Shown: positions 1 to 64,000 of the stretch, one piece after another | Numbering within the stretch: the stretch's first letter is position 1 | Layout of the letters: the number at the start of each line of letters is the position of its first letter | DNA from: Rhodanobacter sp. DHB23 | GTDB taxonomy: Bacteria > Pseudomonadota > Gammaproteobacteria > Xanthomonadales > Rhodanobacteraceae | Length of the DNA stretch: 64,000 bases | Assembly: GCF_014842975.1 (NCBI RefSeq) | Contig: NZ_JACYXK010000028.1 | Location: 186,001-250,000 of the forward strand | Reading direction: 5' to 3' | Position numbers and translations under genes: made by a program | Notes under the pieces: model-generated | The model's database searches: none | The model's input: the letters and a program-made list of their open reading frames with translations, nothing else | What the model was told of the DNA's origin: nothing

Positions 1-521
1 TATTGATCCTCGGAGCGGCTGGCAACGTCGGCGGGTATGCAGTTCAGTTCGCCCGTCGGAAGGGGCTGTGCGTCATCGCCACTGGGTTCGCGGAGCAACT
101 CGATGAGCTCCGTCGTCTCGGTGCAGATCAGGTGATTGCCGTTGATGCTGCGCAAGCCGAGGATCTGATCGCGCCGGTCGACGCAGTGATCGACACCATC
201 GGCGGCGAGTGGCAGTCACGGGCCATGAAAATGGTGAGGTCGGGGGGCATTCTTGTCTCGGCCGTGAGCCCGCCCGATGTCAAGGCCGCTGAAGCACTCG
301 GCATAAGGAGCCTGTTTTTCCTGGTCAAGGTCAACACGTCCACGCTGACCGAGATCGCCGCGACTATCGACCACGCCGAGCTGAAGCCTCGGGTCGGCTT
401 GGTGCTGCCCTTGACCGGGATGATTCACGCGCACGAGCTTCTGGATGGCATTCGCAAGCCAAAGCCGCAAGGAAAAATCGTTATCGACATTCTCGATCTT
501 CGGCCGGAGTTTGCCCGCTAG
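1..521 (+). CDS. Quinone oxidoreductase / zinc-type alcohol dehydrogenase family, carboxy-terminal part
   Basis: The last ~173 residues of a medium-chain dehydrogenase/reductase; the gene enters from the left edge and no start lies in the window. The visible part opens in the Rossmann fold with GAAGNVGG, the nucleotide-binding loop, followed by LGADQVIAVDA and DAVIDTIGG, which are landmarks of the NADPH:quinone oxidoreductase branch, and closes with the GKIVIDI strand typical of the family end. Such enzymes reduce quinones or enones with NAD(P)H in the cytoplasm. The catalytic half is outside the window, so neither zinc dependence nor substrate can be judged. The family is well supported, the precise role is not. 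Confidence 0.8.
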   Translation, partial: LILGAAGNVGGYAVQFARRKGLCVIATGFAEQLDELRRLGADQVIAVDAAQAEDLIAPVDAVIDTIGGEWQSRAMKMVRSGGILVSAVSPPDVKAAEALGIRSLFFLVKVNTSTLTEIAATIDHAELKPRVGLVLPLTGMIHAHELLDGIRKPKPQGKIVIDILDLRPEFAR

Positions 522-830
522 AAAGTCTCCGATACATGCGGCCGCGTGAGGTTTGCAGGTCACGGCGATCGAGCCGCGGTGACAAAAAACACTCGTGGAC
601 AATTTGAGTGTGCCAGCTCAGTCCAGCCACGACGATTGCTCCGTGGTTTCTGCATGGATCCTGACGAAATTTCGTTGCGTGCTCTGAGACGTCTCTTGCA
701 TCAGTTGTCCGATCCAGACCTTCATTGCGATTGGGCTGTGCGATGCATCGGAATGATCAACCAGCAGCACGATTGCAAAAGAACCCGAGGGCACGGCGAG
801 CGACGATGTAGTCACAAGAGTCGCCGTTGA

Positions 831-906
831 TTGTAGGAGCGCACCTTGCGCGCGAGCTCATCCCCGGCTCCCCCGCACTCCCCGGGCGCAGGGTGCGCTC
901 CTACAA
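831..906. repeat. REP-like inverted repeat (GTAGGAGCGCACC stem)
   Basis: A perfect 15-base inverted repeat: TTGTAGGAGCGCACC at 831-845 and its reverse complement at 892-906, separated by 46 bases rich in GCG and CCC. This has the look of the repetitive extragenic palindromes common between genes of Xanthomonas, Stenotrophomonas and Rhodanobacter. It lies in the 460-base gap (522-981) between the oxidoreductase and aceE, in which I see no convincing gene. It may form a stable hairpin in RNA read from either side. Confidence 0.7.
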
Positions 907-981
907 ACAAGTCGGCAGCCAGGAGTCGATGGCGTTTGGGCAAGCCACCTCCCCACTTCCCTGTGTCTTGCGGAGGTAGTC

Positions 982-3669
982 ATGGATCAACTCGACGAAA
1001 CGCGTCAGCCGGACCCAGACCCGATTGAAACCACCGAGTGGCTCGAATCCATCGACGCGGTGATCCGCCACGACGGCACGCCGCGTGCGCAGTTCCTGCT
1101 GCAGCGGATGGCCGATTCGACCCGGCGCGCCGGTGCTGAACTGTCATTTTCCACGGCCACCGACTACGTCAACACGATTCCGCCGGAGCGCGAAGCGCGC
1201 AGCCCCGGCGATGCGGCGATGGAGTGGCGCATCCGCTCGTTGGTGCGCTGGAACGCGATGGCGATGGTGTTGCGCGCGAACCGCAAGCCAGGTGAGCTGG
1301 GTGGTCACATGGCCACCTTCGCTTCGAGTGCCACGCTGTACGACGTCGGCTTCAATCATTTCTGGCGTGCGCCAACGGCCAATCACCCGGGCGACCTGCT
1401 GTTCATTCAAGGGCACTCCAGCCCCGGCATGTACGCGCGCTCGTTTCTCGAAGGCCGGTTCGACGAGGAGCAGATGGAACTGTTCCGGATGGAAGTGGTG
1501 GGCAAGGGCCGCGGCCTGTCGTCCTACCCGCACCCGTGGCTGATGCCGGAATACTGGCAGGTGGCCACCGTGTCGATGGGGCTGGGACCGATTCAGGCGA
1601 TCCACCAGGCGCACTTCTGGCGCTACCTCGAACATCGCGGCCTGCTGCCGGTGAGCGACCGCAAGGTGTGGTGCTTCCTTGGTGACGGCGAGATCGACGA
1701 GCCCGAATCGCTGGGTGCGATTTCGCTGGCCGCGCGCGAGAAGCTGGACAACCTGATCTTCGTGGTCAACTGCAACCTGCAGCGACTTGATGGGCCTGTG
1801 CGCGGCAACGGCAAGATCATTCAGGAGATCGAGGGCCTGTTCCACGGCGCCGGCTGGAACGTGATCAAGCTGGTCTGGGGTGGCCGTTGGGACTCACTGC
1901 TGGCGCGCGACACGTCGGGCCGGTTGCGCCAGCTGATGATGGAAACCGTCGACGGCGAATATCAGGCCTGCAAGGCCTTCGGCGGTGCGTACACGCGCGA
2001 ACATTTCTTCGGCAAGTACCCGGAAACCGCCGCGCTGGTCGCCACGATGTCCGACGACGAGATCGCCGGACTCGACCGCGGCGGCCACGACCCGCAGAAG
2101 GTGTATGCGGCTTACCACGCCGCGTTCCACACGCAAGGCGTGCCCACCGTGATCCTGGCCAAGACAGTCAAGGGCTACGCGATGGGCGGTGCGTTCGAGT
2201 CACAGAATCCGAACCACAACAAGAAGAAGGCGGACATGGAAACCGTGCGCGGCATACGTGACCGTTTCCACATTCCGGTAAACGACGAGCAACTGGACGA
2301 GATTCCATACATACATCCCGGCGCGCATTCGCCGGAGGTGCGGTACATGCTGGAACGGCGCCAGGCGCTCGGCGGTTTCCTGCCGCAGCGCCGTCGCCGC
2401 GCCAGCGAGCAACTGACCGCGCCGGCACTCGAAGTCTTCGAACCGATCACCAAGGGCACCGGCGAGCGTGAGATCAGCACCACGATGGCGCTGGTGCGTG
2501 GCATCAACCTGTTGCTGCGCGACAAGCAGGTCGGGCCGCGCATCGTGCCGGTGATCGCCGATGAGGCGCGCACCTTCGGCATGGAAGGGCTGTTCCGCCA
2601 GATTGGCATCTACGCGCCGTTTGGCCAGAAATACCGCCCGCAGGATGCCGACCAGTTGCTGTACTACCGCGAGGACCAGCAGGGTCAGGTATTGCAGGAA
2701 GGCATCAGCGAGGCTGGTGGCATGGCCGCGTGGATCGCTGCGGCGACCAGCTACAGCGTCAGCGACGTGGCGATGCTTCCATTCTTCCTGTACTACGCGA
2801 TGTTCGGCTTCCAGCGCGTGGGTGACCTGTGCTGGGCCGCGGCCGACATGCGGGCACGCGGCTTCATGATCGGCGGCACCGCTGGCCGCACCACCATCAA
2901 CGGCGAGGGACTGCAGCACGAAGACGGCCACTCACACCTGATGGCTGGCGCGATCCCCAATGTGATCTCGTACGACCCCACGTTCTCCTACGAGGTCGCG
3001 GTGATCCTGCAGGACGGCGTACGCCGTATGCTGCAGGAGCAGGAGGATGTCTATTTCTACCTCACCGTGATGAACGAGAACTACGCCCACCCGGACATGC
3101 CCGAGGGGTGTGCCGAGGGCATCCTCAAAGGGATGTATCTGTTTCGGGATTCAGGTGGAAGTGAAGCGCGGCGCGTGCAGTTGCTAGGCGCTGGCACGAT
3201 TCTGCGCGAGGTGATCGCGGCTGCGGAGTTGCTGGAGAAGGACTTTGGCGTGCAGTCCGACATCTGGTCATGCCCGAGCTTCTCGCAGGCGCGCCGTGAG
3301 GGTCATGATGTGGAGCGCTGGAATCGGCTGCATCTGGCTGGCCCGCGGCGCGTTCCCTATATCACGGGATTGCTGCAAGAACGGCCGGGGCCGGTGATCG
3401 CCGCCAGCGACTATGTGCGCGCGCTGCCGGATCAGCTGCGCGTGTTCATGCCCGCGGGCCGACGCTACACCGTGCTCGGCACCGACGGCTTCGGTCGCAG
3501 CGACACCCGCGCCAACCTGCGTTCCCACTTTGAGGTCGATCGCCACTGGATCGCCCACGCCGCGCTCGAAGCATTGATGCAGGACGGCCTGGCCGACGCC
3601 GTCGAAGTCGAGCGTGCGATCGCTCTGTACGGGCTCGATCCGGACAAGCCCGAGCCGTGGACGATGTGA
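982..3669 (+). CDS. Pyruvate dehydrogenase E1 component, homodimeric type (AceE-like)
   Basis: 895 residues, the usual length of homodimeric AceE, which decarboxylates pyruvate with thiamine diphosphate (ThDP) and normally passes the acetyl group to the lipoyl E2 subunit. The ThDP motif is visible: GDGEIDEPE at about residues 234-242 and the closing NCN near 263. GHSSPGMYAR and the Q-N-PNHNKKK loop also fit the family. A strong GGAGG site precedes the ATG. No E2 (aceF) or E3 (lpd) gene follows; an orphan NuoF-like gene comes next, 17 bases downstream. This is therefore probably a second E1, not the main complex gene, and it may use an E2 from elsewhere, another 2-oxo acid, or a different electron acceptor. 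The family call is firm; the physiological role is open. Confidence 0.9.
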   Translation: MDQLDETRQPDPDPIETTEWLESIDAVIRHDGTPRAQFLLQRMADSTRRAGAELSFSTATDYVNTIPPEREARSPGDAAMEWRIRSLVRWNAMAMVLRANRKPGELGGHMATFASSATLYDVGFNHFWRAPTANHPGDLLFIQGHSSPGMYARSFLEGRFDEEQMELFRMEVVGKGRGLSSYPHPWLMPEYWQVATVSMGLGPIQAIHQAHFWRYLEHRGLLPVSDRKVWCFLGDGEIDEPESLGAISLAAREKLDNLIFVVNCNLQRLDGPVRGNGKIIQEIEGLFHGAGWNVIKLVWGGRWDSLLARDTSGRLRQLMMETVDGEYQACKAFGGAYTREHFFGKYPETAALVATMSDDEIAGLDRGGHDPQKVYAAYHAAFHTQGVPTVILAKTVKGYAMGGAFESQNPNHNKKKADMETVRGIRDRFHIPVNDEQLDEIPYIHPGAHSPEVRYMLERRQALGGFLPQRRRRASEQLTAPALEVFEPITKGTGEREISTTMALVRGINLLLRDKQVGPRIVPVIADEARTFGMEGLFRQIGIYAPFGQKYRPQDADQLLYYREDQQGQVLQEGISEAGGMAAWIAAATSYSVSDVAMLPFFLYYAMFGFQRVGDLCWAAADMRARGFMIGGTAGRTTINGEGLQHEDGHSHLMAGAIPNVISYDPTFSYEVAVILQDGVRRMLQEQEDVYFYLTVMNENYAHPDMPEGCAEGILKGMYLFRDSGGSEARRVQLLGAGTILREVIAAAELLEKDFGVQSDIWSCPSFSQARREGHDVERWNRLHLAGPRRVPYITGLLQERPGPVIAASDYVRALPDQLRVFMPAGRRYTVLGTDGFGRSDTRANLRSHFEVDRHWIAHAALEALMQDGLADAVEVERAIALYGLDPDKPEPWTM

Positions 3670-3686
3670 GGCGTGGAGATATCGGC

Positions 3687-5003
3687 ATGACCACGCATGG
3701 CCCGGTCGGGCCCGCGCCGCAGGCGCACCAAGTTGTCTACACGACCCTGCACTTCGACACGCCTTGGGCGTTCGCGAACTATCTGGAAGCAGGTGGCTAC
3801 CAAGCCTGGAAGAAGATCCTCGCGGACAAGCCTGATCCGCTGGCTCTGATCGAGGAGGTCAAGCGGAGCGGGTTGCGCGGACGTGGCGGCGCCGGTTTCC
3901 CGACCGGCTTGAAGCTCTCGTTCATGCCGCGCGAGGTGCCTGGCCAGAAATACATCCTGTGCAATTCCGACGAATCGGAACCCGGCACATGCAAGGATCG
4001 TGACCTGCTGCGCTACAACCCGCACGCCGTGCTCGAAGGCCTGGCGATCGCCTGCTACTGCACCGGTGCCAGTGTCGCGTACCACTTCTTGCGCGGCGAG
4101 TTTCACCATGAGCCGTTCGAGCGCGTCGAGCAAGCACTGCGGGAGGCGTATGAGGCCGGTCTGCTGGGTCGCGACATCGGCGGTAGCGGCATCGATGTCG
4201 ACATCCACAACCTGCTCGGGGCCGGTGCCTATATCAGCGGCGAGGAAACCGGCCTGATGGAGTCGCTGGAGGGCAAGAAGGGCCAGCCGCGCTTCAAGCC
4301 ACCGTTCCCGGCCAGCTTCGGCATCTATGGGCGGCCAACCACGATCTGCAATACCGAGACGTTCGCCTCGATCCCGGCCATCCTGCGCCACGGTGCGGAC
4401 TGGTTCCTCGCCATCGGCAAGCCGAACAACGGCGGTCCCAAGGTGTTCTCGGTCAGTGGACACGTGGTACAGCCGGGCAATTACGAAGTGCCACTCGGCA
4501 CCCCGTTCAACGATCTGCTGGCGCTCGCCGGCGGCACGCGCCCCGGACGTACGCTGAAGGCGGTGATCCCCGGAGGCACCTCCATGAAGGTGTTGCCCGC
4601 GGCGCTGATCACCCGCTGCAACATGGACTTCGACTCGCTCAAGGAAGCCGGCTCGGGGCTGGGCTCCGGCGCTGTGATCGTGATGGACGACAGTGCCTGC
4701 ATGGTGCGCGTGTGCCACCGCATCTCGCGTTTCTACATGGCCGAGTCCTGCGGCCAATGCACACCGTGTCGCGAGGGCACCGGCTGGATGCACCGTGTAC
4801 TCACGCGCATCGTCGAAGGCGACGCCACGCTGGATGACCTGCACCGCCTGAAGGCCATCGCCGGACAGATCGAGGGCCACACCATCTGTGCCTTCGGTGA
4901 GGCGGCGGCTTGGCCGGTACAGGGCTTCCTACACCACTTCTGGCATGAATTCGAGTACTTCGTGACCCACAAACATTCGATGGCCCCGGCAGCTCACATC
5001 TGA
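3687..5003 (+). CDS. NuoF-like NADH-binding flavo-iron-sulfur protein (orphan)
   Basis: 438 residues resembling the 51 kDa NuoF subunit of respiratory complex I, which binds NADH, FMN and one 4Fe-4S cluster. Visible are RGRGGAGFPTG (FMN loop), GAGAYISGEETGLMESLEGK (NADH site) and the four cluster cysteines C355, C358, C361 and C401 (SCGQCTPCREG and TICAFG). The start at 3687 is chosen because GGAG lies at proper distance and an in-frame upstream ATG overlaps the aceE end. No NuoE, NuoG or formate dehydrogenase subunit is nearby. Lying directly behind the aceE-like gene, it is probably co-transcribed and may move electrons to or from NAD for that enzyme, which is inference. FdsB and HoxF are relatives but normally have partner subunits beside them. 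Confidence 0.85.
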   Translation: MTTHGPVGPAPQAHQVVYTTLHFDTPWAFANYLEAGGYQAWKKILADKPDPLALIEEVKRSGLRGRGGAGFPTGLKLSFMPREVPGQKYILCNSDESEPGTCKDRDLLRYNPHAVLEGLAIACYCTGASVAYHFLRGEFHHEPFERVEQALREAYEAGLLGRDIGGSGIDVDIHNLLGAGAYISGEETGLMESLEGKKGQPRFKPPFPASFGIYGRPTTICNTETFASIPAILRHGADWFLAIGKPNNGGPKVFSVSGHVVQPGNYEVPLGTPFNDLLALAGGTRPGRTLKAVIPGGTSMKVLPAALITRCNMDFDSLKEAGSGLGSGAVIVMDDSACMVRVCHRISRFYMAESCGQCTPCREGTGWMHRVLTRIVEGDATLDDLHRLKAIAGQIEGHTICAFGEAAAWPVQGFLHHFWHEFEYFVTHKHSMAPAAHI

Positions 5004-5084
5004 GGCGCTGTCATTCCTCCCCGTGATTGCAGGGGGAAGCAGGCGGCTTGTTTCTCCATTGATCGCGTCCCAAGAGGCGACACC

Positions 5085-5807
5085 ATGACCAAACGCAGCT
5101 TCCTCATCACCGGCGCCAGCAAGGGCATCGGTCGTGCGCTTTCGGAACGATTGGCCGCGGCCGGCCACCACGTGGTCGGCATCGCACGCGATGCCAGCGA
5201 CACCAGCTTTCCTGGCACCTTGGTGTCAGTCGATCTGGGCGATCGCGCCGCTACGGCCAGGGCGCTGGGCGAGCTGACCACGCGCTACGCTTTCGACGGC
5301 GTGGTCAACAACATGGGCTATGTGCGGCTGGCCCGCCTCGACGAACTCGACCTCGGTGAACTGGAGGACACCTTCCGCTTCAACTTGATTTCCGCGGTAC
5401 AGACGGTGCAGGCCTTGCTGCCCGGCATGCGCGAGCGCGGTTGGGGCCGGGTGGTCAACCTGTCCAGTCTGGTCGTGCTTGGCGTGGCCCAGCGCACTGC
5501 GTATGCGGCCGCTAAGGCTGCGATGATCAGTTTCACTCGCACTTGGGCGCTGGAGCTGGCCACCACCGGCATCACCGTCAACTCGGTGGCGCCAGGGCCC
5601 ACCGAGACCGAACTGTTTCGTGCCGGAACGCCGGTGGGCAGCGAGGCGGAACGCCGCTTCCTGTCGCTGGTACCCATGCAGCGCTTCGGCAAGCCGGACG
5701 AGTTGGCCGCCGCAATCGCTTTCCTGCTGTCGGAAGACGCCGGCTTCATCACCGGGCAGACACTGTTCGTCGACGGTGGGGCATCGATCGGCAAGGCGGC
5801 GGTGTAA
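5085..5807 (+). CDS. Short-chain dehydrogenase/reductase (SDR)
   Basis: 240-residue classical SDR, an NAD(P)-dependent cytoplasmic oxidoreductase. The cofactor loop TGASKGIG is at residues 9-16, NNMG replaces the usual NNAG, and the catalytic Ser (NLSS), Tyr and Lys (YAAAKAA) are present. SVAPGPTETE and the closing GQTLFVDGG are standard. The start follows the aceE/nuoF-like pair by 81 bases. A second SDR begins 37 bases after the stop, so the two are likely one transcript. The substrate cannot be read from the sequence; a 3-oxoacyl reductase-like activity is possible. Confidence 0.85.
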   Translation: MTKRSFLITGASKGIGRALSERLAAAGHHVVGIARDASDTSFPGTLVSVDLGDRAATARALGELTTRYAFDGVVNNMGYVRLARLDELDLGELEDTFRFNLISAVQTVQALLPGMRERGWGRVVNLSSLVVLGVAQRTAYAAAKAAMISFTRTWALELATTGITVNSVAPGPTETELFRAGTPVGSEAERRFLSLVPMQRFGKPDELAAAIAFLLSEDAGFITGQTLFVDGGASIGKAAV

Positions 5808-5844
5808 CTTTATTGGTAGCCCAGCGCCCCCACAGGAGAACACC

Positions 5845-6639
5845 ATGCATATTGATCTCAGCAAGCGCCACGCCATCGTCACCGGCTCCACCGCCGGCAT
5901 TGGCCTGGCGATCGCCCGTGGCCTGGCCGCTGCGGGTGCGCACGTGGTGGTCACGGGGCGCACGCAGGCACGCGTGGACGAAGCACTTGCCGAGATCGCC
6001 AAGACGGTTGGTGACGCGCGCGTGAGTGGCGTGGCCGGCGATCTCGGCACAAGCGCCGGTGTCCGCCAGTTGATCGACGCGATGCCGCAGACCGACATCC
6101 TCATCAACAACTTGGGCATCTTCGAACCGAAAGCGTTCTTCGACATCCCTGACGAGGACTGGCTGCACTTCTTCGAGGTCAACGTGATGAGCGGCGTACG
6201 GTTGGCACGCCATTACGCGCAGGGCATGGCGAAGCGGGGCTGGGGTCGTGTGCAGTTCGTGTCCAGCGAGTCGGCGGTGCAGATTCCCGCCGAGATGGTT
6301 CACTACGGGGTGACCAAGACCGCTCAGCTCGCGGTGTCGCGTGGGTTGGCCGAGTCGCTGGCCGGCAGCGGCGTCACCGTCAATGCGATCCTGCCAGGGC
6401 CGACGCGCTCGGAGGGTGTCGGCGACTTCTTCGCCAAGATCGCGGCGGAGCAGGGCGTGCCACTGGCCCAGATCGAGCGTGACTTCATCGCCACGCACCG
6501 GCCGTCGTCATTGATCAAGCGACTGGCCACGGTCGACGAGGTGGCCAACCTCGCCGTGTATCTCGCCTCGGAGCAGGCGTCCGCGACCACCGGTGCGGCG
6601 ATGCGTGTGGATGGCGGGGTGGTGCGCTCGGTGACTTGA
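5845..6639 (+). CDS. Short-chain dehydrogenase/reductase (SDR)
   Basis: 264-residue classical SDR. TGSTAGIG near residue 13 is the nucleotide loop and NNLG is the NNAG position. The usual Ser is in the VSSES stretch, followed by HYGVTKTA, which supplies catalytic Tyr and Lys. The longer carboxy-terminal part (DFFAKIAAEQGVP, then FIATHRPSSLIKRL) matches a subgroup with an enlarged substrate loop. AGGAG lies 7 bases before the ATG. It follows the previous SDR by 37 bases in the same direction. The substrate is unknown. Confidence 0.85.
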   Translation: MHIDLSKRHAIVTGSTAGIGLAIARGLAAAGAHVVVTGRTQARVDEALAEIAKTVGDARVSGVAGDLGTSAGVRQLIDAMPQTDILINNLGIFEPKAFFDIPDEDWLHFFEVNVMSGVRLARHYAQGMAKRGWGRVQFVSSESAVQIPAEMVHYGVTKTAQLAVSRGLAESLAGSGVTVNAILPGPTRSEGVGDFFAKIAAEQGVPLAQIERDFIATHRPSSLIKRLATVDEVANLAVYLASEQASATTGAAMRVDGGVVRSVT

Positions 6640-6763
6640 TCGATCGGTCACTCCCAGCACACGGGGACGACTTCGGCTGCTGCGGCCTGCCTGTGTCTAC
6701 CCAGCCGAAGGAACGTCGCAACTAAACCGCTTCAGACGAAACCAGGGCGGCCAGCGCCTATGA

Positions 6764-7237
6764 TCAAACCGATGCCATTGCAGCGGCTGTCGCCGGGGTT
6801 CCCCATTCACCCTGCAGGCTTGTATCAAGCGTGACTTCGGCGTTGAGCAGTCGTGTGAGTGGACATTTGGCCCGCGCCATCGCCACCAGCCTGCGAAAAT
6901 CGATGGGGTCAGTGTTGGGCACGACGGCACGCAGGCTCAGATGCACGGCGGTGATGGTGAAGCGAGCGTCGTGCTGCTCCAATGTGACAGTCGCGGAAGT
7001 CAGAAGCTGCGTCGCTTTGAGGTGCGCGTCCGCCAATACCTTCGACAGCGTCATGTTGAAACAGCCGGCGTGAGCGGTGGCAAGCAGCTCCTCAGGGTTG
7101 CTGCCGCAGTGCCGATCGAAGCGACTGGCCGCGCAGTAGTAGTGGTCGTCGAGCGCAGCGCTTTCCGTGGACAGACTGCCACAGCCTTGGGCGAAATCGC
7201 CGTACCAGATGGCCGAACCATGCCGCTCGATCTTCAT
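6764..7237 (-). CDS. OsmC family peroxiredoxin
   Basis: 157-residue OsmC/Ohr-type protein, a thiol peroxidase that detoxifies organic hydroperoxides in the cytoplasm. The two family cysteines are visible in the contexts AGCFNM and AKCPLTRLL, and the opening W-GD and later SNPEELLATAHAG match OsmC proper better than Ohr. I place the start at the ATG at 7237 because AAGGG lies about ten bases upstream; a GTG three codons earlier is possible. An OmpW gene ends 19 bases upstream of this start on the same strand, so the two may be one transcript. Confidence 0.85.
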   Translation of the reverse strand: MKIERHGSAIWYGDFAQGCGSLSTESAALDDHYYCAASRFDRHCGSNPEELLATAHAGCFNMTLSKVLADAHLKATQLLTSATVTLEQHDARFTITAVHLSLRAVVPNTDPIDFRRLVAMARAKCPLTRLLNAEVTLDTSLQGEWGTPATAAAMASV

Positions 7238-7255
7238 GTGAGCCACCCTTCAGAT

Positions 7256-7921
7256 TCAAAAGTGGAATGACACTCCGGTGTTCCAGATCACCGGGTTCAG
7301 GGTCACATGCGACGTTGCCGGAATGAGTCCGGCCGGAGTCTCCGCCAAACCGCGCGCATCGACGCCTACCCAGATCTTCTTGGCATCGATGAACAGTGCA
7401 AGGCGCGGACTGATGCTGTACTCGATACCAGCCTGCAAGGCGACGCCGGTGCCGTTGTCGACATGCACGTGATGAATCGCGGCGTCATGGTTCCGCGTGA
7501 TCAGCGTGTAGTTCACGCCAAGACCGAGATACGGCTGGAAACGGCTGCGCGTCGGCAAGTGGTACTGCAGCGCGAGCACTGCCGGCCCGTAGGTGGCTTC
7601 AGCCAGCTTGCCGGCGCTGGCGAGGCTGCCGGCACCATAGATCTTCGCGGTAGGTGGCAAGCCGAGGGTCAGCGCAACCGACCAGTCCGGCGTAAGAAAG
7701 TAGCCGGTCTCGAAGGCGAACCCGATGTTGTGATGCACGGTGGCACTGCCGCCGGGTACCTGTTGGCCGCCAATGGCAACCGTGGCGCTGGCGTGAAAGT
7801 CGGCATAAGCCAAGCCGCCGCGAATGAACCAGCTGCCGGCCTCTTCGGCATGGAGGGCGCCGCAGGTGGAGCAGGCGAGGAGTGCGACGGTGCAGGCGAG
7901 GGCGTTCCGGGAAATTTTCAT
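7256..7921 (-). CDS. OmpW family outer membrane protein
   Basis: 221 residues with a clear signal peptide (hydrophobic run after MKISRN, cleavage near LHAEEA) and a terminal phenylalanine (VSFHF), the usual end of an outer membrane beta-barrel. GYFLTPDWSVALTLGLPP, YLPGLGVNYT-like and INPVIW-like segments match OmpW, an eight-stranded barrel with a hydrophobic channel for small apolar molecules. It sits between an OsmC gene and an aldehyde dehydrogenase gene with short gaps on the same strand. A role in uptake or export of a hydrophobic aldehyde or acid handled by the neighbour is possible but not shown. Confidence 0.85.
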   Translation of the reverse strand: MKISRNALACTVALLACSTCGALHAEEAGSWFIRGGLAYADFHASATVAIGGQQVPGGSATVHHNIGFAFETGYFLTPDWSVALTLGLPPTAKIYGAGSLASAGKLAEATYGPAVLALQYHLPTRSRFQPYLGLGVNYTLITRNHDAAIHHVHVDNGTGVALQAGIEYSISPRLALFIDAKKIWVGVDARGLAETPAGLIPATSHVTLNPVIWNTGVSFHF

Positions 7922-7926
7922 GGCGA

Positions 7927-9414
7927 TCAGAACGGGTACTGCGAGCGGGTGTGCTGGATCGACACCCAGTGCTCGGAGGTGAACGCGTCGATCATGCCCT
8001 GGCTGCCGAAGCGGCCCAGCCCGGAGTTCTTTTCGCCACCGAACGGCAACGCCGGCATATCGATGGCGGTGATGTCGTTCACATGGCTCATGCCGGCGTG
8101 GATCTGGCGGGCAAACCGCTCGCCGCGATAGCTGTCGCCGCTGAGCACGGCGCTGGTGAGGCCGTACTCGGTGTCGTTGGCCATACGCAGTGCTTCGGCT
8201 TCATCGGCGGCGCGCATCAATGGCGCCACCGGGCCGAAGATTTCGTTCTGCGCGAGCGACATCGCCTGGGTGACGCCGTCGAATACCTGCGGACCAAGCA
8301 TCAGCCGCGTCGGCGGCTGTCCGAGCCGCAGTCGTGCGCCGTCGGTGCGAGCCTGCTGGATCATGCCATTCACGCGATCGAGCTGCCGCTGGCTGATCAT
8401 CGGCCCGATCACCGTGTCGACCTGGTTCGGATCACCCACTTTCAGCGACGCGGCGTAGGCGGTGAAGCGTTCGACGAATTCGTCGTAGATGCGATCCATC
8501 ACGATGATGCGATTTGCCGCGATGCACATCTGGCCCTGATGCAGGAACTTGGCGACGATGGCGGTGTGTACCGCGTGATCCAGATCAACGTCGTCCAGCA
8601 CTACCAGCGGACCATTGCCGCCCAGTTCCAGCATGGCCTTCTTGATGTTGGATGCACTTACCGCAAGCTGGCCAATATGGCGGCCGACCCGAGTGGAGCC
8701 GGTGAACGATACGACACGGGAAACCGGATGCTGGACAAAAACATCGCCGATTTCGTCCGGTGCGCCGACGATCACACTGAGCAGTCCTGGCGGCAGACCG
8801 GCTTCCTCGAAGATGCGGGCAATCAGCAATCCACCCGTGACCGGAGTTTCTGCTGCGGGCTTCACCACCACGGCATTGCCCAGCGCCAGCGCCGGCACGA
8901 TGGAGCGCGCGCTCAGATGCAGTGGCCAGTTCCAGGGACTGATCACCGCGACCACGCCGACCGGACGTCGGTAGATGCGGTTCTCTTTGCCAGGGTAATC
9001 GCCGCTCACGATACGACCTTCCAATCGCGAGGGCAGCGTGGATGCTTCCAGCATCGTCGCATGCACCACCCACCACTCGATCTCTGCCTTGGTACGCGTG
9101 CTGCCAGATTCGCGAATCAGCCAGTCGACGATCTCCTCGTGCCGCTGCTCCATCACCGCGGCAGCACGACGAAACACCTCGGCGCGCTGCGACGGCAGCG
9201 CCTGTGCCCATGCGGGCTGCGCCGCCGCGGCGCCGCGGAACGCCTCATCGACATCCGCCACATTGGCTTTGGCGAAAGTGGCAATCGTCTCGCCGGTGTA
9301 CGGATTGAGCACATCCAGACGTGAACTCGACCTTCCCGAACGCCAGGTGCCGGCGATGATCTGGTCGGTAAATGCATAGAAGGAAGGAGGGTTGGCCGAA
9401 GTCGTCGTGTCCAT
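7927..9414 (-). CDS. Aldehyde dehydrogenase, NAD(P)-dependent
   Basis: 495 residues, the standard length for this superfamily, which oxidises aldehydes to acids. PWNWPLHLS (substrate entry), VVVKPAAETPVTGG (cofactor binding), FTGSTRVGRHIG, LELGGNGPLVVLDD (catalytic Glu region) and GQMCIAANR (catalytic Cys) are all present, and EIFGPVAPL is near the end. The start at 9414 is supported by an AGGAAA site just upstream; longer in-frame readings run into non-coding sequence. The sequence leans to the aromatic aldehyde (benzaldehyde/vanillin) branch, which is a guess. An AraC regulator gene ends 259 bases upstream on the same strand and may control it. Confidence 0.9.
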   Translation of the reverse strand: MDTTTSANPPSFYAFTDQIIAGTWRSGRSSSRLDVLNPYTGETIATFAKANVADVDEAFRGAAAAQPAWAQALPSQRAEVFRRAAAVMEQRHEEIVDWLIRESGSTRTKAEIEWWVVHATMLEASTLPSRLEGRIVSGDYPGKENRIYRRPVGVVAVISPWNWPLHLSARSIVPALALGNAVVVKPAAETPVTGGLLIARIFEEAGLPPGLLSVIVGAPDEIGDVFVQHPVSRVVSFTGSTRVGRHIGQLAVSASNIKKAMLELGGNGPLVVLDDVDLDHAVHTAIVAKFLHQGQMCIAANRIIVMDRIYDEFVERFTAYAASLKVGDPNQVDTVIGPMISQRQLDRVNGMIQQARTDGARLRLGQPPTRLMLGPQVFDGVTQAMSLAQNEIFGPVAPLMRAADEAEALRMANDTEYGLTSAVLSGDSYRGERFARQIHAGMSHVNDITAIDMPALPFGGEKNSGLGRFGSQGMIDAFTSEHWVSIQHTRSQYPF

Positions 9415-9673
9415 GATGTTTCCTGCAGTACTGGAAGGAACGTCGCGTCCGCATGCGCTACCGCGCAAGCGATGGTGTTCCCAGCGTAGGCAGGAAGGAG
9501 GGACGGCGATTGATGCTTTTTGGCGTCGTTTGCACGTTCGCGTCTTGCGTCGATGACACAAGCGGATCATGCGAGAGTGAGGGTGAAAAACTGCATGCCT
9601 TCGGATGTCGGCCTGCAGCGCAGGCATGACCATGCCTATGGATGGCCATTCTTTCAGGCCACACGGCGTGCGG

Positions 9674-10621
9674 TCAGGTGGGTAGGGTCACCGGATGTTC
9701 GTCCGCACCGGCGCGGCCTCCGCTGGCGTTGCGCCAGGTGCCTGGGCTCACTCCCAGCTTCCGGGTGAATATGCGGGTGAAATGGCTCTGGTCGGCGAAG
9801 CCTGCGGCAAGCGCGATTTCGGTCAGCGGCAGTGTGTGGTCGCGCATCAGTTCGATCGCATAATCGATGCGGCGATGGATCAGCCACTGATGCGGCGACA
9901 TTCCGATGCTCTGTTTGAACCCGCGAACGAAGGCGCTGCAGGAGATGTCGCATGCCTTCGCCACCAACTCCAATGGAATGCCGCCAACGATATGCTCGCG
10001 CATCAACTCCATCGCCTGGCGCTGTTGCCACGGTGCCAATCCACCGCGTGGTATCGCATTGCGGCTACGCACACCACCATACGTCAGAACAAGATGGGTG
10101 CGCAGCGCCAGTAGAACGTGATCGACGAACAACTGGTTGTTCTTGCGTTCGGCACGCAATGCAGGCTGCAGACTCAGTCCAAGATGCCGAATGATTGGGT
10201 CGTCGACCGACTGACCTGGCTGGTTGCGCAAATCACTGACCGGAGCGGTACGCAGTTCGTCGGACAGCTCGTTGAGCGCGGCGCGCGGAATGTAGAAGAA
10301 CAACGGGTGGAACGGTTCGTACATGTACGCAATCGGGTTGCGCTCGAGGTCGTAAAAACTCGTGGTGCCGGCCATGAATGGCTTCACCGCCATTGACCGT
10401 CCATCCAGCCAGAGTTCGTGTCTCTGCTGTGCGCGTAGTTGCAGTCCCACCAGCCAAGCTTCTTCCCTGGCGATCGGCGTGCTGAAGCCGAAATCGGTCG
10501 CGTCGTGCATCAGCTCGGTGACGGCAAGCCGATGTCTGCCGCTGGTATGTGCGGTCAAGTTAGGGGGGGCGCTCATGTTGAACGATTTGCCTAACCGACC
10601 GCCGTAGGCTTCATGCTTCAT
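9674..10621 (-). CDS. AraC family transcriptional regulator
   Basis: 315-residue AraC/XylS-type regulator. The carboxy-terminal ~100 residues carry two helix-turn-helix motifs: ELVAKACDISCSAFVRGFKQS followed by GMSPHQWL, then EIALAAGFADQSHFTRIFTR with the signature GVSPGTWR. The amino half is a divergent sensor domain with no recognised ligand pocket. The start could be the ATG at 10621 or one at 10576. It reads toward the aldehyde dehydrogenase-OmpW-OsmC group, all on the same strand, and is the obvious candidate to control them, although the 259-base gap allows an independent promoter. Confidence 0.85.
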   Translation of the reverse strand: MKHEAYGGRLGKSFNMSAPPNLTAHTSGRHRLAVTELMHDATDFGFSTPIAREEAWLVGLQLRAQQRHELWLDGRSMAVKPFMAGTTSFYDLERNPIAYMYEPFHPLFFYIPRAALNELSDELRTAPVSDLRNQPGQSVDDPIIRHLGLSLQPALRAERKNNQLFVDHVLLALRTHLVLTYGGVRSRNAIPRGGLAPWQQRQAMELMREHIVGGIPLELVAKACDISCSAFVRGFKQSIGMSPHQWLIHRRIDYAIELMRDHTLPLTEIALAAGFADQSHFTRIFTRKLGVSPGTWRNASGGRAGADEHPVTLPT

Positions 10622-10745
10622 GGCTGTCGTCCTCGCCGGCACATGCGCCTCTCTCGTTACGAGTTCTTGGAAATATAGGTAGCGTGGATTCTTGCGTCAA
10701 ACCCGGTCGGGCATCCAGATACTGTCACATTATGCCCACCAAATC

Positions 10746-11975
10746 TTACGGCTGTATGGCTTGAGCAGGACATGCTGGGGAGGCTGAAGCGGGTGCCCGG
10801 TTCGCGGTCATGTTACGCCGGATCGACTGATCTGGAGTCATCCACAACAAGCCGCGCGCGGCACAATCGGCGGCGTAGTTGAACAACGCCCGCATATGCT
10901 GCTGGTCAAAATCGATAAAACTTTCCTGCGGGTAATCCACGGGGATTTCTGTCATGCGAAAGGTCATGCCAAGCCGCTTCGCCGTGGCGATGTTTTCCAC
11001 GATCGCACCACGGGTCTTGTAGGTCATCTCTGCAGCAACACTGTTCGAGAGTACATCGATGGTGTTGAACCGCGTGGTCTGTGGCGCTCGTGCGAGCTGG
11101 CCATTGACGATCATGTACAGGTGGGCGCCGCGTAGCTGCGGCAGGTCGTACGACTGGATGCCCGCGATCAACGGCAGGGTGAACACCGAGGTCGTCACGC
11201 CGCCATCGACATGCATCTCGTCGTAGTCGTGCTTGCCGTCAGTGACGCGTATCAACACCGGTGGAAACACGCCCGGTACGCTGGCCGAGGCAATCAGCAC
11301 ATCACGGAACAATCGGCGCGCGGTCGGGCCGCCGTGTTGGGCGATCTCGCCCATGTTCCAAAGCACCGTTTCGTGCTTATCCAGGTCGGTGGTTGCCACA
11401 ATCAGGCGGCGGCCCTTCGATGCTTCGACTGCCACGGCGGCGAGCATCTTCGGGGTAACGAAGTGATCGACCAGTTCGAACAGCGGATTGTGATGAGGCA
11501 GGCCGCGCGGTGACAGCAGTCGGGCCAGAATCGTACGGGTTGGCGAGCGAAGCAGGTTCGCGCTGAGCTTGCCGGTGAAGGCCTCCTGCATGCGATCGTC
11601 CCAGTCCGGGCCGAGAAAGGCGAAGGGTGCCAGCAGGGCACCGGCGCTCACTCCGGTCACCATCTCGAACTGTGGACGCCTGTGCGCGCGACTGAGGCCC
11701 GCCAGTGCTCCCGCACCGTAGGCGCCGCCCGAGCCACCGCCGGACAACGCAAGGATGTCGACGATGCCGCCAGTCGCCGCAACGCCAATGCCACGGAAAA
11801 AATCTGGGGCGAGCGCCGTGAAGTTGCCCAGATCGGTGGTTACCAGACGTACGTTCGCCGGAAATCCATCTGGTGCCACGTGGCCGATCAGGTCAGGCGG
11901 GGCGGCGCGTCGGGGCGCGGTCTGGCAACCGCTCAGCAGCAATCCGAGCCCCACCACGGCCAGCTTGTTCTGCAT
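10746..11975 (-). CDS. Patatin-like phospholipase, lipoprotein
   Basis: 409 residues beginning with a lipoprotein signal (VVGLGLLLSGC), so probably anchored in the membrane facing the periplasm. The patatin fold is shown by the glycine-rich oxyanion segment SGGGSGGAYGAGAL, the nucleophile elbow GVSAG and the DGG of the catalytic dyad (VDGGVTTS). The family hydrolyses acyl chains of phospholipids or related lipids. The start at 11975 has a strong GGAGG site; reading further upstream gives only low-complexity coding. It stands alone between two regulator genes. Confidence 0.85.
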   Translation of the reverse strand: MQNKLAVVGLGLLLSGCQTAPRRAAPPDLIGHVAPDGFPANVRLVTTDLGNFTALAPDFFRGIGVAATGGIVDILALSGGGSGGAYGAGALAGLSRAHRRPQFEMVTGVSAGALLAPFAFLGPDWDDRMQEAFTGKLSANLLRSPTRTILARLLSPRGLPHHNPLFELVDHFVTPKMLAAVAVEASKGRRLIVATTDLDKHETVLWNMGEIAQHGGPTARRLFRDVLIASASVPGVFPPVLIRVTDGKHDYDEMHVDGGVTTSVFTLPLIAGIQSYDLPQLRGAHLYMIVNGQLARAPQTTRFNTIDVLSNSVAAEMTYKTRGAIVENIATAKRLGMTFRMTEIPVDYPQESFIDFDQQHMRALFNYAADCAARGLLWMTPDQSIRRNMTANRAPASASPACPAQAIQP

Positions 11976-12282
11976 TTCGTGCCTCCCTCCAAGAGCTCTT
12001 GTCAGCTTGTCCGGCGACAGGCCTGTTTCGGGAGTCCGATGACTCCAGTCCCGGGCTGCATCCGGAAGAGAGTATGCGGAGCCGCGGATCACATCATCAA
12101 CCAATCCGCGTGGCTGCGTGCGCTCGGTACATGTCATGTCGCATGCGCCGAGGCGACGGTCTCCATCGACAAGCAGTGATCGCCAAGCAGTGATCGCTTT
12201 GTTCAATCCACGACCGGGCCGGCCCCGTAGCTTGTGGCTCAAGGCCATCCATTGGCGTTACCTCGGGAAGTGGGTGGTGCGG

Positions 12283-13206
12283 TCACTCAGTATGGTCGTG
12301 CATGTCCAGACCCTGGATAAGTCGCTTGGCGAGACGAGGTTGGCGGAATTGTTCCAGCCACCACGCCAGCGCGCGGCCTTCCTGATCGCTGCGCCAGGCA
12401 ACGTAGAGGACGTTCGGCTCGCGCGGATCGGCCATCCTCTTCTCCACCAGTTGACCGCTTTTCAGCAAGGTGGCAACCCGCCTCCGCGGCAGCCAGCCCA
12501 CGCCGAGCCCGTCCCGCTGTGCAAGCACCTTGGCGCGCATGCTCGGCACCGCGAGCGTGGGCTGACCACCCAGCACGCCATAGGCACGGCCGACGTTGCG
12601 CGAGGAGTCGGCAACGACCACCGCCCGGTGGCGGATGACTTCGTTCTGCTGCAGCGGCTCTGCGATCTTGGCAAGCGGGTGGCGTGGCGAGACGGCAAAC
12701 ACCCATTCCATCGCACCCAGTTCGAACCAGCGCAGATGGGGCATCACGGGTGGTTCGTTGGTGGCGCCCACGACCAGATCCGCGCGCCCTTCGCGCAAGG
12801 CCTCCCAGGTACCGCCAAGAACCTCATGCGTGATGCGCAGGTTGACACCGGATCCAAGGGCATCGAAGGCGCGCACCACCGGCAACAGGATCTCGAACTC
12901 CAGGATTTCATCGGTGACGATGTGCAGACGATCCTCCCAGCCACTGGCAACTTGCTTCACACGTTGGCTGAGGCGTGCAACATCAAGAATCAGTCGCGTC
13001 GCTTCCTGTGTCAGCAGCTGGCCAGCCGGCGTGAGCTGCAGCCGATAGCGACGGCGGTCGAACAGCAAGGCATCGAAGCGTCCCTCCAGCTGGCGCGCCG
13101 CGTGCGAAATGGTCGATGGCGCCTTGCCCAGGCGCGCGGCAGCGCGGGACAGGCTGCCGCTGTCACGGATGGCTTCCAGCAGCGCCAATTCGTCGTGGGA
13201 CAACAT
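12283..13206 (-). CDS. LysR family transcriptional regulator
   Basis: 307 residues with the LysR layout: amino-terminal winged helix (LALLEAIRDSGSLSRAAARL and PSTISHAARQLEGR) and a periplasmic-binding-protein-like effector domain. The ATG at 13206 gives the usual short leader before the helix-turn-helix. It is transcribed divergently from an SDR gene that starts at 13313, the classic arrangement in which a LysR protein regulates its neighbour from the shared gap. The inducer is unknown. Confidence 0.88.
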   Translation of the reverse strand: MLSHDELALLEAIRDSGSLSRAAARLGKAPSTISHAARQLEGRFDALLFDRRRYRLQLTPAGQLLTQEATRLILDVARLSQRVKQVASGWEDRLHIVTDEILEFEILLPVVRAFDALGSGVNLRITHEVLGGTWEALREGRADLVVGATNEPPVMPHLRWFELGAMEWVFAVSPRHPLAKIAEPLQQNEVIRHRAVVVADSSRNVGRAYGVLGGQPTLAVPSMRAKVLAQRDGLGVGWLPRRRVATLLKSGQLVEKRMADPREPNVLYVAWRSDQEGRALAWWLEQFRQPRLAKRLIQGLDMHDHTE

Positions 13207-13216
13207 GTTCGGCCTC

Positions 13217-13235
13217 TTCGAACGAGTGCGTCGAA
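13217..13235. promoter_or_regulatory. Possible LysR-type operator
   Basis: TTCGA and TCGAA form perfect 5-base arms separated by nine bases, inside the gap between the divergent LysR and SDR genes and 11 bases before the LysR start. LysR boxes are often short interrupted palindromes with T and A at the outer ends, so this is a candidate site for autoregulation and control of the SDR. It is a single short match. Confidence 0.35.
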
Positions 13236-13312
13236 ACGATGGTACGGCAAATAAAGCCGATCCGCTCAAGATGATTCCACTGTCCTTCTTCCCACGTCAC
13301 TTGGAGAACACC

Positions 13313-14062
13313 ATGAATCGTTACAAAGGCAAGTCCGTACTCGTCACCGGCGGCAGCAGCGGCATCGGTTTCGCCACTGCCAAGGCATTCGCCAAAGAGG
13401 GCGCTCAAGTCGTCATCACTGGCCGCGACTCAGCGGCGCTCGCCGAAGCCAAGATCGCACTGGGCTCCAACTCGGTCGCCATCCGCAACGATGCGGGATC
13501 AATTTCGGAGGCCAAGGAGCTGGCTGGCGCGCTGTCCGGCCTGGGCATCATGCTCGATGCAGTGTTCATCAACGCCGGTACTGCCAAGTTCGCGCCGTTC
13601 GCCGATGTCGACGAAGCGCTCTGGGACCAGAGTTTCGACACCAACGTGAAAGGCGCCTACTTCCAGCTGCAGGCCTTGCTGCCGCAGTTGAATGCCGGTG
13701 CCGCGATCGTCATCAATGGTTCGATCAACGCGCACATCGGTATGCCGAACTCCTCGGTCTATGCCGCGAGCAAGGCTGCGCTGATCACCTTGGCCAAGAC
13801 TCTCTCGGCCGAGCTGCTGCCGCGCGGCATACGCGTCAACGTGGTGAGCCCGGGGCCGGTGGCCACACCGCTGTACAGCAAGCTGGGCATGGACAAGGCG
13901 ACGCTTGAAGCCACTGCCGCGCAGATCCAGGCCCAAGTGCCGCTGGGTCGCTTCGGCACGCCAGAGGAGATCGCCTCCACCGTGCTGCATCTGGCCTCGC
14001 CCGAGTCGGCGTTCATCGTCGGCAGCGAGATCGTCATTGATGGCGGCATGAGCCAGCTCTGA
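13313..14062 (+). CDS. Short-chain dehydrogenase/reductase (SDR)
   Basis: 249-residue classical SDR with VTGGSSGIGFA (nucleotide loop), INAGTAKF (NNAG position), INGSIN with the catalytic Ser, and YAASKAALITLAK supplying Tyr and Lys; it ends IVIDGGMSQL. A GGAG site precedes the ATG. It is divergent from the LysR gene and likely under its control. A strong hairpin follows eight bases after the stop, so it is probably transcribed alone. Confidence 0.87.
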   Translation: MNRYKGKSVLVTGGSSGIGFATAKAFAKEGAQVVITGRDSAALAEAKIALGSNSVAIRNDAGSISEAKELAGALSGLGIMLDAVFINAGTAKFAPFADVDEALWDQSFDTNVKGAYFQLQALLPQLNAGAAIVINGSINAHIGMPNSSVYAASKAALITLAKTLSAELLPRGIRVNVVSPGPVATPLYSKLGMDKATLEATAAQIQAQVPLGRFGTPEEIASTVLHLASPESAFIVGSEIVIDGGMSQL

Positions 14063-14069
14063 CACCTCG

Positions 14070-14100
14070 GCACCCGGCGGTGGAGCAAGCCGCCGGGTGC
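14070..14100 (+). terminator. Terminator-like hairpin
   Basis: A perfect 11-base GC-rich stem (GCACCCGGCGG at 14070-14080, CCGCCGGGTGC at 14090-14100) with a nine-base loop, directly behind the SDR stop. There is no long T-run after it, so it may be a weak intrinsic terminator or an mRNA-stabilising structure. Confidence 0.5.
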
Positions 14101-14119
14101 TTCCACGCGGAGATCTTCC

Positions 14120-15118
14120 ATGAAGCCCTTCCAGCAAGTTGCGCGTTCGCTTGCGTTGGCTGCCGCGGCAAACCTGCCGTTCAATGCACCGGCCGCTCCG
14201 GTGCCCGTCGTGCAAAGCCGCTACGTCGTAACCGAGCGTCTCACGCTGCACTACCTCGAATCCGGCCACGGCGACGGCACCCCAGTGATCCTGCTGCACG
14301 GCTACACCGAAACCAGCCGTATGTGGCGTCCGTTGATGGCCAGATTGGGTGGTGACCGCACGGTCATCGCGCCTGACCTGCCAGGCGAAGGCGACTCGGG
14401 TATCCCGGCCGACGGTTACGACAAGGCCACGATGGCGCGCGACATTCACGCGCTGGTGCACAAGCTCGGCTACCGCAAGGTGAACCTGGTCGGCCACGAC
14501 ATAGGTCTGATGGCCGCCTACGCCTATGCCGCCCAATACCCGGATGAAGTGCAGAGCGTCACCCTGATGGACGCCTTCCTGCCTGGCGTGGGTGACTGGC
14601 AGAAGGTGTGGTTGCTGCGCGACAAATGGCATTTCAACTTCTACGGCGAGACGCCGCTCAAGCTGGTGCAGGGACGCGAGCGGATCTACCTCGAACATTT
14701 CTGGAATGATTTCGCCGCCGATCCCGAGCACTCGTTGTCCGAGGCCGATCGCCGTTACTACGCCGCATCGTACGCGCGTCCGGGACGCATGCGTGCCGGC
14801 TTCGAGTATTTCCACGCCTTTCCGCAGGACGCCGAAGCGTTTGCCCGCTTCGCGCGCACTCCGCTGACCATGCCGATGCTGGTGCTGGGCGGCGAGAAGG
14901 CTTCCGGTTCGTTCCTGATCACGCAGGCCACCCTGGTCGACACCCGGGTGCAGGGCGTCATCGTCAAGGGCGCCGGCCACTGGCTGATGGAAGAGAGTCC
15001 CGAGCAGACCATTCCTGCGATCACCCGGTTCATCGACCAAGTGTCACCGGCGCATCGGTCCCTTCGCATCGCGCCCACCCCTCCAAGCCAGACGCAACCG
15101 TCCCGAGAACAGCCATGA
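14120..15118 (+). CDS. Alpha/beta hydrolase (epoxide hydrolase / dehalogenase-like), exported
   Basis: 332 residues. A likely signal peptide (LALAAAANLPFNAPAAP) suggests export. The hydrolase fold is clear: HGYTETSRMW (oxyanion region), DLPGEGDSG, and the nucleophile elbow GHDIG with aspartate in place of serine, which is typical of soluble epoxide hydrolases and haloalkane or fluoroacetate dehalogenases. The catalytic His is in GAGHWLMEE. The tail past residue ~310 is proline-rich and unlike the family. Its stop overlaps the start of the next SDR (ATGA), so the two are translationally coupled. Confidence 0.85.
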   Translation: MKPFQQVARSLALAAAANLPFNAPAAPVPVVQSRYVVTERLTLHYLESGHGDGTPVILLHGYTETSRMWRPLMARLGGDRTVIAPDLPGEGDSGIPADGYDKATMARDIHALVHKLGYRKVNLVGHDIGLMAAYAYAAQYPDEVQSVTLMDAFLPGVGDWQKVWLLRDKWHFNFYGETPLKLVQGRERIYLEHFWNDFAADPEHSLSEADRRYYAASYARPGRMRAGFEYFHAFPQDAEAFARFARTPLTMPMLVLGGEKASGSFLITQATLVDTRVQGVIVKGAGHWLMEESPEQTIPAITRFIDQVSPAHRSLRIAPTPPSQTQPSREQP

Positions 15119-15867
15119 ACACACGACTGAAGAACAAGGTGGCCCTGATTACGGGTGGCAGCGCCGGTATCGGGCTGGCCACCGCCCATACCTTTGTCGC
15201 CGAAGGCGCCACCGTCTACATCACCGGTCGTCGTCAAGCCGAACTCGATGCCGCCGTAGCCGCACTGGGGCCGCGAGCAACCGGTCTGCGCGCCGATGCC
15301 GGCCGGCTAGATGACATCCGCGCCGTCTACGAACGCATTGGCCGCGATCACGCTCGTCTCGATGTGCTCTACGCCAACGCCGGCTTTTACGAATTTGGGG
15401 CGCTGGGGGGGCTGAGCGAGACGCACGTGGACACCACCTTCGACATCAACGTGAAGGGGGTGGTATTCGCCGTGCAGCAGGCGCTGCCACTGATGGGTCG
15501 GGGCAGTTCCATCGTCTTGACCGGATCCATTGTCGGCAACCAAGGCGCGGAGTCCTTCGGCATCTACGCCGCCAGCAAGGCGGCCGTGCGCTCGCTGGCA
15601 CGCAGTTGGACCGCCGAACTGAAAGACCGTGGCATCCGGGTCAACGTGATCAGCCCAGGTCCGATCGATACCCCTGGGTTGGGCAGTCTGGCAGGTGGCC
15701 CGAGCAACCTCGACGGATTGAAGCGCCAACTGGTGGCCACCGTCCCGATGGGGCGCATGGGCCAGCCGGAAGAGATCGCCAAGGCGGTGCTGTTCCTCGC
15801 CTCGGACGAAGCGTCCTTCGTCACCGGAATCGAACTCGCCGTGGACGGTGGTGCCGGGCAGGTATGA
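15115..15867 (+). CDS. Short-chain dehydrogenase/reductase (SDR)
   Basis: 250-residue classical SDR: LITGGSAGIGLA, YANAGFYEF, the Ser of LTGSIVG, and YAASKAAVRSLAR for Tyr and Lys, ending LAVDGGAGQV. It overlaps the epoxide-hydrolase-like gene by four bases, so the two products probably act in one pathway, for instance oxidising the alcohol or diol released by the hydrolase (inference). It is closely similar in layout to the SDR at 13.3 kb, suggesting a local duplication. Confidence 0.87.
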   Translation: MNTRLKNKVALITGGSAGIGLATAHTFVAEGATVYITGRRQAELDAAVAALGPRATGLRADAGRLDDIRAVYERIGRDHARLDVLYANAGFYEFGALGGLSETHVDTTFDINVKGVVFAVQQALPLMGRGSSIVLTGSIVGNQGAESFGIYAASKAAVRSLARSWTAELKDRGIRVNVISPGPIDTPGLGSLAGGPSNLDGLKRQLVATVPMGRMGQPEEIAKAVLFLASDEASFVTGIELAVDGGAGQV

Positions 15868-15869
15868 CA

Positions 15870-15893
15870 CGCTGGCTGCGCTCGCAGCCAGCG
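15870..15893 (+). terminator. Intrinsic terminator-like hairpin
   Basis: A perfect 10-base stem (CGCTGGCTGC at 15870-15879, GCAGCCAGCG at 15884-15893) with a GCTC loop, three bases after the SDR stop and followed by CAACCTCTTT. It very probably ends the hydrolase-SDR transcript. Confidence 0.65.
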
Positions 15894-15954
15894 CAACCTC
15901 TTTAGATGCTCCACGATGGGACTTATTAAGCACCCACGCCGTCGCTTCAAAGCC

Positions 15955-16698
15955 TCACCGCCCCGGCGCAGGGTCGCCCGCCTTCCACGAGGCCCACGTG
16001 ATCGCAGCGATAGGAACCGTTGCTACCTCACCTTCGCGATACAAGGCGCAGAACTTATCGCCGCACTGGATGATGCGATATGTGGAGGTGTCGGCGTGTG
16101 GCGCGGAAAGCTCCACCGTGGGGGCATTCGGGAAGCCAGTCTTGAGGTCGTTGGTAGCAACGCGAGCTCCAGCTTGGACGAAGGGTCCAACGGACAACAA
16201 CAGCACCGCGCCGATGAGCGCAAACAGTGTGTAAATAACGTAGGCGCCAAGGAGCAGAAAGCACACTGGAGCCAAAATGGATCGGATCATCCGAACGTGT
16301 CGGAGTTCGGATCCGCTCTGTGGTGTGCTTCTGCGCCGTGTCGCTGCTCGATAGATCAGATAATGGACTGCAGCTGACAACCCGATGACAAGCGATGTTG
16401 GGAGGACGATGATCAAAAACCAATGCGCGGCAAGGGCTTTGGAGACAGCTCCCAAGACGATGACCGCCCCTTCCATCCACGCACGCGCTGCATCAGTAAA
16501 TGTCCCTTGCACATCCGCAGGGAACATCGACGATTCCAAGTGCAGGCGACTAAGGTAACCGTCATGAAAAGCGCGCCCATTGAGGTAGCACAGCGGAGTT
16601 GCGATGGCCGCCAGCGCAGCCGCCCATTTTCCGAACGCTATGGGCGAGGCTTGTTTAACCTCACTGGTAACTTCAACTTTCGCTTGGCGCTCGAGCAT
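15955..16698 (-). CDS. Membrane protein of unknown function
   Basis: 247 residues that I do not recognise. Hydrophobic stretches lie near residues 22-40 (FGKWAAALAAIATPLCYL), 76-90, 93-115 (FLIIVLPTSLVIGLSAAVHYLI) and 138-172, giving about four membrane spans, followed by a soluble carboxy-terminal domain of ~70 residues containing two cysteines (IIQCGDKFC). It stands alone, convergent with the SDR upstream and divergent from lexA2. Base composition is a little lower in GC than its neighbours, which may indicate recent acquisition. Confidence 0.6.
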   Translation of the reverse strand: MLERQAKVEVTSEVKQASPIAFGKWAAALAAIATPLCYLNGRAFHDGYLSRLHLESSMFPADVQGTFTDAARAWMEGAVIVLGAVSKALAAHWFLIIVLPTSLVIGLSAAVHYLIYRAATRRRSTPQSGSELRHVRMIRSILAPVCFLLLGAYVIYTLFALIGAVLLLSVGPFVQAGARVATNDLKTGFPNAPTVELSAPHADTSTYRIIQCGDKFCALYREGEVATVPIAAITWASWKAGDPAPGR

Positions 16699-16886
16699 GG
16701 CGATTTCCCCTCATTGGCGGTGCCTCTATTTGCCATGCCGTCATCTCATTGCCTGCGACAGCAACCTGTCAAATGCTGATGTCTGGCGGACGGGCTACGG
16801 GCGCATCGGCGCCTGACTTGTCATGACGCTGCAGCGGCCTGTGGATCCTCCCTTTGGTTTGCAGCTCTAGCCAAGATGACGCGGGC

Positions 16887-16904
16887 GGAGTACAAATGTA
16901 CTCC
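16887..16904. promoter_or_regulatory. LexA2-type operator overlapping the lexA2 start
   Basis: A palindrome with perfect 8-base arms, GGAGTACA and TGTACTCC, around a central AA. It includes both the ribosome binding site (GGAG) and the first ATG of lexA2. The core GTAC-N4-GTAC resembles the GTAC-N4-GTGC site known for LexA2 of Pseudomonas putida. Binding here would repress the whole lexA2-imuA-imuB-dnaE2 operon. Confidence 0.65.
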
Positions 16905-17513
16905 ATGCCCGACCTCAGCCCCCGCCGCGCCGCCGTCCTCACCTTCATCCGCGAAAGAGTGTCGGGGCAGGGCCAACCGCCGTCCCTGGCCGAAATTGCC
17001 GAGGCCGCTGGTCTGGCCTCGCGCGGCGCTGCGCGCAAGCACGTGCTGGCGTTGGCCGAGGCGGGACTGATCGAGGTGGCGTCCGGACAGGCGCGTGGCA
17101 TTCGCCCGGCCGGTTTGCGCGCGCGTGCCGACCTGCTGCAGGTGCCGGTGTTGGGACGGGTGGCGGCCGGTCCGCCGATCGGCGCCGATGCCGGTCTGGT
17201 CGACACGCTGGCGCTCGACGCGCGACTGTTTTCGACGCGACCGGACTACCTGCTGCGGGTGCAGGGCGATTCGATGATCGAGGACGGCATCCTCGACGGG
17301 GATCTGGTCGGTGTGCGACGTACGCCCGAGGCGCGCGACGGGCAGGTGGTGGTGGCCCGGCTCGAGGGTGAACTGACGATCAAGCGTCTTGCCCGCGGCA
17401 AGGGCGGGATCCGGCTGTTGCCGCGCAATCCGGCCTACGCGCCGATCGAGGTGCGACGCGGGCAGGACTTTGCCATCGAGGGTGTGTTCTGCGGCCTGGT
17501 CCGCCGGGGGTGA
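16896..17513 (+). CDS. lexA2: LexA-family repressor of the SOS mutagenesis cassette (LexA2)
   Basis: 205 residues. The amino third is a winged helix (SPRRAAVLTFIRERV, then PPSLAEIAEAAGLAS). The carboxy part is the S24 self-cleaving domain: VLGRVAAGPP holds the Ala-Gly cleavage bond, QGDSMIEDG the catalytic Ser, and VVARLEGELTIKRL the catalytic Lys. LexA proteins repress DNA damage genes until RecA triggers self-cleavage. This one leads imuA-imuB-dnaE2, two bases before imuA, the arrangement described as lexA2 in xanthomonads and pseudomonads. The start may be 16896 or 16905; GGAG at 16887 fits 16896. Confidence 0.9.
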   Translation: MYSMPDLSPRRAAVLTFIRERVSGQGQPPSLAEIAEAAGLASRGAARKHVLALAEAGLIEVASGQARGIRPAGLRARADLLQVPVLGRVAAGPPIGADAGLVDTLALDARLFSTRPDYLLRVQGDSMIEDGILDGDLVGVRRTPEARDGQVVVARLEGELTIKRLARGKGGIRLLPRNPAYAPIEVRRGQDFAIEGVFCGLVRRG

Positions 17514-17514
17514 C

Positions 17515-18132
17515 ATGGGCGCGGTGGTGGCGATCGATGCACTGCTGCACCAGCGGCAGGTCTGGCGTGGTCGGCCGGTGGCGCCGCCGGCTGGGGCGCA
17601 GCCCACCGGCCATGCCGGCCTGGACGCGGTGTTGCCCAGTGGCGGCTGGCCCGAAGCCGCGCTGAGCGAGCTCCTGATTCCGGCCGACGGCGTCGGCGAA
17701 TTGCAACTGCTGTGGCCCACCCTGGCGCGCTTGTCGCAGGCGGGCGAGCGCATCGTGCTGGTCGCGCCGCCGTACTTGCCGTTCGCGCCAGCATGGCAGC
17801 AGGCCGGGGTAGACCTGCGCCAGTTGCAGGTCGTGCGCACTGACACACCGCGCGATGCATTGTGGGCGACCGAGCAATGCCTGCGCTCGGGCAGCTGCGG
17901 CGCCGTGCTGTGCTGGCCGCTGGGCGCCGACGACCGTGCACTGCGCCGCCTGCAGGTCGCGGCCGCCTCGGGACGCACCCTGGCGTTCGCGACGCGATCG
18001 CTCGACGCGGCCATCCATCCGTCACCGGCGGCGCTACGCATCGCCATCGATGCGGCGCCGACGCAATGGCGCGTGCTCAAGTGCCGCGGCGGGGCGGCGC
18101 CGACGCAGCCGATTCCCTGGGGAGCGGGATGA
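17515..18132 (+). CDS. imuA: ImuA, SOS mutasome accessory protein
   Basis: 205 residues. It is a RecA/SulA-related protein that acts with ImuB and DnaE2 in error-prone translesion synthesis after DNA damage. GHAGLDAVLPSGGWPEAALSELLIP near the start is characteristic of ImuA; there is no full Walker A motif, as expected. It starts two bases after the lexA2 stop and ends three bases before imuB, so it is part of a tight damage-inducible operon. Confidence 0.9.
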   Translation: MGAVVAIDALLHQRQVWRGRPVAPPAGAQPTGHAGLDAVLPSGGWPEAALSELLIPADGVGELQLLWPTLARLSQAGERIVLVAPPYLPFAPAWQQAGVDLRQLQVVRTDTPRDALWATEQCLRSGSCGAVLCWPLGADDRALRRLQVAAASGRTLAFATRSLDAAIHPSPAALRIAIDAAPTQWRVLKCRGGAAPTQPIPWGAG

Positions 18133-18135
18133 GCC

Positions 18136-19563
18136 ATGCGCTGGGCCTGCATCCTGTTGCCACAGCTGGCGCTGGACGGCGTGCTTCGCCGCTGCGCGGA
18201 TCCGGACGCGCCCCGCGTGCTGGTCGGCGGATCGGCGCAACGGCGCATCCTGCATGCGGTCAGTCCCTCGGCACGGGCATTGGGCCTGCGCCGTGGCATG
18301 CCGCTGACCGCGGCGCAGGCACTGGCCCATGGATTCGCGACGGACGCGTACCGCCCTGAAGATGAGGCGCGCTGGCACCGCTTTCTGGCCAGCTGGGCCT
18401 ACGGCTTCAGCTCGCAGGTCAGCCTGCAGTTCCCGCACGCGCTGATGCTGGAAATCCAGGGTAGCCTGGGACTGTTCGGGCCGTGGCCGCGCTTCGAGGC
18501 GCGATTGCGTGAGGAACTGACGTCCCTCGGTTTCCGGCACCGCATCGTGGCCGCGCCCCACCCGGTGGCAGCGCGCGTGCTGGCCAATGCACACGACGGG
18601 CTGGCCATCGACGGCGACGCGCCGCTGCGGCGCGCGCTCGGGCAGTTGCCGATCCAGCGTGCAGGCCTCGCGGTGGACACGGCCACCGCCTTCGCACGCA
18701 TGGGCCTGCGCACGCTACGCCAGGTGTGGGCACTGCCGCGCGATGGTCTGGCGCGACGCTTCCCGGCCGAGGTGCTGCGTCACCTCGATGCCTTGCTGGG
18801 CGAGCGCGACGTGGCGCTGGAAATCTATCGTCCGCCCGATCGCTTCGACCCACGGATCGAGCTCGGCCATGAAGTCGAATCGTCCCAGGCGCTGCTGTTT
18901 CCGCTGAAGCGGCTGACCGCGGATCTGGCCGCCTTCCTGGCCAGCCGCGACGGCGGCGTGCAGCGCTTCGTCCTGCAGCTGGAACACGACCACGACGCCC
19001 GTACCCGGGTGCCGGTCGGTCTGCTCACCCCCGAGCGTAACGCAGCGCTGTTGTTCGAACTCGCGCGCGGCCGGCTGGAGCAGGTGCAGCTGCCGGCGCC
19101 GGTCCGCGCGATCGCGCTCTGCGCCGACGAGCTGCCGCCCTTCGTGCCGGTGCATCGCGAGCTGTTCGACCCGCGGCCGCAGCAGGCGATGCCGTGGGAG
19201 CAACTGCGCGAACGCTTGCGCGCGCGGCTGGGCGAGGACGCCGTGCACGGCGTGCAGGTGCAGGCCGACCATCGCCCGGAGTGTGCCTCGCTCAGTCCGC
19301 CGGAGGTTCCGGCGCGGCGTGAGGCGCCTTCGTTTGGTGCCGCGGCCGGTTCGCGCCCAGGTTGGCTGTTGGCGAAGCCCGTGCCGTTGCGCGGACCGAT
19401 GCCCCAACTCCTCGCCGGACCCGAGCGCATCGAGAGCGGCTGGTGGGATGGCGGGGACGTGCGCCGCGACTACTACCGCGCGCGACTGGCGACCGGGCAG
19501 TACGCTTGGGTGTTTCGCCCGGTCGATGGCGGGGGCTTCATGCTGCACGGCTGGTTCGCATGA
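18136..19563 (+). CDS. imuB: ImuB, catalytically altered Y-family polymerase homologue
   Basis: 475 residues. ImuB resembles DinB-type polymerases but normally lacks the catalytic acidic residues and serves as a scaffold linking DnaE2 to the sliding clamp. Here the opening [17 protein letters not shown] lacks the D-x-D metal site expected of an active polymerase. The little-finger region follows, and the carboxy end carries a W-rich segment ([19 protein letters not shown], then YAWVFRP) typical of ImuB. Its stop overlaps the dnaE2 start (ATGA). Confidence 0.9.
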
Positions 19564-22500
19564 GCTACGCCGAGCTGCATTGCTTGTCGAACTTCAGTTT
19601 CCAGCGCGGGGCGTCGAGCGCGCACGAGCTGTTCGAGCGCGCGAAACATCACGGCTACCAGGCGCTGGCGATCACCGACGAGTGCACGCTGGCCGGCATC
19701 GTGCGCGCCTGGCAGGCCGCGAAGGCGGCGGACCTGCCGCTGCTCGTAGGCAGCGAAGTGCGGATCGACGGCGGCCCGAAACTGGTGCTGCTGGTAGAGC
19801 ACATCGCGGGTTACCGGGTGCTGTGCCGACTCATCACCGCCGCGCGCCGGCGTGCGCCGAAGGGCAGCTATCGCCTGCTGCGGGAAGACTTCCCGGACGC
19901 GACGGATGGCCTGCTCGCACTGTGGGTGCCGGACGATCCGGACGACGCGCGGGAAGGGGAGTGGTTGCGTGCGCGCTTCCCGCAACGGCTGTGGATCGCG
20001 GTGGAACTGCACCGCGGTCCGGACGACGCGGCGCGGCTGGCGCGGTTGCAGGCCCTGGGCCAGTCGCTGCAGTTGCCGCTGGTTGCCGCCGGTGACGTCC
20101 ACATGCATGCGCGCGGGCGCCGTGCGCTGCAGGATGTGATGACGGCGATCCGGCATCGCACCACCGTGGCCGAGGCGGGCGAGCGACTGTTCCCGAATGG
20201 CGAGCGTCACCTGCGATCGCTATCCGCGCTGGCCGAGCTGTATCCCCCCGAGCTGCGGGCGGAGTCCGTGCGCATCGCCCGGCGTTGCACGTTCGACCTC
20301 GGCCAGCTGCGCTATCAATACCCACGTGAGCTGGTGCCCAACGGGCACACGCCGGCCTCCTGGCTGCGTGAGCTGACCGAGCAAGGCCTGCACTGGCGCT
20401 GGCCAGGCGGCATCCCGACGAAGGCGCGCCACCTGGTCGAGAAAGAGTTGGCGCTAGTCGCCGAGCTCGGTTACGAGAGCTACTTCCTCACCGTGCACGA
20501 CATCGTGCGCCATGCCCGCAGCCAACGCATCCTGTGCCAGGGGCGCGGCTCGGCCGCGAACTCGGTGGTCTGCTACGCGCTGGGCATCACCGAGATCGAT
20601 CCCGAGCGCATCGGCATGCTGTTCGAGCGCTTCGTCTCGAAGGAGCGAGACGAGCCGCCGGACATCGACGTCGACTTCGAGCACGAACGGCGCGAGGAAG
20701 TCATCCAGTACGTGTTCGCGCGCTATGGCCGTCATCGGGCGGCGATCACCGCGGTGGCCAGTACCTATCACGGCGCCGGCGCCGTGCGCGACGTGGCCCG
20801 TGTGCTGGGGCTGCCGCATGACCAGGTCGACGCGTTGGCCAACTGCTTCGGGCGCTGGAGCGATGCGCTGCCACCGACTACGCAGCTGCGCGAGCAGGGC
20901 TTCGATCCGGACAGCCCGCTGCTGCACCGGGTGCTGGTGCTCACCGCCGAGCTGATCGGCTTCCCGCGCCACCTGTCGCAACATCCGGGCGGCTTCGTGA
21001 TCTCCGAGCAGCCGCTGCACGATCTGGTGCCGGTGGAGAACGCCACCATGGAAGGCCGCACGGTGGTGCAGTGGGACAAGGACGATCTCGATGCGGTAGG
21101 CCTGCTGAAGGTCGACATCCTGGCGCTGGGCATGCTGAGCGCCTTGCGTCGCTGCCTCGACCTGGTCGAGCGCCATCACGGACGCGCGCTGACGCTGGCG
21201 ACCATCCCGCCAGAGGATCCCGACACCTACGCGATGATCAGCAAGGCCGACACGATCGGCGTGTTCCAGATCGAGTCGCGGGCGCAGATGGCGATGCTAC
21301 CGCGGCTCAAGCCGCGCAACTTTTACGACCTGGTGATCGAGGTGGCGATCGTGCGGCCGGGGCCGATCCAGGGCGACATGGTGCATCCCTACCTGCGCCG
21401 GCGCACCGGCGAGGAGCCGGTGAGCTATCCCTCGGAGGCGTTGCGCAAGGTGTTCGAGCGCACGCTTGGCGTGCCGCTGTTCCAGGAACAGGTGATGCAG
21501 CTGGCGGTGGTGGCGGCCGGCTACACGCCGGGCGAATCGGACGACCTGCGCCGCTCAATGGCGGCGTGGAAGCGCCATGGCGGCCTGGAGCACCACCGCG
21601 ACAAGCTGACCCGGGGCATGCTGGAGCGCGGCTACTCGGCGGACTTCGCTGCGCGCATCTTCGAGCAGATCAAGGGCTTCGGCAGCTACGGTTTCCCGGA
21701 GTCGCATGCGGCCAGCTTCGCGCTGCTCACGTACGCCAGTTGCTGGCTCAAGCGCCACTACCCGGCGGCCTTCACCTGCGCGCTGATCAACAGTCAGCCA
21801 ATGGGTTTCTACAGCCCGGATCAGTTGCTGCAGGACGTGCGCCGTCATGGCGTGGCCGTGCTACCGGCGGATGTGCGTTACAGCGAATGGGACTGCACGC
21901 TGGAACCCGATCGGCGCGGCGGCCATGCCCTGCGCATGGGCCTGCGCATGGTGCGTGGCCTCCGAGAGGACGATGCGCGGCGTATCGAGCGGGCGAGGGC
22001 AGAGCACGCATTCGTCGACATCGCGGACCTGTGCGAGCGGGCAGCACTCAACACGCGTGCACGTGAACGGTTGGCCGATGCCGGCACGCTACGCGGCTTG
22101 GCCGGCCACCGGCACCGGGCGCGCTGGGCGGTGGCGGGCGTGGAGGAACAACGTCCCCTGTTTGGCGCGGCCACGCAGTCACATGAGCAGCAAGTGGTCT
22201 TGCCGCTACCCGGTATCGGCGAGGATCTCCAGGCGGACTACGCCACGCTCGGCACCACGCTGGGACGCCACCCGCTGGCCCTGCTGCGCGCGCAACTGCG
22301 GGCGCGACGCTGTCGTAGCTCGAAGGAGCTGGTGGACATCCCACCCGGGCGTCACATCATCGCAGCCGGACTGGTGATCGGCCGCCAGCGGCCGCAGACC
22401 GCCAGTGGCGTCACCTTCGTCACGCTGGAAGACGAACACGGCATGATCAACGTGGTGGTCTGGCGCCAACTGGCCGAGCGGCAGCGTCGCCCCTTCCTGG

Positions 22501-22631
22501 AATCGCGGCTCCTGATGGTGAAGGGCACGCTGGAAGCCGAGAGCGGCGTGCGCCACTTGATCGCCCGACATCTGCATGACCTGACGCCGCTGCTGAGCAG
22601 CCTGGATGTACGAAGCCGGAACTTCAGATGA
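19560..22631 (+). CDS. dnaE2: Error-prone DNA polymerase DnaE2
   Basis: 1023 residues, typical for DnaE2, the C-family polymerase that performs mutagenic bypass after damage. The start at 19560 overlaps the imuB stop and opens directly into the PHP domain ([18 protein letters not shown]). The polymerase core has GRGSAANS and the catalytic aspartates in [10 protein letters not shown], and later [14 protein letters not shown]. The end carries an OB-fold ([19 protein letters not shown]). Compared with DnaE1 it lacks the long carboxy-terminal tau-binding extension, as expected. It is the last gene of the operon. Confidence 0.93.
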
Positions 22632-22789
22632 CTGAGAGGATAACTGGACGGGGCTATCGGGGTAGAGGTGGTGCGTGCTTCGACCCAAAACGGACAGCTC
22701 GGTCGTGACCCGCTACAAGCTTTCCCACAGCCTTGTCGATTTCCGATCATCAGCTTCGTCGTCAGTGCATCCCATCCAAAGGATCTCCC

Positions 22790-23161
22790 ATGAAATACCT
22801 CGGCCTGGCCTACTTCACCCCCGAAAAATTCGCTGCGATGGCGCCAGACGATGTCAAGGCATTGGTAGGCCAATGCCCGGCATTGGACGAGAAGATGCGT
22901 GCTACCGGCAAGGTTCTGGTTTCCGCCTCGCTCGGCGATCTGGACACCTGGAGGACGCTTCGCCCGCGCAGCGGCAAGACGCACGTCAGCGATGGGCCTT
23001 ACACCGAGTCGAAGGAAGTGGTGGGCGGCCTGTTCATCATCGAGGCGGACAGCCGCGACGAGGCGCTACACATCGCATCCATGCACCCGGCCGCCACGCT
23101 GGGCGAAGAAGGCGGATGGGCCGTCGAGCTTATCCCCATGGATTTCTACCTGGCCCGATGA
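22790..23161 (+). CDS. YCII-related (DGPF domain) protein
   Basis: 123 residues of the YciI-like/DGPF family: MKYLGLAYF, then DGPYTESKEVVGGLFIIEADSRDEAL, with the DGPF-type motif as DGPY. These small ferredoxin-fold proteins often sit near ECF sigma genes, but their biochemical role is not settled. AAGGA lies 9 bases before the ATG. It is a single gene; the 158 bases before it and the 273 after it show no other gene. Confidence 0.85.
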   Translation: MKYLGLAYFTPEKFAAMAPDDVKALVGQCPALDEKMRATGKVLVSASLGDLDTWRTLRPRSGKTHVSDGPYTESKEVVGGLFIIEADSRDEALHIASMHPAATLGEEGGWAVELIPMDFYLAR

Positions 23162-23434
23162 GGGCTTGGGCGCCTGCCTCAAGAATGCTTTGGTGCCTCT
23201 TTCTCCACAAATACCTTCACGGCTTCGTGAGTCATCACGGCGATGTCCGCTTCTGGCTGCCGAAAGCGGACTCCCAGACAGGACGATTAGGGTGGGTTAT
23301 CGCGGGTAGGGAGGTGTTCATCACCGTCATGTGAGCGCGTCTCGTCATCGTGCGTTGTGCCCCAATGGGAATGAAGCAACCTCAGCGCAGTTGCGTAACC
23401 TGCGCCCGCGTGGATGCAGTTTCCGTGATGCTGC

Positions 23435-23989
23435 TCATGGATGGGCCCCGGTTGCGGGCCACTGCTGCGGCACCTTGCGCAACTTCGATATGTCGTAGCC
23501 GAGCGCCTTGACCCGCGTGATCAGCGCCGCATAATCGGCCGGCGACACACTCGGCGTGCGCGCGAACACCCAAGTGTAATCGCGCTTGTCGCGCGCCACG
23601 ATCATTTCGCTGTAATCGGGTTTCAGCCAGGCCACGATGTATTGCGCCTTGAAGCCCCAGAACAGTTTCACGCCCCACACCGCGTTGCCGCTGCCGGCAT
23701 GCACGTAACCGGTGGACTGGATGTGCTTGACCGGGCCGTCGAAGGCTCCGTTGTTGAAACGGAACGTGGTGTGGATGTTGCCGTCCGGTTGCAGCGTGTA
23801 CGTTTCCACCGCGTTGAACGCATGCTTCTCGAACATGGTGGGAATGGTCACGATCAGGTACCACGGACCCATGAAACGCGGCAGATCCACATGAGCCACC
23901 GGCTTGATCGGCGGCAGCTCGTCGGCGCAAGCCGTGCCCGCGCCGAGCAGCAAGGCCAGGATCAACGCATATCGCAGGCAGATACGCAT
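23435..23989 (-). CDS. Lipocalin family protein (Blc-like), exported
   Basis: 184 residues with a signal peptide (YALILALLLGAGTACADE), probably a periplasmic or membrane-attached lipocalin. The lipocalin signature GPWYLIVTIPTMFEKHAFNAVETY and the later YTWVFARTP match bacterial Blc, which binds lysolipids or fatty acids. The cysteine in TACAD could be a lipidation site. It is the last gene of the eight-gene lipid operon read from the promoter at 30.84 kb; only 35 bases separate it from the methyltransferase gene. A paralogue lies at 43.8-44.4 kb. Confidence 0.87.
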   Translation of the reverse strand: MRICLRYALILALLLGAGTACADELPPIKPVAHVDLPRFMGPWYLIVTIPTMFEKHAFNAVETYTLQPDGNIHTTFRFNNGAFDGPVKHIQSTGYVHAGSGNAVWGVKLFWGFKAQYIVAWLKPDYSEMIVARDKRDYTWVFARTPSVSPADYAALITRVKALGYDISKLRKVPQQWPATGAHP

Positions 23990-24024
23990 GGCGGAAGCTC
24001 CTCGGCGATTGCGGCTGGCGGGAA

Positions 24025-25104
24025 TCACGGGCGCGCGAAGCGGTAGTGCGCCACCAGCCACTCCTGGCCGTCGGCGTAGCCGAACAATTCGGCGCAAGAC
24101 ATCCAGAACATGCGCCAGCGCTGGAACCACAGCGCGGCGTGTTCGCCATAGGCTTCCTTCAGCACCGCCATCACGGCGTCGCGCTGATCATCCTGCCGCT
24201 GCAGCCAGTGGTTGGCGTTCTTCTGGTAATGCGTGCCGTCGATCAGCCAGCGCTGTTCGATCTGCAGCGCCTGTTGGAAATGCAGCAAGGTGTCCGCCGC
24301 CGGCATCAGGCCGCCGGTGAAGAAATGACGCCCCATCCAGTTGTCCTCGCCTGCGGTCTCGAACGGATACATCAGCGTGCGGTGCGCGAAGATGTGCACG
24401 AACAGCTTGCCGCCGGGCTTCAGCCATTGCGCGATGCGGCCCAGCAGGGTCTGGTAGTTGCGCATGTGCTCGAACATCTCCACCGACACGCAACGGTCGA
24501 ACTGCACGGCGTCCAGCGCCAGCGTGTTGGCGTCCTCGGTAATCACGCGCACGTTGTGCAGGTCGCGCTGCCGGCACTGCGCCTCGATGTGCCGGCGCTG
24601 GCCGTGCGAGTTGGAAACGGCAGTGATGTACGCGTCGGGATACTGCTCGGCCATCCACAGCGTGAGCGATCCCCAGCCGCAGCCGAGTTCGAGGATGCGC
24701 TGGCCGTTGCACAGCTCGGCACGCTCCCCGTACAGGCGCAGCATGGCGTCCTCCGCTTCGCCCAGCGATTCGTCGCCACGCGGATACCAGCAGCCGGAAT
24801 ACTTCAATCGCGGCCCCAGGCACAACTTGAAGAATGCCGCCGGCAACTCGTAGTGCTGCGCGTTCGCTGCCTCGGTGTGGATCGCCACCGGGCTGTGGCG
24901 CAATTCGGCGATGCGCCGGTCGAAACGTTCGGCCTGTGCGGCGAGGCCACCGGCGCGTTCCTCGCGCAGGCGCTGCGCACACATCTGCCGGATGCCGTAA
25001 CGCAGCAGCGCGTCGGGAATCAGGCCGCGCTCGGCTAGGCCGAGCACGCCGGGCGCGAGCCGGTCCGGCGCCAGCTCGGGCGTATCCATCACGACGGTAT
25101 TCAT
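24025..25104 (-). CDS. Cyclopropane-fatty-acyl-phospholipid synthase family methyltransferase (second copy)
   Basis: 359 residues. A SAM-dependent methyltransferase with ILELGCGWGSLTLWMAEQY as the SAM-binding motif near residue 130, CVSVEMFEHM, and PGGKLFVHIFAHRT, all typical of the Cfa family, which adds a methyl or methylene group to a double bond of membrane acyl chains. It is shorter at the amino end than the cfa gene three genes upstream, and the two are clearly different subtypes. The start overlaps the DUF1295 stop by four bases. It may methylate a different position or substrate, as UfaM-type enzymes do in furan fatty acid synthesis; that is inference. Confidence 0.85.
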   Translation of the reverse strand: MNTVVMDTPELAPDRLAPGVLGLAERGLIPDALLRYGIRQMCAQRLREERAGGLAAQAERFDRRIAELRHSPVAIHTEAANAQHYELPAAFFKLCLGPRLKYSGCWYPRGDESLGEAEDAMLRLYGERAELCNGQRILELGCGWGSLTLWMAEQYPDAYITAVSNSHGQRRHIEAQCRQRDLHNVRVITEDANTLALDAVQFDRCVSVEMFEHMRNYQTLLGRIAQWLKPGGKLFVHIFAHRTLMYPFETAGEDNWMGRHFFTGGLMPAADTLLHFQQALQIEQRWLIDGTHYQKNANHWLQRQDDQRDAVMAVLKEAYGEHAALWFQRWRMFWMSCAELFGYADGQEWLVAHYRFARP

Positions 25105-25898
25105 GCCTTGCTCCTCGTCTTGCGCGAATGTCTGGGAAACCAGGGAAACAGCATCGGCGTGTCGCGCTGATAGGCGCGGTAGTCGTCGCCGCGCGTGCGC
25201 AGCGCCTGCGCCTCGGTCCAAGGGATGCCGCTGATCCAGCGCAGGAACACGTACATCAGCAGCGGCCCCGACCACGCCAGCCACCCGATCGGCGAGTCCA
25301 CGGCAACGCACACGTAGGCGAACCAGTGCAGCCATTCGAAGAAGTAGTTCGGGTGCCGCGACCAGCGCCACAAGCCCGCGCGGAAGGTCTTGCCATGGTT
25401 CGCGGGGCGGGCGCGAAAGCGCGCCAGCTGGCGGTCGGCGAGCGACTCGCCCAGCACGCTGACTAGCCAGATCGCGGCACCCGCGAACAGCCAGCCGGGT
25501 GACTGCGCCGGATTGCGCGCCACCGCCACGAACGGCAGCGCGAACAGCACGATCAGCGCGGCCTGGAACTGGAAGAACGCGAACAGCTTGCGTTGATCGT
25601 CCTGCCAGTGTGCGCGCATCTGCGCGTAGCGGCCGTCCTCGGCGGCATGGCGCACGCGCCGCCAAAGATGCCGCGCCAGCCGCGCGCCCCACAGGCCGCC
25701 GCACGCGGCGAGCAGCACGCGTGGCGCGATGGCGCCTTCGCCGACGATGGCCAGCCACACGGCGCCGCCGCCCAGACCGGCGGCCCACAGCACATCGACG
25801 ATGCCGGTATTGGTATGGCGTCGCTGCCACTGCCAGCCCGCCGTCATCATCGCGGCGGCGAACAGCCACAGGAAAAGGAGTGCCACCCACGGATTCAT
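25101..25898 (-). CDS. DUF1295 membrane protein (steroid 5-alpha-reductase-like fold)
   Basis: 265 residues with about six to seven membrane spans. The carboxy part contains GLWRWSRHPNYFFEWLHWFAY, the signature of the DUF1295/isoprenylcysteine methyltransferase-steroid reductase fold, which uses NADPH or SAM at the membrane. The start at 25898 overlaps the DUF2878 stop (ATGA) and the end overlaps the next methyltransferase. In the operon it is likely to reduce or modify an acyl-chain double bond; activity is not known. Confidence 0.85.
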   Translation of the reverse strand: MNPWVALLFLWLFAAAMMTAGWQWQRRHTNTGIVDVLWAAGLGGGAVWLAIVGEGAIAPRVLLAACGGLWGARLARHLWRRVRHAAEDGRYAQMRAHWQDDQRKLFAFFQFQAALIVLFALPFVAVARNPAQSPGWLFAGAAIWLVSVLGESLADRQLARFRARPANHGKTFRAGLWRWSRHPNYFFEWLHWFAYVCVAVDSPIGWLAWSGPLLMYVFLRWISGIPWTEAQALRTRGDDYRAYQRDTPMLFPWFPRHSRKTRSKA

Positions 25899-26437
25899 GG
25901 CGCGCTCCGCAGCAGCGGATGTGCGGTGCCGCGCGACCAGCGCCGCGCCAGCGTGGTCAGCAGCGGCAGCGAGATGCCCCAACCCAGCGCCAGCCACAGC
26001 AGCGCATGCCAGGCCGGCGGCGCGAAGCGCACCGCCTGCCAGCCGCGTGCGGCGCCGAGATAAGCGAGCGGTCCGCCGATCGCGCCGAAGGCCACAGCCA
26101 GCCACGGTCGCCCTTGCAGGTAGCCGAACAGCGGCACGATGGTCAGCGCGAAGGCCAGCCACAGCGCGAGGATCCACGCCGGCGCGAAGCCGGCGGCCCA
26201 GGCTGCCGCATAGACCAGCAGGCCGCTGCGCACCGCTACGCCGTCGAACAGCAGGCCCAGCGCGAACGCCAACCCCATCAGCCGCACATCCACACTGCGC
26301 CGCGTGGACACGCGCAGCCGCCACGCCGCGAACAGCGCCACCGCCAGCAGCGCCGGCCACGACAGGCCGCGCCCGGCACCAATCACGCTGACGAACCACA
26401 CCGCCTCGTAGGCGATCAGGGTGATCCAGAACATCAT
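25895..26437 (-). CDS. DUF2878 membrane protein
   Basis: 180 residues, almost entirely hydrophobic, with five or six membrane spans (FWITLIAYEAVWFVSVIGAG, LLVYAAAWAAGFAPAWILAL and others). It matches the layout of DUF2878 proteins, which are found beside DUF1295, DUF1365 and cyclopropane synthase genes. No catalytic motif is evident. It overlaps its neighbours by four bases on both sides. Function unknown, presumably in the same lipid modification. Confidence 0.75.
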   Translation of the reverse strand: MMFWITLIAYEAVWFVSVIGAGRGLSWPALLAVALFAAWRLRVSTRRSVDVRLMGLAFALGLLFDGVAVRSGLLVYAAAWAAGFAPAWILALWLAFALTIVPLFGYLQGRPWLAVAFGAIGGPLAYLGAARGWQAVRFAPPAWHALLWLALGWGISLPLLTTLARRWSRGTAHPLLRSAP

Positions 26438-27705
26438 GCGGCTGGCTCCGCACTGCCGCGGCGGTAACCGGGCTTGGCCAGCAGCAGGTGCGCCACACCG
26501 ATCGAGCGTTCGCGGAAACCGCCTTCGCAATAGGCGAGGTAGAACTCCCAGCGGCGGATGAAGCGCTCGTCGAAACCCTGCGCACGCACCTCGCCGAGCC
26601 GCGCCATGAAGCGCTCGCGCCAGGCGTGCAGGGTGCGCGCGTAGGAATCGCCGAAGTCCTGCAGCGCGATCAGGCCCAGGTTGCTGGCGCGGGTCTTCGC
26701 CGCGAGCATCGCGCTGACCGAGGGAATGAAGCTGCCGGGAAACACGTGGCGCTTGATGAAGTCCACCGACTTCAGCGCCTGTGCGTAGCGATGATCCTCG
26801 ATGGTGATCGCCTGCAGCAGGGCAAGACCATCCGGTTTCAGCAGCGCACCGAGCTTGGCGAAATAGACGTCCAGGTATTCGGCGCCGATCGCCTCGACCA
26901 TCTCGATCGAGACCAGCTTGTCGTAGCTGCCCTCGAGGTCGCGGTAGTCCTTGAGCAGCAAGGTCACGCGGTCCTGCAGGCCGGCCGCGGCCACGCGCTC
27001 GCTGGCCAGCACGTGCTGCTCGCGCGAGATGGTGGTGGTGGTGACGTGGCAACCGTAATGCCGCGCCGCATGCAGCGCGAAGCCGCCCCAGCCGGTGCCG
27101 ATCTCGATCACGCGGTCGCCGGGCTGCAGCGCGAGGCGGCGGCATATCGCATCCAGTTTGCGCACGGAAGCCGCTTCCAGCGTGTCGTCGGCGCCTTCCC
27201 ACAGTGCCGAGGAATACATCAGGTCGCTGGACAGGAACAGGCCGAAGAAATCGTTGCCGAGGTCGTAGTGCGCGGCGATGTTGCGGCGGCTGCCGCTGGG
27301 CGTATTGCGCTGCAGGGCGTGCCATGCGCGTAGCGCCATGCCGCCCAGGCGCGCCCATCCGGTTTCCATGCCGTCGAGCAGATCGCGGTTGCGCACCAGC
27401 AGACGGATCAGGCCGACCAGGTCGTCGCAATGCCACAGGCCATCCATGTACGCCTCGCCCGCGCCCACGCTGCCGTGGGTGGCCAGCGCGCGGTAGAAGC
27501 CGGGATCAAGCACCTCGACATGTACCACCAGCTCCGCGTGGCCGCTGGCCGGCGTGCCCAGCACGACCGTGCCCAGTGCATCTTGCAGCAGCAGGCGGCC
27601 GTGCCGCAGCCCGCTCATCTGCGCAAGCAAGCGCTGGCGCAGTACGCGGTCGAGCGGGCCGCACGGCGGGGTGGTGTCGATGTCCTGTTTGACGATGGCG
27701 TTCAT
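26434..27705 (-). CDS. cfa: Cyclopropane-fatty-acyl-phospholipid synthase family protein
   Basis: 423 residues, full length for the family. It transfers a methylene (or methyl) group from SAM to unsaturated acyl chains of membrane phospholipids. NIAAHYDLGNDFFGLFLSSD, the SAM site VIEIGTGWGGFALHAA, and VSIEMVEAIGAEYLDVYF are visible; the amino domain is present (GSVGAGEAYMDGLW). The Gly-Thr-Gly in the SAM loop instead of the Cys-Gly of E. coli Cfa groups it with the enzymes encoded beside DUF1365 and flavin oxidase genes. Cfa-type genes are known members of RpoE-ChrR regulons. Confidence 0.88.
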   Translation of the reverse strand: MNAIVKQDIDTTPPCGPLDRVLRQRLLAQMSGLRHGRLLLQDALGTVVLGTPASGHAELVVHVEVLDPGFYRALATHGSVGAGEAYMDGLWHCDDLVGLIRLLVRNRDLLDGMETGWARLGGMALRAWHALQRNTPSGSRRNIAAHYDLGNDFFGLFLSSDLMYSSALWEGADDTLEAASVRKLDAICRRLALQPGDRVIEIGTGWGGFALHAARHYGCHVTTTTISREQHVLASERVAAAGLQDRVTLLLKDYRDLEGSYDKLVSIEMVEAIGAEYLDVYFAKLGALLKPDGLALLQAITIEDHRYAQALKSVDFIKRHVFPGSFIPSVSAMLAAKTRASNLGLIALQDFGDSYARTLHAWRERFMARLGEVRAQGFDERFIRRWEFYLAYCEGGFRERSIGVAHLLLAKPGYRRGSAEPAA

Positions 27706-27714
27706 GCGTGAGCC

Positions 27715-28503
27715 TCAGGTCGGTTGCGGATGGTCATGGACCGGGTTGCGTTTCAGCCACAGCCGCAGCGCTTGCCAGTGGATCGCGCCGACCACCTGAG
27801 CGGTCATCAGCGGATAGCGCCACAGCACGCGTGCCAGCGCGGCGCCGCTCAAGGGCAGGCGCTGCAGGTGCATATGCGCGTCGAACTCGCGCACGCCGTC
27901 GCGCAGCACGTCCATGTGCACGTGCAACTCGTCGCCCGGTGCGGTGAAGCGCCAGTCGTAGCCGCGATCCATCGACATGAACGGCGAGACGTGAAAGACC
28001 TTGGGGAACGACCAGCCCAGCGTGCGGCCGTGCGTCGCGGCGGTCCCGGCTGGCAGCACGTAGGCGTGGCGTTCGTGCCATGGCGTGTTGGTGATCTCGG
28101 CGACGATGCAATCCAACGTGCAGCCGTCCGCCGCGTAGCAGTAGTAGAAGCTCACCGGGTTGAACACGAAGCCGGCGTAGCGCAGATGGGTGAGCAGCCG
28201 GATCGGTCCGGTCGGTCGATGCCCCACGGCCTGCTCGACGCGCCGGCGCACCGCCTCGGCCAGCGGCAGTTCGGCCGGCCCCAGATAATCGCTGCGGCGG
28301 AACTCGGCGAGGTTGCGTCGCCCGTTCGACCACAACCAGCGCCCGGCGAACACGCGATCCACCTCGTCCAGATCGAGATACAGCTGCGCCATGCGGTAGC
28401 GGAACGCGTGCGGATGCGGCGCATGCCGGCGATGGAGCACCGTGCCTTCGTAGACGGCGCTGGCGGGTGCCACGGCGGTCGTGATGGTTGCCGACGCGTT
28501 CAC
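27715..28503 (-). CDS. DUF1365 family protein
   Basis: 262 residues of DUF1365: YEGTVLHRRHAPHPHAFRYRM near the start, LLTHLRYAGFVFNPVSFYYCY, and KVFHVSPFM, all strongly conserved in this family. The start is a GTG that overlaps the stop of the flavin oxidase gene (GTGA). DUF1365 genes are nearly always found next to an FAD-dependent amine-oxidase-like gene and a cyclopropane synthase gene; the three are thought to act together on acyl chains, but the reaction of DUF1365 itself is unknown. Confidence 0.88.
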   Translation of the reverse strand: MNASATITTAVAPASAVYEGTVLHRRHAPHPHAFRYRMAQLYLDLDEVDRVFAGRWLWSNGRRNLAEFRRSDYLGPAELPLAEAVRRRVEQAVGHRPTGPIRLLTHLRYAGFVFNPVSFYYCYAADGCTLDCIVAEITNTPWHERHAYVLPAGTAATHGRTLGWSFPKVFHVSPFMSMDRGYDWRFTAPGDELHVHMDVLRDGVREFDAHMHLQRLPLSGAALARVLWRYPLMTAQVVGAIHWQALRLWLKRNPVHDHPQPT

Positions 28504-29792
28504 GCGACCCGCTCCTGCCGGGGCCGCAACGGCACGACGGTGCACGCGTTCGACCATGGCGCGTCGAGCGCCGTCGCCACCTCCACCGCGCTGCGCATGC
28601 CGTCCTCGTGGAAACCCCAGCCCCAGTAAGCGCCGGCGTACCAGGTGCGGTTGACGCCCTGGATTTCGTGTTTGCGCGCTTGCGCCGTCACCGAGGCGTG
28701 CGTATAGACCGGGTGGTGGTAACGCATGCGTGCCAGCATCTTGTCCGGATCGATCGCGTCGCTGCGGTTGAGCGTGACCACGAACGGCTCTGGCGAATCG
28801 ATGCCTTGCAGAAGGTTCATGCAGTAGCTGACCGTGCAGGTGTCGCCCGGGTCGCGCGGGACGAAGGCGTTCCACGCCGCCCACGCCTTGCGCTGGCGCG
28901 GCAGCAGGGCGGCGTCGGTATGCAGCACGGTGTCGTTGACCTGGTACGGCATCGCGCCGAGGATCGCGCGCTCGCGCTCGCCGGCGTCGGCCAGCAGCGC
29001 CAGTGCCTGATCGCTGTGACAGGCCAGCACCACCTGGTCGTAACGCTCGGTGCCGGCCGTGCTGCGCACTTCGACGCCTTCCGCATCGCGGCGCACCGCA
29101 CGCACGGGACAGTTCAGCCGCTCGTGCACATCCCAGCGCGCACGCAGCGCGTGCACGTAGCTGGCCGAGCCGCCGCGCACCACGCGCCATTCGGGGCGGC
29201 CGCTCACCTGCAGCATCTGGTGGTTGGCCATGAACTGCACCAGATAACGCGCCGGAAACGCGAGGATCTGCGCCGACGGCGACGACCACAACGCCGACGC
29301 CATCGGCAGCAGGTGCTCGTCGCGGAAGGCGGTGCCGTAGCGGTGCTCGGCGAGCCAGTCGCCCAGCGTGGGTCCGGGTTCCGTGGTGTCGAGCAGTGCC
29401 GGCGCCTCGCGGTAGAAGCGGAACAGGTCGCGCACCATGCCCAGGAAGCGCGGCGACAGCAGGTTGCGGCGCTGGCAAAACAGCGTGTCCAGCGTGGCGG
29501 CGTTGTATTCCAGCCCGCTCGCCTCGTTGCGCACCGAGAAGCTCATCGTGGTCGGCTGCGAGGCGACGCCCAGCTCGTCGAACAGCCGCGTCAGCAACGG
29601 GTAGTGCGCCGGGTTGTGCACGATGAAGCCCGTGTCCACCGCGTAACGACGACCGTGCCGCTCGATGTCGTGGGTGTGGGTATGGCCGCCGAAATAGTCG
29701 TTCACCTCGAACAGGGTCACCGCATGCCGACGCGAGAGCAGCCACGCTGACGCCAACCCCGCGATGCCTGAACCGATGACCGCGATGCGCAT
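28500..29792 (-). CDS. FAD-dependent amine-oxidase-like protein
   Basis: 430 residues. IAVIGSGIAGLASAWLLSRRHAVTLFE is the amino-terminal dinucleotide fold with the closing acidic residue, followed by NDYFGGHTHT, and a second FAD contact is near YDQVVLACHSDQAL. TWYAGAYWGWGFHEDG near the end is characteristic of the flavoproteins paired with DUF1365 and Cfa. Homologues are annotated as desaturase-like flavoproteins; UfaD of furan fatty acid synthesis is of this kind to my knowledge. It starts four bases after the desaturase gene ends, so it is the second gene of the operon. Confidence 0.87.
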   Translation of the reverse strand: MRIAVIGSGIAGLASAWLLSRRHAVTLFEVNDYFGGHTHTHDIERHGRRYAVDTGFIVHNPAHYPLLTRLFDELGVASQPTTMSFSVRNEASGLEYNAATLDTLFCQRRNLLSPRFLGMVRDLFRFYREAPALLDTTEPGPTLGDWLAEHRYGTAFRDEHLLPMASALWSSPSAQILAFPARYLVQFMANHQMLQVSGRPEWRVVRGGSASYVHALRARWDVHERLNCPVRAVRRDAEGVEVRSTAGTERYDQVVLACHSDQALALLADAGERERAILGAMPYQVNDTVLHTDAALLPRQRKAWAAWNAFVPRDPGDTCTVSYCMNLLQGIDSPEPFVVTLNRSDAIDPDKMLARMRYHHPVYTHASVTAQARKHEIQGVNRTWYAGAYWGWGFHEDGMRSAVEVATALDAPWSNACTVVPLRPRQERVA

Positions 29793-29796
29793 GGCC

Positions 29797-30804
29797 TTAC
29801 TCCCTCGTCCGGGTGAGCACCCACGCGGGCACCGGCTTGAGGTCGTGCACCAGCCCCAGCACCGCCATCAGCTTCAAGCCGTACCAGGTCAGGTCGACCT
29901 CCCACCAGCGGAAGCCCTGCCGTGCGCTGCCAGGGAAGAAGTGATGGTTGTTGTGCCAGCCTTCGCCAAACGTGAGTAGGGCCAGCCACACGTTGTTGCG
30001 GCTGTCGTCGTGGGTGGCATAGCGGCGCGAGCCGTAGCGGTGCGCCAGCGAATTGATCGTCACGGTGGCGTGGAACAGCACCACGGTGGAGACGAAGAAC
30101 CCCCACACCAGCATCTGTCCGCCGCTGGTGTGCAGCTGCGGCGCGACGTGGTGCAGCAGCACGCCGAGGAAGTACAGCGCCACCGCCAGCAGCACCGGTA
30201 CGGCGATGTCGTAACGGTCCAGCCAGCGCAGCTCGGGATATTTCGCCAGATCCGGCACCCGCTCCAGATCGGTGCGAAACGCCCGCGGCGTCAGGAACCA
30301 GCCCATGTGGCTCCACAGGAATCCGTACACGGTGGGCGAATGCGGATCGAGTGCGGTGTCGGCATTGCGGTGATGGTTGCGGTGGTGCGCGGCCCACCAC
30401 AGCGGCCCGCGCTGCACGCAGGCGGCGCCGATCAGCGCGAACGCGAACTGCACCGCGCGCGAGGTGCGGAAGGTACGGTGCGAGAAGTAGCGGTGATAGA
30501 AACCGGTCAGCGCGAACATGCGCACTGCGTACAGCGCGGCGGCCACGAGCAGTGCCGTCGGTGACACGCCGACCCAGAGCACGCCCAAGCAGGCCAGGTG
30601 CAGCGCCACGAACGGCGCACCGCGGACCCAGTCGATGCGGTCGGCTCGGGCCTCGTCGAGTGCTCCGTCGGGGTTGCTGTCGATCCAGTGGCGCACTTCG
30701 CGCAGCAGTCGCGGTCGGCGCGACGGCACCACGGCGGCGCCGTCCGCCGCAGGATGGGGAGTCGGCGGGGACGGCGGGTTCAGCAGGGGGCGCGAGCGTG
30801 TCAT
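29797..30804 (-). CDS. Membrane fatty acid desaturase (acyl-CoA delta-9 type)
   Basis: 335 residues. Three histidine boxes of the di-iron membrane desaturases are present: HRYFSH, HHRNHH and HNNHH. The hydrophobic spans lie before box 1 (FVALHLACLGVLWVGV) and around the middle (VPVLLAVALYFLGVLL). It introduces a cis double bond into acyl chains, which would supply the substrate for the methyltransferases downstream. It is the first gene of the operon; a GCATCC-N16-CGTA promoter lies 31 bases upstream of the start. Confidence 0.9.
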   Translation of the reverse strand: MTRSRPLLNPPSPPTPHPAADGAAVVPSRRPRLLREVRHWIDSNPDGALDEARADRIDWVRGAPFVALHLACLGVLWVGVSPTALLVAAALYAVRMFALTGFYHRYFSHRTFRTSRAVQFAFALIGAACVQRGPLWWAAHHRNHHRNADTALDPHSPTVYGFLWSHMGWFLTPRAFRTDLERVPDLAKYPELRWLDRYDIAVPVLLAVALYFLGVLLHHVAPQLHTSGGQMLVWGFFVSTVVLFHATVTINSLAHRYGSRRYATHDDSRNNVWLALLTFGEGWHNNHHFFPGSARQGFRWWEVDLTWYGLKLMAVLGLVHDLKPVPAWVLTRTRE

Positions 30805-30834
30805 TAGGGTGCCTGTCGACGATTCAATGACAGG

Positions 30835-30860
30835 TACGAACGAAAGGGCGCCTTGGATGC
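30835..30860 (-). promoter_or_regulatory. ECF sigma (RpoE-ChrR type) promoter of the lipid operon
   Basis: Reading on the minus strand, GCATCCAA, 14 bases, CGTA. The CGTA end lies 31 bases upstream of the desaturase ATG. The element is identical in core and spacing to six other sites in 30-45 kb, including the one before the sigma gene. It faces away from the promoter at 30938-30963, so the two read divergently. Confidence 0.75.
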
Positions 30861-30937
30861 ATGCGATGGCACGGCTGGCCGGCCGGTCGCGGAGGCCGAA
30901 TCAAGCCCGCGGTTGGCGGGTTCACCCGGATCGCGGT

Positions 30938-30963
30938 GCATCCAGTGGGCAGTCTGCCGCGTA
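30938..30963 (+). promoter_or_regulatory. ECF sigma (RpoE-ChrR type) promoter of the hydrolase gene
   Basis: GCATCCAG, 14 bases, CGTA, ending 32 bases before the ATG of the hydrolase. Same core and spacing as the sigma-gene promoter at 38403-38428. Confidence 0.72.
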
Positions 30964-30995
30964 ACTATCCTGTCTTCTTCGGCTAGGCGGGACTC

Positions 30996-31973
30996 ATGGG
31001 CATTTCGGCAGGGGCGCGTTCGCTACGACGTTGCGCGGTGACGCTGTGGGCCTTGCTGCAGACGTTGCTGTTGAGCGGCTGCCAGGCGAGCCTGTTTCAC
31101 GCCCTCAATGTCACGTCCGCTGACCGGGGGCTCGGTGTGCATCCGGACATCGTGTTTGATCCCGAGCTCCATCTGGCATTGGACATCTATGCGCCGCGCG
31201 GCGCGCACAATCTGCCGGTCGTGGTGTTTTTCTATGGGGGAAGCTGGCAGGACGGTAAACGCCAGTGGTACCGCTGGATGGGCGAGGCGTTGGCGCGTCG
31301 TGGGCTGGTGGTGGCGATTCCCGACTACCGCAAGTATCCGCAGGTGCGCATGGCGGGTTTCATGTCCGATGCGAGCCATGCCGTGGAGTGGGTGCACGCC
31401 CATGCCGCCGACTATGGCGGCGATCCACGAGTGTTATTCCTGATGGGACATTCGGCGGGGGCGCATATGGCCGCGCTGCTCGCCACCGACGGGCGCTGGC
31501 TGGAAGGTGTCGGCCTGCGTCCGGATCGGCTGGCCGGCTTCATCGGGCTGGCCGGCCCGTATGATTTCCTGCCGCTGACCGAGCCCGCCTATGTCGGCAT
31601 GTTCGGTGCGTCGCCGCAAGCGCAGGTACGCTCACAACCGGTCAATTTCGTCGATGGCGACGAGCCGCCGATGCTGCTTTTGCAGAGGATGACGGACCGC
31701 TATGTGGCGCCGAAAAATGCGTGCTCGCTGGCGAGCCGGATGCGCGCGCACGGCGAACCGGTCGAGGTGCATCTGTATCCGGGCATCGGCCATATCCGCC
31801 TGCTGTTGTCGTTTTCCTATCCGCTACGCAACAGTTCGACGGCCCTGGATGCCACTCTGCGCTTCATTCATGAACACGAAGCGGATCATCAAGCGGGTTC
31901 GGAGGTTTCCGGGAGCATGGCGAAGGGAGCGGGCGTTTGTGGCCGGGCAGGATCAGCCAGGCTTTCGCGGTGA
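30996..31973 (+). CDS. Alpha/beta hydrolase (esterase/lipase), lipoprotein
   Basis: 325 residues. The start is followed by a lipoprotein signal (LLQTLLLSGCQ), so it is probably membrane-anchored. VVVFFYGGSWQDG gives the HGG-type oxyanion region (here YGG), GHSAGAHMA is the nucleophile elbow with Ser, and GIGHIRLLL carries the His. It belongs to the carboxylesterase/BD-FAE-like group. The ECF-type promoter just upstream puts it in the ChrR regulon, perhaps removing damaged acyl groups (inference). The last ~35 residues look non-homologous. Confidence 0.83.
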   Translation: MGISAGARSLRRCAVTLWALLQTLLLSGCQASLFHALNVTSADRGLGVHPDIVFDPELHLALDIYAPRGAHNLPVVVFFYGGSWQDGKRQWYRWMGEALARRGLVVAIPDYRKYPQVRMAGFMSDASHAVEWVHAHAADYGGDPRVLFLMGHSAGAHMAALLATDGRWLEGVGLRPDRLAGFIGLAGPYDFLPLTEPAYVGMFGASPQAQVRSQPVNFVDGDEPPMLLLQRMTDRYVAPKNACSLASRMRAHGEPVEVHLYPGIGHIRLLLSFSYPLRNSSTALDATLRFIHEHEADHQAGSEVSGSMAKGAGVCGRAGSARLSR

Positions 31974-32075
31974 ATTCGTGAAAGCGCTCGGAAGCCTGGT
32001 TCATGGGCTTTGCGCGCGTTTCCGTCTGGCCACGCAAGGACACTTGCGGGTGCCCCATCCATCGGAGGTGTTGCT

Positions 32076-32468
32076 ATGAGCGTTGAACTGCAAATGCTGT
32101 GTTGGTCGGTCGTGCTTGGTCTGGTGTATGTACTGGTGGCGGCAGGCTTCGGCACTTGGCAACGCGGGTTACGGTGGAACGCCGGCAACCGCGACGGCGA
32201 GCCGCAGCCGCTCAACAAGTACGCCGCGCGCGCGGATCGCGCCAACCGCAATTTTCTCGAAACCTTCGCATTCTTCGCTGCCGCTACCCTGGCCGTGGTG
32301 GCGATGCACAAGACCGGCGCGCAAACCCTGATCGGCGCGCAGATCTATTTCTGGGCGCGCCTCGCGTACCTGCCGGTCTATGTCATCGGCATTCCCTATC
32401 TGCGCACAGCCATCTGGATTGCCAGCCTATGGGGCATCCTGCAGATGGTGGAAGCATTGCTTCGCTAG
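32076..32468 (+). CDS. MAPEG family membrane protein
   Basis: 130 residues with four membrane spans. The MAPEG family (membrane-associated proteins in eicosanoid and glutathione metabolism) is recognised by NRNFLETFAFFAAATLAVVA and YFWARLAYLPVYVIGIPYLR. Bacterial members are small integral proteins, some with glutathione-dependent transferase or peroxidase activity. GGAGG lies eight bases before the ATG. It follows the hydrolase by 102 bases on the same strand and may be read from the same ECF promoter. The 249 bases after it hold no gene I can support. Confidence 0.83.
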   Translation: MSVELQMLCWSVVLGLVYVLVAAGFGTWQRGLRWNAGNRDGEPQPLNKYAARADRANRNFLETFAFFAAATLAVVAMHKTGAQTLIGAQIYFWARLAYLPVYVIGIPYLRTAIWIASLWGILQMVEALLR

Positions 32469-32717
32469 CTTGTCGAGGCAGCATGGCGAGCGATGGGCAG
32501 GCGGCACGATGCGGCCTGTGGCGGGAATATCCTACGGATTTTCCCGTACTGCTGCGCGTGGAAAAAACGCGGCGGTGGCGTTGCTTCGTCGTCTACCGCC
32601 GCGAAACTTGCCCTGCTTCTTCGTAGACCGGCATCAGGCCATCCCCTGTTCACTGGCTGCATGGCAAAGCGGAAAAAGCCGGTTTCGCTCCATGCAGGCG
32701 AAACGCAACATTTCAGC

Positions 32718-33578
32718 CTAATCTTGGTCATCCATGCCCGGCATGCCCTGCATGGACTTCGAGCTGAAGAACAGGAAGAAGTTGGAAGGCACCTGAACGG
32801 CCTGGCCGCGTTGCTCGGCCTGACGCAGTTTCCGGACCGAGGTGATGCCGAAGTTGCCTGACTGATCCGGCCAGTCGGCAGGATCGGTGACCAGCACCGG
32901 TTCCACTTCCCACCAGATCGCTCGCTCAGTGTTCGCGCGCGATCTGGCGATCACGTGGCTGTGATTCGGCGTGGGCAGGAAGACATTCGTCGCCGGCGCC
33001 GGCAGTTTGCCGAGCGCGACCAGCACCTTGCCGAGATCGACCGTGGAAGCATGCATGGTGCATGTCCCAGGCATCGAGCCAGGCCCGGGGCAATCCGTGA
33101 ACACCAGCGGCTTGATCTTGTAGGCCTCGGGGACCGCGCCGAACAGCTCGATCAGTACCTTGCCGAGCGCAGGTCCGCACAGCGTGGCGGCCCTGACTCC
33201 GGTTGGGCAGGGAATGGCGTCGTTGGAGTTCTGGTCCTTGTCCAGCGAGAACATCGGCACCAGCACGTAGAGGATCGCCGTTCTCTTCGCGTTGTCGCCG
33301 GTTGGGTCGATCGTGGGCTGGATGCCGGCCTGGCAGATGGGCGTCTGGAATTCGCCCGAGTCTGACTGTGCCATCACGCCGTTGTAGTCCAGATCATCCT
33401 TGGGCTGATGGACGCAGGCGAAGTTCTGCTGGTAGGTGAACTTGACCAGCTTGCCGGCGGAAAAGCCCTCGGTCTGGTTGGGTTGGAGCGATTGGGCATA
33501 GGCGCCGCCGACGGCAAAAAATGCCGCCAGCACGGCGGCTGGCAAGAGCCTCAAGACTGAACGCTTCGTGGGTTTCAT
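32718..33578 (-). CDS. Exported protein of unknown function
   Basis: 286 residues with a clear signal peptide (LLPAAVLAAFFAVGGAYAQ). I do not recognise the family. The mature part contains six or more cysteines (NFACVHQP, TPICQAG, IPCPTG, TLCGPALG, TDCPGPGS, GTCTMH), which suggests disulfides in the periplasm. It ends with a Met-rich stretch (SMQGMPGMDDQD) that could bind metal. AGGAGGG lies just before the ATG at 33578. A GCATCC-N16-CGTA promoter sits 84 bases upstream, placing it in the ChrR regulon, which is the best clue to its role. Confidence 0.75.
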   Translation of the reverse strand: MKPTKRSVLRLLPAAVLAAFFAVGGAYAQSLQPNQTEGFSAGKLVKFTYQQNFACVHQPKDDLDYNGVMAQSDSGEFQTPICQAGIQPTIDPTGDNAKRTAILYVLVPMFSLDKDQNSNDAIPCPTGVRAATLCGPALGKVLIELFGAVPEAYKIKPLVFTDCPGPGSMPGTCTMHASTVDLGKVLVALGKLPAPATNVFLPTPNHSHVIARSRANTERAIWWEVEPVLVTDPADWPDQSGNFGITSVRKLRQAEQRGQAVQVPSNFFLFFSSKSMQGMPGMDDQD

Positions 33579-33661
33579 GGTGCCCTCCTGGGGATCCATA
33601 CGTCACGTACGCTTCATGCCCCGGCATCGTCGATGCAAGGATCTCGGGCGTACGAGTCAGA

Positions 33662-33687
33662 TACGAAGGCCGTCGGCCAGCGGATGC
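33662..33687 (-). promoter_or_regulatory. ECF sigma (RpoE-ChrR type) promoter of the exported protein gene
   Basis: Reading on the minus strand, GCATCCGC, 14 bases, CGTA, ending 84 bases before the ATG at 33578. It has the same core and spacing as the other members of the set. Confidence 0.68.
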
Positions 33688-33762
33688 ACGAATGAGCAGG
33701 ATTTCTTTCGCGACATGGATCACTGCCGCGCCAACAGTACGGCACAGTCGTTGCAGACGTCG

Positions 33763-34005
33763 TCAGCCACCTGACTGGCAGGCGTCCAGCGCGGCCTGTC
33801 GCGAACTGGCCAGATCGACCGCAGGTGCCGCATCAGCCGGGGTGTACGGCAGATCGGCTGCACCCGTGCATGCGCGGCGCACGCAGCGGTGTGCGCCGGG
33901 TGGCCAGCCAGCCGCATATTGCGGCGCGGCCGCGACGAGGTGCGCGACTTCGGTGCCGTTGCCGGGCTTGGTCTTGAAGATGACGATGGCAGCGACTTGA
34001 GTCAT
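33763..34005 (-). CDS. Small protein, possibly a truncated antibiotic-biosynthesis-monooxygenase-like domain
   Basis: 80 residues. The first ~28 (MTQVAAIVIFKTKPGNGTEV and on) look like the opening strand and helix of an ABM-type ferredoxin-like domain; the remainder, rich in Ala, Pro and Cys, does not continue that fold. It overlaps the sensor gene upstream by four bases (ATGA), which supports translation. It could be a frameshifted or degenerate copy, since ABM domains are usually ~95-100 residues. Last gene of the globin/cupredoxin operon. Confidence 0.45.
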   Translation of the reverse strand: MTQVAAIVIFKTKPGNGTEVAHLVAAAPQYAAGWPPGAHRCVRRACTGAADLPYTPADAAPAVDLASSRQAALDACQSGG

Positions 34006-35111
34006 GGCGACACCCCCATGTCCGAGGGTAGGGCAGCTCCAGGCCGCCCTGACGAAGTACGGTTCTGATGGATCAGCCGGTTGACACGGTCGCGCAACTG
34101 GCGCACCACGGCGCTGCCACCCATCCGCAGGGTCATGTGATCGTCGCCAGCCACAGCGCGGTCGACGATGTACAGCATGCGTTCCAGAGGCAACCAGGTG
34201 CGCCACCACAGCCAGACCATGCCGAGCACGGCCAGCAGGCCCAGGCAAGCCACACCCGATAGCAGCGGTATCGCTTCACGGGGAACCGATCGTTCCACGC
34301 TGCCGCTCGAGGGCAGCAACAGCCAAGCAGCGCGGCCGTTGGAGACGGGCATCGCAAGCGCATAGGCCACCGACCAGCCTGCGACGGGCAGTGACTGCGG
34401 GTCGCCGCTGGCGGATAGCGCGGCACCACGCAAGCGGGTCAATTCGGTCGACGATGGTGCCGCCGCGTCGCTGAATACGAGCGGCGCAGTCGGGCTGGAC
34501 GTGCTCAGCAAGGCGAGATCCACGCCGGTCGTGTCGTGTACCTCATTCGCAAAAGTGGATTCGACGCGACTGGCCGCCACAACCAGGCCTTGCAGGTTGC
34601 GGCCGCGCAACAACGGAGCGATCGCCACGCGCAGCAGGCGATCACCATCCAGCCAGTATCCCTGTACTAGCTGTTGACTGGCGATGGCCCGGTGCACCAG
34701 CGGGTCGTTGGCGATGTCGGCGGGAGCGCGTGCAAGCAGGCCGGACATGCCGGCCGGTTTGCCGGCCGGATCGAGCACCAAGGCCACGTCGTAGCCGTGG
34801 CGGCGTTCGTTCAGCTGGTCGATGATGGATGCGCTGTCGATGGCCCCGCCGAGCTGCGGGTTGGGGATCAGCGATTGCGCCACGTAATCGACGAAGGCGG
34901 GATCGTTGGCGAGGGCCTGCGCGCGCAACGCAAGGTTGTCCATGTCCATCCGCTCCAGTGTTGCCAGCAGCTTGCCGCCGGTGGCGACGTTGTGGCGGGC
35001 GCCAGCCAACGCTTGCCGGCGCGACAGATGGATGGTCCCGACGGCCGCGGCGACGGTGCCGGCCAGCACCAGCAACAGGCCCAGCGCAAGCGAACGATAG
35101 GCCGCGCTCAC
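34002..35111 (-). CDS. Membrane sensor with double-CACHE-like and HAMP segments, no output domain
   Basis: 369 residues. An amino-terminal membrane span (ALGLLLVLAGTVAAAVGTI) is followed by ~240 residues of periplasmic sensor (ALANDPAFVDYVAQSL, GYDVALVLDPAGKPAG, GYWLDGDRLLRVAIAPLL), then a second span (GVACLGLLAVLGMVWLWW) and a HAMP-like stretch (LERMLYIVDRAVAGDDHMTL). Proteins with this layout normally continue into a GGDEF, EAL or kinase domain; here the gene stops ~50 residues after the second span. It starts with GTG overlapping the cupredoxin stop (GTGA), so it is co-translated with it. Confidence 0.7.
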   Translation of the reverse strand: MSAAYRSLALGLLLVLAGTVAAAVGTIHLSRRQALAGARHNVATGGKLLATLERMDMDNLALRAQALANDPAFVDYVAQSLIPNPQLGGAIDSASIIDQLNERRHGYDVALVLDPAGKPAGMSGLLARAPADIANDPLVHRAIASQQLVQGYWLDGDRLLRVAIAPLLRGRNLQGLVVAASRVESTFANEVHDTTGVDLALLSTSSPTAPLVFSDAAAPSSTELTRLRGAALSASGDPQSLPVAGWSVAYALAMPVSNGRAAWLLLPSSGSVERSVPREAIPLLSGVACLGLLAVLGMVWLWWRTWLPLERMLYIVDRAVAGDDHMTLRMGGSAVVRQLRDRVNRLIHQNRTSSGRPGAALPSDMGVSP

Positions 35112-36064
35112 GGGCCGGGCTCCGGATTGATGTCCGCGACGATCGCGGGTTTGCTGATGACCACGCGTTCGTGCAGGTCGCCGAGTGGCGCGGTCACCGA
35201 TCGCTTCCGCAGTTCCCCACGCGGGTTCCACACATACAGCACTCCCGGACCCGGTGGCAGATGGTGCAGGCTGAAATGGCCATCGGCGCTTGCGGTCGTG
35301 CGGTAAGGGCTGGGCACCACCAACAGGTCCAGCTCCATCGAACGATGCACGTTGCAGCTGATCAGCATCAGGCCGCTACGGTCGAAGCGATGCATCGCGG
35401 TCTGGCCTGCAGCCTGAAAGCCCAGGTCGAAGGCGGCCCCGGGGGTCACCGAGAACACGTTGTGGCGGATTTGATCGAGATTCACGAACTTGACCGTGCT
35501 GCCCAGCGGCACGGCCATCGCTTCTGGCTTGAAATCGCGGTTGACGGTGTAGACCGTGTAGGTGCCGGCCTGGACTTTGGGCGCACCCGCGGCGGGTACG
35601 AAATAGATCAAGGTGTTGGCCATGTCGCGGCCCGAGATGGGCTGCCCGGATTTGGCGACCAGCTCGATGCTTCCGGTTAGTTCGGTCGAGGCTGTTCCGG
35701 CTTCGGATTGCGTTGCGGCGTCGCGGGATGGCGGATGCGGCAAGCGGGTGGCATGGCGCAGCGGTGCCACTTGTGCGAGCAGAGCGGATGGCGCCGCTGG
35801 ACTGATCGCGGTCACCGGAACAGGCGGTGCGACCGTGCTGGCCGAGGCAGCCCTTGGCGATGGCGACGACGCGGCTGGTGCCTGCGTCGATACGACCGGT
35901 TGTGGAGATTCGACATGGGTAGACGCAGGCGCCGTGTTCGCGACGGACGACGCCGACGAAGGCGCGACCGTCGGTGCCGGCATGGTAGGCGGATTCGGCC
36001 TGGATGCCGAATGGCAGGCGCACAAGCCGAGTGCGGACAACAGAATCAGTCTTTTATCCAGCAT
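35108..36064 (-). CDS. Cupredoxin-like (methylamine-utilisation type) lipoprotein
   Basis: 318 residues. A lipoprotein signal (LILLSALGLCACHS) is followed by ~115 residues of low-complexity Ala/Pro/Ser linker, then a plastocyanin-like domain. AVPLGSTVKFVNLDQIRHNVFS gives the first copper His, and ISCNVHRSM supplies Cys, His and Met, so a complete type 1 copper site is present. A short carboxypeptidase-regulatory-like beta domain follows (ADGHFSLHHLPPGPGVLYVWNP). It is a periplasmic electron carrier or copper protein. It overlaps the sensor gene and lies 124 bases from the globin gene. Confidence 0.8.
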   Translation of the reverse strand: MLDKRLILLSALGLCACHSASRPNPPTMPAPTVAPSSASSVANTAPASTHVESPQPVVSTQAPAASSPSPRAASASTVAPPVPVTAISPAAPSALLAQVAPLRHATRLPHPPSRDAATQSEAGTASTELTGSIELVAKSGQPISGRDMANTLIYFVPAAGAPKVQAGTYTVYTVNRDFKPEAMAVPLGSTVKFVNLDQIRHNVFSVTPGAAFDLGFQAAGQTAMHRFDRSGLMLISCNVHRSMELDLLVVPSPYRTTASADGHFSLHHLPPGPGVLYVWNPRGELRKRSVTAPLGDLHERVVISKPAIVADINPEPGP

Positions 36065-36139
36065 GACAGCCCCCTGTAGCTGTTGTGACCAAAGTGCTTG
36101 CGCCTTTGCGGGCGCAGCTTTTTCATGGAAAGCGACACC

Positions 36140-36174
36140 ACGCGAACGCCGCGGTTGGCTCGCGACGTTCGCGT
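36140..36174. other. Hairpin between globin and cupredoxin genes
   Basis: Perfect 9-base arms ACGCGAACG (36140-36148) and CGTTCGCGT (36166-36174) with a 17-base loop, 15 bases past the globin stop on the minus strand. There is no T-run, so it may be a partial terminator or a stabilising stem that sets different transcript levels within the operon. Confidence 0.45.
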
Positions 36175-36188
36175 GAGAGATCACTTCC

Positions 36189-36695
36189 TCATGGCTTGGT
36201 GATGATCTGCCGGTTCATCGGCGCGAGTTTCGCCAGCAGCTTGTTCTGCGCGCGGAACGGGATGTCGTGCTTGTTCATCGCCTTCTGCAGATCCTCCACC
36301 AACGCGTTGAAGTCGGCGCGATCGACGTTCATGCCACGATGCACCGAGGCCATGTCCTTGCCGGTGTAGGTGCACGGGCCATCCAGGATCACGCAGAACT
36401 GATCCACCAGTTCGGCCTTGATGTGTTCGCGATCGGCGTTCTGGAAGAACGGGCGGGTGACCGGGTCGGCCATCAGGTTGTCCATGAAATCGTTCATCAG
36501 TGCGACCAGGCCGGGCTTGCTGCCGAATTGCTCGAATACCGGTTTGAGGGCAGGGTCGCGCGGCGCCGTCGGGTAGGTGTCGCCGCTGGCGCTGGAACCG
36601 GCCGGTTGCATGGTGGTTTGCGCGGAAACAGTGGTGCCGGCAATCAGGCCGGCAGCGAGAAGCAGGGCGCAGGACAGCATCTTGTACTTGTACAT
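36189..36695 (-). CDS. Group 1 truncated haemoglobin with signal peptide
   Basis: 168 residues. The first ~27 are a signal peptide (LSCALLLAAGLIAGTTVSAQ), so this globin is exported, which is unusual. The rest is a truncated globin: LVALMNDFMDNLMADP, then FFQNADREHIKAELVDQFCVILDGPCTYTGKDMASVHRGM, where VHRGM holds the proximal His region. Such proteins bind O2 or NO and can remove reactive nitrogen or oxygen species. GAGGAA precedes the ATG at 36695. It lies 26 bases behind the DUF3034 gene and is probably read from the ECF promoter upstream of that gene. Confidence 0.83.
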   Translation of the reverse strand: MYKYKMLSCALLLAAGLIAGTTVSAQTTMQPAGSSASGDTYPTAPRDPALKPVFEQFGSKPGLVALMNDFMDNLMADPVTRPFFQNADREHIKAELVDQFCVILDGPCTYTGKDMASVHRGMNVDRADFNALVEDLQKAMNKHDIPFRAQNKLLAKLAPMNRQIITKP

Positions 36696-36721
36696 GGTCA
36701 ATTCCTCATGACGTGATCGGG

Positions 36722-37636
36722 TCAGAAGCCCACCTGCACGGACGCGTACAGGCCGTGCTGGTTGTCCTTGATGACGATGTTGCCGAGGTTGGCGTAGGCC
36801 AGCGTCAGCGAGACGTGCTTGGTCGGCGCCCAGGCGACGAAGGCGTCGTACCAGTCGTCCTCCTTGGCGATGCCGAGGTTGTTCGGCTTCTGGCGGTATT
36901 CCGCGCCGATGGCCCAGTTGCGGCTGAGCAGGTAGGCGATCGAGCCTTCGAACTCAGCTTGGTAGCTGTTGTGCTTGTCGCCGCCGAAACCGAGGATGCC
37001 GATCTGGTTGGCCTTGGTGAAGCGCACGGTGGCGTCCAGCAGCAGGCTCTGCGACAGGAACAGTTTGGTCGTGCTGATGTAGTAGTCAGTGCCATGGTCG
37101 CTCTTGGCGCCGATCGCGTGGAGGATCGCGCCCTGGTTGTTGCTCTTGTATTGCGCGCCCACCGACACCTGCGGCATCCAGCTGTCCTGGTCGAGCACGG
37201 CGTCGCCGAACAGCCGCACCTTCACGCCTATCACGTTTTGCCGGAAGCTGAAGCCGCGACCCAGCCCGAGCGCGGCTCCCACGTCCTCGGTGTCGAAACG
37301 CTGCTGCGCCACCGAAAACTCGACGCGGTTGTCGATGCCGAACATCGCGCCGGCATCGTCGAGGTGGTAGTCCTGCACGTTGACGCGGGTGTAGAACGCG
37401 TTCGCGCCGAACTGGCCCTGCGTCCCGTAGCTGCCGATCAGCGCCCAGGGGGTAAGACCACCGCCGGCGGAGCCTTCGATTTGCGATACGCCGCCGGTGA
37501 GCAGCAGCTTGCCGCTGACATTGTCAGCCGGATCGCCGCCATCGGCGGCCGCCGCCTGGAGCGAAACCAGTCCGCCAGCCAGTGCCAAAGCGCCGACCAG
37601 CAGCATCTTTTTCCCGCGAAATTTGTGCATTGCCAT
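36722..37636 (-). CDS. DUF3034 family outer membrane protein
   Basis: 304 residues with a signal peptide (MLLVGALALAGGLVSLQAAAA). The mature protein is a run of alternating amphipathic strands and ends in phenylalanine (LYASVQVGF), typical of an outer membrane barrel. GGGLTPWALIGSYGTQGQFG, VGVKVRLFGDAV-like and WYDAFVAWAPTKHVSLTLAYANLG match DUF3034. It is the first gene of a run with the exported globin, cupredoxin and sensor, and a GCATCC-N16-CGTA promoter lies 42 bases upstream of the ATG. Function unknown; its neighbours suggest stress or respiratory protection. Confidence 0.8.
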   Translation of the reverse strand: MAMHKFRGKKMLLVGALALAGGLVSLQAAAADGGDPADNVSGKLLLTGGVSQIEGSAGGGLTPWALIGSYGTQGQFGANAFYTRVNVQDYHLDDAGAMFGIDNRVEFSVAQQRFDTEDVGAALGLGRGFSFRQNVIGVKVRLFGDAVLDQDSWMPQVSVGAQYKSNNQGAILHAIGAKSDHGTDYYISTTKLFLSQSLLLDATVRFTKANQIGILGFGGDKHNSYQAEFEGSIAYLLSRNWAIGAEYRQKPNNLGIAKEDDWYDAFVAWAPTKHVSLTLAYANLGNIVIKDNQHGLYASVQVGF

Positions 37637-37677
37637 GTCCTCCCTCTTTGGCGCACCACTTGCGCCATGCAGGGAGG

Positions 37678-37703
37678 TACGGAGCAGATGCGCTCATGGA
37701 TGC
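37678..37703 (-). promoter_or_regulatory. ECF sigma (RpoE-ChrR type) promoter of the DUF3034-globin-cupredoxin operon
   Basis: Reading on the minus strand, GCATCCAT, 14 bases, CGTA, ending 42 bases before the DUF3034 ATG. Same core and spacing as the rest of the set. Part of it overlaps the space just upstream of the next gene's stop at 37718. Confidence 0.72.
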
Positions 37704-37717
37704 ACGGCGCGCGTTCT

Positions 37718-38107
37718 TCAATGAACTTGCGCCACGTGCCAGTTGCCGTTCACCCCATCGCCCAGTGCCGTACCGGGCGCGGTATCGCCGGCGTAGCGAT
37801 AGAGCGGGTGCCCCTGATAACTCCACTGCAGGCTGTGGTCGGTGCGTGAAACCAGGCCGAACCCACCCATCGCCTTGGCGCCTGCCGCGGCGAGATACGG
37901 CGGCCAAAGCGTGGCGCAGGCGCCGTTGCACTGGCTGTGGCCGCTGTCGCCGTCCGGATTGTAGGTGTACAGCGTCATTCCGCGACTGCCGACCAGCCGC
38001 TGCTGGGTGTCGGCCACCGGTGACGCTTGCGTTTGCGCGGTGGCCAGGGATGGCTGCAAGCACAGCACGCCCAGCAGGATCGAACAGGTCAGGATCGAGG
38101 CTTTCAT
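37718..38107 (-). CDS. Exported COG4315-type repeat protein (Yx(FWY)xxD motif)
   Basis: 129 residues with a signal peptide (ILTCSILLGVLCLQPSLATAQ). LVGSRGMTLYTYNPDGDSGHSQCNGACATLWPPYLAAAGA is the hallmark of the small secreted repeat family, with the Y-x-(FWY)-xx-D motif as YTYNPD and two Cys. WSYQGHPLYRYAGDTAPG is a second copy. Members are often encoded beside ECF sigma genes. A GCATCC-N16-CGTA promoter lies 46 bases upstream of the start. Role unknown. Confidence 0.82.
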   Translation of the reverse strand: MKASILTCSILLGVLCLQPSLATAQTQASPVADTQQRLVGSRGMTLYTYNPDGDSGHSQCNGACATLWPPYLAAAGAKAMGGFGLVSRTDHSLQWSYQGHPLYRYAGDTAPGTALGDGVNGNWHVAQVH

Positions 38108-38152
38108 CGCGTATCTCCCCGCTCGACGCAGGCAAATGCCTGCCGAGCTTGA

Positions 38153-38178
38153 TACGGGGGGCGAAGGCGTGCGGATGC
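38153..38178 (-). promoter_or_regulatory. ECF sigma (RpoE-ChrR type) promoter of the COG4315 gene
   Basis: Reading on the minus strand, GCATCCGC, 14 bases, CGTA, ending 46 bases before the ATG at 38107. It lies in the 419-base gap before the sigma gene, which otherwise holds the sigma promoter at 38403-38428 and no gene I can support. Confidence 0.68.
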
Positions 38179-38402
38179 GCGATGGATGGGGGTACGGAAA
38201 CGGGCGTTCAGCTCGGCGAGGAAAGCAGCTGTTCGGCGCCACGTTGGTTCTTCAAGCGGAATCGACACAAACGTCTCGGGCGTGTCGCGAACACGCATGG
38301 AGAAGGGGCTTTGGTTGCGAGCGGTCTTGTTTAATACCGAACAGGCAACTGCACGAGGTTGCGCGCGTTCGCCTGCCTGCCCACGGATTCGCACCGGCGA
38401 CT

Positions 38403-38428
38403 GCATCCAAGGAGCGTGGCTTCACGTA
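38403..38428 (+). promoter_or_regulatory. Autoregulatory ECF promoter of the sigma-chrR operon
   Basis: GCATCCAA, 14 bases, CGTA, upstream of the sigma gene. The core is the same as at six other places in the region, which argues that the sigma factor transcribes its own operon. It also shows that in-frame ATGs at or before 38428 are not the sigma start. Confidence 0.75.
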
Positions 38429-38526
38429 TGAGGGGTGAGCGAACATTCGGAATCCAGGCTTTCTGTCCTACCATGGCTCCCCACCGCACACACGGAAGCC
38501 TGTCGCCGTTCGAGGCGGCGCGAGCC

Positions 38527-39099
38527 ATGTCGAGCATCGAAACCCACGCGAAGGATGCGGGCTATTGGGCCGGTCAGATGGTGGCCGTCTCGTGCAAGCG
38601 CGATCGGGACAGCTTCATGCGCATCTACGACCACTTCGCGCCCCGTGTTCAGCTCTACCTGAAGGGATTGGGTTCGTCCGAAGCTGTCGCGGAGGAGTTG
38701 ACCCAGGAAGCGTTGCTGCGACTCTGGCAGCGGGCCGAACTCTACGATGCGGCGCGTAGTGGCCTGTCGACCTGGCTGTTCCGGATCGCCCGGAATCTGC
38801 ATATCGACCGCGTCCGCAGGGAGCCGCAGTGGGTGCCGGTACAAGACGCGCTGGAACGACTCGACGAGCCTGAGGATGCCGGGCCATCGCCGGCGGAGAG
38901 CTACGCCGAGCACGCCGACCTCAGGAACCGCATCGAGCGGCTCCCGGCCACCCAAGCCCGATTGATCCGCATGTCCTATTTCGAAGCCAAGTCCCACCAG
39001 GAAATCGCCGGCGAGCTCGGCATGCCGCTGGGCACGGTGAAATCCTGCCTGCGCCGCGCATTCCTGCGCCTGCAGCTGGGTGTAAGGAGGGGCGCATGA
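38527..39099 (+). CDS. rpoE: ECF sigma factor, RpoE of the RpoE-ChrR type
   Basis: 190 residues. Region 2 is DRDSFMRIYDHFAPRVQLYL and AEELTQEALLRLWQRAELYD; region 4 is LIRMSYFEAKSHQEIAGELGMPLGTVKSCLRRAF. It directs RNA polymerase to stress promoters and is held inactive by the ChrR-type protein encoded next, whose start overlaps its stop by four bases. In Rhodobacter and Caulobacter the pair answers singlet oxygen. The ATG at 38527 gives a normal ECF length; an upstream ATG at 38473 is possible, but lacks a ribosome site. Neighbours (photolyase family, cfa, lipocalin) match known regulon members. Confidence 0.88.
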   Translation: MSSIETHAKDAGYWAGQMVAVSCKRDRDSFMRIYDHFAPRVQLYLKGLGSSEAVAEELTQEALLRLWQRAELYDAARSGLSTWLFRIARNLHIDRVRREPQWVPVQDALERLDEPEDAGPSPAESYAEHADLRNRIERLPATQARLIRMSYFEAKSHQEIAGELGMPLGTVKSCLRRAFLRLQLGVRRGA

Positions 39100-39779
39100 C
39101 TCCGCGTCATCATCTCAATGAAGCCACCCTGGTCAGCTTTGCTGCTGGCGCCTTGTCGCCCGAGATGACCGCGGTGGCGGCCACGCATCTCGAAGCCTGC
39201 CGCGATTGCCGCGACAGGTTGGCCCACGCCGAACGCATCGGTGGCCTGTTGCTGGGTCAGCAGCAGGCCAACGAGCTGGATACAGCCAGGCGCGCGCGCC
39301 TGCGCCATGAAATGCTGGATCGCCTCGACGAATCAACGCAAAGCCGCCGCGACGGAACCATCCAGACGCGCTCGCTTGACGTGAGCCCCAGTGATCCGGA
39401 TGGCCTGCCGCAACCGCTGCAGGCGTATTTCGGCCCCACATGGAGTGCACTGCGCTGGCGCTGGGTCGCGCCCGGCGTGCACATGATCCGGGCTGCACAC
39501 ACCAGTCGCGACACCTTGCTTTTGCTCAAGATCGCGCCGGGCAAGAGCATGCCCGTGCATAGCCACCAAGGCACCGAGTTGACCCAGATCCTTCAGGGCG
39601 CCTACGACGATGCACTGGGTCATTTCAGCCCAGGGGATGCGGCCGATCTCGACAACGAAACGGAGCACCAGCCGATCACCGCGCCGGGCATGCCGTGTAT
39701 TTGCGTCGCGGCAATGGATGCGCCCTTGCGCTTCCCGGGCTGGCTGGCTCGCAAGCTGCAGCCGCTTGTAGGGTTGTAA
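39096..39779 (+). CDS. chrR: ChrR-type anti-sigma factor (zinc finger plus cupin)
   Basis: 227 residues. The amino-terminal anti-sigma domain has the zinc motif H31, C35, C38 (HLEACRDC). A linker leads to a carboxy-terminal cupin domain (PGKSMPVHSHQGTELTQILQGAYDDALGHFSPGDAADLD and HQPITAPGMPCICVAAMD). ChrR binds the sigma factor until singlet oxygen triggers its breakdown. The gene overlaps the sigma gene by four bases. Confidence 0.92.
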   Translation: MTPRHHLNEATLVSFAAGALSPEMTAVAATHLEACRDCRDRLAHAERIGGLLLGQQQANELDTARRARLRHEMLDRLDESTQSRRDGTIQTRSLDVSPSDPDGLPQPLQAYFGPTWSALRWRWVAPGVHMIRAAHTSRDTLLLLKIAPGKSMPVHSHQGTELTQILQGAYDDALGHFSPGDAADLDNETEHQPITAPGMPCICVAAMDAPLRFPGWLARKLQPLVGL

Positions 39780-39904
39780 AACTGCGGCAGCATTGAGGGC
39801 AAGCTTTGCTACGCCGTTCGCTACCTGCACAGCATGTTCCTGGTCATTGGTGTGTCGGAATCCACTCATCCGAACCTTTCCAGCCCGGTCAGCGGGATCC
39901 ATTC

Positions 39905-41392
39905 CTACGGCTGTGCATTCGCCAGGCTGAGCGCCTTTTCCAACTCGGGATCGCGATCTTCCTTGATGTCCTTGATGGTGGTTGCGACGCGGATGTCCGG
40001 GTCGATGCCGGCATCGGGCTGCGCAACGACGGGAAATGTGCCGATCAGGGGCAGATCCATTTCCAGCCCCGAATGCGGCAACCTCACGAAGAAGAATGCG
40101 CCACCGTTGATGCCGCGGCGATTGCCGCCCGTCGGTTGTCCGATCAGCGTGCCCAGGTGTTGCGATTTCACGATGCCGGCAAACTGGAACGTCGCCGAGC
40201 TGTTGGTCGGGCCAACCAGGACGAAGACGCGACCGCCGAAGCGCGGTGACAGGGCGTCAATGACCGTGCCTCGCGCATCGTCGTCGTACTTCGTAAGTCG
40301 GTAGAAGCGCTGGTTGTACGGCTTCGCCTTGTCGCCCCAGTCCTTGAACGACGCATCCCACGTGTCGAGGTAGGACAGGAGATCCCGCGGCACGCTCCGA
40401 TAACGCACCAGGCGCAGGTAGTCGGGCGAGGTCAGATCGCGTCCGGCGAGATGCGCCAGAATCACGTTGCCGACGTCGTCGCCACCTTCGTTGGCGCGAA
40501 GGTCGATGATCAGCGAGCGGACATGCCTTGCCTGGAGTCTCGCAAAGACACCCTCAAGGTAACGGTGCCAGTCCCAGGTGCTGTTGTACATCGCCCAGGT
40601 CGGCATATCGAGCAACGCGACACCCTGCCTCGGGAATGTGAGTTGCCAGGGCGATCCGGAACCGGCGGCGGCTTTGGGCCGGAACGACAGGCGTTGTTCG
40701 TACGAGAGCGCGGGAACGGACGTTGTCCAGGCGACTCCGTTCATATCGCGCACCTTGAGCGCGATGGCCCGGCCGATCTGCGGGTAGAACAACGGCAGGA
40801 AGATATCGAAGGCTTCGTAATCGTCGTTTCCCTGCACCTCGAGATAGGCGATGCGCTTGGCGTCGTTCGCGCCGTCCGTGCGTGCGACGGTCATGAGCGT
40901 TTTCAGGATTTGCGATGTCGCCACGCCATCGATGGCGAGAATCTCCGCCCCTGGCTGCAGCCGCTTGTCGCTGGAGAAGTTGCGGGTGACGACCATGCGT
41001 CCGTCCAGCCAGCGGAAATAGAACGGCACGCGGTTGGTTCCCTTGAACAAGGCTGCCTGCACCGCAGGCGACTGGTTGTAGAAGTTCGCATAGGTGTGGC
41101 CGCACTCGATGGTTGCGGCAAACTGCGAAAGGGCGAGGAAAACGGATGCGCGCGATTGATCGTGGTCGAGCGCGCGGCGCAGCGATGCGAAATGCGCCTT
41201 CATTTCCTCGGGTGTGTTGTACCGGAGGAGTCCGGGATGAAGGGTTTCGTAGGCGCGCTGCAGGATGTCGACATCCGCCTGCAGGCCAGCCGTGGCGAGT
41301 TGGTCCGTCTTCGCCGGTTGTTCGGGCGTTGCGACAACCGGGCATCCGGCCAGCGCGAGGCACAGGAACACGACAGTGCAAGGGAAGCGCAT
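39905..41392 (-). CDS. S41 family peptidase-like lipoprotein
   Basis: 495 residues. A lipoprotein-type signal (VVFLCLALAGCPVVA) starts the protein. A PDZ-like segment (LQPGAEILAIDGVATSQIL) precedes the carboxy-terminal protease domain: VRSLIIDLRANEGGDDVGN and FVLVGPTNSSATFQFAGIV, where the Ser replaces the usual GSA-T-S motif, and LIGQPTGGNRRGINGG. S41 proteases cut carboxy termini of periplasmic proteins. The start at 41392 is chosen for the signal peptide; reading further upstream has no homology. A weaker promoter match (CGTG instead of CGTA) lies at 41476-41501. It follows the iron-sulfur cryptochrome gene by 128 bases. Confidence 0.78.
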   Translation of the reverse strand: MRFPCTVVFLCLALAGCPVVATPEQPAKTDQLATAGLQADVDILQRAYETLHPGLLRYNTPEEMKAHFASLRRALDHDQSRASVFLALSQFAATIECGHTYANFYNQSPAVQAALFKGTNRVPFYFRWLDGRMVVTRNFSSDKRLQPGAEILAIDGVATSQILKTLMTVARTDGANDAKRIAYLEVQGNDDYEAFDIFLPLFYPQIGRAIALKVRDMNGVAWTTSVPALSYEQRLSFRPKAAAGSGSPWQLTFPRQGVALLDMPTWAMYNSTWDWHRYLEGVFARLQARHVRSLIIDLRANEGGDDVGNVILAHLAGRDLTSPDYLRLVRYRSVPRDLLSYLDTWDASFKDWGDKAKPYNQRFYRLTKYDDDARGTVIDALSPRFGGRVFVLVGPTNSSATFQFAGIVKSQHLGTLIGQPTGGNRRGINGGAFFFVRLPHSGLEMDLPLIGTFPVVAQPDAGIDPDIRVATTIKDIKEDRDPELEKALSLANAQP

Positions 41393-41520
41393 CGGTCGAT
41401 TCCTCGGTGGATTCACGCTGCCTGCGAAATGGGATCGCAAGCGACGCCAGTCGAATGGCAGAGAGTCAGTGCTTGCACGGAAACCCCATGTGCCGGGATG
41501 CACCGCAGAGCGACGTATGG

Positions 41521-43050
41521 TCATATCGAATCCAGCGTATCCAGCAGACGAACAGCCTGCGCGTGCAGTGCGGCGATGCGCGGACCCGGCAGGCGATCCA
41601 GTTGTCGATACGCCATGGTCAGGCGCGGATTGCCGGCCAGCGTCGTGCGCTGCCGCGCAAGAAAATCCCAGTACAAGGCGTTGAACGGGCAGGCGTCGTC
41701 GCCGACATGCTTGTCCCGCCGGTACCGGCAGCCTCGGCAGTAGTCGCTCATGCGATGGATGTACGCCGCCGACGAGACATACGGTTTGCTGGCGAGCAGG
41801 CCGCCATCGGCGTACTGGCTCATGCCAAGCGTGTTGGGCAGTTCCACCCACTCGAACGCGTCGATGTAGATGCCCAGGTACCAGCGGTGCACCTGCCCGG
41901 GATCCAGCCCGGCCAGCAGCGCGAAGTTGCCGGTCAGCATCAGCCGCTGGATGTGGTGGGCGTGCGCATGCTCCAGCGAGTGCGTGATCGCGTGGTGCAG
42001 GCAATTCATCCGGGTGGCGCCGGTCCAGAACCATGCCGGCAGGTCGCGCTGGTGGCCGAAGGTGTTGCTCTCGGCATAAGCCGGCATGTGCGCCCAGTAC
42101 ACGCCGCGGATGTATTCGCGCCAACCCAGGATCTGGCGGATGAAACCCTCGGTAGCAGCCAGCGGCACCTTGCCTGCGCGCCATGCCGATTCGGCACGGG
42201 CGATGACTTCGCGCGGCGAAAGCATCTTGACGTTGAGGGCGAAGGACAACAGGGAGTGGAACAGGCGTGTTGCCTGGGTACTCATCGCGTCCTGGTAGTT
42301 GCCGAAATGCGGCAGCGCCTGCTCCACGAAGGCATCCAGCTGCTGCAGCGCCTCGACGCGATTCAAGGGCCAGCGGAAGTCCCCGGCACGCGGTTGGCCG
42401 AAGCTGCGGATGCCGGCGGCGACGATGCTTGCCCACAGGGCGCGGTGATCGTGGATGGGGCGGCTATCCGGCGGCTCCAGCGGCATGCCCGACCAGGATC
42501 GGCGATTCTCCGCATCGAAGTTCCAGCGCCCGGCCGCTGGCCGGCCGTCCTTTTCCATCAGCACGCCGTGTACCGCGCGCATGCGGCGATAGAACGTTTC
42601 CATCCGCCAGTGCCTGCGCGCACCGAAGAGTCCTGCGACCTCGTCGCGCCGTGTCAGGAAATGCTCGCTGTCGACCATGCGTGCCGGGATGGCCAGGGTC
42701 TGCACGTAGTCGGCCAGCTGCCGGTCGAGGCGCCACTCGTCGGGTGCCTGGTACTCGAAGGTGGTTGCGTGGTGGTCGGCCATCAAGCGGTCGAGGTTGG
42801 CCGGGATGGCATGCAGGTTGTCGGGGTCGTCGATCGCGAGGTAACGCACGCGGTGGCCCGTCGATTGAAGTTGCCGCGCGAAATCGCGCATCGCGGCGAA
42901 GATGCCCAGAATCTTCTGGGCGTGGTGCAGGACGTAGTCGGTCTCCTGGCGCACCTCCATCAGGACATGCAGAACGTTGGGGTCGACGGCCTCGAACCAC
43001 GAGTGCCGCGGATTCAACTGATCGCCCAGCAGCAGCCGCAGCATGGTCAT
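41521..43050 (-). CDS. Iron-sulfur bacterial cryptochrome/photolyase (FeS-BCP, CryB/PhrB type)
   Basis: 509 residues. It opens with LRLLLGDQLNPRHSWF, the mark of the deoxyribodipyrimidine-photolyase-related family, and has FAD-binding features (QATRLFHSLLSFALNVKMLSP and ILGWREYIRGVYW). Four cysteines expected to bind a 4Fe-4S cluster are present (MNCLHH, DYCRGC, DDACPFN). Members repair (6-4) photoproducts or act as light sensors. It lies 20 bases behind the TspO-like gene in an operon with a lipocalin; phr-type genes are core targets of RpoE-ChrR. Confidence 0.88.
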   Translation of the reverse strand: MTMLRLLLGDQLNPRHSWFEAVDPNVLHVLMEVRQETDYVLHHAQKILGIFAAMRDFARQLQSTGHRVRYLAIDDPDNLHAIPANLDRLMADHHATTFEYQAPDEWRLDRQLADYVQTLAIPARMVDSEHFLTRRDEVAGLFGARRHWRMETFYRRMRAVHGVLMEKDGRPAAGRWNFDAENRRSWSGMPLEPPDSRPIHDHRALWASIVAAGIRSFGQPRAGDFRWPLNRVEALQQLDAFVEQALPHFGNYQDAMSTQATRLFHSLLSFALNVKMLSPREVIARAESAWRAGKVPLAATEGFIRQILGWREYIRGVYWAHMPAYAESNTFGHQRDLPAWFWTGATRMNCLHHAITHSLEHAHAHHIQRLMLTGNFALLAGLDPGQVHRWYLGIYIDAFEWVELPNTLGMSQYADGGLLASKPYVSSAAYIHRMSDYCRGCRYRRDKHVGDDACPFNALYWDFLARQRTTLAGNPRLTMAYRQLDRLPGPRIAALHAQAVRLLDTLDSI

Positions 43051-43070
43051 CGCCGGTCATCCGCCTGTGT

Positions 43071-43832
43071 TCAATCACCGATCCGGGGCTGGCCCGGGTG
43101 CGATGCGCCGATTTGCTGCCACAACGACGTCACCACCACGACGGCCGCCAGCCCCAAGGCAACCCATGCCGCGACCGCCGCGCCTGCCAGCGTCGATGCA
43201 TGCTGCTTGGCGAATATCCCGACCAGGCCCCAGACGGCGGCCAGCGCATACCAGGGGTTGCCGCGCAGGCGCACGCTCGTGGCGAGCAGCAAGACGGCGG
43301 CAAAGGCGAACAGGACCAGCGTCCAGGGCAGCATCTGCGTGGTCGGGAACAGCCGGAAAGCCACGATCACCTGGGCGACGTTGAGGAACACCGCCAGCGA
43401 CACCCAGCCGGCATGCAGCGACAGCGGCAACCATTGCCACCAGCGGCTGCGCGCATGGTGCGCGGTGTGCGACACCTGCCAGGCCGCGTACAGCAGGCAT
43501 GCCAGGCTGGCCCAGATGATCACTAGCGCCAGCCAGAACCACTGCAAGGTGAACACGATCATCCACGTTGTGGTGAGCGCGAAACCCGCGGCCGTCCAGG
43601 GTCGGATACGCCGCAGGCGTTCGTCCGGCCGGCGGTCGAACAGTTGGCGGATGGCGTAGATCAGATCGAGCAGGAAGATCGGTCCCCAGATCGCGAAGGC
43701 GTAGCCGGCCGCCACGATCAGCGTGGGGTAACGGTCGGAGATGGCGCCGTTGGTCGGCCCGAACATGCCCGTGTTGGATAGCCACGCGACGACGGGCATG
43801 GCCAAGGCGAACAGCGCAACGAGGTATTTCAT
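43071..43832 (-). CDS. TspO/MBR-like tryptophan-rich membrane protein
   Basis: 253 residues with about seven membrane spans, rich in Trp (for example FALTTTWMIVFTLQWFWLAL). It has the YAFAIWGPIFLLDLIYAI segment near residue 50 that recalls TspO, but is longer than the usual ~160. Proteins of this kind are commonly found with photolyase and lipocalin genes. TspO proteins bind porphyrins and act in oxidative stress; that function is inferred. It overlaps the lipocalin gene by four bases. Confidence 0.7.
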   Translation of the reverse strand: MKYLVALFALAMPVVAWLSNTGMFGPTNGAISDRYPTLIVAAGYAFAIWGPIFLLDLIYAIRQLFDRRPDERLRRIRPWTAAGFALTTTWMIVFTLQWFWLALVIIWASLACLLYAAWQVSHTAHHARSRWWQWLPLSLHAGWVSLAVFLNVAQVIVAFRLFPTTQMLPWTLVLFAFAAVLLLATSVRLRGNPWYALAAVWGLVGIFAKQHASTLAGAAVAAWVALGLAAVVVVTSLWQQIGASHPGQPRIGD

Positions 43833-44407
43833 GGGCACGCTCCCGCGAACGTCTGGCTGCCTTCGCCGGTTTCGGGCCAGCGCTGCGGCACCTTCTCGAT
43901 CTTGCTGACGTCGTAGCCCAGCGCCTTGGCCCGTTCGAGCATGGCCTGATAGTCGCCGTCCGGAACCGCGGGTGTGCGTGCCATGTACCAGAGGTAGTCG
44001 CGCCCGTCGCGCACGACCATGACCTGGCTGTAGTCGGGCTTCAGCCAACCGACCAGGTACTGGGTCGTGAGGAAGGCGAAGAAGCGCACCCGCCACTCGC
44101 CGTTGCCGCTGCCTGGCACCACCCGCGCGCTGGAATGAAGCAGTTTCACGGGGGCGGTGAAACTGTCCGGACGCTGCCGAAACCAGGTGCAAATGCTGCC
44201 GTCGGGATTGCGGCGGTAGGTCTCCACCGCGTTGTGGCCGCCGCGTTCGAAGCGGGTGGGAATGGACGCGATCACGTACCAGCGGCCCATGTAGCGCGGC
44301 AGGTCGACACCGCTGACCGGTTTGATCGGATCAGCGCTGCCGGCGCAGGCCATCAGCGACAGCATGGCCAGCAGAACGAGGGCAATCGACGACTTCAAGC
44401 GTGTCAT
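43829..44407 (-). CDS. Lipocalin family protein, exported (second copy)
   Basis: 192 residues with a signal peptide (IALVLLAMLSLMACAGS) that may be lipidated at Cys. GRWYVIASIPTRFERGGHNAVETY is the lipocalin signature, YLWYMARTP the third conserved region. It is a paralogue of the lipocalin at 23.4-24.0 kb. As first gene of the operon with the TspO-like and FeS-cryptochrome genes it has a GCATCC-N16-CGTA promoter 55 bases upstream. A role in binding or repairing peroxidised membrane lipids is likely. Confidence 0.87.
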   Translation of the reverse strand: MTRLKSSIALVLLAMLSLMACAGSADPIKPVSGVDLPRYMGRWYVIASIPTRFERGGHNAVETYRRNPDGSICTWFRQRPDSFTAPVKLLHSSARVVPGSGNGEWRVRFFAFLTTQYLVGWLKPDYSQVMVVRDGRDYLWYMARTPAVPDGDYQAMLERAKALGYDVSKIEKVPQRWPETGEGSQTFAGACP

Positions 44408-44461
44408 GGCGCGACGTCCGGGCAGACGGGCTGGCGACAGGTCAGCCCTCACTCCCGTTCT

Positions 44462-44487
44462 TACGGCCATGCAAGGTTATTGGATGC
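44462..44487 (-). promoter_or_regulatory. ECF sigma (RpoE-ChrR type) promoter of the lipocalin-TspO-cryptochrome operon
   Basis: Reading on the minus strand, GCATCCAA, 14 bases, CGTA, ending 55 bases before the lipocalin ATG. The spacing and core are identical to the sigma promoter. Confidence 0.73.
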
Positions 44488-44505
44488 CTCCCATCGGGAA
44501 ACGAT

Positions 44506-45924
44506 TCAGCGGGGCGCCAACGCCTGCCAGGCACCCAAGGCCGCTTCCCGCGTGGCACCCACGTCCACCATCGGCGCGGGATAACCGCAGGCCGCTAGCG
44601 CCGCCGGGTCGCGCCACGGCTCATGCAACAACTTCGGCGGCAGCGTCGCCAGTTCGGGGAGCCAGCGTTTCAGGTAGCTCGCGTCGGGATCGAACTTGGC
44701 TGCCTGCGCATGCGGATTGAACACGCGGAAATACGGCGCGGCGTCCGCGCCGCAGCCGGCCACCCATTGCCAGCCCAGCGTGTTGTTGGCGAGGTCGGCA
44801 TCGACCAGGGTGTCCCAGAACCAGCGCGCGCCAAGATGCCAGTGCTGGCGTAGGTTCTTGGTCAGAAAGCTGGCCACGATCATGCGCACCCGATTGTGCA
44901 TCCAGCCGGTATGCCACAGCTCGCGCATGCCCGCGTCGACCAGCGGGATGCCGGTGCGGCCCTGCTGCCAGCGTTCGAACGATGCCTGGTCGGCGGGCGC
45001 CCAGTGGAAGCCGTCGAAGCGCGGATTGAAGTTGTCGGTCCGCGTTCGCGGGAAGTGGTACAGCAGGTGATGCGCGAATTCGCGCCAGCCCAGTTCGCGC
45101 AGATAAGGTTCGATATCCGGGCGGCGTTTGGCGTCCGTCGCGCGGGCGCGGCGATCGAGTTCGAAGTGGATCTGGCGTGGCGAGATTTCGCCGAAATGCA
45201 GGTGCGGCGACAGCCGCGATGTGCCGTGGCGCGCGGGCAGGTCGCGGGCGTGGGCATAGTCGCCGATGGCGTCGTCGGCGAAGATCTCCAGCCATTCCTG
45301 CGCGCCGGCTTCGCCCGGCTGCCATGCCTCGGCCAGCCCGCTGTCCCAGCGGATGCGTGGCAGCAGATCGAGTGCCTGCAGTGGCAAACCGTCCGGTAGG
45401 CTTTGCCAGCCGGGCAGAACGGGTTCGGGCAACGGCTGGCTCGCCTGGATCTGCGTTCGCAAGTTGCGCCAGTAGGGTGTGAAAACCCTGTACGGATCGC
45501 CCTGTTGCGTGGCGATCTGCCAAGGCTCGCACCACAGTGCTGCATTGTGGCTGTGCACTGCGATGCCCTGTTCGCGCAGCGCGTTTTTGATATGCGTGTC
45601 GCGGGCGATCGCGGCGGGTTCGTACAAGCGGTTCCAGTAAACCGCGCTGGCGCCGCTGTGCCGGATGAGTTCGCGCAGCGCGTCGAGCGTGTCGCCTTGG
45701 CGCAGATGCAGACCGGCCTGCTGCGCGTGCAGCCGCTGGTCCAAGGCTGCCAATGAGTAATGCAGCCACCAGCGGCTGGCGGCGCCAGGCGACCAGTCAC
45801 CGTCCTCGCCGGGGGCATGGATGAAGACGGGCAGTACCTGCGCATGTGCTGCGCAGGCTGCGTGCCATGCTGGGTTGTCGGCCAACCGCAGATCGCGCCG
45901 GAACAGGACCAGTGCCGTGCTCAT
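44506..45924 (-). CDS. phrB: Deoxyribodipyrimidine photolyase (class I CPD)
   Basis: 472 residues, the same length as E. coli PhrB. It repairs cyclobutane pyrimidine dimers using blue light and FAD. LVLFRRDLRLADNPAW is the amino-terminal antenna domain; HLHFGEISPRQI, GWREFAHHLLYHFP, MRELWHTGWMHNRVRMIVASFLTKNL and WFWDTLVDADLANNTLGWQWVAG are conserved FAD/DNA-binding parts, ending with KRWLPEL. It starts 22 bases after the second anti-sigma gene, so it is probably read with that sigma/anti-sigma pair. Confidence 0.93.
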   Translation of the reverse strand: MSTALVLFRRDLRLADNPAWHAACAAHAQVLPVFIHAPGEDGDWSPGAASRWWLHYSLAALDQRLHAQQAGLHLRQGDTLDALRELIRHSGASAVYWNRLYEPAAIARDTHIKNALREQGIAVHSHNAALWCEPWQIATQQGDPYRVFTPYWRNLRTQIQASQPLPEPVLPGWQSLPDGLPLQALDLLPRIRWDSGLAEAWQPGEAGAQEWLEIFADDAIGDYAHARDLPARHGTSRLSPHLHFGEISPRQIHFELDRRARATDAKRRPDIEPYLRELGWREFAHHLLYHFPRTRTDNFNPRFDGFHWAPADQASFERWQQGRTGIPLVDAGMRELWHTGWMHNRVRMIVASFLTKNLRQHWHLGARWFWDTLVDADLANNTLGWQWVAGCGADAAPYFRVFNPHAQAAKFDPDASYLKRWLPELATLPPKLLHEPWRDPAALAACGYPAPMVDVGATREAALGAWQALAPR

Positions 45925-45946
45925 GAGCGGATCAGACCGAGCTAGG

Positions 45947-46738
45947 TCAGGCCCGGGTGCGCTCGGTCTGTCCTCTGGCAGTGCCAGCCACTTTGTCGCC
46001 ACCGGCTTCCGGTGCTGCGCCGATGGCGCCCTTGGCGATGACCGGACCAGTCGGCTGGCCAGTCGGCGAGCCGCCCGGCGGTTCGACCGAGACGGCGAGC
46101 GCGGCGGTCGGGCCGAGTTGCGCCAGCAGGGCAGGAGCGAGCGTCAGCGTGGTGGGCTGATCGCGCGAGATCATGCCGACCGCAATCGGCTTCTGGCCGG
46201 CCGGGATCAGCCACAGCTCGGGCGCGCGACCCTGCGCCAGCGTGGCGGGCGCGGCCGGCACCACCACCATGCGGGCGTGCTGCAGATCCATCGTGGCGGT
46301 CCAGCCGGTGGTGCCGTTGTCCTGCTTGATCGTCGAGGCCATGTAGGCGACGGCGGCCGTCGTCGGGGGCGGGGCGGCCACCCGCCGCGGCAACGCCACC
46401 ACCAGCAGCAGCGCGACGGCCACCGCACTCGCGCCGAGGCCCAGCCAGTGCCACAACGCCAGGTTATCCCACAACCGCTTGCGCGGTACTGCCCGCGGCG
46501 GCGCATCCAGTTGCAGCGCATCGTGGATGCGAGCCCACACGTAGGGTGCGGGCGCGACTTCCGTGATTTCCTCGGCCAGCGGCTGCAGTCGGCGTTGCCA
46601 CAGGGCCACCGCCGTCGCGGCTTCGCCGCTGGTGCGCACCTCGTGCGCCACTTCGGCGCGCGCGTCGGCATCGAGCACGCCCAGCACGTATTCGGCGTAA
46701 CGCAGGTTGTGGTTGCCTTCGTCGGCGGGCGTGTTCAT
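45947..46738 (-). CDS. Anti-sigma-K factor (RskA-like), membrane protein
   Basis: 263 residues. The amino-terminal region (NLRYAEYVLGVLDADARAEV) is the anti-sigma domain of the RskA group, followed by a single membrane span (WLGLGASAVAVALLLVVAL) and a periplasmic carboxy-terminal domain (MDLQHARMVVVPAAPATL and LWLIPAGQKPIAVGMI). It restrains the ECF sigma factor encoded just upstream, with which it overlaps by four bases. The tail past residue ~225 is a Pro/Gly-rich extension. Confidence 0.85.
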   Translation of the reverse strand: MNTPADEGNHNLRYAEYVLGVLDADARAEVAHEVRTSGEAATAVALWQRRLQPLAEEITEVAPAPYVWARIHDALQLDAPPRAVPRKRLWDNLALWHWLGLGASAVAVALLLVVALPRRVAAPPPTTAAVAYMASTIKQDNGTTGWTATMDLQHARMVVVPAAPATLAQGRAPELWLIPAGQKPIAVGMISRDQPTTLTLAPALLAQLGPTAALAVSVEPPGGSPTGQPTGPVIAKGAIGAAPEAGGDKVAGTARGQTERTRA

Positions 46739-47295
46739 GAGTCGAGGCACGTGCGAAGTTGCATGAGGCTACGGCGAATCCAGCTTTTCATGGTTCCCAG
46801 CGGCACCTGGCAGCGTGTCGCCAACTCGTTATACGTAGCTCCGGTGAAAAAGGCTTCACGCACCGAGCTGCGCTGTTGTGGTTCCAGCGCGTCGAGGCAG
46901 TCCGTGAGCCGGCGGTGTTCCTGGCTGGTCTGGGCTTGGGCGGCCGGCGAGGGCTGCTCGTCGATGGCCTCCTCCAACGTGCGCGGGTCGTCCGGCAGCT
47001 CCTCGCGGTGCTGGCGCAGGCGGTCGATCGCCTTGTTGCGCGACAGCGTGGTCAGCCAGGTGATCGCGCTGGCCTTGGCCGCGTCGAAGCTGGCCGCGCG
47101 GTTCCACACCGTGATGTAGACCTCCTGCAGCACCTCTTCCGCGGCACCGCGGTCGCGCAGCATGCGCAGGCACACACCGAACAGCTTCGACGAGGTGTGC
47201 CGGTAGAGCTCGGCGAACGCCTGCTGGTCGCTGCGCCCGGCCTGCTGCAGCAGGCGGTTCAGCTCTTCGTACTCGGCGACGCGGGTGACGGTCAT
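46735..47295 (-). CDS. ECF sigma factor (SigK-like)
   Basis: 186 residues. Region 2: QQAFAELYRHTSSKLFGVCLRML and AEEVLQEVYITVWNRA; region 4: LEPQQRSSVREAFFTGATYNEL and VPLGTMKSWIRRSLMQLR. This grouping with an RskA-type anti-sigma factor and a photolyase is common. I place the start at 47295, where AGGA lies upstream; longer readings lack support. It is a second regulator distinct from the RpoE-ChrR pair, and the GCATCC-N16-CGTA motif is absent before it. Confidence 0.87.
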   Translation of the reverse strand: MTVTRVAEYEELNRLLQQAGRSDQQAFAELYRHTSSKLFGVCLRMLRDRGAAEEVLQEVYITVWNRAASFDAAKASAITWLTTLSRNKAIDRLRQHREELPDDPRTLEEAIDEQPSPAAQAQTSQEHRRLTDCLDALEPQQRSSVREAFFTGATYNELATRCQVPLGTMKSWIRRSLMQLRTCLDS

Positions 47296-47485
47296 CGGCG
47301 GATCATCCTGTCGCAGCGAAGGAGTTGTCCAGCCAAACAGGCGGTCGCGGTCCGGTGATGGCCGTGTTTGCGGATGTCGCAAGCATGAATTGGAGGTTGG
47401 GCCTGGCGCAAGCGCAGCCGTGAAGACATGGTCGCCGTCGAAAGCGTGCACTCGCTCATTTTGCCTGGAAGGGACCTCGGGTGCC

Positions 47486-47690
47486 TCAAGGGGATGCCGC
47501 TTCCGGCTGCTGCTGGGTGACGCAGTGGATCATGCCGCCATTGGCGTAGAGATTCCGCACATCGATGCCCACAACAGAGCGATCGGGAAAAACCTGTTGA
47601 AGGATGACCTTCGCGACGGTGTCGTTCGGGTCGTTATAAGTGGGCATCAGTACAACGTCGTTGCCGACATAGAAGTTCACATACGATCAA
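47486..47690 (-). pseudogene. Carboxy-terminal remnant of agmatine deiminase (aguA)
   Basis: About 65 codons whose product (SYVNFYVGNDVVLMPTYNDP, then VFPDRSVVGIDVRNLYANGG and HCVTQQQPEA) closely matches the end of agmatine deiminase, including the catalytic Cys in HCVTQQ. Homology begins at SYV and is preceded at once by an in-frame stop (TGA), and the first ~300 codons are missing. It is a truncated gene, not a functional one. The break coincides with the start of the AT-richer defence island, so the insertion may have cut it. Confidence 0.75.
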
Positions 47691-47836
47691 CTGACTTGGC
47701 CAATGGGGTGTTTTCGACAAAGCGAACGTGGGGAAAAACCGATTAGCCTGTGTTATCGCTGGTAGGATCAGAGCAATTTGTCACTCGCATATAGCATCTG
47801 GTCAAAGCGCAGGTGTTGTCGCCTCTCGCCTTTACG

Positions 47837-48739
47837 TTAAAAAGCTTCTTTACCCTTACAAGAAGCGCGAAGCGCATCTAGTTCAGCACGGTTCTGAAGG
47901 ATTATCTGACGTCGCGAAGGTGGAAGTAGATCAGTGGAAATATCGAGTCCATAGTGGCGCTCGAAGTACCAGGTCATGCACAGCCGCATCGAGATTCCGA
48001 TGGATCCATCTTCCATCCCGTAGTCCATCTCGATTGCCTGACGCTGGGAGTCCGACAAGTCCGGGTGTGGCGCCAGTCGCATCGTGAACATTTCCTGCCA
48101 TTCGCGATCGACTGCGGGATCGATGGTCGATGGGCGGTGGTTGCCGATCGACAAGATCCTCGCCAACACAAAATCGGTAAACGTCGATCGATTGAAGCAC
48201 CAGCTTCGCGCATGCCAACGGGCGCCGTCATAGACGAGAGCATGTGGAGCGATCCATCGCAGGATGGGCTCTGGCGTAGACATGGACTGGTAGCGGATTT
48301 CGATTGCCCGGCGTTTCCGGATCGCTGATACGACCGGTCGCAGAGTCCCGTTGTCCAGTCGACGTCGAACGCGCGGCATCACCGCATGCGTTGGCATATG
48401 ACCCAGCCAGGACTCGCTCGAATCGATCGCATCATCAGCAAGCAGCAGCAGCTGTGTCAGGTACTGGCGTGCATCGGGCACCGTGACCTTCGGTACGAAC
48501 CGTGGCGTGGCAACAAATGCCTTCTTGACCCGGTCGTACTCCAAGTTCCCCGGTGCCAACTCGAGATATTTCGCGATGTCGTCCGAGGCCTGCGGAGCGG
48601 AAATCCCGAAGCGTGACATCAGGTCGTTCCGAGTCAGCTCTTCTTCCCAGTAGAGCCGGTTCTCGATGAAGGCGTAACGCTGGCGCTGGCTCCAAGTGCG
48701 AGTGGCGAGCGGAGGGCCGGGCTGGGGGGTGTCGGTCAT
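47837..48739 (-). CDS. WYL-domain transcriptional regulator, CapW/BrxR-like
   Basis: 300 residues. An amino-terminal winged helix (WSQRQRYAFIENRLYWEEELTRNDLMSRFGISAPQ contains it) is followed by a WYL domain (RRAIEIRYQSMSTPEPILRWIAPHALVYDGARWHARSWC) and a WCX-like end. CapW and BrxR proteins repress CBASS, BREX and other defence operons until infection. It is transcribed away from the CBASS operon, with a palindrome in the shared 212-base gap. The ATG at 48739 is preferred over the in-frame ATG at 48814, which would overlap the promoter region; neither has a strong ribosome site. Confidence 0.85.
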   Translation of the reverse strand: MTDTPQPGPPLATRTWSQRQRYAFIENRLYWEEELTRNDLMSRFGISAPQASDDIAKYLELAPGNLEYDRVKKAFVATPRFVPKVTVPDARQYLTQLLLLADDAIDSSESWLGHMPTHAVMPRVRRRLDNGTLRPVVSAIRKRRAIEIRYQSMSTPEPILRWIAPHALVYDGARWHARSWCFNRSTFTDFVLARILSIGNHRPSTIDPAVDREWQEMFTMRLAPHPDLSDSQRQAIEMDYGMEDGSIGISMRLCMTWYFERHYGLDISTDLLPPSRRQIILQNRAELDALRASCKGKEAF

Positions 48740-48796
48740 GGAGGGGAGCGGCGAGGGAAAAGAAATAGTATGGCCGAACGAACGAATGAAAGTTTC

Positions 48797-48825
48797 TTGA
48801 CTCTGGTTCAGCATGTTGTTAAGTT
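48797..48825 (+). promoter_or_regulatory. Possible promoter of the CBASS operon
   Basis: TTGACT at 48797-48802 is a good -35 box; with a 17-base spacer the -10 position is TAAGTT at 48820-48825, a weak match. It points toward the DUF2188 gene and overlaps the left arm of the palindrome at 48824-48850, so a bound regulator would block it. Confidence 0.4.
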
Positions 48826-48850
48826 GGCAGTCGTGAGGCGTGACTGCTAA
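48824..48850. promoter_or_regulatory. Candidate CapW operator
   Basis: Palindrome TTGGCAGTC, nine bases, GACTGCTAA; eight of nine arm positions pair. It is in the gap between the divergent WYL regulator and the CBASS operon and covers the possible -10 box. CapW/BrxR dimers are known to bind inverted repeats of about this size. Confidence 0.6.
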
Positions 48851-48951
48851 TTCGTCCCGTTCCCACTAAGCCTTGTGGCCTCGCAAGAAGTGACCCACCA
48901 CATGCGGGGTCAGCAGCCCCAGCTTCACCACTTAACAAAAGGAAGCAGAGC

Positions 48952-49173
48952 ATGAGTAAGAACGTTCACATCGTGCCTCACGACAGTGGCTGGGCCGTTC
49001 GCATCGAGGGCAACGATCGGGCTTCTTCGGTTTACTCCACTCAGCGCGAGGCGACCCAGGCCGGTCGCGACCGCGCACGCCGCGATGGGGTCGAAATCCT
49101 GATCCACGGTGAAGACGGTCGCATCCGAGCACGTGACAGCTACGGCAATGACCCCTTTCCGCCGAAGGGCTGA
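48952..49173 (+). CDS. DUF2188 domain protein
   Basis: 73 residues, the whole length of a DUF2188 domain: HIVPHDSGWAVRIEGNDRAS, then YSTQREATQAGRDRARRDGVEILIHGEDGRIRARDSYGNDP, with the typical DG-I closing motif. These small basic domains are widespread but of unknown function, often near nucleases and defence genes. It is the first gene of the CBASS operon, 15 bases before the ATPase gene. AGGAAG lies just upstream of the ATG. Confidence 0.85.
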   Translation: MSKNVHIVPHDSGWAVRIEGNDRASSVYSTQREATQAGRDRARRDGVEILIHGEDGRIRARDSYGNDPFPPKG

Positions 49174-49188
49174 CCCGACGAGACCACT

Positions 49189-50118
49189 ATGAAGAATCCT
49201 GCCTTACAGCTGGTTACGCCCGCGGACCTCCCGCGTGGCATCCATGCTATTCGCGCTCTGCCCGATGCCGAGCTCTCCACACTGTGGGACAGCATCATCG
49301 TCCCCGCCCAGCTCAAGGATCGCCTCCTCTCGCAGGCGCTCTTGAACTACACCCTGCGCCCCAACATCTCGCGCAACGATGTCCCGTTGCACGGGGTCAT
49401 CTTGCTGGTCGGCGTGCCGGGCACAGGCAAGACGTCGCTGGCGAGAGGCCTTGCAAGCAAGCTTGCTGCCTCGCTCAAGCCCTCCGGGCAGACATTCCGT
49501 CTCGTCGAAGTCGACCCGCACGCGCTGACCAGCTCAGCGATGGGTAAGACCCAGCGCGCTGTTTCCGAGCTGTTCTCGCAGACGATCTCGGAGCATGCCG
49601 CCAATGGTCCGACGATAGTGTTGTTGGACGAAGTGGAGACGCTGGCGGCGGATCGCGCGAAGCTTAGCCTGGAGGCCAACCCCGTGGACATCCATCGCGC
49701 CACCGACGCGGTGCTTGTGCAACTAGACGCCCTTGCCGCCTCGCATCCCAACCTGCTCTTCATCGCGACCAGCAACTTCCCGCAGGCGATCGATGACGCT
49801 TTCACCTCGCGCTGCGATCTGGTGATCGATGTCCCGCTTCCGGCGGCCGATGCGGTCGCAAAAATTCTGGATAGTTGTCTGAGCGCAATCGCGCAGAAAT
49901 TCCCCAGGGTCGGCAAGCTCACCCAAGCAGGCGGATTTGCCGATGTGGCGCGGACGGCTGTGGGTCTGGACGGCCGCGCCATTCGTAAGCTTGTCGTTAG
50001 CGCGATGGCAATGCGCAAGGAAACCGCCCTCGACCCCAACCAGCTCTCGCTCTCAGATTTGCAGTCCGCAGTCGCTCAGGTGCAGGCCTCACGTCTTTCC
50101 GGCAAGGGGCATCCATGA
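49189..50118 (+). CDS. TRIP13/Pch2-like AAA+ ATPase of type III CBASS
   Basis: 309 residues. Walker A GVPGTGKTS at residues 75-83, Walker B IVLLDE at 143-148, sensor-1 TSN at 194-196, and an arginine finger in FTSRCD (R208). The context marks it as the TRIP13-type ATPase (Cap6) that remodels HORMA proteins, releasing them from the CD-NTase to switch signalling off. It overlaps the next gene by four bases. Confidence 0.87.
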   Translation: MKNPALQLVTPADLPRGIHAIRALPDAELSTLWDSIIVPAQLKDRLLSQALLNYTLRPNISRNDVPLHGVILLVGVPGTGKTSLARGLASKLAASLKPSGQTFRLVEVDPHALTSSAMGKTQRAVSELFSQTISEHAANGPTIVLLDEVETLAADRAKLSLEANPVDIHRATDAVLVQLDALAASHPNLLFIATSNFPQAIDDAFTSRCDLVIDVPLPAADAVAKILDSCLSAIAQKFPRVGKLTQAGGFADVARTAVGLDGRAIRKLVVSAMAMRKETALDPNQLSLSDLQSAVAQVQASRLSGKGHP

Positions 50119-50588
50119 GCACGGTAGCCCGGCGTGACTTTCGCAGCACGCCACATCGCGATGCTCATCAGACCTGGGCCGACATCGTCGCGCTGCTCAC
50201 CGCAGGTGAGAGCGGTGGGACGGCCAGGCCGGACTTGATGGCTGTTGCCGGCGTGGCCAGCAGCGTGATTGCTGATCAGGGGCCACGGGACGTGCCCATC
50301 GTCGTCACGTGCGATGGGCCGCGCACGCGCATCTACTGTCATTACGACGATGACGCGCTGGACGAATCGAACGGCAACGAAGTTGCGCTGGGGTTCGATC
50401 CGCTGAAGGGCGACTGGCGGGTGTCGCTGCCGGTCGATGCTGAGGATCTGGATTGGGTGACCGCCGCCTTGAAGGCGAAGTCCACGCGAGTCGTGGCTCG
50501 TGACCGAGATGAAACGATCGAAACGTCGACCGCCAGCAGTGCCGTTGCACGTTTTGTCGTGGATGTAGAAGGGTTCATGAAGTCATGA
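50115..50588 (+). CDS. Unrecognised protein in the CBASS operon, possibly a second HORMA-like protein
   Basis: 157 residues with no motif I recognise. It has mixed alpha/beta character: [19 protein letters not shown], then a [17 protein letters not shown] segment and a carboxy end [14 protein letters not shown]. It sits between the ATPase and HORMA genes, overlapping both by four bases (ATGA at each side), so it is made in step with them. Some type III CBASS operons carry two HORMA proteins; this could be a highly divergent second one, or an immunity/adaptor factor. That is inference from position only. Confidence 0.6.
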
Positions 50589-51088
50589 CAACCGTAGCCG
50601 CCTATACCCGCACGCACTCGGTCACCTACGTTGCCGACAACGTGCTCAAAAGCCTCAAGGACATCATCCGCTTGAGCGGAATGGATCCGTCCAAGCTGGT
50701 CGACGATTGGGACAGCACCCACCGTGCCATGCGCACTTGGCTGGACAGCGAACACCTCGAACGCGTCGTCTTAGAGGTATACAACCCCTACACCAATGCT
50801 CTCGTGGTGCGCTGGGATGTCGACATCGTGTACCAGTGGGCAGCAGGCGGCGACGGCAGCTTCTACACCGATACCGAGCAGCTGCGCTACCACATCCGCA
50901 AGGCCGGCATCGCGCCGGCCGATGCCGAGTACAGCATCCTGCTGCAGAACAAGCCGGGACGGCCGGAAGTTCCCGGCTGGAGCCCTGTGAGTTTCCGGTC
51001 GACCAGTGGCCTGGTCCGCCAGAGCTTGGGTTCAACGATCGAGCACAGCGGTCTGGGAGCGAACGCCGCCTATTGGAGGAGCGCCTGA
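50585..51088 (+). CDS. Bacterial HORMA domain protein (HORMA1 type)
   Basis: 167 residues. [32 protein letters not shown] and the following [31 protein letters not shown] match the bacterial HORMA family (bacHORMA_1) of CBASS operons. In type III systems the HORMA protein senses a target peptide, adopts its closed form, binds the CD-NTase and turns on nucleotide synthesis. It overlaps the CD-NTase gene (TGATG). Confidence 0.85.
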
Positions 51089-51993
51089 TGCTCACCATTG
51101 AAGAAGCATTCCGCAAGTTCAAGAGCCGGCTGGAACTCAACGACCGCGAGCAGCAGAACGCGAGCAAGCGGCACACCGAAGTGCGCGAACACATCCGCTC
51201 TCGATTCACGATCGCAGACGATTTCCTCACTGGCTCCTATCGCCGCCATACTAAGACCAAGCCCCTGAAGGACATCGACATCTTCTTCGTTCTGGCCGAC
51301 TCGCAGCGGGCGGAGTATCGAGACAAGGCGCCCAGTGTCGTCCTTCAGGATTTCCATAATGCGCTGGTTGACAAGTACGGCGACGCAGCTGTCAGCAAAC
51401 AGGGGCGTTCGGTGTGCGTCGATTTTGGCGTGGTCGTCGATGCAGACGACAATACCGATTACCGCGTGGTGAGCGTAGACGTGGTACCGGCCTTCACGGC
51501 CGGCAGCGACTACGAGATTCCCAACGTCGACACCGGCAAATGGATGAAGACTAATCCGAAGATCCATGCCGAAAAGGCCACCCAGGCGAACAAGAACTAC
51601 GATGGTGAATGGAAAGGCCTCGTGCGGATGGCCAAGTACTGGAACAACAACCCAGGCCACGGTACGGAAAAGCCGGTCAAGCCGTCGTTCCTAATCGAGG
51701 TTATGGCCCTACAGGTCTTGCACGGCGGCTGGGGCGGACGCTTCGACTACGAAATGCAAGCCTTGTTTTCCACGCTCGCCGATCGGATAACGGACGAATG
51801 GTCAGACCCGGCCGGACTCGGATCGCCGATCAGCAACGGCATGGACGCTGCCCGCAAGCAGCGGGCGCGAGACCTGCTCGTGGCTGCCAGCCAGCAAGCT
51901 TCGGGTGCCATTGATTTGGTTCGCAAGGGTCGGACCGGGGATGCCCTGAAAGCGTGGCGGAATCTGTTCGGACCGAAGTTCCCCTTGACCTGA
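51088..51993 (+). CDS. CD-NTase (cGAS/DncV-like nucleotidyltransferase)
   Basis: 301 residues. GSYRR at residues 49-53 with D62 and D64 (KDIDIFFVL) forms the GS-x(n)-D-x-D metal site, and a third acidic residue is D131 (VSVDVVPAF). This is the enzyme that makes the cyclic di- or trinucleotide second messenger after phage infection. The HORMA-linked CD-NTases of type III CBASS mostly belong to clades C and D; which clade this is cannot be told by eye. It starts within the HORMA stop and lies ten bases before the effector gene. Confidence 0.9.
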
Positions 51994-52003
51994 GGCCGCG
52001 CAG

Positions 52004-52768
52004 ATGACCACAGATACTGATGTTCCGATGACTGCGCTGCAAGCACCATCCGAAGACGTTTCTTGGATGAAGCAAGCGTTCGCACTGGTGCAATCGAACC
52101 TCGCTGCGGCCATGAAGCTAGCCTCCCAGTCCATCAGCCATGGTGGCGTGATGGGCTCAGTAAACGAAGACCACTGGACGGAGCTGTTCCGGAGCTATCT
52201 GCCGAATCGCTACGATGTGGCTACGGGGATCGTGATCGACAGTCGGGGACACCGCAGCGAGCAGATCGACCTCGTGATCTTCGACCGTCATTTCACGCCT
52301 ACCTTGCTCGACCAGAAAAATCATCGCTACATCCCGGCAGAAGCCGTGTATGGGGTATTTGAATGCAAGCCGACGATCAACAAGGACTATCTCCAATACG
52401 CTGAGAAAAAGGCTATGTCGGTCCGCTCAATGCATAGGACCTCGGTGGCGATTGCCCATGCTGGGGGCACCTACCTGCCCAAGCCACACTTTCGCATCGT
52501 CGCTGGGATACTGGCGCCAAGTGTTAGTTGGACTGACGGTCTCGGAGAGGCGTTCGAGCGCAACCTTTCGGGGGATCCCGACGCCATGCTCGATTGCGGC
52601 GTCGCACTCGATCAAGGCTGCTTTGATCGACACGAAGGTGTTCTTTCGATTGCGAACGAACAAGGGGCGCTAATGTATTTCCTGTTTCGACTACTTGCGC
52701 GCCTGCAGTCACTGGGAACCGTCCCCGCGATTGACTGGACGGCTTACAGCCGCATCATCCGACCTTGA
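52004..52768 (+). CDS. DUF6602-like protein, predicted PD-(D/E)XK nuclease effector
   Basis: 254 residues. The middle part reads as a restriction-nuclease-type fold: E60 (DHWTELFRSYLPNRY), D89 in EQIDLVIFD, and E120-x-K122 in YGVFECKPTI, i.e. the E...D...ExK arrangement. The family resembles DUF6602. The carboxy ~100 residues (after DYLQYAEKKA) have no known motif and could be the messenger-binding part. As the last gene, ten bases after the CD-NTase, it occupies the usual effector slot of CBASS, where a cyclic nucleotide switches on a killing enzyme. It replaces the NucC nuclease commonly found in type III systems. Confidence 0.75.
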   Translation: MTTDTDVPMTALQAPSEDVSWMKQAFALVQSNLAAAMKLASQSISHGGVMGSVNEDHWTELFRSYLPNRYDVATGIVIDSRGHRSEQIDLVIFDRHFTPTLLDQKNHRYIPAEAVYGVFECKPTINKDYLQYAEKKAMSVRSMHRTSVAIAHAGGTYLPKPHFRIVAGILAPSVSWTDGLGEAFERNLSGDPDAMLDCGVALDQGCFDRHEGVLSIANEQGALMYFLFRLLARLQSLGTVPAIDWTAYSRIIRP

Positions 52769-52890
52769 GACGTTTCGTGATAGGTGACGGCAATATCTCT
52801 GCCAGCCCCGTCGCCTTCTCTCACCCGGGCCTATCCAATCTAGCGACACAGGCGTGAGGCTCGGCAGCCAATAGAAGACTCCCAGCAATA

Positions 52891-52901
52891 TTCCTGTTGC
52901 T
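52891..52901. repeat. Short direct repeat, left copy (TTCCTGTTGCT)
   Basis: An 11-base sequence found again at 55531-55541 in the same orientation. The left copy ends two bases before the recombinase gene, the right one starts ten bases after the hypothetical gene, so the two frame the recombinase-KfrA-hypothetical module. It lies in a 135-base gap that otherwise holds no gene. Confidence 0.4.
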
Positions 52902-52903
52902 TT

Positions 52904-53989
52904 CTAATCCTCAAGCAAACGTGCCGCAGGATTGCTGGCAGCTCCACCTGTCTGAAAATACCCCATCACGCTGGCCACCGCGCGGTGCTCGGTCATCGCC
53001 ATGATGGCCGGTAGCGCCACGCCCTGACGGCTCGCTTCGGTTACGAATCCCGACCGCAGGCTGTGCCCGCCAAAGTCCCCTTCCAGGCCCGCGAGCCTCG
53101 CCCGGCGCTGCACGATCTCGCCCACCGCGGCCGGCGATAGGGCAGGGCCGACCCGGTGTTTCCACAGCCGCCGAAATATCGCCCCTTCGGAAATCTCGCT
53201 GGCGGCCAGCCACGCCTCAAGCGCTTGAGCCGCCCGATCGAGAATGGGTTTGTCCGGTGTCGAGGACGCGGTAACACCGGACTGCTGGGTCTTGCTGTGT
53301 TCCAGGCGATAGATGTAGCCCTGTGGGCCGATCCGGCGCAGATCGCGCAGATCGGCCGCCGCGATCTCGCTGCGCCGGCGCCCGCCGCTGGCGAAACCGA
53401 AGCAGAGCAGGGCGCGGTCGCGCAGGCCTTCCAGGCTGTCGTCGCAGGTAGTCAGCATCGCCTCGAGCTCGGCCAAGGTAATGGCGGTTTTCTTACGCGG
53501 CCGTACGCCGCGTTTCACGGCTGCTCGGGCGGCACGGCTCAGCACCGTGCGAATCGCCGGTTGCTCGCACGGGTTCGGCAGCTGCTTGAGTCGGTGCGCG
53601 GTCGACAGTACCGCGACGCGATGGCGTACCGTCGCCAGTGTCCACGGGCCGGGCTTGGCCTTGAGTTCGGCGGCCACCAGCGTCCGGTCCACGGCGGGCG
53701 GCAGCTCCCAGGCCAGTTCGCCTTCGGCCGAACGACGTAGGACGTGATCAACCACGAACTGCAGCACCGTGGCCTCCGGTACTGGCAGGGAGAACTCCAC
53801 GCCGTAGCGCGCCGCGTGCCAGCCGGCCCAGTAGCGCAGGGCGCTGGCGTAGCTGCGCGTGGTGTTGGCGGCGGCGGCTTCCGCCAGCAGTTCACGCACG
53901 GCATCGGCGGCCTGCTGCGCCAGCTGAATCGGCAGCATTAGGCTGGAGGCCGACTGGGCGAGGGTCGGAATCATGGAATTATCTTTCAT
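52904..53989 (-). CDS. Tyrosine recombinase (TnpS-like)
   Basis: 361 residues (or 356 from an ATG at 53974). The four core residues fit the tyrosine recombinase family: R205 in GRRRSE, H309 and R312 in GHSLRSGF, and H335 with Y344 nine residues later (HRAVASVMGYF). The amino domain (ANTTRSYASALRYWAGWHAA) is the SAM-like core-binding region. It is divergent from a KfrA/TnpT-like gene, the arrangement of tnpS and tnpT, the cointegrate-resolution genes of Tn4651-type Tn3-family transposons. No transposase gene is in the window, so it may serve an island-specific site instead. Confidence 0.85.
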   Translation of the reverse strand: MKDNSMIPTLAQSASSLMLPIQLAQQAADAVRELLAEAAAANTTRSYASALRYWAGWHAARYGVEFSLPVPEATVLQFVVDHVLRRSAEGELAWELPPAVDRTLVAAELKAKPGPWTLATVRHRVAVLSTAHRLKQLPNPCEQPAIRTVLSRAARAAVKRGVRPRKKTAITLAELEAMLTTCDDSLEGLRDRALLCFGFASGGRRRSEIAAADLRDLRRIGPQGYIYRLEHSKTQQSGVTASSTPDKPILDRAAQALEAWLAASEISEGAIFRRLWKHRVGPALSPAAVGEIVQRRARLAGLEGDFGGHSLRSGFVTEASRQGVALPAIMAMTEHRAVASVMGYFQTGGAASNPAARLLED

Positions 53990-54012
53990 ATTATGTAATG
54001 TATACTACGAAA
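53984..54012. other. Candidate recombination core site between recombinase and KfrA genes
   Basis: Imperfect palindrome of 12-base arms, TTTCATATTATG and TATACTACGAAA, around a five-base centre; nine of twelve arm positions pair. This is the size of a dif- or rst-type site for a tyrosine recombinase. It overlaps the longest recombinase start and is strikingly AT-rich. A related palindrome is at 55850-55875, sharing TAATGTATA[CT]TA[CT]G in the same direction. Confidence 0.55.
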
Positions 54013-54093
54013 TAGGGCATCTAGCCACGATAATCATCACTTATCGTGAGTACGAAACCAAGCGGGCAGGGCGCCGATCGAGGAGACCGAGGC

Positions 54094-54978
54094 ATGGCAC
54101 GCGGCATCACGCAGGACCAGGTCAACACCGCCGCCGACGCCCTCCTGGGCGCCGGCGAGAATCCGACCGTGGAAAAAGTGCGCGCCGCCCTCGGCACCGG
54201 CTCGCCGAACACCGTCACGCGCATGCTCGACACGTGGCGCAGCGGCTTGGCCGAGCGCCTGTGCAAAACGCTGCAACTGCCCGATCTTCCGCCGGAGGTG
54301 GGGCAGGCGATGACCACACTATGGCAGCTGGCCGTGGGACACGCGGAAGGCCTGCTCCAGACGCGACTGGCCGCGGAGCGAGCCGCCCTGACCGCGAACG
54401 AAACGCGGCTCGTCGAGGAACGCACGCGCTGGGCGGCGACGCTGGCCGAGGCCGAGACCGCCGTGGCCCAAGCGCAGACACGCCAGGCCCTGGCCGAGCA
54501 CGCCTGCGCCAACCTGGACGGCCAGCTCCGCGACAGCCACGCCCTGCGGGAGGATTTGATCCAGCAGCGGGATCGGTTGCAGGCGGTGGTTGATCGCGTC
54601 ACCCACGAGCTCGAGGCCCTCCAGGCCGACAAGACCGCCCGGCTCGCCGCGGCGGACCAGGAACGGGAGCGCACCGCGGCGCACCTGCGCGCCGTCGAAG
54701 ACCGCGCCCATCAGGAAATTGACCGCGCCCGACAAGAGACCAAACAGTGGCAGCACCGCCACGAAGCGGCCGAACGGAGCTATCGTGACGGGGGGCAGGC
54801 GCTTGAAGCGCGGTGCGAAGCATTGCAAAAGCAGTGGCAGCAGGCCGAGAAGGAGGTCGCGCGTCTCTCGGGGCACGTCGCGGCGCTTGAAACGTCGCTC
54901 GCCAAGGCCAGTGTCCGCCCGAAGGCTAAGGAGGCGCGGAGGTCGGCCAAGTCTTCGAAGACCGCCAAGGCCAAGTAA
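54094..54978 (+). CDS. KfrA/TnpT-like DNA-binding coiled-coil protein
   Basis: 294 residues. The amino-terminal ~50 are a KfrA-type DNA-binding domain (GITQDQVNTAADALLGAGEN and GTGSPNTVTRMLDTW), the rest is a long coiled coil rich in Ala, Glu, Gln and Arg, ending in a Lys-rich tail. KfrA and TnpT proteins bind DNA near replication or recombination sites; TnpT helps TnpS in resolution. The ATG at 54094 has GAGGAG nearby; a GTG at 54046 is possible but would reach the recombination-like site. Divergent from the recombinase. Confidence 0.83.
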   Translation: MARGITQDQVNTAADALLGAGENPTVEKVRAALGTGSPNTVTRMLDTWRSGLAERLCKTLQLPDLPPEVGQAMTTLWQLAVGHAEGLLQTRLAAERAALTANETRLVEERTRWAATLAEAETAVAQAQTRQALAEHACANLDGQLRDSHALREDLIQQRDRLQAVVDRVTHELEALQADKTARLAAADQERERTAAHLRAVEDRAHQEIDRARQETKQWQHRHEAAERSYRDGGQALEARCEALQKQWQQAEKEVARLSGHVAALETSLAKASVRPKAKEARRSAKSSKTAKAK

Positions 54979-55026
54979 CGGACGTGAGGATCATCCAAGA
55001 TCATGGACTACCCTGAGGAGCATCCC

Positions 55027-55521
55027 ATGGCGCCGCCCGCGCTTGAGGCGATCGCCGCGCGGCTCGCCGGAGGCTTCATCCACCGACTGACGCCTTTGCT
55101 AGGGAGGCCGGCACGCGTCATTTGTCCCTCGGACGAGGCGGAGCAGGCGCTTATCGTTTCGATGACGCAAGCTGCAGACGCGCAGGGGATGGCTTCGGAG
55201 GTCATCGACTTGCGGCCGGCGCCTGCCGAGCGATTGGACGCCATTACAGCACGACTGGACGGCTGGCAAAGCGGTGCGGCCAATAGCAATGACCAAACGG
55301 CGCAACGACTGCTGATCTTGCTTGGGTTCGACGCCTTCGGCGACGACACACAGGATGCGCCAACGTACCCGTTCCGATCCAAGTTTCAATTCGACCAGAA
55401 ATTCCTATGGCTGTTCGTTGGTCGCGACGCCTCCCGCATGCGGTTCCTGTTCGAAAGCTACCGGCGTCCTCTGTATCGCGCAGCAGGCGATATCACCCCT
55501 GACGACTGGAAACGCAGTTGA
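55027..55521 (+). CDS. Hypothetical protein of the mobile module
   Basis: 164 residues; I do not recognise the family. It looks like a globular cytoplasmic protein: AIAARLAGGFIHRLTPLLGR, a central LLILLGFDAFGDDTQ segment that could be a beta strand with acidic residues, and a C-terminal FLFESYRRPLYRA. The start at 55027 is preferred as GAGGAG lies six bases upstream; an ATG at 55003 is also possible. It follows the KfrA-like gene by 48 bases and may be co-transcribed. Confidence 0.6.
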   Translation: MAPPALEAIAARLAGGFIHRLTPLLGRPARVICPSDEAEQALIVSMTQAADAQGMASEVIDLRPAPAERLDAITARLDGWQSGAANSNDQTAQRLLILLGFDAFGDDTQDAPTYPFRSKFQFDQKFLWLFVGRDASRMRFLFESYRRPLYRAAGDITPDDWKRS

Positions 55522-55530
55522 TCCTCGTTT

Positions 55531-55541
55531 TTCCTGTTGCT
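55531..55541. repeat. Short direct repeat, right copy (TTCCTGTTGCT)
   Basis: Identical to 52891-52901 and ten bases past the hypothetical gene's stop. The two copies bracket the recombinase module and might be a target duplication or old junctions. Confidence 0.4.
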
Positions 55542-55579
55542 CAAGTGAGTTGGCAGTCTGCGCCTCTGGCCTAACTTTC

Positions 55580-55781
55580 GGCGGCAGTTTGTTGGCCCAA
55601 AAGTGCGGCAGTTAGTCGGCAGGCAGGTGTCGGCCGTTGGCGCTTGAACCATCAATTTCGCGGCGGTTTCTCGGGGTCGACGGTGAGAACGGGGCTGGTT
55701 GTTGGCCAATATCCGCCTCGGCGGTACCTTGTTGGCGGCTAGGAGGCGGTTTCTTCGGCTTGGCGGTGGCAGTTCGTTGTC
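55580..55781. repeat. Degenerate 17-base repeats (GGCGGCAGTTTGTTGGC type)
   Basis: About six imperfect copies in the 362-base gap before tadA: GGCGGCAGTTTGTTGGC at 55580-55596, TGCGGCAGTTAGTCGGC at 55604-55620, GCGGCGGTTTCTCGGG at 55660-55675, GGCGGTACCTTGTTGGC at 55720-55736, GGCGGTTTCTTCGGC at 55745-55759 and GTGGCAGTTCGTTGTC at 55766-55781. Spacing is irregular, so they are not a CRISPR array. They could be protein-binding iterons for the KfrA-like protein, or remnants of copies of a small mobile sequence. The gap holds no other gene I can support. Confidence 0.5.
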
Positions 55782-55849
55782 CTTAGACAACGTGCAACAA
55801 CAACCGGCCACGGGAGCGGCTCCGGCGGCCTCATCGGGCACCTTCGCCA

Positions 55850-55875
55850 TTTCGCATAATGTATATTATGTAAAA
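55850..55875. other. Palindrome at the right end of the island, beside tadA
   Basis: TTTCGCATAAT and ATTATGTAAAA arms around GTAT; nine of eleven arm positions pair. It is eight bases from the tadA stop codon. Its core TAATGTATATTATG differs from that at 53996-54009 in only two bases and lies in the same direction, so it is a candidate partner site for the recombinase and a likely island end. Confidence 0.5.
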
Positions 55876-55883
55876 TTACAGAA

Positions 55884-56363
55884 TCAACGCCGGGCCTTGA
55901 AAAACTCCCGCAACATGGTCGACGCCTCACCGGCCAACAGACCACCCTGCACCGCAAGGCAATGGTTGTGGCGCGGGTCGACCAGGGTGTCGAACACGCT
56001 GCCGGCGGCGCCGGTCTTGGGATCGGTGGCTGCGTAGACCACGCGGCCGATGCGCGCGTGGATCAACGCCATGGCGCACATCGCACATGGCTCCAGCGTC
56101 ACGTACAAGGTGGCGCCGACCACCCGATGGTTGGCGAGCCTTTCGCCGGCCGCCCGCAATGCCATCACCTCGGCATGGGCGGTGGGATCGTGCAAGGTGA
56201 TGTTGCGGTTCCAGCCCAGCCCGACGATTTCGCCGCCCAGGACCAGCACGGCCCCCACCGGCACTTCGTCCTCGGCGTCACGGGCATGCGCGGCGAGCTG
56301 CAATGCGCGGCGCATGTACGCCTCGTCCTCGTCGGTGAAAGGCTGGCGGGTTTCTTCGGTCAT
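55884..56363 (-). CDS. tadA: tRNA-specific adenosine deaminase
   Basis: 159 residues. TAHAEVMAL and EPCAMCAMAL are the zinc-binding and catalytic motifs (H, E, C, C) of the cytidine-deaminase fold; VVYAATDPKTGAAGS and LREFFKARR at the end match TadA. It converts A34 to inosine in tRNA-Arg. The start at 56363 gives the family length. It is complete although the mobile region begins eight bases behind its stop. Confidence 0.92.
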   Translation of the reverse strand: MTEETRQPFTDEDEAYMRRALQLAAHARDAEDEVPVGAVLVLGGEIVGLGWNRNITLHDPTAHAEVMALRAAGERLANHRVVGATLYVTLEPCAMCAMALIHARIGRVVYAATDPKTGAAGSVFDTLVDPRHNHCLAVQGGLLAGEASTMLREFFKARR

Positions 56364-56389
56364 GTCGGCAAACGGTAAACGATCACGAG

Positions 56390-56412
56390 AAAGCCGGCGC
56401 GATGCCGGCTTT
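56390..56412 (-). terminator. Intrinsic terminator of guaA
   Basis: On the minus strand, AAAGCCGGC, five bases, GCCGGCTTT followed by CTCGTG, 29 bases past the guaA stop. The nine-base perfect stem ending in T residues fits a terminator between guaA and tadA. Confidence 0.65.
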
Positions 56413-56441
56413 CGTGGCAAGGCATGTGCTCGCGGCCCGGC

Positions 56442-58034
56442 TCATTCCCACTCGATGGTGGCCGGCGGCTTGCCGCTGATGTCGTAGACCACGCGGGAGA
56501 CGCCGCGCAATTCGTTGATGATGCGGTTGGAGACCTTGCCGAGGAAGTCGTACGGCAGGTGCGCCCAGTGCGCGGTCATGAAGTCGATGGTCTCCACGGC
56601 GCGCAGCGCGATCACCCATTCGTAGGCACGCGCATCGCCGACCACGCCCACCGATTTCACCGGCAGGAACACGGCGAAGGCCTGGCTGGTCTTGTCGTAC
56701 AGGTCGGCCTTGCGCAGTTCCTCGATGAAGATCGCGTCGGCGCGAGCCAGCAGCTCGGCGTATTCCGGCTTCACCTCGCCGAGGATGCGCACGCCCAGGC
56801 CCGGGCCGGGGAACGGATGGCGGTAGACCATCGCGCGCGGCAGGCCGAGTTCCACGCCGATGCGGCGCACCTCGTCCTTGAACAGCTCGCGCAGCGGCTC
56901 GACCAGCTTGAGCTTCATGTGCTCGGGCAGGCCGCCCACGTTGTGGTGGCTCTTGATGACGTGGGCCTTGCCGGTCTTGCTGCCGGCGGATTCGATCACG
57001 TCCGGGTAGATGGTGCCCTGCGCCAGCCACTTTGCGTTGACGAGCTTGTGCGATTCCTCGTCGAAGATCTCGACGAACAGGCGGCCGATGATCTTGCGCT
57101 TGGCTTCCGGGTCGGCCACGCCTTCCAGCGCCTTGAAGTAGCGCTCGGCGGCGTTGACGCGGATGACCTTGACGCCCATGTGCTCGGCCATCGTGGCCAT
57201 CACCTGGTCGCCTTCCTGCCAGCGCAGCAGGCCGGTGTCGACGAATACGCAGGTGAGCTTGTCGCCGATCGCCCGGTGCAGCAGCGCGGCGACCACCGAC
57301 GAATCGACGCCGCCGGAAAGGCCGAGGATGACCTCATCGCCACCGACCTGCTCGCGCACGCGGGCGATCTGGTCTTCGATGATGTTGGCCGCCGTCCACA
57401 GCGTGGCGCAGCCGCAGATGTCGGTGACGAAGCGCTTGAGCAGCGCACTGCCCTGCTTGGTGTGCGTCACCTCGGGATGGAACTGCACGCCGTACCAGCG
57501 CTTGTCCTCGTTTTCCATCACCGCGACGGGGATGCGGTCGGTGGCGCCCGTGATGGCGAAACCCGGCGGCGCCTTGCTGACATGGTCGCCATGGCTCATC
57601 CAGACGTCCAGGCGATGCGCGCCGGCGTGGTCGCTGAATCCGTCGAACAGGCGGCTCTTCGCCACGATGTCGACTTCGGCATGGCCGAACTCGCGCTGGT
57701 CGGCAGCTTCCGTCGCGCCGCCCAGTTGCGCGGCCAGCGTCTGCATGCCGTAGCAGATGCCGAGGATCGGCAGGCCCGAGTCGAACACTTCCTGCGGTGC
57801 CCTGGGCGCGCCTGGCAACGTGGTGGATTCCGGGCCACCCGAGAGGATGATGCCCTTGGCGCCGAACGCGGCGATCTCGGCCGGATCATGATCCCAGGCC
57901 CAGATCTCGCAATAGACGCCCAGCTCGCGCACGCGCCGCGCGATCAGCTGCGTGTACTGCGCGCCGAAGTCGAGGATGAGGATCTTGTCGTCGTGGAGCC
58001 GGGATTGGGGATTGGGGATTCGGGATTCGGACAT
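56442..58034 (-). CDS. guaA: GMP synthase (glutamine-hydrolysing)
   Basis: 530 residues from the ATG at 58034. It aminates XMP to GMP with ATP and glutamine. The amino-terminal glutamine amidotransferase domain has the catalytic Cys in [15 protein letters not shown] and His in [10 protein letters not shown]. The ATP-pyrophosphatase domain has [16 protein letters not shown]. The first residues after the start ([13 protein letters not shown]) are written by a repeat that runs in from upstream, so this start is unlike other GuaA proteins; the conserved part begins at [15 protein letters not shown]. An ATG at 58082 is also in frame. It follows guaB by 118 bases. Confidence 0.93.
58001..58030. repeat. 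GGGATT[CG] repeat, running into guaA
   Basis: Five tandem, slightly variable GGGATT units. The last 16 bases (58015-58030, GGGATTCGGGATTCGG) recur as an exact reverse complement at 58118-58133, so the two copies could pair across the guaB-guaA gap. Repeats of this type are frequent between xanthomonad genes. Confidence 0.7.
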
Positions 58035-58117
58035 GCCGGCGGCAACGTGGCTGTGTGATAGGCGATATGGATGGCCGTGCATCGTGAGACGCTGAGAGGA
58101 TTCGGCGCTCCGCTTTG

Positions 58118-58149
58118 CCGAATCCCGAATCCCGTCTCCTGAATCCCGG
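58118..58149. repeat. Inverted copy of the GGGATT[CG] repeat
   Basis: CCGAATCCCGAATCCC at 58118-58133 is the exact reverse complement of 58015-58030, followed by a further GAATCCCGG unit. It lies in the gap between guaB stop and guaA start and could form a long hairpin in the guaB-guaA transcript. Confidence 0.65.
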
Positions 58150-58152
58150 CCG

Positions 58153-59682
<1,530 letters not shown>

Positions 59683-60531
59683 TCAACGGGCCTCGGCGGC
59701 TTCCAGCGTGTTTTCCATCAGCGTGGCCACGGTCATCGGGCCCACGCCGCCGGGCACCGGGGTGATCCAGCTGGCGCGCTCCGCGGCAGGCGCGAATTCC
59801 ACGTCGCCCACCAGGCGGCCGTCGTCGAGGCGGTTGATGCCGACGTCGACCACCACCGCGCCGGGCTTGATCCATTCGCCCTTGACCAGCCCCGGGCGCC
59901 CCACGGCGACGATCACGATGTCGGCCTGGCGCACGTGGCCTTCCAGGTCGCGGGTGAACTTGTGGCAGCAGGTGGTGGTGCAGCCGGCGATCAGCAGCTC
60001 CAGCGCCAGCGGCCGGCCCACGTGGTTGGACACGCCGACGACCACCGCATGCTGGCCGCGCACCGGTCGATCAGTGTGGCCGAGCAGGGTCATCACGCCC
60101 TTGGGCGTGCATGGGCGCAGGCCGAAGCGGCGCAGCGCGAGGCGGCCCACGTTCACCGCCTGGAAGCCGTCCACGTCCTTAGCCGGATCGATGCGGTCGA
60201 CCAGCGCATCCTCGTCGATGTGTTCCGGCAGCGGCGACTGCACCAGGATGCCGTGCACTTCCGGATCGGCGTTGAGCCGGTCGATCAGCGCGAACAGTTC
60301 GTCCTGCGTGGTGCCGGACGGCAGGTCGTAATCGAACGAGCGGAAACCCACCTGGTGGCAGGCCTTGCGCTTGTTGCGCACGTACACCGACGAAGCCGCG
60401 TCGTCGCCCACCAGCACCACCGCCAGGCCCGGCGCCAGCTGGCCCTGGACCTTGCGTTCGGCGACGCGCTTGCCGATGCGATCCAGCAGTTCCTGCGCGA
60501 TGCGTTTGCCGTCGAGGATGCGTGCGCTCAT
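59683..60531 (-). CDS. folD: Bifunctional methylenetetrahydrofolate dehydrogenase/cyclohydrolase
   Basis: 282 residues. It interconverts methylene-, methenyl- and formyl-tetrahydrofolate with [13 protein letters not shown] holds the catalytic Lys region, [13 protein letters not shown] and [14 protein letters not shown] are signature segments, and [14 protein letters not shown] and [10 protein letters not shown] the nucleotide-binding motifs. The ATG at 60531 gives the standard length. It is 69 bases from guaB. Confidence 0.94.
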
Positions 60532-60601
60532 GGTGTTTTTCTGCTGTGCGAAGCGCGACATTATCCTGACTGGCCCCTGCCCGCACAAACGCATTCCGCC
60601 C

Positions 60602-61201
60602 ATGCCCCTGCAGAACCCGCCCGGCCCCGCGAACCTTGATGCCCCTCCCCTCGTCCTGCGTCCCTGGCAGGATGGGGACGCGCCGGCCTTGCACGAAGCC
60701 GTGCGGGAATCGCTGGCCAGCGTCGGCCGCTGGCTGGCATGGTGCCGCGCGGACTACGACCTCGATGCCGCCATCCAGCGCATCACGTTCTGCAGACAGG
60801 GCTGGCAGGCTGGCGAGCAGTACGCCTTCGCGATCTTCGATACGGCGGAGCGCCTGGTGGGCGGCGCCGGGCTCAACCAGCTGGACGAGCGCAACCTGCG
60901 CGCGAATCTCGGCTACTGGATACGCAGCTCGGCCACGGGCCGTGGATATGCGGCAAGCGCCGCGCGTGCCGTCGCGACATTCGGCTTTGAAAAGCTGGCG
61001 CTGCGGCGGATCGAGATCGTGGCCGCGGAAGGCAATCTTCCCAGCCAGCGCTGCGCCGAGCGCATCGGCGCCAGGCGCGAAGGCATTGCAAGGCAGCGCG
61101 TGCTGGTGCACGGGCAGTCCGAAGATGCCGTGGTCTACGGGTTGATCCCGGCCGACCTCGATCAGCCAGCTGCAGCGCAGAATGCAGCGACGTCTTCGTA
61201 A
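60602..61201 (+). CDS. GNAT family N-acetyltransferase (RimJ/RimL-like)
   Basis: 199 residues. [18 protein letters not shown] is the first strand and helix, [29 protein letters not shown] holds the acetyl-CoA loop, here with R-G-Y-A in place of the canonical R-G-x-G-x-G/A, and [25 protein letters not shown] is the last conserved part. It is the RimJ/RimL type that acetylates protein amino termini or small amines. Its last 40 bases overlap the end of the convergent rhodanese-MoeB gene. Confidence 0.82.
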
Positions 61202-62331
61202 CCCGTGAAGCTTGCGTTCGTGCCGCAGCCTGGACAGGCCGGATCGCGCGGCAGGCGCGTCTCGCGGAAACGCATGCCCAGCGCGTCGAAGGACAGCAGG
61301 CGGCCGACCAGGGGTTCGCCCAGCCCGAGGATCAGCTTGAGTGCCTCGGTGGCCTGCAGCAAGCCCACGATGCCGGGCAGCACGCCGAGCACGCCGGCCT
61401 CGCTGCAGTTCGGTGCATCGGCGGCGGCAGGCGGCTCGGGGAACAGGCAGCGGTAGCACGGCGAATCCGCGCGACGCGGATCGAACACGCCAAGCTGGCC
61501 GGTGAAGCGTTCCACCGCGCCGTAGACCATCGGCAGCTTCAGTCGCAGCGAAGCCGCAGCGAGCAGGTAGCGCGCGGGGAAATTGTCGGCGCCATCGATC
61601 AGCACATCGTGGCCTTCGAGCAGGCGTTCCACGTTGCCGGCATGCAGGCGTTCGCTGCGCAGTTCGATGCGCACGCGCGGGTTCAATGCACCCAGCGCGA
61701 TGCGCGCCGACTCGGTCTTGGCCATGCCCACGCGCGCGTCGGCGTGAATGACCTGCCGGTGCAGGTTGGAACGCTCCACGCGGTCGTCGTCGATCAGGGT
61801 GAGTTGCCCCACGCCTGCCGCAGCGAGATACAGCGCTGCGGGCGCACCCAGGCCACCGGCGCCGAGCAGCACCACCTTCGCTGCCGCGAGCCTCGCCTGC
61901 CCGGCCTCGCCCACCTGCGGCAGGCGCAACTGGCGCGCGTAGCGTTCTGCCGCGTCGGCATCCAGTGCGCCGGTGACGATGGGCAAGCCTTCTCTTTTCC
62001 AGCGCTCGAAGCCGCCGGCCACGGAACGCACGTCGCGGTAGCCCATGCGCTGCAGGGTTTCCGCTGCCAGCAACGAACGCACGCCGCTGCCGCACAAGGT
62101 GAGGATGGGACGCGCGCGATCCGGCTCGGCCTGCTCGATGCGCAGCTCCAGGAAGCCACGCGACAAGCCCAGCGCAGCCGCGGGCATGCCGGCGGCGCGT
62201 TCGCCGTCCTCGCGCACGTCGACCAGCAAGGCGCCTTGCGCCTGCTGCGCGAGTGCATCGGCGGGTGACAGTTCGGGGATGCGGCCGCGGAGCTCGGCCA
62301 GCAGGGTGTCGCGATGGGTAGGCGCAGGCAT
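61162..62331 (-). CDS. moeB: Rhodanese-MoeB/ThiF adenylyltransferase fusion
   Basis: 389 residues. The amino-terminal ~115 residues are a rhodanese domain (GALLVDVREDGERAAGMP; the active-site loop is LCGSGVRS), followed by a ThiF/MoeB adenylyltransferase (RYARQLRLPQVGEAGQARL, GAGGLGAPAALYLAAAGVG for ATP, DGADNFPARYLLA) and two CxxC zinc pairs (SPCYRCLF and PACPGCGT). It activates the carboxy terminus of a MoaD-type sulfur carrier. The usual order in eukaryotic and MoeZ proteins is the reverse, rhodanese at the end. Confidence 0.88.
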   Translation of the reverse strand: MPAPTHRDTLLAELRGRIPELSPADALAQQAQGALLVDVREDGERAAGMPAAALGLSRGFLELRIEQAEPDRARPILTLCGSGVRSLLAAETLQRMGYRDVRSVAGGFERWKREGLPIVTGALDADAAERYARQLRLPQVGEAGQARLAAAKVVLLGAGGLGAPAALYLAAAGVGQLTLIDDDRVERSNLHRQVIHADARVGMAKTESARIALGALNPRVRIELRSERLHAGNVERLLEGHDVLIDGADNFPARYLLAAASLRLKLPMVYGAVERFTGQLGVFDPRRADSPCYRCLFPEPPAAADAPNCSEAGVLGVLPGIVGLLQATEALKLILGLGEPLVGRLLSFDALGMRFRETRLPRDPACPGCGTNASFTGYEDVAAFCAAAG

Positions 62332-62351
62332 GCCGACAGTGTAGCGCGGGT

Positions 62352-62378
62352 CTCCCCTTCGCCCTTGGCGGAGGGGAG
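62352..62378 (-). terminator. Hairpin behind der
   Basis: CTCCCCTTCGCC and GGCGGAGGGGAG pair with one mismatch around a three-base loop, 12 bases past the der stop on the minus strand. There is no T-run, so it may be a weak terminator between der and moeB. Confidence 0.45.
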
Positions 62379-62390
62379 GCAACACCGCGC

Positions 62391-63794
62391 CTACTTCTTG
62401 CGCTTCTTCATCTCGCGGATCATGCGCTGGCGCTTGCGCATCTGGCCTTCGGTGAGCACGTTCTTCTTGCCGGCATAGGGGTTCTCGCCTTCGCGGAACA
62501 GGATGCGGATGGACGTGCCTTCGAGCTTGTAGCGTTTGCGGAAGAAGTTCTCGAGGTAGCGCTGGTAGGCCGGTGCGATGTGCTTGGTGCGGCTGCCGTG
62601 GATCACGATGGTGGGCGGGTTGCTGCCACCGGGATGGGCGAAGCGCAGCTTGGGCGCGTGCCCGCGGACCAGCGGTGGCTGGTAGTTCTGGTAGGCCTTT
62701 TCCAGCGAGCGGGTGAGGTCGGACGAATTCAGCTCCCGGGTCGCGGAAGCGTGCGCGCGCACGATGGCGCGCATCAGCTCGCGCAGGCCCGAGCCGTGCA
62801 TGGCGGAGATGTAGACGTGCTTCGCCCAGTCCACGAACTGCAGGCGGCGCGCGAGCGCCTCCTGGCAGCGCTCGCGCTGGTAGGCGTCGAGGCCGTCCCA
62901 CTTGTTCACCGCGATCACCAGCGCCCTGCCCTCGTCCAGCGCGTGGCCGATCAGGGTGAGGTCCTGGTCGGCGAGGTTCTCGCGCGCGTCGATCATCATC
63001 ACCACGACCTGCGCGGCGGCCATCGACTGCAGCGTCTTGATGACGCTGAACTTCTCCACCGCCTCCTCGACGCGCGCGCGGCGGCGCACGCCGGCGGTGT
63101 CGATCAGGGTGTACTTGCGACCGTCCCGTTCCAGCGGCACGCGGATCGGGTCGCGCGTGGTGCCCGCCACGTCGGAGACGATCAGGCGATCTTCGCCGAG
63201 CAGGCGGTTGACCAGGGTGGACTTGCCCGCGTTCGGGCGGCCGACGATGGCGACGCGGATGCTGTCGCCCTCGACCGGCGCGAGTTCTTCGTGCGCGTCT
63301 TCCGGCAACAGCGGTTGCAGCGCGGCGAGCAGGCGGTCGGTGCCGCGGTTGTGCGCGGCCGACAGCGGCAGCGTGGCGGCGATGCCGAAGACGGCGAATT
63401 CGGCCAGCGCGGACTGCTCGTCGAGGCCGTCGGTCTTGTTGACCGCGACGATGATCGGCTTGCCGCTGCGGCGCAGCTCGTCGAGGATGCTGCGGTCCTG
63501 CGGCAGCAGGCCGTCGCGCGCATCCACCACGAACAGCAGCGCCTGCGCCTCGTCGATGGCAAGGCGTACCTGCTGCGCGGTGAGCGCATCCAGGCCTTCT
63601 TCCACGCCGGAGAGACCGCCGGTATCGACCACCACGAACGGCCGCTCCTCGACGAGGTGGCAGACGCCGTAGTGGCGGTCGCGGGTGACGCCCGGCAGGT
63701 CGGCCACCAGGGCGTCGCGGCTGCGCGTCAGCGCGTTGAACAGGGTCGATTTACCGACGTTGGGGCGACCGACCAGGGCGACGACGGGCAGCAT
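62391..63794 (-). CDS. der: Ribosome biogenesis GTPase Der (EngA)
   Basis: 467 residues. Two tandem GTPase domains: GRPNVGKST at residues 8-16 with DTGG and NKTDG, then GRPNAGKST with DTAG and NKWDG. A KH-like carboxy domain and a basic tail (RKRQRMIREMKKRKK) complete it. It is needed for 50S subunit assembly. The bamB gene ends 23 bases upstream on the same strand, the usual neighbourhood. Confidence 0.95.
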   Translation of the reverse strand: MLPVVALVGRPNVGKSTLFNALTRSRDALVADLPGVTRDRHYGVCHLVEERPFVVVDTGGLSGVEEGLDALTAQQVRLAIDEAQALLFVVDARDGLLPQDRSILDELRRSGKPIIVAVNKTDGLDEQSALAEFAVFGIAATLPLSAAHNRGTDRLLAALQPLLPEDAHEELAPVEGDSIRVAIVGRPNAGKSTLVNRLLGEDRLIVSDVAGTTRDPIRVPLERDGRKYTLIDTAGVRRRARVEEAVEKFSVIKTLQSMAAAQVVVMMIDARENLADQDLTLIGHALDEGRALVIAVNKWDGLDAYQRERCQEALARRLQFVDWAKHVYISAMHGSGLRELMRAIVRAHASATRELNSSDLTRSLEKAYQNYQPPLVRGHAPKLRFAHPGGSNPPTIVIHGSRTKHIAPAYQRYLENFFRKRYKLEGTSIRILFREGENPYAGKKNVLTEGQMRKRQRMIREMKKRKK

Positions 63795-63817
63795 GGCAGT
63801 TCATTGGTTCCTGACGA

Positions 63818-64000
63818 TCAGTGCGCGCCGAGGCGGTAGGCGCCGATATGGCCCTTCACGTCCTCGATGTACACGGTGTCGCCCACCACCAGCGGCTGGG
63901 CCTGGATCGGCTTCTTGGACAGGCGGATGCGCGCGGCCAATGCGCCATCGCTGGCCTGCAGCCAATGCACGAAGCCGTAGGCATCCGCGACCACCACGTA
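63818..64000 (-). CDS. bamB: Outer membrane protein assembly factor BamB, carboxy-terminal end
   Basis: The final 60 codons; the gene continues past the right edge. VVVADAYGFVHWLQASDGALAARIRL and the closing VYIEDVKGHIGAYRLG have the PQQ-repeat, beta-propeller blade pattern of BamB, and its location before der fits. BamB is a lipoprotein subunit of the BAM machine that inserts outer membrane barrels. Confidence 0.85.
   Translation of the reverse strand, partial: YVVVADAYGFVHWLQASDGALAARIRLSKKPIQAQPLVVGDTVYIEDVKGHIGAYRLGAH

Follow-up and report, generated by a model that had tools for sequence, protein, structure and literature searches.

The capW–CBASS locus and its promoter region

The stretch of DNA analysed here (64,000 nt, referred to as the window) carries a CBASS operon and, in divergent orientation, a gene for a wHTH-WYL regulator (Table 1). 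CD-NTase, HORMA, TRIP13 and effector genes are all present in the operon, as in type III CBASS. The best solved relatives of the regulator are PDB entries 9c5g ('CapW', E 1.4e-62) and 7tb6 ('S. maltophilia CapW', 8.8e-61). Both assignments, CBASS for the operon and CapW relative for the regulator (E about 1e-61), agree with a sequence-only reading made earlier of this DNA. Exchange of R32, S42, Q45 and S47 in S. maltophilia CapW is described to abolish DNA binding (PMC9122588); these residues align to R37, S47, Q50 and S52 of the regulator in the window. Being a wHTH-WYL protein that is related to characterised CapW, keeps the DNA-binding residues and adjoins CBASS, it is called CapW in the following. 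Its reading frame is open from 48814; ATG 48739 is the likelier start because in homologues the RW motif follows some 15 residues after the start and because the upstream extension lies in other frames or is interrupted in relatives. Beyond the CBASS operon follow a tyrosine recombinase gene (52904-53989, minus strand) and a KfrA-like gene (54046-54978, plus strand), which suggests a mobile island.

Table 1. Features of the capW–CBASS locus, in window coordinates
Feature	Position	Strand	Basis
capW, wHTH-WYL regulator, 300 aa from ATG 48739	47837..48739	-	WYL Pfam match, structure matches, alignments
Possible -10 (TACTAT) of the divergent capW promoter	48765..48770	-	sequence comparison; TACTA-like in L032, L033 and L034
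Degenerate left half-site CGAACG, speculative	48775..48780	.	10 nt before AGTTTC; TGAACT in L032, CGAACT in L035
Conserved block AAAGTTTCTTGACTCTGGTTCA, candidate CapW contact region (weak)	48789..48810	.	alignment and family motif
Possible CBASS promoter TTGACT-N17-TAAGTT	48797..48825	+	sequence; layout alike in L032
CIRCE-like inverted repeat, candidate HrcA operator	48824..48850	.	own-genome CIRCE pattern and profile score of 27.9
DUF2188 protein (PADLOC candidate PDC-S16), first operon gene	48952..49173	+	
TRIP13-like AAA ATPase	49189..50118	+	
HORMA protein (PADLOC PDLC00881)	50115..50588	+	
HORMA protein (Pfam bacHORMA_2)	50585..51088	+	
CD-NTase (CBASS oligonucleotide cyclase)	51088..51993	+	
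NucC-type endonuclease effector (DUF6602)	52004..52768	+	

Between capW and the operon lies an inverted repeat, TTGGCAGTC-N9-GACTGCTAA, with its left arm at 48824-48832, its right arm at 48842-48850 and 8 of the 9 pairs complementary. The sequence-only reading had described this palindrome correctly, including its spacer and its location in the intergenic region that separates the WYL gene from the operon, and had interpreted it as the CapW operator covering the -10 of a TTGACT promoter. TTGACT is found at 48797-48802 and TAAGTT at 48820-48825. The repeat covers the final two bases of this possible -10, since TAAGTT, 17 nt past TTGACT, ends at 48825. To this extent the claimed overlap stood; the -10 itself is weak, as TAAGTT shares only 3 of its 6 bases with TATAAT and the promoter scanner made no call at 48797-48825. 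The locus with the most similar CapW (L032) shows the same layout, TTGACT-N17-TAAATT. A sigma-32 promoter was looked for by eye and none was found.

In order to assess the palindrome as such, we shuffled the 212-bp intergenic region with dinucleotide composition preserved and counted inverted repeats with 9-nt arms, at most one mismatch and a spacer of 0–20 nt. Repeats of equal quality occurred in 125 of 500 shuffles, although a spacer of exactly 9 nt was seen in only 8 of 500, and the 64-kb window contains 473 repeats of this kind. The palindrome is therefore not above chance in itself, and its significance alone was dropped as evidence.

A CIRCE-like element at the possible CBASS promoter

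CIRCE is the DNA switch of the heat-shock repressor HrcA on chaperone genes. Its consensus is given as TTAGCACTC-[N9]-GAGTGCTAA in PMC545781, where rpoH of Geobacter sulfurreducens is also listed with a CIRCE. The palindrome has the same architecture of two 9-nt arms and a 9-nt spacer. Its arms correspond to those of CIRCE (TTAGCACTC / GAGTGCTAA), both in the rare CAGTC variant: the deviation from the consensus lies at the seventh base of each arm, CAGTC for CACTC. We searched the own genome (3.97 Mb) with the pattern TTRGCACTC-N9-GAGTGCTAA, allowing up to three mismatches, and obtained three places only: upstream of the RpoH ORF (C19:147710, 0 mismatches), upstream of the GroES ORF (C29:59402, 0 mismatches) and the CBASS promoter (2 mismatches with R at position 3). 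The reversed pattern, used as a control, gave no match in this genome at up to three mismatches. An hrcA gene is present (PF01628, E 2e-64). With a profile derived from 13 native groES/rpoH sites, CBASS sites excluded, the palindrome scored 27.9, within the range of the native sites (26.6–34.5). None of 400 shuffles matched this score (best shuffle 8.8), and the second-best score within the window was 5.9.

How exceptional a third site of this type is was seen in a census of 230 genomes of the family with the pattern YTRGCASTC-N9-GASTGCYA, no mismatch being allowed. Matches were obtained in 225 of the 230 genomes, nearly all with one or two sites; the reversed pattern gave 5 matches in total. 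Among the matches listed, which run through G048 and comprise 76 sites, 69 were fetched and all 69 were found at groES (32) or rpoH (37); the other 7 lie in G018, G020 and G031. G020 and G031 (the genomes of loci L036 and L038) carry one groES and one rpoH CIRCE each, and G018 carries both and one more. Beyond G048 the sites were counted, and read only in G100, G101 and G209. CAGTC occurs in only 3 of the 138 native half-sites of the 69 groES/rpoH sites. Three CIRCE sites were present in just five of the 230 genomes (the own genome, G018, G100, G101 and G209), and the other 14 genomes from the genus are not among them.

The extra CIRCEs in G018 and G100 lie directly upstream of an ORF weakly similar to MBL defence proteins (RTasMBL, LmuA), which is followed by an E2/E1 protein that additionally contains a JAB domain in G100; the G100 operon includes an additional MBL protein, PDC-M48B. 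Its promoter core, TTGACA-N17-TATAGT followed by the CIRCE, has the layout proposed for CBASS in the window. The extra site in G209 (L200:6385-6411) lies 138 bp upstream of capH-capP and beside Wadjet JetC/JetD, and that in G101 (L199:7062-7088) is part of a genomic island, with an integrase, a HicB-like antitoxin and ORFs of no assigned function nearby. Thus, four of the five extra CIRCEs, the one in the window included, are at defence genes, a grouping made post hoc in which G018 and G100 share an operon type. CapP is encoded in 7 of the 230 genomes, and it was the G209 locus that was examined for CIRCE.

The extra CIRCEs directly 5′ of the MBL–E2/E1(/JAB) operons are perfect elements (L198:8555-8581 and L197:3098-3124). 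Among viral contigs, 104 stretches (L202-L305) carry an exact CIRCE, 13 of them with a GroES match and one (L218) with a weak CapH match; the CIRCE of L218 sits at a groES-groEL operon. No capW relative was found in the viral contigs.

Related capW loci and the possible binding site of CapW

Relatives were collected by running a CapW-relative profile on 84,980 species genomes and taking the best 80 loci. The five nearest CapW proteins among these are encoded at L032 (89% identical), L033 and L034 (75–77%), L035 (70%) and L036 (60–61%). Behind them lie different payloads: type III CBASS as in the window (L032); patatin, CD-NTase and E1-E2 with a JAB-like ORF (L033, which the ORFs of L034 resemble); a 2TM effector with two cyclases (L035); and DUF2188, patatin, CD-NTase, E1-E2 and JAB (L036). 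A DUF2188 gene heads the operon in the window, in L032 (5572-5790) and in L036 (5584-5802). The payload behind it is type III in the first two but patatin/E1-E2/JAB in L036, so this gene appears to move together with the regulatory module.

At the same place as in the window, a palindrome is found in L032 (TTGGCAGTC-N9-GAGTGCCAG), L035 (TTGGCAGTC-N9-GAGTGCTAA) and L036 (TTGGCAGAC-N9-GACTGCCAA). A palindrome search across capW upstream regions otherwise returned mostly repeats at chance level. When 88 of these regions were scored with the CIRCE profile (L070 was dropped as too short), L035 reached 30.1, the window 27.9, L032 24.4 and L036 19.5, whereas the next best region reached 6.0; for each of the four loci, none of 400 shuffles attained the observed score. 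CIRCE-like sites are therefore present in 4 of 88 regions, all among the six closest loci, and in 0 of the 82 others. The element is common to capW loci with type III (L032), patatin/E1-E2/JAB (L036) and 2TM (L035) CBASS. It follows one CapW clade rather than the CBASS core: no CIRCE was found at a related core on a Polaromonas plasmid (L375:1419-2617), in which the place of capW is taken by genes for an HTH regulator and an ImmA/IrrE peptidase, suggesting that the regulator was exchanged. Arms and N9 spacing are kept in the four capW loci although spacer and flanks have changed. This conservation, together with the shuffled profile scores, makes it very improbable that the palindrome is a chance or vestigial structure with no operator function, as the shuffles of the intergenic region could have been taken to indicate.

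All seven genomes of L032-L038 encode hrcA and match the CIRCE pattern. Besides sites at groES and rpoH, the search hit two CBASS promoters, those of L035 (1 mismatch) and L032 (3 mismatches), and two further places (L144 and L146); with 4 mismatches, the L036 site falls outside a search at up to three. Native groES or rpoH CIRCEs with a CAGTC half-site occur in G600, G601 and G606, and CAGTC or CAGAC is found in 6 of the 8 half-sites of the four capW-CBASS elements. Judged by these bases, the capW-CBASS element is not simply a standard CIRCE. Because CAGTC is rare natively yet common at these elements, the sites may be weak for HrcA or be read by something other than HrcA.

From the CIRCE match, its rarity in the genome, the resident hrcA and its recurrence at related capW-CBASS promoters with different payloads, we conclude that the palindrome is probably a CIRCE-type HrcA operator placed on a CapW-flanked CBASS promoter. 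Besides the seventh-base variant, several observations count against this assignment. The restriction to one clade, with the element at 4 of the 6 nearest capW loci and at 0 of 82 others, would be expected of a CapW operator too; furthermore, L033, L034 and the Polaromonas core are devoid of CIRCE, and published CapW sites likewise overlap the -10.

The assignment made in the sequence-only reading, that a CapW dimer on the -10/start region blocks CBASS until infection, has to be weighed against this. The site sits over the -10 beside capW, as described for three CapW systems in PMC9122588, and the resemblance of the layout to those promoters that had been pointed out is real. The element is limited to a single CapW clade across changing payloads, the altered base is found in each of the arms, in keeping with a symmetric reader, and the residues tested in S. 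maltophilia are conserved. However, CapW of L033 and L034 is 75–76% identical and its recognition helix (ISAPQASDDVARY or ISGPQASDDVARY) is nearly the same as in the window (ISAPQASDDIAKY), yet these loci lack the palindrome and their CIRCE scores are at chance level (reached by 216 of 400 and 29 of 400 shuffles). The arms and the N9 spacer are those of CIRCE, and the genome has just two other CIRCE-like places; this likeness exceeds what CapW binding alone predicts.

We also derived a motif for the CapW family by expectation-maximisation with a palindromic model from 80 more distant CapW-family regions, the window, L032-L036, L070 and L082 being left out. The search converged repeatedly on CAGAAACTaTaCG / CGtAtAGTTTCTG, with the core GAAACT-N10-AGTTTC. 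In 75 of the 80 regions (W22) or 77 of the 80 (W26), which are the same regions used for training, the best score was reached by at most 1 of 60 shuffles. This core is common to upstream regions of the CapW/BrxR family (L037-L111 and others) in Alphaproteobacteria, Planctomycetes and Gammaproteobacteria. It does not match the palindrome, over which the W26 model scores between -45.5 and -5.1. On these grounds the palindrome is unlikely to be the operator of CapW, and that part of the earlier interpretation is not upheld.

A location further upstream is suggested by the conserved block. AGTTTC (48791-48796), a half-site of the family motif, lies inside AAAGTTTCTTGACTCTGGTTCA, the best conserved stretch of the region, in which AAAGTT and CT are invariant in 6 of 6 loci, L033 and L034 included; in the latter two, the sequence around AAAGTTTCTTG and the TTCA preceding it are retained. 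The block as capW coding sequence was ruled out, the frame varying among the loci or being stopped, and it is conserved as DNA rather than protein. The full motif does not reach significance in the window (p 0.11–0.15, best at 48799-48820 with W22 and 48797-48822 with W26), while in L035 the match CGAACT-N10-AGTTTC at the AGTTTC block gives p 0.02–0.06. The CapW site in the window is a weak candidate, since only L035 nears significance. That the block at 48789-48810 is a likelier contact region of CapW than the palindrome is, by sequence, weakly supported. For an Enterobacter plasmid locus with gene content like that of E. coli upec-117 (L147), the best motif match lies away from TATAAT and thus neither confirms nor refutes the motif against the published sites.

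Alternatively, CapW of this clade would read the CIRCE-type site as well and compete with HrcA, the CAGTC arms being a compromise. The clade restriction, the G enriched at the seventh base of the capW-CBASS elements and the presence of an encoded HrcA would fit such sharing, but the arguments against CapW alone apply equally. In addition, half-site centres are 18 bp apart in CIRCE and 16 bp apart in the CapW-family motif, so that one rigid dimer would presumably need two geometries. We consider a shared operator quite unlikely, though less so than a chance repeat.

Proposed regulation and comparison with known systems

In published cases the signal of CapW is single-stranded DNA. HrcA activity requires GroE in the species studied, and GroE is titrated by non-native protein, as described in PMC6032397. 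If the palindrome is an HrcA operator, a protein-folding alarm as well as CapW may control this CBASS. HrcA with GroE would sit on the CIRCE over the -10/start region and block CBASS as long as the cell is not stressed; once non-native protein occupies GroE, HrcA would release the operator. CapW would be a second, separate lock, probably on the AGTTTC block at about 48789-48810 between the divergent promoters, and would repress both directions until its signal is met. The CIRCE would lie upstream of the presumed capW promoter, contact with which would not be required. Full CBASS expression would be expected only when the DNA-damage and/or the protein-folding alarm is raised.

More tentatively, and as a rather unlikely possibility, HrcA/GroE could alert anti-phage islands to infection or proteotoxic stress in parallel to the DNA-damage-sensing CapW, with CIRCE as a module that such islands have recruited repeatedly. 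Phage protein synthesis or chaperonin use would then titrate GroE, HrcA would leave CIRCE and CBASS would be derepressed; in relatives, the MBL-E2/E1/JAB operon and capH-capP would be derepressed likewise.

The proposed regulation bears on how abortive anti-phage systems are kept off and by which signals they are activated. CapW/BrxR, CapH-CapP and CapK-CapS are described to respond to DNA damage (PMC9122588, PMC9122589, PMC9122601, PMC13373217). A heat-shock operator at CBASS and other defence genes would, if confirmed, tie immunity to protein-folding stress, and GroE titration would become a directly testable infection signal. CIRCE and CapW are each already known; a CIRCE on an immune operon, or CBASS with HrcA or CIRCE, was not found in the literature searched, preprints and most subscription journals lying outside it.

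CapH+CapP and CapK+CapS (PMC13373217) resemble the proposed regulation in that immune operons are gated by stress signals, but these are DNA-damage signals, and the terms 'HrcA' and 'heat shock' are absent from the main text of that paper. At BrxR promoters (PMC9122589, PMC9122601), too, a WYL protein represses a defence island and a pseudo-palindrome is present, which in Acinetobacter is reported as 10-5-10 and overlaps the -35; these promoters belong to a different system, and the parts of these papers considered here describe no heat-shock operator for BrxR. With CapW-regulated CBASS promoters as described in PMC9122588 the window shares the divergent capW/CBASS arrangement and a palindrome over the possible -10, whereas its palindrome is CIRCE-like and the likely CapW contact would lie further upstream. 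The closest likeness in the site itself is to the CIRCE/HrcA operator: 9-N9-9 architecture, 15 of 18 arm bases (16 with G at position 3, a base that the own groES site also has), a resident hrcA and a promoter location. It differs from that operator in carrying CAGTC for CACTC in both arms and in being placed on an anti-phage operon instead of a chaperone gene or rpoH.

Follow-up and report, generated by a model that had tools for sequence, protein, structure and literature searches.

A defence-carrying island beside the chromosomal dif site in Rhodanobacter and its relatives, probably derived from a TniABQ-type transposon

Two palindromes of about the size of a dif site, with a common 14-bp core, are found at 53984-54012 and 55850-55875 of the window (the whole stretch of 64,000 nucleotides analysed here, from Rhodanobacter sp. 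DHB23, contig NZ_JACYXK010000028.1). The question is whether they are paired sites of the recombinase encoded next to the first of them, as the preliminary description proposed, or sites of different origin. The palindromes themselves are real: their coordinates, the numbers of paired arm positions (9 of 12 and 9 of 11) and the shared core were all reproduced, and each is unique in the 64 kb at its pairing grade and at a GC content of at most 36%. In a window scan that allowed up to 3 mismatches, the core TAATGTATAYTAYG has exact matches at 53996 and 55857; the only other hits are 52671 (3 mismatches) and the reverse-strand self-match of the second palindrome. An additional palindrome, overlooked in the earlier description, lies beside kfrA at 54026-54048 and reads CACGATAATCATCACTTATCGTG. 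The right part of the island and the adjoining chromosome contain the following features.

52904..53989, minus strand: TnpS-like tyrosine recombinase, 361 aa (PF00589, E=1.6e-14; 28% identity to TnpS of Tn4651, E=3e-19)
53984..54012, unstranded: core palindrome of an rst-type resolution site, the putative crossover site of the recombinase (conserved at the recombinase start in close homologues; arms in common with Tn4651)
54026..54048, unstranded: accessory palindrome of the rst-type site, 8 of 9 pairs, probably bound by the KfrA/TnpT-like protein
54094..54978, plus strand: KfrA/TnpT-like DNA-binding protein, 294 aa (PF11740, E=1.8e-23; the same domain occurs in TnpT of Tn4651)
55003..55521, plus strand: hypothetical protein, detected by tblastn in a few close relatives (G008, G009, G070; a fragment in G014), with no match in Pfam or NCBIfam
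55579..55782, unstranded: array of 7 repeat units at the transposon right end, resembling TniA binding sites and presumably bound as such (repeat finder and weight-matrix scan)
55786..55789, unstranded: right terminus GACA (inward, TGTC), at a distance of 59 bp from dif (terminus scan with shuffled flanks as control)
55849..55876, plus strand: chromosomal dif site, 28 bp, with the XerC arm on the left and the XerD arm on the right

By sequence match, copy number and GC-skew position, 55849-55876 is the host's chromosome-dimer-resolution site dif. Carnoy and Roten print the Xanthomonas campestris dif as TCCTGACATAATATACATTATGCGAAAT (PMC2731167); read on the reverse strand, the final 23 bases of the window's site are identical to it. 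The site occurs once in the genome of the window in a search allowing up to 3 mismatches, and the maximum of the cumulative GC skew, computed over 400 kb of the contig, is 13.5 kb away, which places dif near the replication terminus. It was found in 14 of 15 genomes of the genus, in carriers and non-carriers of the island alike. The palindrome at 55850 is dif, and relatives without the island have it too; this is one half of what the preliminary description had itself said would refute its view, the other half being a lack of recombination and protein binding at both sites. The proximity to tadA is not a product of the island, because G052, with no related island nearer to dif than 10 kb, has dif about 1.1 kb from tadA.

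The first palindrome is of another kind. We infer that the palindrome at 53984-54012 forms the core of an rst-type site, with a TnpS-like recombinase gene on one side and a divergent KfrA/TnpT-like gene on the other, and in this the earlier description, which had placed it at the rst position, was right. In the published rst layout, TnpS has a core and TnpT an accessory site (PMC4619425); the window has the divergent tyrosine recombinase and TnpT-like helper with a core and an accessory palindrome between them. The tnpS-tnpT intergenic region of Tn4651 (pWW0) contains ..TATGTAATCTACTACGAAAT.., similar to the arms of the window core. In an alignment of the recombinase/kfrA intergenic region across 35 loci, the close homologues have ..TTCATAATATGTAATGTATACTACGAAATAG as the core at the recombinase start and GATAATCATCACTTATC as the palindrome near kfrA; the latter (54026-54048 in the window) is more conserved than the core at 53984.

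The module is tightly linked to dif. Of the 32 genomes that have the recombinase and dif on the same contig, 28 have the two no more than 20 kb apart, and in all 28 dif is on the kfrA side; the count is confined to genomes in which both were found on one contig, because the dif of six genomes was missed by the pattern and may be divergent. A separate search of named records (Rhodanobacter, Dyella, Luteibacter, Xanthomonas, Pseudoxanthomonas, Thermomonas, Lysobacter and Luteimonas; the set partly overlaps the first one) placed the recombinase within 10 kb of dif in 20 of 27, with dif on the kfrA side in 20 of 20. In the recombinase tree there are 8 switches between the XerC-arm and XerD-arm sides of dif, of which well-supported branches force at least 5, and in three genomes kfrA genes flank dif on both sides, each facing dif. 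The switches and the two-sided arrangement indicate that the linkage is due to repeated end-specific insertion and not to a single inherited event.

The same linkage and its fixed polarity are what one would expect if the recombinase and the KfrA-like protein were resident host genes working with dif in dimer resolution or terminus organisation, and the 83-93% identity of the recombinase across several genera (named-record search) suits such a role. We nevertheless regard it as very improbable: the recombinase was detected in just 47 of 198 relatives and the module is often broken; it stands on either side of dif with repeated switches; the neighbouring cargo differs between genomes; and the module also occurs on a plasmid and is bordered by transposon-like ends.

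Three observations on the distribution of such modules can be added. The conjugative plasmid pLMG930.2 of Xanthomonas euvesicatoria (NZ_CP018463.1; L165:12300-16086) carries a recombinase 88% identical to that of the window, a KfrA-like gene, an intergenic region of the rst type and a repeat array like that of the window; no dif was seen in its vicinity. In G001 (L038:6391-8705) it is another tyrosine recombinase that faces dif, likewise in divergent arrangement with a gene of the KfrA family, and repeat arrays flank dif on both sides; a comparison of this array with plasmids gave no match. In G014 (L107:8404-12100) a half-dif adjoins a broken recombinase/kfrA module; assuming a circular contig, the intact dif is about 49 kb away, perhaps with another, later element inserted at dif in between.

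What is inserted can be judged from its ends. In the window and in relatives, iterated repeats between kfrA and dif terminate in GACA, which is TGTC in the inward direction. According to Benler et al. (PMC8649781), Tn7, Tn5090, Tn5053 and Tn552 carry such arrays, with repeats of roughly 20 bp, at their ends. By the automated terminus scan, 8 loci have ends at distances of 28-59 bp from dif, above the level of shuffled flanks; with 9 further termini, picked by eye and measured, the overall range is 9-67 bp. The distance thus varies, and in many loci the end arrays are decayed or unrecognised. On the other side, homology with two congeners ends, at 47437 for G005 and at 47435 for G008, so that the left edge of the island is near 47437:

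47437..47836, unstranded: left edge of the island, without a recognisable transposon end (homology breaks)

Inverted BLAST, the weight matrix and the homology break revealed no left end in the window.

The transposition genes are found in relatives. The tniA-tniB-tniQ operon is located at the far end of the island in G019, G033 and G042 and partially in G061; in a search for TniQ, these four genomes gave short TniQ genes at about 10-25 kb from dif, and they have close TniA relatives at 11-40 kb from it. More distant TniA relatives occur 14-81 kb from dif in G053, G035, G129, G131 and G120. By domain assignment, TniA of the relatives has a Mu_C domain, and an rve domain too in two of the three tested. 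Apart from the recombinase and kfrA, no transposase common to the 20-kb loci is apparent, since the tniABQ genes are further away. The two ends of the element in G019 match each other in inverted orientation over 26 bp at 85%, which gives an element of about 23 kb. Seven bp past its left end another insertion follows in tandem, with its own right end and kfrA; the flanks in G019 show no matching 5-bp target-site duplication, the second insertion abutting the left end. No target-site duplication was readable in the islands, and a search for left ends in G033, G042 and G061 found none, so that paired ends are seen in G019 only. An interpretation of the repeat arrays as IS21-type ends was considered and dropped as the TniABQ operons and the paired end of G019 came to light.

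We believe that these data are best read as recurrent insertion, a few dozen bases or less from dif, of what appears to be a defence-carrying transposon family in Rhodanobacter and relatives. That this is a TniABQ (Tn5053/Tn7-like) family which inserts beside dif and uses a TnpS/TnpT-type resolvase, the window being the right end of a derivative, we consider quite probable. The transposon derivative would have inserted beside dif, which would serve as a target landmark and be left intact. The palindrome at 53984 would be the core at which crossover takes place in the resolution site (rst) belonging to the transposon itself, on which the TnpS-like recombinase would act with the KfrA/TnpT-like helper bound at 54026-54048. 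We presume that the recombinase resolves cointegrates from TnsA-less replicative transposition, both the replicative mode and the resolution being suppositions. TniQ/TniB might, by analogy, sense dif, perhaps with XerCD bound. The genes behind the recombinase would be cargo, in this case a type III CBASS.

The features read from the sequence here are the identity of dif, the rst layout, the likeness to Tn4651, the arrays close to dif, the fixed end-to-dif polarity on both sides, the far-end tniABQ of relatives, the one paired end and the defence cargo. Counting against this explanation are the window copy without tniABQ or a left end, the paired ends in G019 alone, the lack of a readable target-site duplication, the many decayed or unrecognised end arrays, the variable distance to dif and the plasmid copy without dif. 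With tniABQ and the left end missing, the window copy presumably cannot move on its own; as its genome also lacks TniQ and any close TniA, it should be a remnant or need help in trans.

Mobile DNA at dif is known from IMEX, and the island could have been integrated into dif by the host XerCD through a dif mimic of its own, as filamentous phages are. In G009 and G053, inserts at dif do have partial dif repeats on their flanks. At its far end, however, the island of the window has neither a second dif nor a half-dif; dif is whole, with the terminus 59 bp away; and the polarity of the element towards dif is fixed while that of dif is not. IMEX enter dif itself by means of a dif mimic (PMC9765430), whereas the present islands stand beside a dif left whole. 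This possibility, which we regard as very improbable, slightly more so than a resident host function, was rejected on the absence of a second dif from the far end in the window.

The two inserts mentioned are worth describing. In G009 (Rhodanobacter sp. DHG33; L046:10001-11690) a 1.6-kb insert at dif, between dif and tadA, is flanked by the partial dif repeat TATACATTATGCGAAAT and looks like a remnant of a filamentous phage or of another XerCD-dependent element. In G053 (Dyella subtropica; L082:4587-12108) the recombinase/kfrA island is separated from dif by an insert of 7.4 kb, which has dif on one side, a half-dif on the other and a flanking repeat of 47 bp, and which looks like an element integrated at dif.

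There remains the original proposal, that the two palindromes are paired recombinase sites which recombine to excise kfrA and the hypothetical gene. The common core, the direct orientation in the window and the intact recombinase gene are in its favour. The statement that the sites have the same direction holds for the window and fails as a rule, since among the 28 genomes with the recombinase up to 20 kb from dif, dif is oriented as here in 13 and oppositely in 15. The core spacer is TGTATA in the window and GTTTTA, TTTTTA or GAAATA in other loci; the dif spacers in those same genomes are TGCATA, TGCTTA or TGTCTA. Core and dif spacers vary independently, as is expected of unrelated sites. No rejoined core-dif product was seen among the loci examined. 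Excision would also take away kfrA, the likely partner of the recombinase. As the spacers vary independently and the module stands on either side of a dif that exists without the island, excision between the palindromes is not supported by the spacer, orientation and empty-site evidence, on which we reject it, and we consider the paired-site proposal the least probable of all. The likeness of the palindromes is best read as that of two Xer-like recombinase sites with similar AT-rich arms.

The preferred reading, a TniABQ-type transposon derivative beside dif, can be compared with known systems. Among the closest is the "res site hunter" family Tn5053/Tn402 (tniABQ-res-tniR), which likewise has tniA, tniB and tniQ without TnsA, end-repeat arrays and TGT/ACA-type termini, and which targets a site-specific recombination site with a fixed end towards the target and a separate resolvase (PMC11406308, PMC7765201). 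Relatives of Tn5053 target res sites, presumably via TniQ (PMC11406308), and insert in the res region of IncP plasmids with a fixed end toward parA (PMC7765201). There the target is a plasmid or transposon res, whereas the present islands use the chromosomal dif; the resolvase is the serine resolvase TniR instead of a TnpS/TnpT-type pair; and the cargo is mer or integrons, in contrast to the anti-phage defence often found here. The Tn7-like elements with defence cargo of Benler et al. (2021) share the arrays of about 20-bp transposase sites, a predicted tyrosine resolvase and defence cargo; dif is nowhere in the text of that paper (PMC8649781). A tyrosine resolvase is predicted for TnsA-less Tn7-like branches (PMC8649781), so the recombinase/KfrA/rst module fits the role of a resolvase. 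Tn4651 and TnXax1 of the Tn3 family resemble the module in the divergent tyrosine recombinase and KfrA_N-domain helper, the core and accessory palindromes and the similar core arms. Their core adjoins the helper gene, while in the window it is at the recombinase start, and they have a Tn3 transposase, whereas the module described here travels with TniABQ-type islands.

It is tempting to go further and to regard the islands as "dif hunters", a TniABQ lineage whose target selector recognises XerCD-bound dif, on either side and in tandem; arguing by analogy, we find the chances of this evenly balanced. Defence islands would then be delivered to the terminus, much as res hunters sense resolvase-bound res on plasmids. 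A literature search, mostly outside subscription papers, found no report of dif as a target of Tn7- or Tn5053-type elements. If the insertion beside dif is as we describe it, a nearly universal non-coding chromosomal landmark joins the known targets of Tn7/Tn5053-like elements, and a natural example is at hand of a transposition targeting complex that reads a Xer recombination site. The build-up of various anti-phage systems next to dif in these bacteria would also become easier to understand.

The cargo of the window is a complete type III CBASS, with the CD-NTase, HORMA, TRIP13 and effector genes together:

47837..48814, minus strand: WYL-domain regulator (PF13280), probably a CBASS regulator of the CapW type
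49189..50118, plus strand: TRIP13-like ATPase of type III CBASS (PADLOC TRIP13, E=1.3e-137)
50115..50588, plus strand: CBASS HORMA protein (PADLOC HORMA, E=8e-67)
50585..51088, plus strand: second CBASS HORMA protein (PF18173, E=7.9e-86)
51082..51993, plus strand: CD-NTase, cyclic oligonucleotide synthase (PADLOC cyclase, E=3.6e-144)
52004..52768, plus strand: NucC-type nuclease effector (PADLOC NucC effector, E=2.9e-91)

The genes behind the recombinase vary by genome, type III CBASS being present in the window and in G130. Elsewhere we found Gabija (L084 and L085), Lamassu LmuB (L087), Dsr1 (L045), PD-Lambda-2 (L097), E1/E2 or JAB genes (L089, L102 and L046), a HamB-like helicase (L101) and a NERD/helicase gene (L102); several sampled cargo genes had no defence match. 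Judging from these matches, the cargo is often anti-phage defence, though perhaps not in every gene.

In G130 (L117:3834-10921), genes for a TnsA-TnsB fusion, a TnsC-like protein and TniQ, together with a coiled-coil protein, stand directly before the recombinase and a second type III CBASS; this is a different transposition module combined with the same recombinase family.
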